From positions 1-33,188 of the forward strand of contig JAAYCJ010000118.1 in the NCBI GenBank assembly GCA_012729815.1: DNA of 33,188 bases, in the 5' to 3' direction. The notes beneath the pieces are model-generated. The model ran no database searches, had not been told where the DNA came from, and worked only from the letters and a program-made list of their open reading frames with translations. The stretch is from Phycisphaerae bacterium. Its GTDB lineage: Bacteria > Planctomycetota > Phycisphaerae > JAAYCJ01. This document shows positions 1 through 33,188 of this stretch, one piece after another. Each line of letters opens with the position of its first letter. Position 1 is the stretch's first letter. A program made the translations under genes and the position numbers.

Positions 1-1
1 A

Positions 2-226
2 TCAAGGCATCCGCTGGTCTGTCTTGCGTTTCTCGATGGCGTGACAGCAGAAGCGGCCGCAGCGAGGGCATCGGCCGATGGTGCATTTTTTCCGCGAGGC
101 TGCGCCAAGGCGGATGCCGTACTTGCCCCAGGGCTCCGTGAAGCCACACCGTTTGCACCGGACGACCCAACCGGGCGCGCGACGTTCATAGGCTTGCAGC
201 TTGTCTTCGTCCGGTCGTTCGGCCAT
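2..226 (-). CDS. small zinc-ribbon-like protein of unknown function (74 aa)
   Basis: A 74-residue basic protein with two CxxC knuckles, CKRCGF at residues 24-29 and CPRCGR at 53-58, plus extra cysteines at 48, 60 and 61. This spacing fits a four-cysteine zinc ribbon. The ATG at 226 is preferred over a GTG at 262 because GGAGGA at 232-237 sits 5 bases upstream of it. The gene is complete and ends in TGA. It lies downstream of tRNA-Val on the same strand, about 150 bases away, with no gene between them. I do not recognise a named family. The RCPRCGRFC ending looks like small conserved hypothetical proteins of Planctomycetota (inference). Nucleic-acid or metal binding is possible, but no function can be assigned. 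Confidence 0.72.
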   Translation of the reverse strand: MAERPDEDKLQAYERRAPGWVVRCKRCGFTEPWGKYGIRLGAASRKKCTIGRCPRCGRFCCHAIEKRKTDQRMP

Positions 227-375
227 GTCCGTCCTCCGGATTTGCGGGCGGGGTTCCGCCACCGACGCCTCATGAGCGGATGTCGCGACACGCAGGGCTG
301 CGAGAGTGCCGCCGCACCAAGGGCCTATTTTGCCGCCATCTGCATCCAGCTCGTCGGGAATCTGTCGCGGGCCAC

Positions 376-449
376 TGGGCGGTACTGGGCTCGAACCAGT
401 GACCTATTGCTTGTAAGGCAATCGCTCTAGCCAACTGAGCTAACCGCCC
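376..449 (-). tRNA. tRNA-Val (anticodon UAC)
   Basis: The minus strand folds into a full cloverleaf. The acceptor stem is GGGCGGT/ACCGCCC, the D stem GCTC/GAGC, the anticodon stem ATTGC/GCAAT with loop CTTACAA, and the T stem ACTGG/CCAGT with a TTCGAGC loop. Loop positions 34-36 read TAC, which decodes GUA and is valine. The discriminator is A. The next bases are GTG, so CCA is not encoded and must be added by nucleotidyltransferase. Confidence 0.96.
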
Positions 450-464
450 GGTTTGGTCAGGTAT

Positions 465-493
465 ATCGTATTCGCGGGGCGTGGATGGGTCAA
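465..493 (-). promoter_or_regulatory. sigma-70-type promoter for tRNA-Val
   Basis: On the minus strand TTGACC (488-493) and TACGAT (465-470) are separated by exactly 17 bases. The predicted start lies about 8 bases before the mature tRNA 5' end at 449. This is among the best -35/-10 matches in the window. Confidence 0.7.
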
Positions 494-502
494 GGTTGGA
501 GT

Positions 503-531
503 TTGCGGGGTTTGGGTTGGTTCGTTAGGAT
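503..531 (+). promoter_or_regulatory. candidate sigma-70-type promoter for the 586 gene
   Basis: TTGCGG (503-508) and TAGGAT (526-531) are separated by 17 bases, with the ATG of the phosphoesterase gene 55 bases downstream. The match is moderate, but the spacer equals that of other promoters in the window. Confidence 0.4.
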
Positions 532-585
532 GGTGCGTTTGGACGTGCACGTGAACGAACGGCTGACAGAAGGGATTCGCGGCTG

Positions 586-2052
586 ATGACGGTGAAGATT
601 GCGGTTTTGTCGGATGCGCACATGGCCCAGGAGGCGGCGGGGAATCGGCGAGGGGATATCGCACCGATTCTGCTGCTTCGGGCGGTCAATCGGCTGAACC
701 GGTGGGTCCAGCCGGATGTGACGCTGATTTTGGGTGATCTAATTAACGATCCCCAGGCGGCTGAGGCGGAGGCGTATCTGCGGGAGCTTCGGGTGATCGT
801 GGACAGGATTCAGTCGCCGACGCTGGTAATTCCGGGCAATCACGACATGGAGGCGGATCGGTTCTATCGGATTTTCGATCGGCCGGGCGACTGGCTGGAG
901 GTGGCGGGTGTGCGGTTCGTACCATTTCTGGACCCGGAAGAGCCCGGCTGGAACGCCCGGCGCGAGGGGCGGGACCTGGATCGGATGGCGGCGGCGCGGG
1001 TGGGGTTTGCCGGGCCGCTGGTGTCGGTTCAGCACGTGCCGGTCTTTCCGCCGGGGCGGTCGGAATGTCCGTACAATTACGTGAACGCGGAGGCGGTGAT
1101 CGAGGCGATGGCGGCCAACAGCTACCGGCTGGCGGTCAGCGGGCACTTCCATCCGGGCATGGAGGTGGTGCGTCAGGGGGAGATGAGCTTTGTGGCGGGG
1201 CCGGCGCTGTGCGAAGCGCCGTTCCGGTTCGATGAGCTGGAGTTGGCCGACGATCAGGTGCGGCTGACGCGGCATTCACTGGCGATGCCGGCAGAACTCG
1301 GCCTGGTCGATCTGCACGTGCACACGCACCTGGCGTACTGCAACGAGAATATGACGGTGCGCGCGGCGACGGCGTTCGGGCGTGAGATGGGTCTGGCGGA
1401 GGTGGCGTTCGCCGAGCACACCTCGCACCTGTACTACGATCGCGAAGTCTACAGCTCAGGGGCGTTTCTGGATGCGGGCGTGGACGGCGACGCGAAGCAG
1501 ACGCTGCGGGTCAAGGAGTACTTCGCCGCGTTGGAGGAAGCGGATTGTCCGCAGCGGAATTGGGGCTTGGAGGCGGACTGCGATTTTCGCGGGCGGCCGG
1601 TGGTGCGCGAGGAGGACCGGTCGCGGGTGAATTTCATCATCGGGGCGGTCCATCGGCTGCCGGCCCAGCGGGTTACTCCGGTGAGCGAAGAGCGGATGGC
1701 GCAAGAGTTCCTGTCAACATGCGAGCGGCTGGTGAGGTCGGGCATCCAGGTGCTGGCCCACCCGTTCCGGGTTTTCCGGCGAACGAGGATAGGGACGCCG
1801 CGCGAGTTATTCAGACCGCTGGCAAGGATGCTGCGGGAGCACGGGGTGGCGGCGGAGATCAACTATCACACCAATGAGCCCCCAGCGGAGTTCTTTAGGC
1901 TTTGTCTTGAGGACGGCGTGCGGATCACGTTCGGTAACGACGCTCATAACCTCTATGAGGTGGGCGAGTTCTGGCCGCACCTGAGGCTGTTGGAGGAATG
2001 CGGGTTCAGCGGGAGAGCCGATCAGGTGCTGTTTGATCCGCGTCGTGGGTAG
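586..2052 (+). CDS. two-domain phosphoesterase: calcineurin-like metallophosphoesterase fused to a PHP domain
   Basis: A 488-residue protein with two metal-dependent phosphoesterase domains. Residues 1 to about 235 carry the calcineurin-like ligands D10/H12 (SDAH), D51 (GDLIND), N85/H86 (GNHD), H150 and H187/H189 (GHFH). Residues from about 238 carry a PHP domain: H244/H246 (HVHTH), E277/H278, E329, H356, H392 (AHPF) and D452/H454 (NDAHN), the layout of histidinol-phosphatase-like and TrpH-like PHP enzymes. All expected ligands of both domains are present, so both look active. There is no signal peptide, so it should be cytoplasmic. AAGGGA about 10 bases before the ATG is a weak ribosome binding site. 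The gene stands alone between tRNA-Val and a structured intergenic region. Substrate unknown; nucleotides, cyclic nucleotides or phosphosugars are typical of these families. Confidence 0.88.
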   Translation: MTVKIAVLSDAHMAQEAAGNRRGDIAPILLLRAVNRLNRWVQPDVTLILGDLINDPQAAEAEAYLRELRVIVDRIQSPTLVIPGNHDMEADRFYRIFDRPGDWLEVAGVRFVPFLDPEEPGWNARREGRDLDRMAAARVGFAGPLVSVQHVPVFPPGRSECPYNYVNAEAVIEAMAANSYRLAVSGHFHPGMEVVRQGEMSFVAGPALCEAPFRFDELELADDQVRLTRHSLAMPAELGLVDLHVHTHLAYCNENMTVRAATAFGREMGLAEVAFAEHTSHLYYDREVYSSGAFLDAGVDGDAKQTLRVKEYFAALEEADCPQRNWGLEADCDFRGRPVVREEDRSRVNFIIGAVHRLPAQRVTPVSEERMAQEFLSTCERLVRSGIQVLAHPFRVFRRTRIGTPRELFRPLARMLREHGVAAEINYHTNEPPAEFFRLCLEDGVRITFGNDAHNLYEVGEFWPHLRLLEECGFSGRADQVLFDPRRG

Positions 2053-2080
2053 AAGCGGGGGCTTTGTCGGGACATAGCAA

Positions 2081-2137
2081 GCGGGGCTACGGTCAAGGTC
2101 CCCGTCCCCCCTTCAGGGACCTCCACCACAGCCCCGC
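2081..2137 (+). terminator. two-tier hairpin after the phosphoesterase gene
   Basis: GCGGGGCT (2081-2088) pairs with AGCCCCGC (2130-2137), and inside it AGGTCCC (2096-2102) pairs with GGGACCT (2116-2122). The two stems are separated by a symmetric 7 x 7 internal loop, and the apical loop is 13 bases. It starts 29 bases after the stop codon. There is no uridine tract directly after it, so it may protect the 3' end or be a structured element rather than a classical intrinsic terminator. Confidence 0.5.
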
Positions 2138-2227
2138 GATATAGTCACGTTTTCCGGCAGAGCTATTCTCTATAGTGTCTTATTATCGGCCCGGTTGGCG
2201 GCCAAGGCAATCGGGGCGGGCGCTGAA

Positions 2228-2256
2228 ATCGCTATCGGGGAATCCATGATAGCGAT
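2228..2256. repeat. 9-bp perfect inverted repeat
   Basis: ATCGCTATC (2228-2236) and GATAGCGAT (2248-2256) are perfect complements around an 11-base loop. The repeat lies about 220 bases past the stop of the minus-strand prepilin gene. It could be a distal terminator stem or a protein-binding dyad. There is no T tract on either side. Confidence 0.45.
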
Positions 2257-2473
2257 GGGCGGCAGTTTCTTACCCCCGGCGGGGACAAGGGTTTGCAAAG
2301 ACCTCGCTCCCTGACGGTCGCGACTCTTTTGGGGGGTGGCGGTTGTCTGCGGCACGGGGTGGTTGTTTCGTGTCGTTCCGGAAATAGCATGGCGGCCCGC
2401 GACTCGCTACCTGTTCGGTGCAGCAGAACGCGGGCTGCCATTGGCTGGTCTTGCCGGTCAGTCAGTGGCCGGG

Positions 2474-3601
2474 TTACTCGACGCTGCCGCCGCCGGGGGC
2501 GACGGGGTTCCGCATGCGGCCGTACCACATGGTGTCGGCGATCTCGGTGAACGCATCGGCGTTCATGGTGAAGCCGCCGCCGGCCGGCTTGTAGGCGCCG
2601 AGGTAGCCGTCGGGGCCGGTCTCGCCGGCGACGTCGTAGACGGCGGCCACATGGCCGTCGGCGAACAGAACGTTGGCGTAACCGCCGACGTAGCCGTCGC
2701 CGCCGTGCAGCGGGGCGATGTCGTTGAACTCATGGGCCTTCTTGCCGGCGAAGTGGGTGGCGTCGACGTCTTCGAGGTCAACCGCCATGCCGTCGCAGAA
2801 GGCTTCGAGGGTCATGTCGCCGACCCGCACGACGTCTTTGCCGGCGAAGTTGTTGATGGCGTCGGCCATCGTCTGATCGGCGATGGTGGCTTCGCTGCCG
2901 TCACCCACGCGGGCGTCGCCGAGCATCACGATGCGATCCGGGGTGGCTACGCCGCCTTCGGTGTGCGAGCCGTTGATCGGGCCGTCGCCGTCTTCGGGGC
3001 ACTTGCTGCCGTTGTCGGCGCAGGCGTTGGTGCTGTAGAGGTCCCAGGTCGTCGGATCGGTCGGGTCGGTCTTGATCACGACCGGGTCTCCGCGGACCAT
3101 GTGCCAACTGGCGGCGTAGTTGCTGTTGTAGCCCTTGTTCCAGAACTCCTGCGAGGCGAGGGACGTGGGGTAGACGTCGGTCGCCAGGGTGGTCACACCG
3201 GTGCCCCAGTAGAGGGCGTTGAAGCCCGCGGTGTCGCCGGCGCCGGTGTAGTCCACCACCTTTTCGCTGATGGTGTACTGGTTGCCCGGGCACAGGGCCT
3301 TGCCGGGGTTGGCGACCTTCAGGTTGATCAGGTCGGCGACCCAACCCACCTTGTCGACGTGGCCGTCGCGTTTCCAGTCGAACGCGCCGGAGCAGCGATA
3401 GCCCAGGCGGTTCTGCGAGGCGTAGATCTCGAAGCCCGCGCCAAAGCCACGCAGGTTCGAGGCGCACGTCGCCGAGCGGGCGGCCTGACGGGCCGAGGCG
3501 AGCGACGGCAACAGGATCGCCACCAACAGCGCGATGATGGCAACCACGACCAGGAGCTCCACCAGGGTGAAGGCTCCCCAAGACTTACGGTTCCACTTCA
3601 T
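2474..3601 (-). CDS. type II secretion/type IV pilin-like prepilin with DG-H C-terminal signature
   Basis: A 375-residue pseudopilin-like protein. The N terminus is a class III signal: basic residues 1-7, then GA before F11, with FTLVE at 11-15 and a hydrophobic helix to about residue 34. Glu at +5 is present, but the -1 residue is Ala10 rather than the usual Gly. A large extracytoplasmic domain follows, ending near NVLFADGHV, the motif of Planctomycetota prepilin-like proteins related to the H-X9-DG group. The ATG at 3601 is chosen because AGGAGGA at 3608-3614 lies 6 bases upstream; an ORF start at 3619 has no such site. After cleavage by prepilin peptidase it would sit in the inner membrane or a pseudopilus. 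It stands alone, so its secretion partners are elsewhere. Confidence 0.9.
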
Positions 3602-3731
3602 ACCAAATCCTCCTACCACAATGACTACGATGCCTTCGTGACCGGCCGGAAGAGAGGCACGCCGCCTGCCTCCGGGTCACACGCGGGAGTCTACGCGGGC
3701 AATGTAAAGGGGCTGGGAGAGGGACATTAAT

Positions 3732-3777
3732 CTTCGGCTAAATCGCGGGTGTACCGAGCGAGCCGAGGGACTATAAT
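3732..3777 (+). promoter_or_regulatory. -10 box with upstream inverted repeat, for the sialidase-like operon
   Basis: TATAAT at 3772-3777 is a perfect -10 box, 43 bases before the GTG start at 3820. No good -35 box lies 16-18 bases upstream. Instead CTTCGGCT (3732-3739) and AGCCGAGG (3761-3768) form an 8-bp inverted repeat with one mismatch, spanning where the -35 box would be. This arrangement would suit an activator- or repressor-controlled promoter (inference). Confidence 0.42.
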
Positions 3778-3819
3778 GAGGCCCCAGTCGATCGCACAGC
3801 GGCAGGAAAGGAGCGGCAA

Positions 3820-4959
3820 GTGACTGCACAGCCTGGCTTTAGCGTCGAACTGGAGACGATTAGTCGCGGATTCGACGGGCAGACCTGCTGGGTGCACGGC
3901 CGGGCGGGGGCGATTCCGGGCAATCCGCCCGTCGTCGTGTTGACGATGCAGAAGCTTCTGCTGTCGGGCAGCGATATTTTCTTTGGGCTGCACGAGATGC
4001 GGACGGACGACCTGGGAGCAAGCTGGTCGGGTCCGACGGAACACGAGACGCTCGGCCGGCGGGAAGAGGACGGCGGGGTGACCGCGTGCATCTGCGATTT
4101 TACGCCGAAATGGCACGCAGCGACCGGAAAGCTATTGGGAACAGGACACGTGGCTCGGTACATCGGCGAGCGCCTGATGCCGGACCCGCGGCCGCGTCAG
4201 ACGACGTATTCGGTGTATGACGCCGATGCGAGGACGTGGTCGCCGTGGGCGACGGTGGCGATGCCGGACGATACGAAGTTCTCCAACTGCGGCGCCGGAT
4301 GCACGCAGCGGGTTGACTTGGCCAACGGCGAGATTCTGCTGCCGATGTACTTTCGCGTGAAGGGGGAAAAGTTCGCCAAGGTGTCGGTCATGCGGTGCGG
4401 GTTCGACGGGCAGAGGTTGCGGTACCTCGAACACGGGAGCGAACACACGGTCGAAACGGCGCGCGGGCTGGGCGAGCCGTCGCTGGCGAGGTACGACGGC
4501 CGCTACTTTCTGACCATCCGGCATGACGATCGCGGCTACGTGACGCGGGGCGGCGATGGACTGCGGTTCGAGGAGCCGCGGCCGTGGACGTTCGACGACG
4601 GCTCGGAGTTGGGCAACTACAACACGCAGCAGCACTGGGTGACGCACAGCGACGGGCTGTGCCTGGTGTATACGCGGCGCGGGGCGAACAACGATCACGT
4701 GTTCCGGCATCGGGCGCCGCTGTTCATTGCGCAGGTGGACCCGGATCGAATGTGCGTGATTCGCGAGACGGAGCGGATTGTCGTTCCGGAGCGCGGGGCG
4801 CGGCTGGGAAATTTCGGGGTGTGCGAAGTCAGCGCGAATGAGACGTGGGTGACGGTATGCGAGTGGATGCAGCCGGTCGGCTGCGAGAAGTACGGGAGCG
4901 ACAACAGCGTATTCGTGTCGCGTCTCCGTTGGGACAAGGCGAACCAGTTGATGCGGTAG
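3820..4959 (+). CDS. sialidase-like (BNR/Asp-box) beta-propeller protein 1
   Basis: A 379-residue protein resembling exo-sialidases and related six-bladed propeller proteins. An Asp-box-like DDLGASW occurs near residues 64-70. Conserved stretches shared with the next gene include EPS, TIRHD, WTFDDGSELGNYNTQQHW and FRHRAPLF; the arginines in the second and last could bind a carboxylate, as in sialidases. The start is GTG, with AAGGAG at 3808-3813, 6 bases upstream. No signal peptide or membrane segment is visible, so it is probably cytoplasmic, which is unusual for sialidases. It is the first gene of an operon with a paralogue 9 bases downstream and a polysaccharide deacetylase after that. It could be a glycoside hydrolase or a propeller enzyme acting on another sugar; the fold is more certain than the activity. 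Confidence 0.72.
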   Translation: MTAQPGFSVELETISRGFDGQTCWVHGRAGAIPGNPPVVVLTMQKLLLSGSDIFFGLHEMRTDDLGASWSGPTEHETLGRREEDGGVTACICDFTPKWHAATGKLLGTGHVARYIGERLMPDPRPRQTTYSVYDADARTWSPWATVAMPDDTKFSNCGAGCTQRVDLANGEILLPMYFRVKGEKFAKVSVMRCGFDGQRLRYLEHGSEHTVETARGLGEPSLARYDGRYFLTIRHDDRGYVTRGGDGLRFEEPRPWTFDDGSELGNYNTQQHWVTHSDGLCLVYTRRGANNDHVFRHRAPLFIAQVDPDRMCVIRETERIVVPERGARLGNFGVCEVSANETWVTVCEWMQPVGCEKYGSDNSVFVSRLRWDKANQLMR

Positions 4960-4968
4960 GAACGCGTG

Positions 4969-6234
4969 ATGGACAAGATCAAACGCATTGAGACACAGGT
5001 GGTGCTGGCGGGCCGGCGGAGCAATCAGGCGTGGTTCGCCCCGGCGTTGGCGGCGGTTCCGGGCGCCGGCGACGGCGGCGGGCCGGAGGTGATGGTCGGG
5101 GCGATGCTGCTGACCGGCAACGACATGGGGCCGGCGCTCTGGACGCGGACGCGCGATCTGGGGCGGACATGGACGCCGCCGATGCAGAGCCAGAACCTGC
5201 TGGGCGAACCGATATCGCGGGAACGGAAGGCCGCGGCGGCCCAGTACGCGCGAACGATGTTCGGCGAGGGCCGGGCGATCAGTCCGGACTACGATATCTT
5301 CGAGAAGCCGTACATCGGACCGTACTACCATCGGGCGAGCAAGACGCTTCTGGGCCTTGGATGCAGCGTTTACACTCGCGACGACGACCGCGACCCCGGC
5401 CAGAAGGGCGAAGAGCACGTGGCGGGCTTTGCTCACGTTCCGGTCTGGACACGGTGGGATCCGGGTCGCGGCGATTTTGTGCCGTGGAAGCGGATGGCCC
5501 AGCCGCCGACGCTGGAAACGGGCCAGAGCGTGTTTTTCGTGTCGTGCTCGCAGTGGCACGAGTGCGGCGACGGGACGTTCCTGCTGCCGTGTTCGCATCT
5601 GCGCGAGGATCAGTCGACGACGCCGGGCGTGACGGTGGTTCGCGGTCGGTTCGACGGGACCGAAGTGCGGCTGGTCGAGCACGGGTCGATTCACAACGTC
5701 GATAGCGGGCGTGGTCTGGCCGAGCCGTCGATGACGTTCTTCCAGGGCCGGTACTACCTGACGATCCGGCACGACGAGCGGGCGTACGTGACGACGAGCC
5801 GCGACGGGTTGGCGTACGACGCGCTTCGGGTCTGGACGTTCGACGACGGGTCGGAGCTGGGCAACTACAACACCCAGCAGCACTGGCTGACCCGGGAGGA
5901 CGAATTGTACCTCGTGTACAACCGCCGCAGCGAGCTTGGCAACGGGGTGTTCCGGCATCGCGCCCCCCTGTTTGCGGCCCAGGTCGATCCGCAGCGACTG
6001 TGCGTGATCCGGAAGACCGAACGGATCATCCTTCCGGAGAAAGGCGCGCGGATGGGCAACTTCGGCGTGGTCAACGTCAGCGACGAGGAAACGTGGATCA
6101 TGACCGGTGAATGGCTGCAGCAGTACGTCTCCGGATACCGACAGGGCATGCCCTACTGGACGGACGGCGGGACGCAGTACAACCGGATTCAGTACATCGG
6201 CGACCTGCTGTTGGCGCGGGTGTATTTCGGCTGA
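4969..6234 (+). CDS. sialidase-like (BNR/Asp-box) beta-propeller protein 2
   Basis: A 421-residue paralogue of the preceding product. The C-terminal two thirds align almost without gaps: EPS, TIRHDERAYVT, the identical WTFDDGSELGNYNTQQHW, FRHRAPLF, and a shared GNFGV near the end. An Asp-box-like RDLGRTW lies near residues 64-70. It is longer than copy 1 because of an insert after the Asp box containing YDIFEKPYIGPYYHRASK and an extended C terminus. ATG at 4969 is favoured over GTG at 4966. The 9-base gap to copy 1 suggests a shared transcript. The pair looks like an old tandem duplication, since the sequences have diverged outside the core. No signal peptide is visible. Substrate unknown. 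Confidence 0.72.
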   Translation: MDKIKRIETQVVLAGRRSNQAWFAPALAAVPGAGDGGGPEVMVGAMLLTGNDMGPALWTRTRDLGRTWTPPMQSQNLLGEPISRERKAAAAQYARTMFGEGRAISPDYDIFEKPYIGPYYHRASKTLLGLGCSVYTRDDDRDPGQKGEEHVAGFAHVPVWTRWDPGRGDFVPWKRMAQPPTLETGQSVFFVSCSQWHECGDGTFLLPCSHLREDQSTTPGVTVVRGRFDGTEVRLVEHGSIHNVDSGRGLAEPSMTFFQGRYYLTIRHDERAYVTTSRDGLAYDALRVWTFDDGSELGNYNTQQHWLTREDELYLVYNRRSELGNGVFRHRAPLFAAQVDPQRLCVIRKTERIILPEKGARMGNFGVVNVSDEETWIMTGEWLQQYVSGYRQGMPYWTDGGTQYNRIQYIGDLLLARVYFG

Positions 6235-6247
6235 GAGGGGGACGGCT

Positions 6248-6949
6248 GTGGCGGAAGGCGCGACGAGAGAGCCGGGCGTCATTTTGAGCTTCGACGACGC
6301 CTTTGTGGCCGACTGGCTGGCGGCGATGCCGCTGTTCGAGCGGTACAAGGCCCATGTGACGTTCTTCATCTCGCACTTCGAGCGGTTGACGCCGGAGCAG
6401 ATCGACGGGCTGCACCGGATCGAGCGGGCGGGTCACGCGATCGAATGCCACGGGCTGCGGCATGAGCGGGCGGCGACCTACTGCCGCGAGCATTCGCTGG
6501 AGCAGTGGTTGGAGTGCGAGGTCCAGCCGGCGGTGGCGTGGATGCGTCAGGAGGGTTTCGAGCCGACGGCTTTCGCCTATCCGTGCAGCGAGAATGATGA
6601 CCAGACGGATCGGGCCCTGCTGGGGGTTTTCCGGCACATTCGGACCAACCGTGGTCCGGAGGAGGGCCAATCGCTGGCGGCGTTCGATCCGGTCTTTGCG
6701 CCGGCGGATCGGATCGCCGATCGCGGCTGCATCATCGCCAAAAGGATCGATCGGACCGGTCCGGAGGAGTTACCGGAGATTGAGGCGGCCCTGGAGCGGG
6801 CGGCCGCGCGGCGGGAGTGCGTGGCGTTCAATTCGCACAACATCAGCGACATGCCGCAGCGGAATTACGTTACTCCGTGGGCGGTCGAGGCGATTTTGCA
6901 CCAATCGAGGGAGTTGGGATTGGCGTTCCACACGGTTCGTGATCTGTAG
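6248..6949 (+). CDS. polysaccharide deacetylase (NodB-homology) family protein
   Basis: A 233-residue protein with the carbohydrate esterase 4 signature. SFDDA (residues 14-18) supplies the catalytic base and metal aspartates D16/D17, HGLRH (H68, H72) supplies the metal histidines, and FAYP (109-112) forms the groove motif. These enzymes remove N- or O-acetyl groups from amino sugars. The GTG at 6248 is chosen because the GAGGGGG run at 6235-6241 sits just upstream; a longer reading back to 6107 overlaps the previous gene and lacks support. There is no signal peptide, so a cytoplasmic substrate is likely. It follows the second sialidase-like gene by 13 bases, implying one catabolic or processing operon for an acetylated sugar. 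Confidence 0.85.
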   Translation: MAEGATREPGVILSFDDAFVADWLAAMPLFERYKAHVTFFISHFERLTPEQIDGLHRIERAGHAIECHGLRHERAATYCREHSLEQWLECEVQPAVAWMRQEGFEPTAFAYPCSENDDQTDRALLGVFRHIRTNRGPEEGQSLAAFDPVFAPADRIADRGCIIAKRIDRTGPEELPEIEAALERAAARRECVAFNSHNISDMPQRNYVTPWAVEAILHQSRELGLAFHTVRDL

Positions 6950-6972
6950 AAGATGTAGAAGACACGGATTGC

Positions 6973-6990
6973 AGGGCCGCCGGCGGCCCT
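6973..6990 (+). terminator. GC-rich palindrome after the glycan operon
   Basis: AGGGCCGCCGGCGGCCCT is a perfect 18-base palindrome starting 23 bases after the deacetylase stop. It can form a stem with a tight CCGG tip. No T tract follows, so factor-independent termination is uncertain. Confidence 0.45.
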
Positions 6991-7073
6991 CTCGATGCAC
7001 TACGGGCTGCGCATCGATCGTTCCTCAAGCCCGGCGGGCCATGAGGCGAACTCAAAATAAAGAAAAATTGCTC

Positions 7074-7102
7074 TTGCCGCCGCTGTGGGCGTCTATGATA
7101 AT
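7074..7102 (+). promoter_or_regulatory. sigma-70-type promoter for the zinc-ribbon/RNase HI operon
   Basis: TTGCCG (7074-7079) and GATAAT (7097-7102) are separated by 17 bases, inside TATGATAAT. The ATG of the next gene lies 61 bases downstream, giving a leader of about 55 bases. Confidence 0.6.
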
Positions 7103-7163
7103 GTTGGTTTTATGGCGAAGTTCGCCTTTCACAAGTAAATAGTCCACTTTCGTGGAGGTTCGT

Positions 7164-7910
7164 ATGGGTCCGCAGTCGCTTTCAGCCCTGCACCAGCTGC
7201 AGGGGGTGGAAACACACTTGAGGTCTCTGAAAGATCTGCTCCGCCGCAAGCAGCGACAGGTCCAACAGCACCAGCTCCGGATCAAACAACTGGAGGAACA
7301 ACTCGCGGCCAAGCGGGATGAGATCAAGCATCGGCAGAGTCGCACCGGCCAGCTCGAGCTGGAGTTCAAGGCCCGCGAGGAGGCGGTCAATAAACTGCGG
7401 ACCCAGTTGAACGCCGCCAAGAGCAACAAGGAATACTCGGCGATCCTGACCCAGCTCAACACGGACCGGGCGGACAACTCGAAGCTTGAGGAGCGCATCC
7501 TCAACGAGCTGACCGCGGTGGACGAAATGAAGAAGGGGCTGGGCGAACTCGAGAAGCAGCTCGGGGAACACGCGGGCCAGCTCGCCCAGCAGGAATCGCA
7601 CTTCGAAGCGGAGCGCAGCGGCCTGCAGCAGCAGATCGACGAACTGGAGCAGCAGCGGAGCTCGATGGCCGACTCGGTGACGCCCGGAGACCTGGCGGTA
7701 TTTCAGCGGGTCGCCGATCGTCACGACGGCGAGGCGATGGCCAAGATCACCAAACCCTATCCGAACGCCGACGAGTACATCTGCGACGGCTGTAACATGA
7801 GCATTCCGATGGAGACGGTCAACGCCCTGCTGACTCGCGACGAGATTCAGGTGTGCCACGTGTGCGGCCGCATCCTGTTCCTGGAAGACGCGGTTCGGAA
7901 GGAAAACTGA
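7164..7910 (+). CDS. CT398-like coiled-coil protein with C4 zinc ribbon
   Basis: A 248-residue protein. Residues about 10-170 are a long, Gln- and Glu-rich coiled coil. The segment KSNKEYSAI (87-95) matches a conserved spot of the family. The C terminus is a four-cysteine zinc ribbon: C207/C210 (CDGC) and C231/C234 (CHVC). This architecture is that of the Chlamydia CT398 / zf-RING_7 family, whose exact role is not settled. The start is ATG 7164, with GGAGG at 7154-7158, 5 bases upstream. Next comes an RNase HI gene after 22 bases; the same gene pair occurs in Actinobacteria (Rv2229c-Rv2228c), so the linkage is old and probably functional. Confidence 0.88.
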   Translation: MGPQSLSALHQLQGVETHLRSLKDLLRRKQRQVQQHQLRIKQLEEQLAAKRDEIKHRQSRTGQLELEFKAREEAVNKLRTQLNAAKSNKEYSAILTQLNTDRADNSKLEERILNELTAVDEMKKGLGELEKQLGEHAGQLAQQESHFEAERSGLQQQIDELEQQRSSMADSVTPGDLAVFQRVADRHDGEAMAKITKPYPNADEYICDGCNMSIPMETVNALLTRDEIQVCHVCGRILFLEDAVRKEN

Positions 7911-7932
7911 GCGACCCGAATCGGGACTCTTG

Positions 7933-8643
7933 ATGACCGCCCCCGAGCAAGCCAACCTTCACATCGACGGCGGCGCCCGAGGCAACCCCGGACCCGCGGG
8001 CGCGGCGTATGTGATCACGACGACCGACGGGCAACCGGTCGCCAGCGATTCGCAGTTCATCGGCGAAGCGACCAACAACGTGGCCGAATACACCGCTTTG
8101 ATCGACGGCCTTGAGGCGGCGGCGAAGCTGGGCGTTCGCCAGTTGCAGATCGTCAGCGACAGCGAGTTGCTCGTGCGGCAGATCATCGGGGAGTACCGGG
8201 TCAGAAGCGAGAATATCCTGGACCTCTACCACGCGGCGCAGATGGCGCTGATGAAGTTCGATCGCTGGCAGATCCGGCACGTTCCGCGGTCGCAGAACCG
8301 GGAGGCGGACCGGTTGGTGAACGCGGCGATCGACGCCGCCGTCAAGGGTCGGTCGGGCCGGGATGCGGCGGACCGGAAGCTGGATTCCTCGACGGTCAAG
8401 GTGTTGGCCCAGGTTGCGCGGGCTCCGGCCAAAGGGGCGTGCGGGGCGGGCCTTCGGAAGGGCCAGCGGTTCGTGTTCGACCAGGTGACGCCGGCTGGGC
8501 TGTGCCTGCACGCGGCGCATTCGCTGCTGCCGACGGTGATGGCGATGCAGGCCGATCCGGCGATCGAAAGCGATACACAGGTCACCGTGCGCTGCGGCAA
8601 TCCCGACTGCGGCGCGGTGTTTCACGTGAGTGTGGTTTCGTAA
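7933..8643 (+). CDS. RNase HI with a C-terminal TIGR04076-like domain
   Basis: A 236-residue protein. Residues 5-135 are a ribonuclease HI domain with the four acidic residues D12 (IDGGARGNPG), E52 (NNVAEY), D76 (SDSELL) and D126 (READRL). It should cut the RNA strand of RNA-DNA hybrids in the cytoplasm. A linker of about 20 residues follows, then residues about 155-236 form a separate domain containing VFDQVTPAGLCLHAAHSLLP and a VRCGNPDCGAVF ending. This pattern resembles the free-standing TIGR04076 family of small proteins of unknown function. Such a partner differs from the phosphatase domain fused to the mycobacterial homologue. ATG 7933 is used; the ribosome binding site is weak. Confidence 0.87.
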   Translation: MTAPEQANLHIDGGARGNPGPAGAAYVITTTDGQPVASDSQFIGEATNNVAEYTALIDGLEAAAKLGVRQLQIVSDSELLVRQIIGEYRVRSENILDLYHAAQMALMKFDRWQIRHVPRSQNREADRLVNAAIDAAVKGRSGRDAADRKLDSSTVKVLAQVARAPAKGACGAGLRKGQRFVFDQVTPAGLCLHAAHSLLPTVMAMQADPAIESDTQVTVRCGNPDCGAVFHVSVVS

Positions 8644-8657
8644 CATACGGTGAGTAG

Positions 8658-9461
8658 ATGAAGAACTTGCTGACCCGCCGAACGTCGATGCCTGGAACTG
8701 CCCTGCTGCTGGCCCTGATGGCGCTATGGGGTTGTGGCGGCCAGAACAGGAAGAGCGAACTGCGACTGATTCCTCCGGACCCGCAGAAGCTGCTGGTGAC
8801 AGCGGTGCGCGACGCGGACCCGGACGTGCGGTATCGATCGCTGGCCGAGTTCAGCGCGACCAAGGCCATCGGCGAGCCGTGGGCGGTCAAGGGGGTCGAG
8901 ACAATCGTGGCGACCGATCCGAATCCGCTGGTGCGGGCGTTGGGGCTGCACACGCTCGGACGGGTGGCGGACGGGCGGGTTTTGACCCAGGCGATCTATT
9001 CGATGAATGACAGCGATCCGCGGGTGCGGGCGGAGGCGGCATGGGCGCTGGCCCAAGTGCCGTACGCGGAGATCGAAAAGGCCCAGATGGTCGCGGAGAC
9101 TCGCGAGGCGATGGTCCGCGGGCTGCGCGATGAGGCGTTGGACGTCAAGATCCACTCGGCTTCGGGGCTGGGCGCGTTCCAGGATCGCGACGTGGTCTAT
9201 GCCCTGATCACCGCGCTGCGGGATTCGAATTTTTCGGTCCGCTACCACGCCGAGAAGAGCCTGATCGAACTGACGGGCAAGACGTTTCACTCCAATCCGG
9301 TCGCGTGGCTGGAGTGGTTCGACGCGGCGTCCGAGCCGTTCGCCAACGCGGGCCAGACCCCGCCCGAGTTGGTCAAGCCGAAGCAGAACGTGCTGGAGAA
9401 AAGCCGCGATCGGATCCAGCAGTGGTATCTGAACTGGCAGGGACCGGCGAAAGAGCAGTGA
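8658..9461 (+). CDS. HEAT-repeat lipoprotein
   Basis: A 267-residue protein with a lipoprotein signal peptide: basic residues to 8, a hydrophobic core 14-23 and LWGC with the lipidated cysteine at 26. The mature part to about residue 215 is built from helical HEAT/PBS-lyase-type repeats, visible as recurring D-x-x-x-x-VR motifs (DADPDVRYRS, DPNPLVRALG, DSDPRVRAEA, DSNFSVRYHA). It ends in a charged tail. Such repeats act as protein-binding scaffolds, here anchored to a membrane on the periplasmic side. It follows the RNase HI gene by 14 bases and is probably transcribed with it, though a functional link is not obvious. Confidence 0.82.
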   Translation: MKNLLTRRTSMPGTALLLALMALWGCGGQNRKSELRLIPPDPQKLLVTAVRDADPDVRYRSLAEFSATKAIGEPWAVKGVETIVATDPNPLVRALGLHTLGRVADGRVLTQAIYSMNDSDPRVRAEAAWALAQVPYAEIEKAQMVAETREAMVRGLRDEALDVKIHSASGLGAFQDRDVVYALITALRDSNFSVRYHAEKSLIELTGKTFHSNPVAWLEWFDAASEPFANAGQTPPELVKPKQNVLEKSRDRIQQWYLNWQGPAKEQ

Positions 9462-9494
9462 GAAGTCCGAAGCCAGGATGGAAAATGCGCGCGG

Positions 9495-9518
9495 CCGGAC
9501 GGTGAGGCAACCGTCCGG
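9495..9518. terminator. hairpin downstream of the HEAT-repeat lipoprotein gene
   Basis: CCGGACGGT (9495-9503) pairs with ACCGTCCGG (9510-9518) around a 6-base loop, giving a 9-bp GC-rich stem 33 bases after the stop. It could serve both the lipoprotein operon and the minus-strand small ORF. No strong T tract follows on either strand. Confidence 0.6.
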
Positions 9519-9543
9519 GGGTTCGAATTAAGGCAAGCGATCA

Positions 9544-9560
9544 GCCCCTTCCAGAGGGGC
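9544..9560. terminator. short hairpin, possible terminator of the 33-codon ORF
   Basis: GCCCCT (9544-9549) pairs with AGGGGC (9555-9560) around a 5-base loop. It lies about 70 bases past the stop of the minus-strand small ORF. Confidence 0.35.
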
Positions 9561-9629
9561 CGTTGAGGTCCGGTCTTCGGAGCTTCTTCGCCGGCGGAAA
9601 TACTGTTCTGACGTGGTTGCGCCAGCGGC

Positions 9630-9731
9630 TTAGCACATGGCGGCGTAGCAGGCCAGCGTCAGAATCGCCAGACGATACTTCCGCGAGAAGAAGTTCTGCA
9701 ACTCGACTTTCAGAAACGTTACGTTCAGCAT
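9630..9731 (-). CDS. possible 33-aa small protein
   Basis: ATG at 9731, 33 codons, TAA at 9630. The product is MLNVTFLKVELQ, a basic centre (FFSRKYR), then a hydrophobic tail LAILTLACYAAMC, so it could be an amphipathic or membrane-associated peptide. GGAAGAG (9737-9743) sits 5 bases upstream as a ribosome binding site. By my count 27 of 33 codons end in G or C, as expected for a real gene in this genome. A candidate sigma-54 promoter lies about 75 bases upstream. No homologue is known to me. It could also be a leader peptide or a chance ORF. Confidence 0.45.
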   Translation of the reverse strand: MLNVTFLKVELQNFFSRKYRLAILTLACYAAMC

Positions 9732-9803
9732 CTTTTCTCTTCCAGCATGGCCGCCTCGGAGGCGGCGTCCTGCGTGGGCATCCATCCGTGCCGCAAGGAC
9801 TTA

Positions 9804-9821
9804 ATGCAAACCCCATGCCGA
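9804..9821 (-). promoter_or_regulatory. candidate sigma-54 (RpoN) promoter
   Basis: On the minus strand the sequence reads TCGGCATGGGGTTTGCAT. The diagnostic GG (9818-9819) and GC (9806-9807) are exactly 10 bases apart. Against TGGCACG-N4-TTGCA it matches 9 of 11 fixed positions. The predicted start near 9794 gives a leader of about 62 bases to the 33-codon ORF. Confidence 0.5.
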
Positions 9822-9845
9822 AAAAGAGCCGATGGGACGTCCCTG

Positions 9846-9870
9846 TAACCACCGCTCTCGACGGTGGTTA
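9846..9870. repeat. 9-bp perfect inverted repeat upstream of the sigma-54 site
   Basis: TAACCACCG (9846-9854) and CGGTGGTTA (9862-9870) around a 7-base loop, centred about 64 bases upstream of the predicted minus-strand start. It could be an activator site or an RNA hairpin. Confidence 0.5.
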
Positions 9871-9877
9871 TGTATAG

Positions 9878-9912
9878 CGTCAGAAAGGGGCGGAATCAAC
9901 GAAATTCTGACG
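9878..9912. repeat. 8-bp inverted repeat, possible enhancer site
   Basis: CGTCAGAA (9878-9885) and TTCTGACG (9905-9912) are perfect complements 19 bases apart. The centre lies about 100 bases upstream of the predicted sigma-54 start, within the usual distance for bacterial enhancer-binding proteins (inference). Confidence 0.4.
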
Positions 9913-9994
9913 TTTCGGGGGGGAAACATGCGGTGCATTTTGGTAACACGGAAACGCAACATTCGCAACCGGACGATGCTGGCGGTCTCTTCAG

Positions 9995-10151
9995 GACGGC
10001 ACGGATCACGCGGATCACGCGGATCACGCGGAGGGCAGAAGACGCAAACTGAGAATACGAAGCAGCAAGACGCAGACGTGGCGCCGGCCCAGCGGAGCTT
10101 CTTTTCTTAAGTTCTGTCTTTTCCGCGTGTTCCGCGAGCTCCGTGCCGGTC
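9995..10151. repeat. imperfect inverted-repeat element built from 9-base units
   Basis: The left arm (9995-10023) contains three tandem copies of a 9-base CGGATCACG unit that continue to about 10030. The right arm (10121-10151) is its near reverse complement, with a few mismatches and one inserted base. About 95 bases lie between them. It sits just past the 3' end of the asparagine synthetase gene. Translations of such repeats produce the low-complexity ORFs seen here. A REP- or MITE-like mobile repeat is possible; no transposase is nearby. Confidence 0.5.
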
Positions 10152-10170
10152 TTATTCTGTAGGGAAGAGT

Positions 10171-12063
10171 TTATAGAATGGTCAGGAACTGATCGAGGAC
10201 CATCAGGGCCCAGAGTCGGTGGCCGTGGTCGTGGCGGCAGGCCAGGTGTTCCTGCATTAATCGCGTCAACGATTCGAAGCGGAATATGCCGGAGCGAATG
10301 AGACGGGAATCCGGGCTGAGGCGGTGTTCCATCTGGGAGCGCAGCGGTCCGTGGAGCCAATCGCCGACGGGAACGCCGAAGCCGCGTTTGGGACCGGCGA
10401 GGACTTCCGGAGGCAGATCGGCGGCGAAGGTGTCGCGGAGGATGCGTTTGCCGGCTTTGAGGCGGGTCCGCCAGGCCAGCGGGAGCGAGAGGGCAAATTC
10501 GACCAGTTCCCGGTCCAAAAGGGGCGATCGGGCCTCCAGACCGGCGGCCATCGAGGTGCGGTCGATCTTGACCAGCAGATCGTGGGGCAGATAGACCTGG
10601 TAGTCGGCCAGGTTGGCCCGGCGGACGGCGGACGGGACGTCGGTCCGGGCATCGACGGCTTGGGCGATCCAGTCGGGCCGGTCGGTCAGCGGATAGGTAA
10701 AGTCCGAGCCCAGCAGGTCGATCAGGGTCCGGTCGTCGAAGAGGCGGAGGAACGAGGCGTACTGCTCGGCTGGGCTGATCGGCAGGGCGCGGATCAGCCG
10801 CCAGAGCCGCGTACGGCTGGAGCGGAGTTCCGGTCCGGCTGAGGCCATAAGCCTGGCCAACGGGGCGGCTGACGGCCCCAGTCCCAGGCGATGGATGCTG
10901 GAAGCGATGGCCAGGGCGCGATAGCGGTCGTAGCCGGCGAAGGCTTCGTCACCACCGTCGCCGGTGAGCACGACCTTGACCTGCTCGGCGGCGAACCGGC
11001 AGATCAGACGGGTGGGCACGGCTGAACTGTCGGCGAAGGGTTCGTCGAAGGTTTCCACCACCTGCTCCAGCAGGCCGTCGAGGTCCGGTTTCAGAACGAT
11101 TTCGTGGTGATCGGTCTTGTACCGTTGGGCGGTCAGACGGGCCAGGCGGCGTTCGTCGTAACGGTCGTGGTCGAAGCCGACGGTGAACGTGCGGACCGGG
11201 TCGGAGGAGGCCTGGGCGGCAAGGGCGGTCACGACGGCTGAGTCCACGCCGCCGGAGAGCAGAACTCCGACCGGCACGTCGGCCACCAGGCGCTTGGCCA
11301 CGGCGCCGGAGAGGACGGACCGCACCCGATGGCGGGCCTGATCGTAGGTCCCGCTGAAGGCGGCAACGGCCGACCGGTAGTACCGCACCGGGACCAGTGC
11401 TGGAATACTGGACCGTCGAGCGCGGATAAGGGAAATCCGCAGGCAGTGCCCGGGCTCAAGCTTGCGGACATTGCTGAAGATCGTGGCCGGTGCGGGAATC
11501 CATCCGAACCGCAGGTAGTCGATGAGGGCGGGTCGGGAAAACTCGCCGTCAACACCCCCCTTCCGGATCGCCTTGGGTTCCGAGCCAAAGTACAGGCAGC
11601 CTTCGTGTTCGGCGTAGTACAGGGGCTTTTTGCCGAACCGGTCGACGGCGAGGAGAAGTTGGCTTCGCTGCGAGTCCAGCAGAGCCAGGGCGAAAAAGCC
11701 GTCGAGGCGGCTTAGGAACTCCAAGCCGAACTGCTCGTAGAGGTGGACAATGGGCTCGATGTCGCCGGCGGTCCGGAAGGCGTGGTTCGCGGAAAGCTGC
11801 TGGCGGAGGGCCTTGAAGTTGTAAATCTCGCCGTTGCAGACGACGCGGATGGTCTGGTCCTCGTTGGCGATGGGCTGATTGCCGGTCTGCAGATCAATAA
11901 TCGAGAGCCGACGGAAGGCCAGACCTTCGCGCCGGTCGTTGGTGAGGTAGAGGCCCTGGTTGTCGGGTCCGCGATGGAGCAATGCGCCGGCCATGGCGGC
12001 GAGGCGGTCGGGGTCGACCCGGCCATCGTCGGTCAGCGACACAATCCCGGCTATTCCGCACAT
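10171..12063 (-). CDS. asnB: asparagine synthetase, glutamine-hydrolysing (AsnB family)
   Basis: A 630-residue enzyme that makes asparagine from aspartate, ATP and glutamine-derived ammonia. The N-terminal class II amidotransferase begins with Cys2, exposed after Met removal, and shows HRGPDNQG (30-37), GEIYNF (78-83) and RFGKKPLYY (142-150). The synthetase domain has the ATP-pyrophosphatase loop SGGVDS (270-275) and a downstream GDGGDE motif. The start is ATG 12063, because Cys must be residue 2; a longer reading upstream to 12438 is not real. The length fits the bacterial family. Related amidotransferases modify cell-surface sugars in exosortase or capsule clusters, but no such genes adjoin here, so asparagine synthesis is the simpler call. 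Confidence 0.9.
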   Translation of the reverse strand: MCGIAGIVSLTDDGRVDPDRLAAMAGALLHRGPDNQGLYLTNDRREGLAFRRLSIIDLQTGNQPIANEDQTIRVVCNGEIYNFKALRQQLSANHAFRTAGDIEPIVHLYEQFGLEFLSRLDGFFALALLDSQRSQLLLAVDRFGKKPLYYAEHEGCLYFGSEPKAIRKGGVDGEFSRPALIDYLRFGWIPAPATIFSNVRKLEPGHCLRISLIRARRSSIPALVPVRYYRSAVAAFSGTYDQARHRVRSVLSGAVAKRLVADVPVGVLLSGGVDSAVVTALAAQASSDPVRTFTVGFDHDRYDERRLARLTAQRYKTDHHEIVLKPDLDGLLEQVVETFDEPFADSSAVPTRLICRFAAEQVKVVLTGDGGDEAFAGYDRYRALAIASSIHRLGLGPSAAPLARLMASAGPELRSSRTRLWRLIRALPISPAEQYASFLRLFDDRTLIDLLGSDFTYPLTDRPDWIAQAVDARTDVPSAVRRANLADYQVYLPHDLLVKIDRTSMAAGLEARSPLLDRELVEFALSLPLAWRTRLKAGKRILRDTFAADLPPEVLAGPKRGFGVPVGDWLHGPLRSQMEHRLSPDSRLIRSGIFRFESLTRLMQEHLACRHDHGHRLWALMVLDQFLTIL

Positions 12064-12122
12064 ATCAGCCCCATTTACGGCAATCGTCAAATAGGCTTTT
12101 CTGGAGCCCGGTCGGCCTGTAC

Positions 12123-12151
12123 AATATCTCCGAACATGATAGCCAAGGCAA
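12123..12151 (-). promoter_or_regulatory. candidate promoter for asnB
   Basis: On the minus strand TTGCCT (12146-12151) and GATATT (12123-12128) are separated by 17 bases, giving a start near 12116 and a leader of about 53 bases. It overlaps a possible plus-strand -10 box, TACAAT at 12120-12125, for the divergent gene at 12185. Confidence 0.48.
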
Positions 12152-12184
12152 GATGAATAGTATCCCTTTGAGTGCGAGCAGGTT

Positions 12185-12745
12185 ATGAGAAAAGAAGCAC
12201 GGTCCGCCTCGCCCGCGAAGGTTGCGATCATCATCGCGGCGGTGGTGATCGGACTGATCGGGCTGGTGTACTTGTTGGGCGAGGACAGCGAACCGCAGCA
12301 ACCGACGACGCAGCCACGACTGGCGGTGATCCCGGAGGTCTGGCAGAAGCAGATCGGGGACCGGGTGACCGAGGTGCGTTTCCCGATGTCGGCGCGGTCG
12401 GAGAATCCGGATGTCAACCGGTTTATCGCCGAGTTCATCGACCTGGTCCTGGCCGATCCGCGGGTGGAGAAAAACTACAAGCTGTACCGGCAGGCGGTGA
12501 CACAGCGGCGCCGGCCGTTCGATGAAACGCCGTTCGAGCGGGCCCAGTACAAGGCGAAGCTGATCGAGATCGAAAGCATCGTAAAGCTGGAGAGCCCGGC
12601 CCAGATGAAGGTGGATGAGCTGCGCGACGCGGTCGAGGGTTCGGTGTACCGGGTGTTGACGCACATCGACCTTCGCGACGGTACGGAACGGGACATCGAG
12701 ACGTACGTGTTCGAGGAAGACGGCCGGTGGGTCAGCAGCCACTAG
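12185..12745 (+). CDS. single-pass membrane protein of unknown function
   Basis: A 186-residue protein. Residues 1-12 are basic, 13-31 form one hydrophobic helix (VAIIIAAVVIGLIGLVYLL), and the rest is a soluble, charged domain that should face the periplasm by the positive-inside rule. The soluble part has no cysteines and no motif I recognise; it is rich in Arg and Glu and looks mixed alpha/beta. The ribosome binding site is weak (AGCAGG close to the ATG). It is divergent from asnB and 42 bases upstream of an oxidoreductase gene. Function unknown. Confidence 0.68.
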   Translation: MRKEARSASPAKVAIIIAAVVIGLIGLVYLLGEDSEPQQPTTQPRLAVIPEVWQKQIGDRVTEVRFPMSARSENPDVNRFIAEFIDLVLADPRVEKNYKLYRQAVTQRRRPFDETPFERAQYKAKLIEIESIVKLESPAQMKVDELRDAVEGSVYRVLTHIDLRDGTERDIETYVFEEDGRWVSSH

Positions 12746-12787
12746 AGCCGCGGCCGCCGAGTGAGCATCAGGAGAAGGAACGGGATC

Positions 12788-13831
12788 ATGGCCAAGACGT
12801 ACGGATTCGGGATCATCGGCGCCGGCATGATTGGCGAGTTTCACGCCAAGGCGATCGCAGGGCTGGAGCGGGGCAAGCTGGTGGCGGTCTATGACCTTAA
12901 GGCCGAGCGGGCGGAGCAATTCGGCAAGAAGACCGGCTGCCGGCACTACGGCGACCTCGATAAGTTTCTCTCGGACAAGGAGCTGGATATCGTCACGATC
13001 GGCACGCCGTCGGGTGTGCATATGGAGCCGGCGGTATCGGCGGCGGAGCACGGCAAGCACGTGATCTGCGAGAAACCGCTTGACGTGACGCTGGAGCGGA
13101 TCGACCGGATGATCGAGGCCCACGCCAAGGCGGGCACTCAACTGGGCGGGGTCTTCAACAGCCGGTTTGAGCCGGTCAACCAGGCGCTCAAACAGCTCGT
13201 GCAACAGGGACGGCTGGGGCAGATCACCTACGCGGGTGGATACGTTCCGTGGTGGCGGAGCCAGCAGTACTTCGACGAGGGCGGCTGGAAAGGCACCAGG
13301 AAGTTCGACGGCGGCGGGGCGTTGATGAACCAAGGGGCTCACACGGTGGACCTGCTGCAGTGGCTGGTGGGCCAGAAGGTCCGACAGGTTACGGCGTTCG
13401 CGGCGACGCTGGCCCATAAGATCGAGGTTGAAGACGTGGTCTCCGCGGCTTTGGAGTTCGAGAACGGGGCGATCGGCACGCTGTTCGCCAGCACGGCGAT
13501 GTTCCCGGGGCTGCCGTCGCGGGTGGAGCTTGGCGGCACAGGCGGGACGGTGGTCAGCGAATCGACGACGCTCAAGACGCTGAAGCTCGCTGAGGAGAAG
13601 CCGGAGGATGAGGAACTGCGCAAGCGGTTCGGCGGCGAGGCGGCGGCTTCGGGTTCGACGGACCCGAAGGCCATCTCGGCGGTGAACCATCAGCGGAATT
13701 TCCAGGCGTTTATGGATGCCCTGGACGCCAGGCGGGTGCCCGAGGTGGACGGCCAGGAGGCCCGCAAGGCGGTCCAGATCATCCTGGCGGTCTATGAGTC
13801 GGCCCGGCTGGGACGGCCGGTGAAGCTCTGA
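12788..13831 (+). CDS. Gfo/Idh/MocA family oxidoreductase
   Basis: A 347-residue NAD(P)-dependent sugar or cyclitol dehydrogenase-like protein. The N-terminal Rossmann domain has GAGMIG (11-16) for dinucleotide binding, then ICEKPLD with the catalytic lysine K96. The C-terminal domain has GGGALMNQGAHTVDLLQW with H185 and D188, the usual catalytic positions. ATG 12788 is preferred to GTG 12761 because an AAGGAA ribosome binding site (12775-12780) lies 7 bases upstream and the Rossmann strand then starts at residue 5. No export signal. Planctomycetota carry many such paralogues, so the substrate cannot be named. It may work with the sugar-processing genes in the window, but that is only proximity. 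Confidence 0.88.
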   Translation: MAKTYGFGIIGAGMIGEFHAKAIAGLERGKLVAVYDLKAERAEQFGKKTGCRHYGDLDKFLSDKELDIVTIGTPSGVHMEPAVSAAEHGKHVICEKPLDVTLERIDRMIEAHAKAGTQLGGVFNSRFEPVNQALKQLVQQGRLGQITYAGGYVPWWRSQQYFDEGGWKGTRKFDGGGALMNQGAHTVDLLQWLVGQKVRQVTAFAATLAHKIEVEDVVSAALEFENGAIGTLFASTAMFPGLPSRVELGGTGGTVVSESTTLKTLKLAEEKPEDEELRKRFGGEAAASGSTDPKAISAVNHQRNFQAFMDALDARRVPEVDGQEARKAVQIILAVYESARLGRPVKL

Positions 13832-13908
13832 GCGCACTTGGAGGCACGGCGGGCAAGGGGAAACCGACCGCCCGGCAGAGACACGGATGTTGGTGAGGTG
13901 GCGAGGCG

Positions 13909-14808
13909 ATGAATACGGCCGCCGGTGAACAATGGAGTGTTGGACAACTGCTGAAGTGGACCAGTAACTACTTCAGCGAAAAGGGCCTTTCCGACCCCCT
14001 GCTTTCGGCGCAACTGCTGCTGGCCCGGGTGCTTGGGTGCTCGAAGGTTGATCTGTACCTTCGGTTCGAGCAGTCGGTTTCGCCCGAGGCGCGGACGGCG
14101 TACCGGGAGCTGGTCAAGCGGGCGGCGTCGGGCGAGCCGATCGCCTACCTGATCGGGACCAAGGAGTTCTATTCGCTGGAGTTCGAGGTGAACCGTGCGG
14201 TACTGATTCCGCGTCCGGAGACGGAGATTCTGGTCCAGTGGGTGGTGCGCAAGGTTCGATCGGATGAGGCGTTGGGGTCGCGGGACGAGCTGGCGATCCT
14301 GGAACTGGGAACGGGCAGCGGATGCATCTCGGTGAGCCTGGCCAGGAATCTGCCGAAGCCCGGGCAGTTTGTGGCCACGGACGTCTCGGCTGAGGCGCTG
14401 GCGGTGGCGAAGCGAAACGCGGAACGGCATGGGGTGGCGGATCGTATCCAATTCGTGGAGTCGAATCTGTACGAACGGATCGAGCCGACCGGACAATTCG
14501 ACCTGGTGGTGGGCAACCTGCCCTACGTCACTGAAGCGGATTACGAACGTTTGCCGAGACATATAAAGGACTTTGAACCGGTCGGCGCCCTGGTGGCCGG
14601 CCCGGAAGGACTGGACGCCATCGAGCCCGCCATCGCTGAGGGATGGAAGTATCTTCGGGAACGAGGCTTTCTCGTCCTGGAGATCGGATACAATCAGAGT
14701 GAGAAGGTCCGCGAGATCTTTGGGCGGCATCCCTACGACGAAGTGATTTTCGAGAAGGACCACGCGGAGATCCGGCGGGTGGCGATAGGTTTCACTCAAG
14801 GAAAGTGA
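13909..14808 (+). CDS. prmC: peptide chain release factor N5-glutamine methyltransferase (PrmC/HemK)
   Basis: A 299-residue methyltransferase that methylates the Gln of the GGQ motif of release factors RF1/RF2 using S-adenosylmethionine. Residues 1-85 form the N-terminal helical domain with GEPIAYLIGTKEFYSLEF, and IPRPETEILV follows, both typical of PrmC. The SAM motif is LELGTGSG (131-138). The substrate-binding motif, normally NPPY, reads NLPY at 203-206. This is odd, because the second position is usually Pro. Length and order are otherwise standard. Its stop is 2 bases from the murA start, so the two genes are cotranscribed. The usual neighbour prfA is absent. Confidence 0.9.
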   Translation: MNTAAGEQWSVGQLLKWTSNYFSEKGLSDPLLSAQLLLARVLGCSKVDLYLRFEQSVSPEARTAYRELVKRAASGEPIAYLIGTKEFYSLEFEVNRAVLIPRPETEILVQWVVRKVRSDEALGSRDELAILELGTGSGCISVSLARNLPKPGQFVATDVSAEALAVAKRNAERHGVADRIQFVESNLYERIEPTGQFDLVVGNLPYVTEADYERLPRHIKDFEPVGALVAGPEGLDAIEPAIAEGWKYLRERGFLVLEIGYNQSEKVREIFGRHPYDEVIFEKDHAEIRRVAIGFTQGK

Positions 14809-14810
14809 GT

Positions 14811-16079
14811 ATGGATTATTTCAGGATTCAAGGCGGAAAGCGGCTTAAGGGCAGAGTAAGGATCAGCGGGTCGAAGAATGCGGCGTTGCCGATCATGGCG
14901 GCGGCATTGATGTGCGATGGACCGGTGATGCTGCACAACGTGCCGCGGCTTTCGGACATCGACCACATGGGGCTGATTCTGAGCAAGCTGGGGGTGAAGG
15001 TCGATTGGATCGGCGATGGGACGTTGCGTCTGGAGGTGGTGGACGAGGCGAACAACCACGCCGAGTACGACCTGGTTCGCAAGATGCGGGCGAGCATCTG
15101 CGTGATGGGCCCCCTGCTGGCGAAGCGCGGCCAGGCCCAGGTGGCGATGCCGGGCGGCTGCGCGATCGGGACGCGGCCGGTGGACCTGCACGTCAAAGGG
15201 GTCGAGGCCCTTGGGGCGGAGGTGGAACTGATTGAGGGCGGCGATATCGTCTGCCGGGCCCGGCGGCTGCAGGGAGCGGAGATCTTCCTGGGCGGGCACT
15301 TCGGATCGAGCGTGACCGCGACGGCGAATATCCTGATGGCGTCGGTGCTGGCCCATGGCCGGACGGTGATCGAGTCGGCGGCGTGCGAGCCGGAGGTGGA
15401 GGATCTGGCCAACTTCCTGAACGCCATGGGCGCTCAGATCACCGGGCAGGGTTCGCCGCGTATCACGGTTGAGGGCGTCGAGAGCCTCAGCGGCGGCGAG
15501 TACGACGTGATTCCGGACCGGATCGAGGCTGGGACGTTCATGGTGGCGGCGGCGGTGACCAACGGCGAAGTGACGCTGGAGAACTGCCGGACCGAGCATC
15601 TGATGGCGGCGACCAAGACGCTGGAAGACGTGGGCGTGACGGTGGAGCGGGACAACGGGAACGTGGTGGTGGCTTCGTCGCGGCACCTGATGCCGGCGGA
15701 GATCACGACCCAGCCGTATCCCGGATTCCCGACGGACCTTCAGGCGCAGTTCATGGTGCTGCTGTGCCTGGCGGACGGCAACAGCGTGATCACGGAAAAG
15801 ATTTTCCCCGACCGGTTTCTGCACGTGGCGGAGTTGAACCGGATGGGCGCGCGGCTGCGGAAGGAAGGGCCGACGGTGATCGTGGAAGGAGTCAAGAAGC
15901 TGATCGGCGCGCCGGTGATGGCGTCGGACCTTCGGGCGAGCGCGGCGCTGGTGCTGGCGGGGCTGTTGGCCAAGGGGTCCACGGAGATCAACCGGGTGTA
16001 CCACATCGACCGGGGATACGAGCGGATCGAGGAGAAGTTCCGGGCGTTGGGGGCGGATATCGTTCGGCTGGACAAGTAG
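14811..16079 (+). CDS. murA: UDP-N-acetylglucosamine 1-carboxyvinyltransferase (MurA)
   Basis: A 422-residue enzyme for the first committed step of peptidoglycan synthesis, transferring enolpyruvate from phosphoenolpyruvate to UDP-GlcNAc in the cytoplasm. K22/N23 (SGSKNAALP) and R93 match the E. coli active-site positions, and the catalytic cysteine is C117 in PGGCAIGTRPVDLH. A cysteine here is the usual fosfomycin-sensitive form; some bacteria have Asp. ATG 14811 is chosen because AAGGAA at 14799-14804 lies 6 bases upstream; GTG 14805 is an alternative. Length is normal. Its presence indicates a peptidoglycan wall. Confidence 0.96.
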   Translation: MDYFRIQGGKRLKGRVRISGSKNAALPIMAAALMCDGPVMLHNVPRLSDIDHMGLILSKLGVKVDWIGDGTLRLEVVDEANNHAEYDLVRKMRASICVMGPLLAKRGQAQVAMPGGCAIGTRPVDLHVKGVEALGAEVELIEGGDIVCRARRLQGAEIFLGGHFGSSVTATANILMASVLAHGRTVIESAACEPEVEDLANFLNAMGAQITGQGSPRITVEGVESLSGGEYDVIPDRIEAGTFMVAAAVTNGEVTLENCRTEHLMAATKTLEDVGVTVERDNGNVVVASSRHLMPAEITTQPYPGFPTDLQAQFMVLLCLADGNSVITEKIFPDRFLHVAELNRMGARLRKEGPTVIVEGVKKLIGAPVMASDLRASAALVLAGLLAKGSTEINRVYHIDRGYERIEEKFRALGADIVRLDK

Positions 16080-16103
16080 GATCGAGGCGGAGGCCGGTGC
16101 GGT

Positions 16104-16355
16104 TTGAGCGAGGACTGCGACTACATCCTGGAGATCGGCGGGAAGGTGGTCGCCGGGCGCAAGGACTGCGACGAGTCATCTTTCCTGAAGCGGCCGTACA
16201 TCAGCGTGTACTTCGAGTGCTGCTCGGTTTATAATCGCATCTACCGCAACCGCGAGGGCACGGCGTACGTCGGGTGGTGTCCGCGGTGCTCGCGGAAAGT
16301 GAGCGTGCGGGTGGGGCCGAACGGGGTGAACTGCCGGTTTTTCAGAGCCACGTAA
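16104..16355 (+). CDS. small cysteine-rich protein of unknown function (83 aa)
   Basis: An 83-residue protein starting at TTG 16104, with GGAGG (16089-16093) 10 bases upstream. It has CC at residues 39-40 and a WCPRC knuckle, with further cysteines near both ends, and the run KRPYISVYFECC looks strongly conserved in style. This suggests a small metal- or nucleic-acid-binding fold. It follows murA by 24 bases and may be its cotranscribed neighbour. I recall similar GWCPRC proteins in Phycisphaerae, but no search was possible. Confidence 0.65.
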   Translation: MSEDCDYILEIGGKVVAGRKDCDESSFLKRPYISVYFECCSVYNRIYRNREGTAYVGWCPRCSRKVSVRVGPNGVNCRFFRAT

Positions 16356-16421
16356 CTCGGCGTCGGACGCGGAAGCGTCGGCCGCCGCGACCCTATAGCA
16401 ACAGGAGGCGAGTCGGAAGGA

Positions 16422-16919
16422 ATGGCGGTCGAGACCTGGGAGAATTTCGTGACGAAGGGCGGAATCTGCTCCGCCTGTCACCGGGAACTGGTGGAACGGG
16501 AAAGCTACTACGCGACGCTGCACGAGAAGCAGGAGGGTTTCGAGCGGCGGGATTTCTGCGAGGGGTGCTGGAGCGATTCGTACCGGGACGCGGCGTTCAG
16601 TTTCTGGAAGGCGAAGATTCCGGTCAAGGAGCAGAAGCGCAAGCTGTTCGTGAACAACGAGGTGCTGCTGCAGATATTCAAGCGTCTGGCGGGCAGCGAG
16701 GACGCGACGAAACAGGCGTTCACGTTCGTGCTGGCGCTGATCGTCATGCGCAAGCGTCTGCTGCGGTACATATCGACGGAGACGACGGACGGGAAGGAGG
16801 TGTGGGTGGTGAAGCTGACCGGCGAGGACGCCGAGCTTCGGATCGTCAACCCGCACCTGACCGAGGAGCAGTTGGAGCAGATTCGGGAGCAGTTGGCCGA
16901 GGTGTTGGCGGGCGACTGA
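16422..16919 (+). CDS. conserved zinc-knuckle protein of unknown function (165 aa)
   Basis: A 165-residue protein. The N-terminal 55 residues hold two cysteine pairs, CSAC (16-19) and CEGC (46-49), a probable zinc site. The FSFWKAKIPVKEQKRKLFV stretch after it is basic and aromatic. The rest is helical and ends in an acidic EEQLEQIREQLAEVL helix. An AGGAGG lies 13 bases before the ATG and GGAAGGA directly abuts it, so the start is not certain. It lies between another small cysteine protein and a lipoprotein gene, all on one strand. Function unknown. Confidence 0.68.
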   Translation: MAVETWENFVTKGGICSACHRELVERESYYATLHEKQEGFERRDFCEGCWSDSYRDAAFSFWKAKIPVKEQKRKLFVNNEVLLQIFKRLAGSEDATKQAFTFVLALIVMRKRLLRYISTETTDGKEVWVVKLTGEDAELRIVNPHLTEEQLEQIREQLAEVLAGD

Positions 16920-16946
16920 GCTGTCATACGGGGTTGGAGGTGCGCG

Positions 16947-17801
16947 ATGGTGGTTCGGCGGGCTCTGACGACGGCGGGCGTGTTGGGCGCGTTGTGGATG
17001 GCCGGTTGCGCGCCGCAGCGGCCTTTCGAGCCGCTTTCAACGGCGGAGGCGGTAACCCGGGCCGAGCGCGAGCTTCAGCCGCTGCGCTCGTTCCGGTCCA
17101 AAGGGGGCAATCTGGGCGTACTGCTGACCGACGAGAAGGGCTCGCACCGGTTTCCCCTCGGCGGCCTGAACGTGCTGTTTGACGGGCCCAAGTCGCTGTA
17201 CCTCTCGGCCAGCGTGCCGGGCACGCCGGCGGCGCTGCTGATCGGATCGAACGAGGAGCAGTACTGGCTGGGCATCAAGCCGCAGGTGAGCACGTTGTGG
17301 TGGGGTCGGTGGAAATACGTGGACCAGCCGTGCAACGAGTGGCGGCTGGCGGCGCCGAACCGGCTGGTCGAGGCGCTGGGCCAGGTGAACATCCGGGACC
17401 TGTCGGGCCAGTATCTGGGACCGGTGGTCCAGAACCGCAAGCCGTTTCACGTGCTGATGTACCTGGCGGTCGATGACGAAGGTTTCTGGTACATCGCGCG
17501 GGAGATTTATCTGGATCCGAACGACCGGCTGAGCGTGGCTAAGATCATGTACCTGGACCCGCAGGGCCAGGCGGACATGGAGATGCGGTTCGCGGACTAC
17601 CGGTTCGTCGAGGACGGGGAGCATCAGGGGTACGTTCCGGAGCGGATCGAGCTCTATTGGCCGAAGGATAAGAGCCACATGAAGCTGAAGCTCGGCCCGA
17701 TCGAAGCCCGAGAGGAGTTTCATCCCCGCGCGTTCCAGATGCCGGACAAGACGCTCTACGAACGGGCGGAGCAAGTGGACATCGAGTGCGGCAACGAGTG
17801 A
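16947..17801 (+). CDS. lipoprotein of unknown function, possibly LolA/LolB-like fold
   Basis: A 284-residue protein with a lipoprotein signal: VVRR, a hydrophobic core and MAGC with the lipidated cysteine at 21. The mature chain is rich in beta-type stretches and has a repeated style of aromatic, charged strands (WWGRWKYV, FWYIAREIYLD, MRFADYRFVEDG), which resembles outer-membrane lipoprotein carriers of the LolA/LolB or DUF4292 type. That fold call is tentative. GGAGG at 16936-16940 sits 6 bases before the ATG. It is 27 bases after the zinc-knuckle gene and 23 bases before the glycosidase-like gene. Confidence 0.75.
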   Translation: MVVRRALTTAGVLGALWMAGCAPQRPFEPLSTAEAVTRAERELQPLRSFRSKGGNLGVLLTDEKGSHRFPLGGLNVLFDGPKSLYLSASVPGTPAALLIGSNEEQYWLGIKPQVSTLWWGRWKYVDQPCNEWRLAAPNRLVEALGQVNIRDLSGQYLGPVVQNRKPFHVLMYLAVDDEGFWYIAREIYLDPNDRLSVAKIMYLDPQGQADMEMRFADYRFVEDGEHQGYVPERIELYWPKDKSHMKLKLGPIEAREEFHPRAFQMPDKTLYERAEQVDIECGNE

Positions 17802-17824
17802 GACGGGGTGGAAAGGGGAGCATA

Positions 17825-20329
17825 GTGTCCCAGGTTCTTCCGTACAGCGGCGTGACGCATGCGCATCATCGGCCGGTGGAGCATCCGGAGTTGGGGGCGA
17901 GGATTGACGGCCGGACGGCGGTGCGGTATCTGCGGTTTTTGCGGCGGGTGCGGGTGGATCGACTGGAGTTGCCGCGGCTGGTGTACGGCCGATGGGCCCC
18001 GAATGTGCCGACGCACCCGGCTCACCTGACGGTCTCGCTGCTCAACAAGAACTCATGGCGGTGGGAGACGGTGCGGGAAATCTGGCCCGAGGCCGATCCC
18101 CGGATTGCCGGCGAAGGCCTTTCGCAGGCGATGACGGCCGAGGAGATGGACGGTCACTTCGCCAGGCTGCTGGGCGACGGGGGAACAATCGGGATTGAGT
18201 TGGACGGGCTGGAGTGCGACCTGCTGCGGGTCGAGTGCGACCGCGAGCACCCGGTCTGGCCGAGCCACGGCGAGTGCAACGGGGGGCCGTACCAAGTGCC
18301 GTTCGGCATTCTGAACCCGCTCCGCGCGATCGGCGAGCCATGCGAAAGCGAGCCCGACGCGCCTCCGCACGTGCCGATTTTGACGACGGGCAGGATCGAG
18401 CCGAAGGCTCCGGAAGGAATGAACTGGCGGCGCGTCGGTGAGTCGATCGTATACGCGGGACGGCACCTGAGCGTCGCATTTGGCCTGCGGCGTCCGGTGC
18501 TGATGCACCTGGGATGGGATGCATCGGGCGAAGGGCGGGCCGAGAAGAACCGCCTCTCGATTCGCCGGCCGCGATTCGGCGATGCGAACCACGGCGTGAG
18601 CGGGCCCTTGCTGGTCACGCCGCAGGGCGACTACGGCACCCATCATTGGAGCGGCCACGTCGAGATCGCGGGCAATCGGATCGCCTACCATGCGATCCAG
18701 CCGGTCGCGAACGTGACCGTCGATGCGGTGTTCACGGTCGAACCGGAACGGATCGTGTTGGAACTGTCGCAGAGCGCTTCGGCCGCTGTGCCGGTGCTGG
18801 AGGCAGAGGCCTGGCGGCTGGCGTGGTCGCTGCGGCGTGGGATGACCGGGGTGGCGGCGGAGCCGACATTGAGGCCCGGGCGCAGCGGCGAGGTCCATCC
18901 GCCTGCGATGTTCGCGGGCGATGGAATCGGGTGTCTCGGGTGCCGACTGGTCGGGAGCGAGGGTGGCCCGGCGTGGATGCAGGTCGAGAGCTACCGGCCG
19001 AGTTACGAGGTGGCAGCCGGATTCGTCCTGGGCGAGCGCCCGGAAAATGATCGGTGCCAAGTGGTTCCGGCGGGGCGTATCGCGGCGACGGTTGAACTGT
19101 CGGTAGACAACCTGCAGCCCGTGCGGGAGAAGGACGGGCCAGCGGCGGGCGTGGGCGTGCGGCGGCACTGGGCCTCGTCGTTTTCGTGCTATCGGCCGGA
19201 GTGGGGCGGATTCTCCAACCACGCCGCATCGGTGAACTGCCACGTGAACCAGCACACTCCGATTGACGTGGCCGCGTTCACGCAACGGCCGCGGAACGGC
19301 TTCGACCCGTTGAGTACGGCCCGGTTCACGATTGGACGGGCCCTGATGGACGGCGGCGGATATGGATACTGGCGGAATCTCTACCTGGATTCGGACCCCG
19401 TGCTGGTCTGCTCGGCTGGGCGGATCTGGCAGGTTTCGGGCGACGCCACCTGGTTGCGGCAGGTCGAACCGGGTCTGGCGGCGGCGGTGGAGCGGATGCT
19501 GGCGACGATCGGGGCGGAAGGTTTGGTGGTCTGCCGCGACCTTTCGGGCAATTCAGGCTCGCACCGCTGGAGTTCCAACGCCTGGGACGTGGTGGGATTC
19601 GGCCACCTCGACGCGTACGTCAACGCTTGGACCTACCGCGGCCTGCGCAATGGAACCGCCCTGCTGCGGGAACTCGACCGCGGCGATCTGGCGAATCTCG
19701 CCCGCGATGCGGCGGCACGGTTGCGGGACAATTACGCACGGTGGCTGGTGAACCCGGAGACCGGGTGGGTGATCGGCTGGCGCAGCCGGGACGGCGAGAT
19801 TCACGACTACGGCTATCTGTGGATCAACGGTCCGGCCTGCGCGTTCGGCCTGCTGACGCCGGAGTCGGCGAAACGGGCGTTGGGAAATCTCGAGTCGCTG
19901 CGGGACCGGCTGGGGTTGCAGTCGGCACGGTTGGGACTGCCGTTTAACCTGCTTCCTTTGCGGTCGGGCGACCACATGCTGCCGGTCATGCCGGGCTATC
20001 AGCCGACCGAGCCGACGTTCGAGACGTACACCGACGGGTCAATGTCGCCCAGCGCTGTCGCCTTCTATCTGCGTGCTCTTTCCATCCACGGGTTCAAGGA
20101 CCGGGCGCGGGCGATGGCGGCGGACCTGGACGGGGGTTTCGCCGACGACCTCTTCAGCGGCGGAGCAGGCGGCGGGCTCGCCGAAGGGAACGAGTTTCTG
20201 TCGTGGGAGGGTCTGGCCACCGGCTACGAGGGGACGTTCGGTCCGACCATGGGCACATTGTACGCGGTGGCGATCGAGCAGAGCTTGTTTTCGCCGCCGG
20301 AGCCGGAGTGGTGGCCGGAGGGCGGGTGA
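17825..20329 (+). CDS. large protein with six-hairpin-glycosidase-like C-terminal half
   Basis: An 834-residue protein without a signal peptide or membrane segment. The N-terminal half looks beta-rich (residues about 20-420). The C-terminal half resembles the (alpha/alpha)6 barrel of six-hairpin glycosidases, with helical repeats and Trp/Gly-rich turns such as RWSSNAWDVVGFGHLDAY, ETYTDGSMSPSAV and LSWEGLATGYEGTFGPTMG. Acid residues in those turns could be catalytic, but I cannot name the pair. GTG 17825 is chosen because GGGGAG at 17815-17820 precedes it and an ATG at 17786 would overlap the lipoprotein gene. Cytoplasmic processing of an oligosaccharide, perhaps together with the sialidase-like proteins, is an inference. 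No CAZy family is assigned. Confidence 0.68.
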   Translation: MSQVLPYSGVTHAHHRPVEHPELGARIDGRTAVRYLRFLRRVRVDRLELPRLVYGRWAPNVPTHPAHLTVSLLNKNSWRWETVREIWPEADPRIAGEGLSQAMTAEEMDGHFARLLGDGGTIGIELDGLECDLLRVECDREHPVWPSHGECNGGPYQVPFGILNPLRAIGEPCESEPDAPPHVPILTTGRIEPKAPEGMNWRRVGESIVYAGRHLSVAFGLRRPVLMHLGWDASGEGRAEKNRLSIRRPRFGDANHGVSGPLLVTPQGDYGTHHWSGHVEIAGNRIAYHAIQPVANVTVDAVFTVEPERIVLELSQSASAAVPVLEAEAWRLAWSLRRGMTGVAAEPTLRPGRSGEVHPPAMFAGDGIGCLGCRLVGSEGGPAWMQVESYRPSYEVAAGFVLGERPENDRCQVVPAGRIAATVELSVDNLQPVREKDGPAAGVGVRRHWASSFSCYRPEWGGFSNHAASVNCHVNQHTPIDVAAFTQRPRNGFDPLSTARFTIGRALMDGGGYGYWRNLYLDSDPVLVCSAGRIWQVSGDATWLRQVEPGLAAAVERMLATIGAEGLVVCRDLSGNSGSHRWSSNAWDVVGFGHLDAYVNAWTYRGLRNGTALLRELDRGDLANLARDAAARLRDNYARWLVNPETGWVIGWRSRDGEIHDYGYLWINGPACAFGLLTPESAKRALGNLESLRDRLGLQSARLGLPFNLLPLRSGDHMLPVMPGYQPTEPTFETYTDGSMSPSAVAFYLRALSIHGFKDRARAMAADLDGGFADDLFSGGAGGGLAEGNEFLSWEGLATGYEGTFGPTMGTLYAVAIEQSLFSPPEPEWWPEGG

Positions 20330-20392
20330 GCGACGCCGGGCAGCCGTAAGCTCAGGAGCGCATGGATCGCTATCGGAAGTGAGGTTTCGCCT

Positions 20393-21949
20393 CTATGGGC
20401 CTGTGGCGGGCGGCTCTTGAGCGGGAGAGGCCGGCTCTTGTTCCGCGTTCTCTTTTTTGCCGGCGGGCTGGGCGATTTCGGGTTTGGGCGGGATAACCAA
20501 AGCATCCTTGCCGATCTGTTGAGCGGGCAGGATCCGTGACGAGCCGCTGAGCTTGTTGACCAGGACCACTTCGCTGACTCCATCGATCTTTCGGATCATG
20601 ATGCGGACGGGGCCCTTGATTTCTTCGCGGACGGCGATGATGCGATTGCCCAGGATCAGGTGCGTGTTGGGGAAGATCCGGGCGGAGACGGCGATTTCGG
20701 CGGCCTGAAGGTCGGGCAGTCCGCCCAACAGCGTCTCCTTTTCGTCCTGAAGCTTCTGGATGGCGGCGTCCAGGTCGTCGGCCCGGTACATCAGCTCAGT
20801 GGCCTTTTCCCGCTGCTCAGCCGAGAGGCGTTTGAGATTCTGCATGAGCGGCTCGACGTTCTTGCGGATCTTCTCGACGACCTCGCGGGTCTTGTCGATG
20901 CGGTCGTTGAGGTCGAAGACTTTGGCATGGGCCTGCGGGTCGAAGCCCGCGCCGACCACCGTCTTGACTCCGGCGGGCGAACCGATGGCCTTGGCGTGGA
21001 CCGAACCGAAGGCGGCGTGCCAGCCGCCGATGATCGTTCCGTGGCCGGCCTTGAGAGACCCGCGGGCCAGGATGACGTTGTCGATAACCTCCTTGGCGAC
21101 CTCCACCTCGCCGCCGCAGACCACATAGACGGAGTCGAGGAACTTGACGGAGATATCTCCGCCGGCTTCGATGACGCCCTTGCCCCGTCCCTTGACGCCG
21201 CCGAAGATGGTCACGTCGCCCTCGGCGAATATGTAGGCGGACTCGACCATCCCGCGGACAGTGACGTTCTGCTTGGACCGGACGATGAACAGATCCTTGA
21301 CCAGCCCGTGAACCAGGACGTCGCTGGCCGAGTCGATGTTGCCCGTCTCGAAGTCCACGTTCTTGACGTCGAGGACGGTGCGTACGGACAGCTTGCCGCG
21401 GGAAAGGACGACCTGTCCGGCGGCGGCGGCCCGGACGGTCCTGCCGTCGTTGTCGAGCGTGACGTACTCGCCGAGGCGGATCTGAATGGGCGGACGCCGC
21501 GGCGGCAGCGTCTTGCCGTAGACGTCGACGCCCGGCTTGCCGGGCCGGCCTGGAACGATAGCGCCGATGCGGGCACCGTTCTCGACCGCGACAATCTTGT
21601 GACGCTCATAGAAGTTGACGATGACTTCATCGTCAACCGGCGCATCGGTTTGAGCCAGGGCGTCGTCCCACTCGAGTCTGCCATCGATCGGATCGGTCGC
21701 GGGCGTGCCGCGGGCGACGAGGACAGGCTCGGAAGGGATATCGCCCTGTCTCACTTGAACGATCAGTTCGCGAACCTGCTTGCGGACGTCCTCGGCCACG
21801 GCAACGCCGGCCTGTTGGAGTGCGTCGAAGACGCCGAGTTCGGTCACGCCGTCGTAATGCCCATCGGCGCGCAGGAAGAGGGTCGCCTCCAAACGGTCTC
21901 GCGACACGTCCACGCGGATCGCTGAATTCTCCACTTTGCCAGCCGTCAT
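20393..21949 (-). CDS. FapA (DUF342) family protein, flagellar assembly protein A
   Basis: A 518-residue protein of the FapA/DUF342 family, cytoplasmic proteins linked in Vibrio to polar flagellum assembly. The N-terminal region to about residue 130 matches the FapA_N part. A Gly-rich right-handed beta-helix follows (VTIFGGVKGRGKGVIEAGGDISV and repeats), then a coiled coil and a Pro/Glu-rich tail. GGGGAGG upstream of ATG 21949 fixes the start; a longer ORF to 22195 overlaps cheY and is rejected. It is the last gene of cheX-cheY-fapA, 82 bases after cheY, so it is probably expressed with chemotaxis under the flagellar sigma factor. Its tail is convergent with the glycosidase-like gene. Confidence 0.85.
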   Translation of the reverse strand: MTAGKVENSAIRVDVSRDRLEATLFLRADGHYDGVTELGVFDALQQAGVAVAEDVRKQVRELIVQVRQGDIPSEPVLVARGTPATDPIDGRLEWDDALAQTDAPVDDEVIVNFYERHKIVAVENGARIGAIVPGRPGKPGVDVYGKTLPPRRPPIQIRLGEYVTLDNDGRTVRAAAAGQVVLSRGKLSVRTVLDVKNVDFETGNIDSASDVLVHGLVKDLFIVRSKQNVTVRGMVESAYIFAEGDVTIFGGVKGRGKGVIEAGGDISVKFLDSVYVVCGGEVEVAKEVIDNVILARGSLKAGHGTIIGGWHAAFGSVHAKAIGSPAGVKTVVGAGFDPQAHAKVFDLNDRIDKTREVVEKIRKNVEPLMQNLKRLSAEQREKATELMYRADDLDAAIQKLQDEKETLLGGLPDLQAAEIAVSARIFPNTHLILGNRIIAVREEIKGPVRIMIRKIDGVSEVVLVNKLSGSSRILPAQQIGKDALVIPPKPEIAQPAGKKENAEQEPASPAQEPPATGP

Positions 21950-22031
21950 CGAACCTCCCCGCTTCGCTGCAAACGGCGGCGTCAAGTGCTCGTCAGGATG
22001 TGATGGTTCGCTCCGCCGAAAGCCGCGGCGC

Positions 22032-22406
22032 TCAGGACACGCCGGCCAGTTTGGCCAGCGTCTGCTTGATTTTTTCTCCAAGGGTATCGGCAGTGAAGGG
22101 TTTGACCACGTAGTTGTTGACACCCGCCTTGATCGCCTCGACCACCCGGGCTTTTTCGGCCTCGGTGGTGACCATGATGATGGGCACCTGGACACCCTTT
22201 TCTCGCACGGTCTTGACCAGGGTCAGCCCATCCATGTTGGGCATGTTCCAGTCCACCAGCATCAGTTCGGGCATGTTGCCCTCCATGACGGACAGGGCCT
22301 CGATACCGTCTCCCGCCTCCAGGATCTCGGTATACCCCAGTTGGCCGAGGACGTTCTTCTCGATGTTCCTGATCGTCCTTGAATCGTCAACCAGCATGAC
22401 TTTCAT
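22032..22406 (-). CDS. cheY: CheY-type chemotaxis response regulator 1
   Basis: A 124-residue single-domain receiver. The acidic pocket D7/D8, phosphorylation site D52 (VDWNMPNMDG), T80 and K102 are all present. Phosphorylated by CheA, it would bind the flagellar switch and change rotation. No output domain is attached. It lies 13 bases downstream of cheX, whose phosphatase activity would switch it off, so the two are a natural pair. GGAG lies upstream of the ATG. Confidence 0.92.
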   Translation of the reverse strand: MKVMLVDDSRTIRNIEKNVLGQLGYTEILEAGDGIEALSVMEGNMPELMLVDWNMPNMDGLTLVKTVREKGVQVPIIMVTTEAEKARVVEAIKAGVNNYVVKPFTADTLGEKIKQTLAKLAGVS

Positions 22407-22419
22407 AACGCGTGCTCCA

Positions 22420-22923
22420 TTAACCCACCGCCACGGCTGCTTCCTGCTCCTGATTCTGGGCGTTGCCCGAGGCCTTCATGCCGACCTCGACTACGAAGGA
22501 CCCGCCCGGACACGTACATGGAATGACCAACCTTGGTGTGACTTTCGTATTTCGAATCAGATGGTTGCTGCCGATCACGACGGACGGGGTCGAGATGAAG
22601 ACCCGCAGGCCGTCGAAATCCTTCTTGGCATTGCCGGATATCATGTTGGCCAACTCGCCGATGGCGTCGGCGAAGTCGTCGTCGGACTCGCTGAGGTCCA
22701 TCCCGGCAAAGGCGCTGGCGATGCGGGTGGCGGCGAGGCGCGGAAAGCTGACGATCACCGCACCGACCACGTCGCCGGAAAGGCCGATGATTCCCGAGAC
22801 GTCGTGAGAAGCCCCCTCTTCGGTCTTGACATGAGGCTTTCCGAATTGCACATCCATCTGGAGCATCGTCTTGAACACGTTCTTGACGGCGGTCATGAAA
22901 GGATTGATGTACTTAACGTCCAT
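22420..22923 (-). CDS. cheX: CheX-type CheY-P phosphatase 1
   Basis: A 167-residue protein of the CheC/CheX/FliY phosphatase superfamily. The single active-site helix reads DAIGELANMISGN, giving the catalytic E90 and N93 and the following GN; CheX proteins have one such motif, CheC two. It would remove phosphate from CheY in the cytoplasm. It is the first gene of the minus-strand chemotaxis unit and lies about 60 bases from a candidate sigma-28 start. The C-terminal tail is Gln- and Glu-rich and probably disordered. Confidence 0.85.
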   Translation of the reverse strand: MDVKYINPFMTAVKNVFKTMLQMDVQFGKPHVKTEEGASHDVSGIIGLSGDVVGAVIVSFPRLAATRIASAFAGMDLSESDDDFADAIGELANMISGNAKKDFDGLRVFISTPSVVIGSNHLIRNTKVTPRLVIPCTCPGGSFVVEVGMKASGNAQNQEQEAAVAVG

Positions 22924-22992
22924 TGCTGAAATCTCCCGGCTTCTGCCTGTGCTGTAGGGCTAAGTCTCCCACTTCTGTCCGACCGTTAGCAT

Positions 22993-23019
22993 AGATCGGC
23001 AAACCGCGTTGGGACTTTA
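22993..23019 (-). promoter_or_regulatory. sigma-28 (FliA-type) promoter for cheX-cheY-fapA
   Basis: On the minus strand TAAAGTCC (23012-23019), an 11-base spacer and GCCGATCT (22993-23000) match TAAAGTTT-N11-GCCGATAA at 6 of 8 positions in each box with the canonical spacing. The start should lie near 22985, about 60 bases before the cheX ATG. Confidence 0.68.
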
Positions 23020-23215
23020 CAAGCAAGCGATGCGAGTCCGGCGGCCAGTACTGGAAAGCCGGAGAACGGGAAATATCGGACGTGGGACAGGTTGAGAGCA
23101 TCGCCGACCGGAGTGTGGACGGAGGAACGGGGCGATAACTCAAGCAAAGACCCGGGCCATACGATACTCGAAGCGCCGGCACGTGTGTTTTGCGGTTCGT
23201 CTTGACCGGGTGCCT

Positions 23216-23692
23216 ATGGAAAAGGTTGTGGACATAGCCGATCTGGCGGTGAGCAACGATTCGTCCTGCACGCTGGTGACCTATTCGCTGGGCAGTTGCA
23301 TCGGCCTGGCGATCTGGGATCCGGTGGTCCGGGTGGGCGGGTTGCTGCACTTCATGCTGCCGGAGTCGTCGATCGCCCCGGAAAAGGCGGCGGCCAAGCC
23401 CTGCATGTTCGCGGACACCGGGATTCCGCTGCTGTTCAAGAACTGCTACAAACTGGGGGCGGAGAAGCGGCGGATGGTGGTCAAAGTGGCCGGCGGATCG
23501 CAGTTGATGGACGCCGAGGGGGTCTTCAACATCGGCAAGCGCAACCTTCTGGCGTTGCGCAAGCTTCTGTGGCGCAACAACGTGATGATCGACGCGGAGG
23601 ACATCGGCGGCAACGAGGGACGCACGGTCCGGCTGGAGGTGGCGACGGGTCGGTTTCGGGTGAAGGCCAAGACCCGGGAGTATGAGATATGA
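23216..23692 (+). CDS. cheD: CheD chemoreceptor glutamine deamidase
   Basis: A 158-residue protein. T22, C28 and H45 (TYSLGSCIGLAIWDP...GGLLHF) are the catalytic triad of CheD, one residue later than in Thermotoga (T21, C27, H44), which supports ATG 23216 over the longer GTG starts at 23183 and 23210. The enzyme deamidates glutamines of chemoreceptors and in some bacteria is regulated by CheC/CheX. Its ribosome binding site is weak. Divergent from cheX, it heads a plus-strand unit with an HDOD gene overlapping its stop. It implies receptors elsewhere in the genome. Confidence 0.9.
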   Translation: MEKVVDIADLAVSNDSSCTLVTYSLGSCIGLAIWDPVVRVGGLLHFMLPESSIAPEKAAAKPCMFADTGIPLLFKNCYKLGAEKRRMVVKVAGGSQLMDAEGVFNIGKRNLLALRKLLWRNNVMIDAEDIGGNEGRTVRLEVATGRFRVKAKTREYEI

Positions 23693-24564
23693 TGGTCGAA
23701 CTCGACAGCATAGCGGATCGCGTGGAGCGTCTTCCCGCCCTTCCGTCCACCTCGGTGCGGATCATGGAAGTGGCGATGGACCCGAAGGCGACGATCAACG
23801 ACATTCTGGACGTGGTCAAGTACGACCAGAACCTGACCGGGCAGATTCTGCGGCTGTGCAATTCGGCCTATTACGGGCTGGTCCGGCAGATTTCGAGCCT
23901 CAAGGAAGCGCTGGCGTACCTGGGTTCGACCCCCCTGCTGCAGTTGATCATGGGCGTCCACTTCAATTCAATTCTGCAGTCGGCCCAGCCGGGCTACGGC
24001 CTGCTGGCGGGCATGCTGTGGCGGCACTCGGCGGCGACGGGCCTGGCCTCGGAGAAGATCGGCCGGCTCTTTGATCATGAGAAGCCCGAGGTCCTGTTTA
24101 CGGCGGGGCTGTTGCATGATATCGGCAAAGTGATCCTGGGCAATTTCCTGTCGGACCGCTACCAGGAGGTAATGGATCGGCTGAACCAGGAGTCGCTTCG
24201 GTTTCACGAGGCGGAAAAGGCGGTGCTGGGCTTCACGCATGCCGAGGTGGGTGAACTCATCAGCCGGCGATGGCGGCTTCCGGAGCCGATCGTGATGACG
24301 ACCCGCTACCATCACGAGCCACGATCCGAGGGAGAGGCGGACGCGGAGACAAGGACGGTGGTCCAGGTGGTCCATCTGGCGGACTCCCTGGCGATGACGT
24401 TGGGCATGGGCGTGGGCAACGACGGATTGCTCTATTCGATCGATCCCGAGATTGCCCGCGAGTACAAGGTCGATCACAAGACCCTCGAGCGCGTGGGGAT
24501 GGATGTCGTCAGCGAGGTTCAGAAACTGGAAGTCATCTATGTCGGATCAAGAGGGCAGCAGTGA
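23689..24564 (+). CDS. HDOD domain protein in the chemotaxis unit
   Basis: A 291-residue protein. Residues about 15-225 form an HDOD domain, related to HD phosphohydrolases: LPALPSTSVRIMEVAMDPKAT at the start, LLRLCNS-type motif (ILRLCNSAYYG), and LLHDIGKVILGNFL with an intact His-Asp pair. Many HDOD proteins lack full metal ligands and act in signalling or protein binding rather than catalysis. The ATG overlaps the cheD stop by 4 bases (ATGATG, so 23692 is an alternative start). It then overlaps the next response regulator by one base, so it is translationally coupled. A role in the chemotaxis circuit is inferred from position. Confidence 0.83.
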   Translation: MMVELDSIADRVERLPALPSTSVRIMEVAMDPKATINDILDVVKYDQNLTGQILRLCNSAYYGLVRQISSLKEALAYLGSTPLLQLIMGVHFNSILQSAQPGYGLLAGMLWRHSAATGLASEKIGRLFDHEKPEVLFTAGLLHDIGKVILGNFLSDRYQEVMDRLNQESLRFHEAEKAVLGFTHAEVGELISRRWRLPEPIVMTTRYHHEPRSEGEADAETRTVVQVVHLADSLAMTLGMGVGNDGLLYSIDPEIAREYKVDHKTLERVGMDVVSEVQKLEVIYVGSRGQQ

Positions 24565-24983
24565 TGAAACTAGACGTGTTGATTGTCGACGACAGCGCCA
24601 CGATCCGGGCCCTGATCACCAAAGCGCTGCGCCTGTCCGTACCGGATTTGGGGGATGTTCACGAGGCCTCGGACGGGATCGCCACGTTGGCCATGCTGGC
24701 CGACCATACGGTGGACCTGGTCCTGATGGACATCAACATGCCCCGATTGAACGGAATGCAACTGCTCAAGCGGCTGCGGGACAACCCGAAGCTCTCGACC
24801 CTGCCGGTGGTGGTGATATCGACGGAGGGCAGCCAGGAGCGGCTGGCCGAGCTCGATGAGTTCGGAATTGCGGGATACCTCCGCAAACCGTTTCGGCCGG
24901 AGCAGTTGCGGCAAGTGGTGAACCAGATCATGGAGTTTTCCGATGACGGCAAACCTCAAGAACCTGACGGCGGCGATTTCTGA
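24564..24983 (+). CDS. CheY-type response regulator 2
   Basis: A 139-residue receiver with D9/D10, the phosphosite D56 (MDINMPRLNG), T87 and K108. It is longer than the first CheY by a short acidic, Pro- and Gly-rich tail (SDDGKPQEPDGGDF) and has no output domain. ATG 24564 overlaps the HDOD stop by one base, and its own end overlaps the next gene by 41 bases. Its Asn-Met-Pro stretch and Lys-Pro-Phe match typical CheY. It may be a second motor regulator, a phosphate sink or a CheC-linked receiver. Confidence 0.9.
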   Translation: MKLDVLIVDDSATIRALITKALRLSVPDLGDVHEASDGIATLAMLADHTVDLVLMDINMPRLNGMQLLKRLRDNPKLSTLPVVVISTEGSQERLAELDEFGIAGYLRKPFRPEQLRQVVNQIMEFSDDGKPQEPDGGDF

Positions 24984-25422
24984 GATCGTGGAAGAGTTTA
25001 TCATGATGGCGATCGAGATTCCGGAGCCGCCGCCGGCGGTCGACGTGGAAACGATCGGCTGGCTGGACTTCAGCGGGCCGCGGCAAGGCCGAATCACGGT
25101 ACGGTGCGGCAATGCCCTGGCCAGCGCCCTGGCGGCCAATCTGCTTGGCGTGAGTCCGGACGATGCCGAGGCCGGCGCGAAGGCCGGTGACGCCCTGGGC
25201 GAGGTGCTTAACGTGCTGTGCGGCAACCTGGTAACCCGGGTGTTCGGGTCGCAGCAGACGGTTCACCTGTCGGTGCCGACGGTGCTCCCGGCGTGCAAAG
25301 CCCAAGCACATCGGGACCAGCCGGGCGGCCACCCGGAGGCGGTCCTGGAAGAAGCGTGCGTACTGACATTCGATGACCAGCCGGTGGAGTTTCGCCTGTA
25401 TCTCTGGCCGGAGAACCTTTGA
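24943..25422 (+). CDS. CheX/CheC-like phosphatase 2
   Basis: A 159-residue protein with one ExxN helix, DALGEVLNVLCGN (E87, N90, G94, N95), the signature of CheC/CheX phosphatases. It is divergent from the cheX product at 22420 in other regions and has a Pro-rich N-terminal segment EIPEPPPAVDV. The gene begins inside the previous response regulator, overlapping by 41 bases, so the pair is tightly coupled. It most likely acts on that receiver. Whether it is catalytically active is not proven by motif alone. Confidence 0.78.
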   Translation: MTANLKNLTAAISEIVEEFIMMAIEIPEPPPAVDVETIGWLDFSGPRQGRITVRCGNALASALAANLLGVSPDDAEAGAKAGDALGEVLNVLCGNLVTRVFGSQQTVHLSVPTVLPACKAQAHRDQPGGHPEAVLEEACVLTFDDQPVEFRLYLWPENL

Positions 25423-25449
25423 GATCCGATGGCCAAAGGAGCCGAAGCG

Positions 25450-27708
25450 ATGACATCGAACGTGGACAATCTGAGGCAGAGCATTGCGACACTGACGGAC
25501 CTGGCGCGTGGGGCGGAACCGACGGACCTGCCCCAATTGGCCAAGATGCATGAACACATCCAATCGCTTGGACGGTTGGGAGCCGAGTTGCCCGAGAACG
25601 CGCGGGAGCTGTTCCAGACCCTGTGCCGGCAGGTCGCCGACGAGGATGAGCGGATCATCCTCGACGAGTGCGCCGACCCGGTGGCGGCCCTGGAGCGGAT
25701 ACGCCGTGCGGTGGAGCGTCTGGGCGAGCTGGCATTCGACGAGAGCGGCGCCGCCGACGTGGCGCTGCTTGCGGAATTGGTGGAGGGAATGAAGGCGACG
25801 GCGGCCGAGGCGCCCGCTCCGGAACCGGCGGCTCCGGCGGCTGAGGCGCCCTCGCCCGGACCGGCGGCTCCGACTGAAGCGCCCAAAGCATTCGAGGACT
25901 TCCAGCAGGAACCGCTGCTGATTTCGGAACAGGAGTTTGAGTACATCAACAGCTTCCTGTCGGAGTGCCAGGAGCACATCGAGAACGTCGAGGGCGTGCT
26001 GCTGTCGCTGGAGCAGAACCCGGACGACCTGGACAAGGTCAACGAGCTGTTCCGGCCGTTCCATACGATCAAGGGAATGGCCGGTTTCCTGAATCTGCGG
26101 GACATCAACGCCCTGACGCACGCGGCGGAAAACCTGCTCGACCTGGCCCGCAAGGGCAAGCTTCAGCTTCGGCCGCAGACCATCGATCTGATCTTTGAGA
26201 CGCTGGACGTGCTGAAGGTGCAGGTCGAGATGGTGGGGCAGTACGTGGCGGCGCCGAACGGCCAGCCGGTGCCCCAGCCTCCGATCGGCGCCCTGCTGTA
26301 CCGGATCCACGAGGCGGCGCAGGATCGTCCGATATCGCCCGCCGCCGCTGGTTCATCCGGCGGCGACCGACGGCGCCTGGGCGAGATTCTGAGCGAGGAT
26401 GAGGGCACCTCGGCCGCCCTGGTCGGCTTTGCCCTGGAACAGCAGCGAGGCCCGATGGCGGGCAAGCAGATCGGACAGATCCTGACCGAAACCGGTGCGG
26501 CCACGGCGCGTGAAGTCGGCCAGGCCCTGCGGAAGCAGCGGACCCACCAGGAGACGTCGATCCGGGTGGATACGGTCAAGCTGGACAACCTGGTCAACAT
26601 GGTGGGCGAACTGGTGATCGCCCAGGCCCAGGTGGCCCAGCACGATTCGCAACGGAACAGCGGCCGGACCAGCGCCCTGGTCGAACAGGTCTCCAAGATC
26701 ACACGGGACGTCCAGGAGATCGCGATGTCGCTGCGGATGATCCCGATCGCCCAGACGTTCCACAAGATGGCCCGGGTCAGCCGGGACATCGCCCGCAAAG
26801 CGAGCAAGGTCATCGACTTCATCATTGAAGGCGAAGAGACAGAACTGGACAAGAACGTCATTCAGGAGATCTCGGACCCGCTGCTCCACATGGTCCGCAA
26901 CGCGGTGGACCACGGCGTCGAGGCGCCGGACAAGCGGGCGACTCTGGGCAAGCCGCAGAAGGGCATAGTCAAGATCAGCGCCTACCACCAGGGCGGCAAT
27001 ATCGTGATCGAGGTCAGCGACGACGGCCGCGGCCTGGACAAGGACGTGCTGCTCAAGAAGGGTATTGAGAAGGGCCTGGTGGCCCCGGACGCCCAGCTCT
27101 CCGAGCAGCAGATTTACCAGTTGGTCATGGCCCCCGGTTTCTCGACGGCTGAGAAGGTCACCGACATTTCCGGCCGCGGAGTCGGGATGGACGTGGTCAA
27201 GCGCAACATCGAGGGTCTTCGCGGCAAGGTGGAAATCCAGTCGGTCAAGGGCCAGGGCACCACGTTCATCATCCGCCTGCCGCTGACGTTGGCGGTGATC
27301 GACGGCATGGTGGTTCGGGCGGGCAGCCAGAAGTTCATCATCCCGACGCTGACGATCCAGCAGGCCCTGGTGCCGACGCGCGAGCAGATCACCACCGTGC
27401 AGGGACGCGGGCGGATGCTGAATTTGCGCGACAAGCTCTATCCGCTGATCGCGCTGGGCCAGGCGTTCAACATCCCGGAAGCGGTCGCCGAACCGACCGA
27501 AGGGATGGTGGTGATCCTGCAGGCCGACAGCCAGACCTACGGGATCGTGCTCGACGATCTGCTGGGCCAGCAGCAGGTGGTGATCAAGACCCTGGGCAAC
27601 CATTTCCGCGAGATCAAGGGCATCAGCGGCGGGGCGATCCTGGGCGACGGAAGCATCGGGCTGATCATCGAGCCGGGCGGCCTGATGGAACTGCACCAGG
27701 CCGCGTGA
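25450..27708 (+). CDS. cheA: CheA chemotaxis histidine kinase with unusual linker
   Basis: A 752-residue kinase. An N-terminal helical region (about 1-150, with a Pro/Ala-rich stretch) precedes an HPt domain with the phosphorylated H205 in FHTIKGM. Instead of a standard CheY-binding P2 domain, residues about 305-365 hold two similar units, RRLGEILSEDEG...ALEQQ and KQIGQILTETGA...ALRKQ, which resemble the N domain of GspE/MshE ATPases. The dimerisation helices, ATP domain (N484 in the N box, DDGRG 524-528, GRGVGMD 575-581) and a CheW-like domain (about 617-752) follow. ATG 25450 has AAAGGAG 8 bases upstream; ATG 25429 is the alternative. It ends the plus-strand chemotaxis unit. Confidence 0.93.
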   Translation: MTSNVDNLRQSIATLTDLARGAEPTDLPQLAKMHEHIQSLGRLGAELPENARELFQTLCRQVADEDERIILDECADPVAALERIRRAVERLGELAFDESGAADVALLAELVEGMKATAAEAPAPEPAAPAAEAPSPGPAAPTEAPKAFEDFQQEPLLISEQEFEYINSFLSECQEHIENVEGVLLSLEQNPDDLDKVNELFRPFHTIKGMAGFLNLRDINALTHAAENLLDLARKGKLQLRPQTIDLIFETLDVLKVQVEMVGQYVAAPNGQPVPQPPIGALLYRIHEAAQDRPISPAAAGSSGGDRRRLGEILSEDEGTSAALVGFALEQQRGPMAGKQIGQILTETGAATAREVGQALRKQRTHQETSIRVDTVKLDNLVNMVGELVIAQAQVAQHDSQRNSGRTSALVEQVSKITRDVQEIAMSLRMIPIAQTFHKMARVSRDIARKASKVIDFIIEGEETELDKNVIQEISDPLLHMVRNAVDHGVEAPDKRATLGKPQKGIVKISAYHQGGNIVIEVSDDGRGLDKDVLLKKGIEKGLVAPDAQLSEQQIYQLVMAPGFSTAEKVTDISGRGVGMDVVKRNIEGLRGKVEIQSVKGQGTTFIIRLPLTLAVIDGMVVRAGSQKFIIPTLTIQQALVPTREQITTVQGRGRMLNLRDKLYPLIALGQAFNIPEAVAEPTEGMVVILQADSQTYGIVLDDLLGQQQVVIKTLGNHFREIKGISGGAILGDGSIGLIIEPGGLMELHQAA

Positions 27709-27755
27709 GGCAGGCGGCGGCACGCGTCGGACAGCACGCCCGAAGCCGGGACGAC

Positions 27756-27773
27756 CGGACCGCCACCGGTCCG
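27756..27773 (+). terminator. hairpin after cheA
   Basis: CGGACC (27756-27761) pairs with GGTCCG (27768-27773) around GCCACC, 48 bases after the cheA stop and before the hisI promoter. There is no T tract. Confidence 0.4.
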
Positions 27774-27781
27774 CGAAATGC

Positions 27782-27810
27782 TTGCCTTCGACATCTCCCG
27801 CCGGTATTAT
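27782..27810 (+). promoter_or_regulatory. sigma-70-type promoter for hisI
   Basis: TTGCCT (27782-27787) and TATTAT (27805-27810) are 17 bases apart. The start near 27817 leaves a leader of about 43 bases before the TTG codon. Confidence 0.62.
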
Positions 27811-27859
27811 TGCTGATCTTTAGCGCGGCACACACGATCTGTGGTATAGGAGATGTTCA

Positions 27860-28243
27860 TTGCAGGCGTTATCGGAACTCAAGTACGACGCGAACGGTCT
27901 GATCCCGGCGATTATCCAGGACGTGGAGACGCAGGAAGTGCTCATGATGGCCTACATGAATGAGCAGTCTCTGCGGGCCACCATCGAGACGGGCAAGACC
28001 CACTTCTGGTCGCGGTCCCGCCAGAAGTACTGGATGAAGGGCGAGAGTTCGGGACACCTCCAGCACGTCCGCGGCATTTACGTCGACTGCGACCGGGACA
28101 CTCTGCTGATCACGGTCACACAGGAAGGCGGAGCCTGTCACGAGGGGTTCCGCAGTTGCTTCGCCCGCAAGCTCGACGGCGATCAGTGGACGGTGACGGG
28201 CAAGAAGGTGTTCGATCCGGACCAGGTGTACCGGGGTTCCTGA
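27860..28243 (+). CDS. hisI: phosphoribosyl-AMP cyclohydrolase (HisI)
   Basis: A 127-residue enzyme that opens the adenine ring of phosphoribosyl-AMP in histidine synthesis. The metal site is intact: D76, C77, D78, D80 (VDCDRD) and C93/C100 ([10 protein letters not shown]). It lacks the HisE domain, so the pyrophosphohydrolase must be separate. The start is TTG 27860, set by AGGAG at 27848-27852, 7 bases upstream. It is away from other histidine genes and has its own promoter, between cheA and a K+ transporter. Confidence 0.93.
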
Positions 28244-28277
28244 TTCGACCCCGGATGGGGCGAGGTCGGCGAGAGTG

Positions 28278-30206
28278 ATGGCTCAGAACCGTCGAGATTC
28301 GCAGCGACCGCTGCTTCCCCGTGCCGCCCGGCGTCGCCGGGCCGACCTGTGGCTGGACGCCGCGGTGGTGGCGGTGACTCTGCTGGCTCTGGCGTCGCTG
28401 GTGGCCGAGTACGGCTTTACCCGCTATCACTACGCCACGGGCGTCTCGTTTCCGATCAGTCCGACAATCCTGGAATGGGCGCGGGCCGGTCAGCTGGTGG
28501 GCGCGCTGCTATTCGCCCTGATCGCCTGGGCGCAATTCGTGGCGACGAGCGGCAAGGTCGAGTACATCAAAGACCACCTGGTCGAACTGGCTCTCGGACT
28601 GGCGGTCCTGGCGGGGCTTGGCACGCTGCTGATGGATGTCCCACTCAGCGGCGGCCGGGAGCTCCTGCTGGTCAAGGGACTACAGGTCTACCTGCTGCTG
28701 CAGTTGATTGCGGTGTTCGTGCGGATCAACGCCCGGTTCGCACGTTCGATCCTGCACCCGTTTCGGATCATCATCACCAGCTTTCTCGTGCTGATCGTGG
28801 TGGGAACGCTGCTGCTGAGCCTTCCCGCGGCGAACTACGCCGACCGCCAGCGGTTCGCCCACTGGCCAAACAATCTCGTCGACCACCTGTTTACCGCGAC
28901 CAGTGCGGTATGCGTGACCGGTCTGGTTGTCCGGGACACGGCGAGCACGTACACGCCGTTCGGGCAGTTGGTGATTGCGACGCTGATCCAACTCGGGGGA
29001 TTGGGCATCGTCATCTTCGGAAGCATTTTCGCCATGCTGGTCGGTCGTCAGGTGAGCCTGCGCGAGGCAAGCGTCCTGCAGGACCTTTACAGCGAGCAAG
29101 CCCTCGGGCAGATCCGGCGAATCGTCGCGTTCATCGTGATCTCGACCCTGCTGATCGAGGCGGTGGGCGCGATCATCCTGTTCGGCATGTGGACTGATCC
29201 GGAATTGGGAACCGTGGAGCGCACGTTCAAAAGCGCCTTCCACGCGATCAGCGCGTACTGCAACGCGGGGTTCGCCCTTCAGGAAGACAGCCTGATCTCT
29301 TACTACGGCCGCTGGCAGGTGTACCTGGCGGTGATGCCCCTGATATTCCTGGGCGGGCTGGGGTTTCCGGTGATGATGAATCTGGCCCAGGTCGCGCGCG
29401 ACCGTCTGGCCAGGCGTCTCGCACTCCGCAAGCCCGGGCAGGACCTGGACCATTTCCGGATCGTAAGTCTGAGTCTTCAGACACGCATCGTGTTGACCAT
29501 GTCCCTGGCCCTGGTCGTAGTCGGGGCCGTGCTGATTTTCGTGCTGGAGACGCCCACGGAGCGCCAGCGCTGGGGCCGGAAGGTCCAGTACGAAGACGTG
29601 GCGATGCGGCTCGACGAAGCGGCGCTGCGGCGGCATGCCTGGCCTCAGCGGGCGCTCGAGTCACTTTTCATGTCGGTCTCGGGCCGCACGGCGGGGTTCA
29701 ACACGGTCGATACCGGGATGGGGCCGATGCGCCCCTCGACGCTGATGGTGCTCGCCGGACTGATGTTTATCGGCGGCTCGCCGGCCTCAACGGCGGGCGG
29801 GATCAAGACGGTGACGTTCGCCCTGTTGATCGCGGGAATCGCCGCCACGCTGCGCCACCGCCGCAGCCCGGAGATGTTTCGGCGAACGATCGCCGAGAGT
29901 CTGCTGCGACGGGCTCTCGTCCTGACGCTGCTGTTTTTCACCCTCGTCTGGACGTTAAACCTCGTGTTGCTGATCACGCACCCGCAGATCAATCCTCTGG
30001 AACTGCTGTTCGAGGCCACCAGCGCCTGCGCGACGACAGGGCTTTCGACGGGAGTCACGCCGCGGCTGAACACGATCGGGCAACTCGCGGTCATCGTCGG
30101 CATGTTCGCCGGGCGCCTGGGACCGCTGACCCTGCTGTTCGCATTGACCGGAACACGGAAAATCGTGCGGTACGAGTATCCCCGTGAAGGTCTGGTGATC
30201 GGATAG
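28278..30206 (+). CDS. TrkH/KtrB-family potassium uptake channel subunit
   Basis: A 642-residue inner-membrane protein of the TrkH/KtrB/HKT superfamily. Four pore loops with filter glycines are visible: TGL (G215), AGF (G331), AGF (G473) and TGL (G588), each followed by a hydrophobic helix. It carries about 160 extra N-terminal residues with roughly four hydrophobic segments before the first pore unit, so it is longer than a usual KtrB (about 450-480). ATG 28278 is used; GTG 28275 is possible. A TrkA-like regulator lies 120 bases downstream on its own promoter, so the two probably form the K+ uptake complex. Confidence 0.88.
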   Translation: MAQNRRDSQRPLLPRAARRRRADLWLDAAVVAVTLLALASLVAEYGFTRYHYATGVSFPISPTILEWARAGQLVGALLFALIAWAQFVATSGKVEYIKDHLVELALGLAVLAGLGTLLMDVPLSGGRELLLVKGLQVYLLLQLIAVFVRINARFARSILHPFRIIITSFLVLIVVGTLLLSLPAANYADRQRFAHWPNNLVDHLFTATSAVCVTGLVVRDTASTYTPFGQLVIATLIQLGGLGIVIFGSIFAMLVGRQVSLREASVLQDLYSEQALGQIRRIVAFIVISTLLIEAVGAIILFGMWTDPELGTVERTFKSAFHAISAYCNAGFALQEDSLISYYGRWQVYLAVMPLIFLGGLGFPVMMNLAQVARDRLARRLALRKPGQDLDHFRIVSLSLQTRIVLTMSLALVVVGAVLIFVLETPTERQRWGRKVQYEDVAMRLDEAALRRHAWPQRALESLFMSVSGRTAGFNTVDTGMGPMRPSTLMVLAGLMFIGGSPASTAGGIKTVTFALLIAGIAATLRHRRSPEMFRRTIAESLLRRALVLTLLFFTLVWTLNLVLLITHPQINPLELLFEATSACATTGLSTGVTPRLNTIGQLAVIVGMFAGRLGPLTLLFALTGTRKIVRYEYPREGLVIG

Positions 30207-30211
30207 AAAGG

Positions 30212-30240
30212 TTGTGCGGGCCGGGGGCAGTGGGTATGAT
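30212..30240 (+). promoter_or_regulatory. sigma-70-type promoter for the TrkA-like gene
   Basis: TTGTGC (30212-30217) and TATGAT (30235-30240) are 17 bases apart, with the ATG 86 bases downstream. The upstream channel gene ends at 30206, so the regulator can be expressed separately. Confidence 0.55.
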
Positions 30241-30326
30241 GGGAGCGTTCCCGGAGGCGAGGTTGCAGCCGGTCGGCGGCGATCCTGGCGGGCCGGCCGA
30301 AAAGGCGTTTTGAGCAGGAACATTTC

Positions 30327-31007
30327 ATGGCGGAGCGAATAGCGGTCATTGGTCTGGGGCGTTTCGGGCGCAAGCTCTCGCAGGCCCTCTCGGCCGCGGG
30401 CGCCGAGGTGATCGCCATCGACAAGTCGCGGACGATCATCGAGGGTATCCGCGACCAGGTCACGTTGGCCATCCGCCTGGACGCGACGGAGGAGGAGACC
30501 CTTCTGGCCCAGGGGATCGACGAGGTGGACGCGGCGGTGGTGGCGATCGGCACCGACTTCGAGGCCAACGCCCTGGCCACCAGTACGCTCAAGGCGATCG
30601 GGGTGCCGAAGGTGATCAGCCGGGCGGGCAGCGAAATCCGGGGCAAGATCCTCAGCCGGATCGGTGCGGACGACATCGTCTTTCCGGAGCACGAGTCGGC
30701 GCTGCGCTGGGTGCACCGGCTGCTGCTGCCTTCACTGATGGAGTCGATCGAGTTGGGCGAAGGGCACAGCCTGGCTCAGTTGCCGACACCCCAGGCATTC
30801 TGGGGCAAGACTCTGGCCGGGATCGATCTGCGGAAGAACTACCAGGTGACGGTCATTGCGATTCGCCGGCCGATGGCGACAGGCAAGTCGCCCGCAGCGG
30901 GAAAACACGAGATCATCACCCCCCTGCCGGACACGGTGATGCAGGAGGGCGACATTTTTTGGATCATGGGGACCAACGAGGCCATCGCCAACCTCCCGCG
31001 AGACTGA
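30327..31007 (+). CDS. TrkA/KtrA-like K+ uptake regulator (RCK domains)
   Basis: A 226-residue cytoplasmic protein. The N-terminal RCK domain has the Rossmann motif GLGRFG (9-14), followed by an acidic residue after the second strand (AIDKS) for nucleotide binding, and a C-terminal RCK_C domain follows from about residue 140. Single-unit length matches KtrA rather than the two-unit E. coli TrkA. It would bind ATP/ADP or NAD(H) and gate the channel encoded upstream. AGGAA precedes the ATG. The phosphodiesterase gene follows after 16 bases. Confidence 0.9.
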   Translation: MAERIAVIGLGRFGRKLSQALSAAGAEVIAIDKSRTIIEGIRDQVTLAIRLDATEEETLLAQGIDEVDAAVVAIGTDFEANALATSTLKAIGVPKVISRAGSEIRGKILSRIGADDIVFPEHESALRWVHRLLLPSLMESIELGEGHSLAQLPTPQAFWGKTLAGIDLRKNYQVTVIAIRRPMATGKSPAAGKHEIITPLPDTVMQEGDIFWIMGTNEAIANLPRD

Positions 31008-31023
31008 ACTGAAAGGAGCGGCC

Positions 31024-31515
31024 ATGCTGGCCGGGATCTTCTCGGATACGCACGACAACCTGACCCAGATCGCCAGGGCGATCGAGGTCTTCCGCCAGCG
31101 GCAGGTGGCGGTGGTGCTGCACGCGGGGGACATCGTCTCGCCGTTCGCGGCCAGGGCGATCGCGGAGATCAAAGTCCCGCTGCACATCATTCTGGGCAAC
31201 AACGAGGGCGAAATGGACGGGCTGCGCAAGGTGCTTCCGCAGTTGACGCACGGGCCGGTCGAGATCAACCTGCAGAAGTGCCTGGTGGCCATGGCCCACG
31301 ATTTTCCGCAGATTCCCCAGGAGTGGCGCGAGCGGGTGGACGTGCTGGTGGCGGGCCACACGCACCAGGCGTTCGTGGAGGTCCGCGAGGGTAAGCTGTG
31401 GGTCAACCCGGGCGAGACCTGCGGCTGGGTCACCGGCCGATCGACGGTCGCGGTGCTGGACACCGAAACCCGCACAGCGGAGATTATCGAGTTGCCGATG
31501 AGCAAAGGAATATGA
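31024..31515 (+). CDS. YfcE/MJ0936-type metallophosphoesterase
   Basis: A 163-residue phosphodiesterase with D8/H10 (SDTHDN), D36 (HAGDIV), N59 (GNNEG), H92 and H112/H114 (GHTH), the full calcineurin-like metal set. Family members hydrolyse phosphodiesters in vitro with broad specificity; the natural substrate is not known. The canonical GNHD is GNNE here, as in the YfcE group. AAAGGAG 6 bases before the ATG is a strong ribosome binding site. It follows the TrkA-like gene by 16 bases and is 2 bases from the next gene. Confidence 0.9.
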   Translation: MLAGIFSDTHDNLTQIARAIEVFRQRQVAVVLHAGDIVSPFAARAIAEIKVPLHIILGNNEGEMDGLRKVLPQLTHGPVEINLQKCLVAMAHDFPQIPQEWRERVDVLVAGHTHQAFVEVREGKLWVNPGETCGWVTGRSTVAVLDTETRTAEIIELPMSKGI

Positions 31516-31517
31516 GC

Positions 31518-31979
31518 ATGAAGCTGCGAGTGATTCTGATCGGAGCGGCGGTCGTGGCGAGTTTCGGGTGCGTGGAGCGGTCGCTGAAGATCACCACTGA
31601 ACCGCAGGGCGCGCTGGTGTGGCTGAACGACCGCGAGATCGGCCGGACGCCGGTGACGGTGCCGTTCGAGTGGTACGGCGACTACGACGTGATCATCCGC
31701 AAGGAAGGGTCCGAGACGCTCAAGACGCATCAGCGGGTCAAGGCCCCGTGGTACGAGTACCCGCCGTTCGACCTGTTCGCCGAGGTCTTCTGGCCGGCGA
31801 CGATTTACGACACCCATGCCTGGCACTTCGAGCTGGCGCCGGCCGAGGAGGTCTCGGAGGAGGCGCTGCTGGACCGGGCGGTCTCGCTGCGGCGCGAGGC
31901 TCGGGGTGAAGCGGCGCCGGTGACCGAACCGCTCGAGGCGCCGGTCGACGAGGCGGTCGAAGAACCGACGCAGGAGTAG
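31518..31979 (+). CDS. PEGA-domain lipoprotein
   Basis: A 153-residue protein. Residues 1-17 are a signal peptide ending in ASFGC with the lipidated cysteine at 18. Residues about 22-65 form a PEGA domain (TTEPQGALVWLNDREIGRTPV), a surface-layer-type beta domain. A charged, Glu-rich tail ends the protein. ATG 31518 is chosen because the preceding AAAGGAA is 7 bases upstream; ATG 31512 is too close. It starts 2 bases after the phosphodiesterase stop and 4 bases before gatC, so the set is one transcript. Binding partner unknown. Confidence 0.85.
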   Translation: MKLRVILIGAAVVASFGCVERSLKITTEPQGALVWLNDREIGRTPVTVPFEWYGDYDVIIRKEGSETLKTHQRVKAPWYEYPPFDLFAEVFWPATIYDTHAWHFELAPAEEVSEEALLDRAVSLRREARGEAAPVTEPLEAPVDEAVEEPTQE

Positions 31980-31983
31980 CATG

Positions 31984-32292
31984 ATGGCCGAGTTGACGCA
32001 GGAACAGGTCCGGCACGTGGCGAAGCTGGCCCGGCTGAACCTCTCGGACGAGCAGGCGCGGCTCTTCGCCCGGCAGCTCGACGGCATTCTGGATTACGTG
32101 GAAAAGCTCAACCAGCTCGACACCGCCGACGTCGAGCCGACGGCCCACGCCGCCCCGCTTCGCAACGTGTTTCGCGAGGACGTGGCCCGGCCGGGCATCG
32201 GGTCCGAACATGTGCTGGCCAACGCCCCGGACGCCGAACCGCCCTTCTTCCGGGTGCCGAAGGTATTGGATCTGGGCGATTCGGGGGCCTGA
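31984..32292 (+). CDS. gatC: Asp-tRNA(Asn)/Glu-tRNA(Gln) amidotransferase subunit C
   Basis: A 102-residue subunit with the conserved start [19 protein letters not shown] and the ending PKVLDLG. GatC wraps around GatA and stabilises the GatCAB complex. It starts at ATG 31984 with AGGAG 7 bases upstream; ATG 31981 is equally possible. It overlaps nothing but is 4 bases from the PEGA gene, so it is cotranscribed with gatA, 23 bases downstream. Confidence 0.95.
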
Positions 32293-32315
32293 GACGCGGA
32301 CCGACGGAGAGGGAA

Positions 32316-33188
32316 ATGGACCTATCGCAACTGACGGCAAAGCAGATTGTCAGCAGAATCAAGTCGCGAGAGCTTTCCGCGACCGAGGTCATCAAGCATA
32401 CGTTGGATCGGATCGAGCGGCTCGATGGGCAAGTGGGCGCATTCCTGAGCGTGCATCGCGAACAGGCGGCGGCACGGGCCAGGGCGATCGACGACCGCCT
32501 GGCGGCGGGCGATGATCCCGGGCCGCTGGCCGGGCTGCCGGTGGCGGTCAAGGACAATATCTGCACGCGCGGCGCCCGGACGACATGCGCGAGTCACATT
32601 CTGGAGCATTACCAGCCGCCCTACGACGCCGGCGTGGTCGAACGGCTTGAAGCGGCCGGCGCGGTGATCGTCGGCAAGACCAACCTCGACGAGTTCGCGA
32701 TGGGCTCAACCACCGAGAACAGCGGGCTCGGCCAGACCCGCAATCCGTGGGAGTTGGACCATGTACCGGGCGGCAGTTCGGGCGGATCGGCGGCGGCGGT
32801 CGCGGCGAGACTGACTTCGGTGAGCCTTGGCTCGGACACCGGCGGGTCGATCCGCCAGCCGGCAGGCTTCTGCGGCGTCTGCGGCCTCAAGCCCACCTAC
32901 GGCCGCGTCAGCCGCTATGGCCTGGTGGCGTTCGGCAGTTCGTTGGACCAGATCGGTCCGTTCGCCACGGACGTTCACGATATCGCCCTGCTCCTGAGCG
33001 CGATCGCCGGGCACGACGAGCGCGACAGCACGTCGGTGCCGCCGACGATGGCGGCGACGCCGGACTTCCTGGCCGGGCTGGACAACGCGGACATCAAAGG
33101 CCTCAAAGTCGGCCTGCCCAAGGAATACTACGGCCAAGCGGGACTGGACGCCGAGGTGAGCCATGCGGTCGGCGAGGCAATCGAGCAG
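32316..33188 (+). CDS. gatA: Asp-tRNA(Asn)/Glu-tRNA(Gln) amidotransferase subunit A (5' part)
   Basis: The first 291 codons of gatA; the gene runs off the window edge. GatA is the glutaminase of GatCAB and hydrolyses glutamine to supply ammonia. The Ser-cis-Ser-Lys triad is intact at K79 (AVKDN), S154 ([10 protein letters not shown]) and S178 (DTGGSIRQP), the same numbers as in S. aureus GatA. GGAGAGGG precedes the ATG. A GatCAB implies that Gln-tRNA and perhaps Asn-tRNA are made indirectly; asnB above would supply free asparagine. Confidence 0.96.

Follow-up and report, generated by a model that had tools for sequence, protein, structure and literature searches.

The window, which is the whole stretch of 33,188 nucleotides analysed here, contains an intergenic gap bounded by a HEAT-repeat gene that ends at 9461 (plus strand) and an asparagine-synthase-like gene that ends at 10171 (minus strand). 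Within this gap, we predict a sigma-54 (RpoN) promoter on the minus strand at 9804-9821. Its sequence, TCGGCATGGGGTTTGCAT when read from 9821 to 9804, carries the -24 GG at 9819-9818 and the -12 GC at 9807-9806 with the exact GG-to-GC spacing (N10), and it departs from TGGCACG-N4-TTGCW at just two positions, the first T and the second C in the TGGCACG part, giving 9 of 11 fixed bases, or 10 of 12 when the final W is counted. The C of the -12 element, at 9806, puts the predicted start of transcription at about 9794 (minus strand). An earlier sequence-only reading had described a minus-strand GG-N10-GC element with 9 of 11 fixed positions and exact spacing, a start near 9794 and a gap with only a 33-codon open reading frame (ORF) downstream on that strand. 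The sequence bears out each of these points: the gap is real, and the ORF is the one at 9731-9630. This ORF, the micropeptide gene MLNVTFLKVELQNFFSRKYRLAILTLACYAAMC (9630-9731, minus strand, 33 codons), ends in TAA and is preceded, 5 nt before its ATG, by a Shine-Dalgarno-like GGAAGAG (9737-9743, minus strand); a GGAG-type motif was also found in the leaders of its family by a blind motif search.

Upstream of the promoter, the palindrome TGTTTC-CCCCCC-GAAACG at 9911-9928 (minus strand), centred about 126 nt above the predicted start, is a predicted enhancer. Between the two lies a perfect 9-bp inverted repeat, TAACCACCG-N7-CGGTGGTTA (9846-9870), and just upstream of the -24 element lies the palindrome GGGACGTCCC (9834-9843); as enhancer-like elements, these inverted repeats (9834-9870) were rejected because they are not common to the nearest relative, L107. 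Three overlapping copies of CGGATCACGCGGA with a period of 9 are found in the same intergenic gap at 10002-10032. The space between the convergent genes, past the end of the ORF, contains an imperfect hairpin with the core CCGGACGGT...ACCGTCCGG (9484-9529), which is possibly the 3' end of the transcript, though it has no T-run. A canonical terminator and a sigma-70-type site were both sought in the gap and neither was found, and Rfam gave no RNA family match in the window except a tRNA.

Taken alone, the promoter match cannot carry the argument. The window contains 2 matches with at most 2 mismatches, against a mean of 5.0 in shuffled sequences, so that the match is at chance level (about 5 expected at the window's composition) and was rejected as self-sufficient evidence. 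Since the lone site does not rise above chance, the window sequence by itself proves nothing; the predicted promoter becomes significant only through comparison with homologues.

The micropeptide family

When about 100 relatives were searched with the ORF, about 30 of them proved to have tiny ORFs that share its C-terminus (nearest at E 2e-5); as a negative control, a wrong-frame ORF used as the query in the same kind of search reached E 0.15 at best. With a 24-sequence profile, 284 of 397 sampled Phycisphaerae genomes matched at E<=0.1, and with an 82-sequence profile 284 of the 397 matched at E<=0.01, nearly always with one copy in either case. No match of comparable strength was found in planctomycete genomes outside the class (two samples, overlapping sets). 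Two clear hits were seen in few genomes, namely G048 (C18, C31), whose copies look identical and are perhaps an assembly duplicate, and G231 (C88, C74), whose copies differ.

The family was also sought blindly: about 85,000 species genomes were scanned with a degenerate DNA pattern for the C-terminus, which gave at least 80 loci. Among the 80 loci listed, 79 have a real stop codon; a Comamonas hit has TGG in place of the stop and is a false match. Nearly all of the listed loci bear planctomycete names, most of them Phycisphaerae, Phycisphaerales or Sedimentisphaerales, and a few of the listed planctomycete loci carry other submitter labels; the assignment to the class Phycisphaerae was read from these labels. 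All 101 members that were extracted end in Cys-stop, though the profile searches contained no stop codon. Pfam, NCBIfam and PDB yielded no relative of the family, and a DUF2964 match of 1 of the 82 members (3e-4) was taken as chance. A literature search found no description of the gene, subscription literature being outside its reach. From these sequence comparisons, we conclude that the ORF is a member of an undescribed family of 20-35-residue proteins, which seems to be confined to the class Phycisphaerae and of which most members seem to carry one copy. The gene has probably remained unrecognised so far because gene finders skip such short genes.

The family is under selection as a protein. 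Over 40 independent pairs, pN/pS was 0.17 in the ORF frame versus 1.66 and 2.30 in the other frames, which indicates purifying selection on the micropeptide reading frame. The pairs were picked by protein similarity, and the value is therefore biased low; the other frames of the same pairs give the contrast. The 158 distinct sequences are 20-35 residues long (median 31), and every one of them ends in A-[LM]-C-stop, that is, with Cys last, Leu or Met second-last and Ala third-last, all three stop codons being in use across the set; Tyr or Phe nearly always occupies the fifth-last position. None of the 158 carries a charge in its last 13 residues, whose mean Kyte-Doolittle value is 2.6, and in 156 of them the preceding part has a net positive charge. 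An uncharged hydrophobic helix beside positive residues is the sequence pattern of a single-helix small membrane protein, and the family fits it. AlphaFold2 gave one helix over residues 3-32 (pLDDT 78), which is weak evidence because most such peptides would be modelled so. A lipobox, with Gly, Ala or Ser at position -1 of the Cys, is absent: this residue is Leu or Met in all 158 sequences, and a lipoprotein signal peptide is ruled out by this rule.

Predicted promoter and enhancer across the family

To find promoters among the homologues, we took 96 non-redundant members that are not of the FYYxxWxPF (Sedimentisphaerales) type and applied expectation-maximisation, with no sigma-54 prior, to the 180 nt above each. 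The motif obtained was.tGGCACGg.ggTTGca., with a log-likelihood of 342 versus 60 for shuffled sequences; at 8 bits or more, it occurred upstream of 68 of the 96 members, against 1 of 94 regions taken from downstream and 2 of 96 shuffles. About 30% of these members (28/96) are without the motif at this threshold. The window promoter scores 18.4 bits and ranks 16th among the 96 loci, its site having been included in the training set, and the same-family genome has GGCATG-N4-TTGCATT in common with it. The C at -12 is frequently T or A in the promoters of relatives. The lack of an rpoN gene, or of a conserved GG/GC pair in close relatives, would have refuted the promoter as it was first read; the genome has rpoN (E 3e-63), as do 374 of 397 Phycisphaerae genomes in all, and the pair is conserved in the near relative and also class-wide, where the C is less strict.

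Applied to the 55 FYYxxWxPF-type members, most of which are Sedimentisphaerales, the same blind method gave the motif TTTcGGtTATAATA. The listed sequences of this type have a TTGCTT-like -35 element at about the usual spacing, and a sigma-54-like site at 8 bits is found in only 2 of the 55, while rpoN is retained in these sigma-70-type lineages (families f16, f20 and f22). At least two members labelled Sedimentisphaerales (L249 and L262) keep strong sigma-54 sites; the promoter change would therefore have occurred inside or beside this order. As judged from these motifs, one lineage has kept the peptide and changed its promoter class from sigma-54 to sigma-70, the direction being an inference from how much more widely the sigma-54 type is spread, without a tree. 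Some sigma-70-type leaders (L106, L108, L121, L131, L230 and others) share a motif around ATGGCTTCGGTCATGGGGG, and other leaders of this type have a small hairpin, TTCTGGCTTCCAGAAGGG, over the ribosome-binding site. These shared elements have no Rfam match; the motif or hairpin may be a translational control element.

A second blind search, over the 220 nt above 65 sigma-54 sites of the family, returned the motif TGTTGC.t....GCAACATc (log-likelihood 352 versus 62 for shuffled sequences). The palindrome TGTTGC-N6-GCAACA, at 10 or more of its 12 positions, was present at 52 of the 72 loci that have a good sigma-54 site and at 6 of the 33 that do not; in the controls, it was present at 0 of 72 sigma-70-type loci, in 2 of 177 shuffles and in 7 of 177 downstream regions. 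The sets behind these counts (72, 33, 72 and 177 loci) were not fully de-duplicated. The palindrome lies mostly 90-165 nt above the promoter. The window's own palindrome matches this consensus at only 9 of 12 positions. L107, which is the only other member from the same family, has TGTTTC-ATTTTT-GAAACG at the same place, both arms having changed together in the two (a co-varied variant), and in the alignment of the two upstream regions the enhancer, promoter and ORF stand out as islands in diverged DNA. The variant is the sole match with at most one mismatch in 33 kb, where 0.09 would be expected; this result is supporting rather than independent because the variant was chosen after it had been seen. 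By sequence, TGTTTC-N6-GAAACG at 9928-9911 qualifies as a predicted activator binding site (enhancer), such a site being expected some 80-200 nt upstream, and its support in the window rests on a variant shared with one relative.

The sequence-only reading had suggested a regulated RpoN promoter with a small protein or small RNA as its output. This suggestion is supported by the rpoN gene, the conserved coding ORF, the blind promoter motif and the palindromic enhancer. The present finding goes beyond it: the chance level of the lone site, the class-wide ORF family and the enhancer had all been missed.

Gene neighbourhood and candidate activator

No partner of the micropeptide gene is conserved in its neighbourhood across the class. 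The neighbours that recur are lineage-specific only, namely an ADP-heptose-epimerase-like gene, which lies downstream at about 20 loci, most of them sigma-70-type, and a Fur-like gene, which lies just downstream and is mostly convergent at about 17 loci (both named from sequence), and a conserved neighbour was rejected as a clue to function. In the absence of a class-wide neighbour, the micropeptide gene would act alone or with a distant partner.

In the window's genome, other consensus sigma-54 sites precede FlgB- and FlgF/G-like flagellar genes, and further sites lie before a glutamine-synthetase-like gene and dnaK (all names from sequence). The window also encodes a CheA-type chemotaxis kinase (25429-27708, plus strand) with Hpt, H-kinase_dim, HATPase and CheW domains; this, together with sigma-54-driven flagellar genes elsewhere in the genome, indicates that the organism is probably motile. 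A C4 zinc ribbon gene of the DUF164/Zn_ribbon_9 family (PF02591; 7152-7910, plus strand) lies 2 kb from the RpoN promoter. Helicobacter FlgZ/HP0958, of the same family, prevents RpoN turnover (PMC3372290); the proximity seen here is possibly a coincidence.

Three genomes were scanned for a second target of the enhancer, and no hit had both a good enhancer and a promoter equal in strength to that of the micropeptide gene. As far as three genomes can tell, this absence hints at a dedicated activator. The window's genome (G000) encodes seven strong PF00158 proteins and so does possess AAA+ sigma-54 activators. When three genomes were compared, two activator ortholog pairs, G000_C174/G033_C12 and G000_C115/G033_C3, were present in both sigma-54-type genomes and had no close ortholog in the sigma-70-type genome. 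The former is probably flagellar because it adjoins the FlgB promoter site. At L423:5610-5678, just upstream of the NtrC-type activator gene G033_C3, lie TGTTGA-N6-TCAACA and TGTTGT-N6-GCCACA, an arrangement that by analogy resembles autoregulation; no such palindrome-like sites were found for G000_C115. We regard G000_C115/G033_C3 as the best candidate for the activator, which from three genomes is a lead only.

Discussion

We propose that the site at 9804-9821 is the promoter of a one-gene, enhancer-dependent sigma-54 unit whose product is a membrane micropeptide with a single helix, which most likely regulates a membrane protein; we consider this reading probable, with some room for doubt. 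Its supports, namely the promoter, the enhancer, coding selection, class-wide single-copy conservation, the strict C-terminus and the promoter switch, were all established at the level of sequence comparison. In the proposed scheme, a bacterial enhancer-binding protein (AAA+ activator), whose identity is inferred, would bind the palindrome at 9928-9911 and, by DNA looping, open the sigma-54 RNA polymerase waiting at 9821-9804. The transcript from about 9794 would be translated into a 33-residue peptide with a positive N-terminal part, an uncharged hydrophobic C-terminal helix and an Ala-Met-Cys end; transcription and expression are inferred here, there being no expression data. The peptide would then probably insert in the inner membrane with its N-terminus inside, an inferred step whose orientation is suggested by the charge pattern. 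At 13 residues, the hydrophobic stretch is on the short side for crossing the whole membrane, and the helix could also be only half inserted. In the membrane, the peptide may be a small regulator of a membrane protein or one of its subunits, with the free Ala-[Leu/Met]-Cys at the C-terminus of the peptide as a contact or reactive site. Since no conserved partner was found, the role as a membrane regulator is an inference from size and hydrophobicity. A bolder version of this proposal, which we consider unlikely while keeping it in view, would make the product a class-defining core micropeptide with a chemically active invariant Cys end and an activator of its own controlling essentially only this gene; the active Cys end would then be lipid- or thiol-modified, or be cut off as a class-wide signal.

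Several other explanations have to be weighed. The peptide could be the precursor of an exported signal, cut in or at the membrane to a short hydrophobic Cys-ended peptide, or a Cys-modified lipoprotein-like peptide: its K/R n-region, h-region and terminal Cys resemble a signal peptide cut off at the cysteine, and hydrophobic-peptide pheromones have a similar build. We think this distinctly unlikely, since all 158 sequences have Leu or Met at -1, where a lipobox needs Gly, Ala or Ser, the C-terminus is fixed whereas pheromones diversify between species, and no conserved receptor or exporter gene lies nearby. Still more doubtful is a membrane-active, toxin-like peptide (type I toxin-antitoxin, DinQ/TisB) that, released under stress by the sigma-54 switch, would act by depolarising or arresting the cell. 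Type I toxins usually have a patchy distribution, often occur in several copies and come with an antisense RNA, whereas the micropeptide is present in one copy per genome throughout the class with an invariant C-terminus, and no RNA family was matched in Rfam; the consensus-like sigma-70 promoter of one lineage would also be hardly tolerable for a toxin without an antitoxin. A toxin role is nevertheless not excluded, as the micropeptide shares its size, its positive N-terminal part and its uncharged hydrophobic helix with type I toxins and DinQ-like peptides (PMC3567139; reviewed in PMC8309996), and its control would be of a tight, stress type.

It is also conceivable that the promoter match in the window is accidental and that the gene uses an unseen promoter, given that the lone match is not above chance and that 28 of the 96 relatives outside the Sedimentisphaerales type are without the motif at 8 bits. 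We find this very improbable: the position of the site is that of the promoters of homologues, the blind motif gives it 18.4 bits, the same-family genome shares it and the enhancer lies above it, and no sigma-70-type site was found in the gap. Least credible of all is a transcript that is itself the product, whether as a regulatory RNA or as a leader that controls a neighbouring gene, with the ORF secondary: the gene does sit alone with inverted repeats around it, and sigma-70-type members have leader motifs in common, but selection acts at the protein level (pN/pS 0.17), the leaders are not conserved, the gene that follows is convergent in the window and is not the same one in other lineages, and Rfam gave no match.

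The small membrane regulator that we favour has parallels in enterobacterial proteins of the MgrB/MgtR/YohP type, which likewise have fewer than 50 residues, one hydrophobic helix and regulated expression. Of these, MgrB inhibits the PhoQ sensor by feedback (PMC2789325), MgtR promotes MgtC degradation (PMC6813294) and YohP is a 27-residue membrane protein (PMC7549839). The micropeptide differs from these in that no sequence relation was found, in its invariant Ala-[Leu/Met]-Cys C-terminus, in its predicted control by sigma-54 and an enhancer in most lineages and in its apparent confinement to one class. Its regulatory region is built like those of other enhancer-dependent sigma-54 units, with GG-N10-GC and a palindrome whose TGT and ACA half-sites are 12 bp apart. 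TGT/ACA half-sites with 10-12 bp spacers are a known form of sigma-54 enhancer (PMC6615313), and spacers of 9, 11 or 12 bp occur between half-sites of sigma-54 activators (PMC4641369). In contrast to known sigma-54 units, the micropeptide is the only recognised output here. TGTTGC-N6-GCAACA was not found in the text of sigma-54 regulon papers, as far as this text was available and motif figures aside. A 2025 sigma-54 survey of bacteria (PMC12316311), in the part available to us, concerns the same sigma factor and has flagella and chaperones among its targets, as in this genome; small proteins are unmentioned in the available main text. Next to the planctomycete sigma-54 regulon covered there, the micropeptide gene stands apart in having no curated family.

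The micropeptide is thus a new family among sigma-54-controlled genes and small membrane proteins, with an unusual invariant Cys end and a class-wide reach. It adds a probable core gene of a whole class, together with its predicted promoter and enhancer; the gene lies outside curated families and is so short that gene finders can overlook it. That so divergent a class keeps a strict Ala-[Leu/Met]-Cys end suggests that the peptide has a specific molecular task. The swap from sigma-54 to sigma-70, with the peptide kept and rpoN present, would be a clear natural case of promoter-class switching, and the enhancer motif and candidate activator may offer a handle on the little-studied sigma-54 network of the Planctomycetota.
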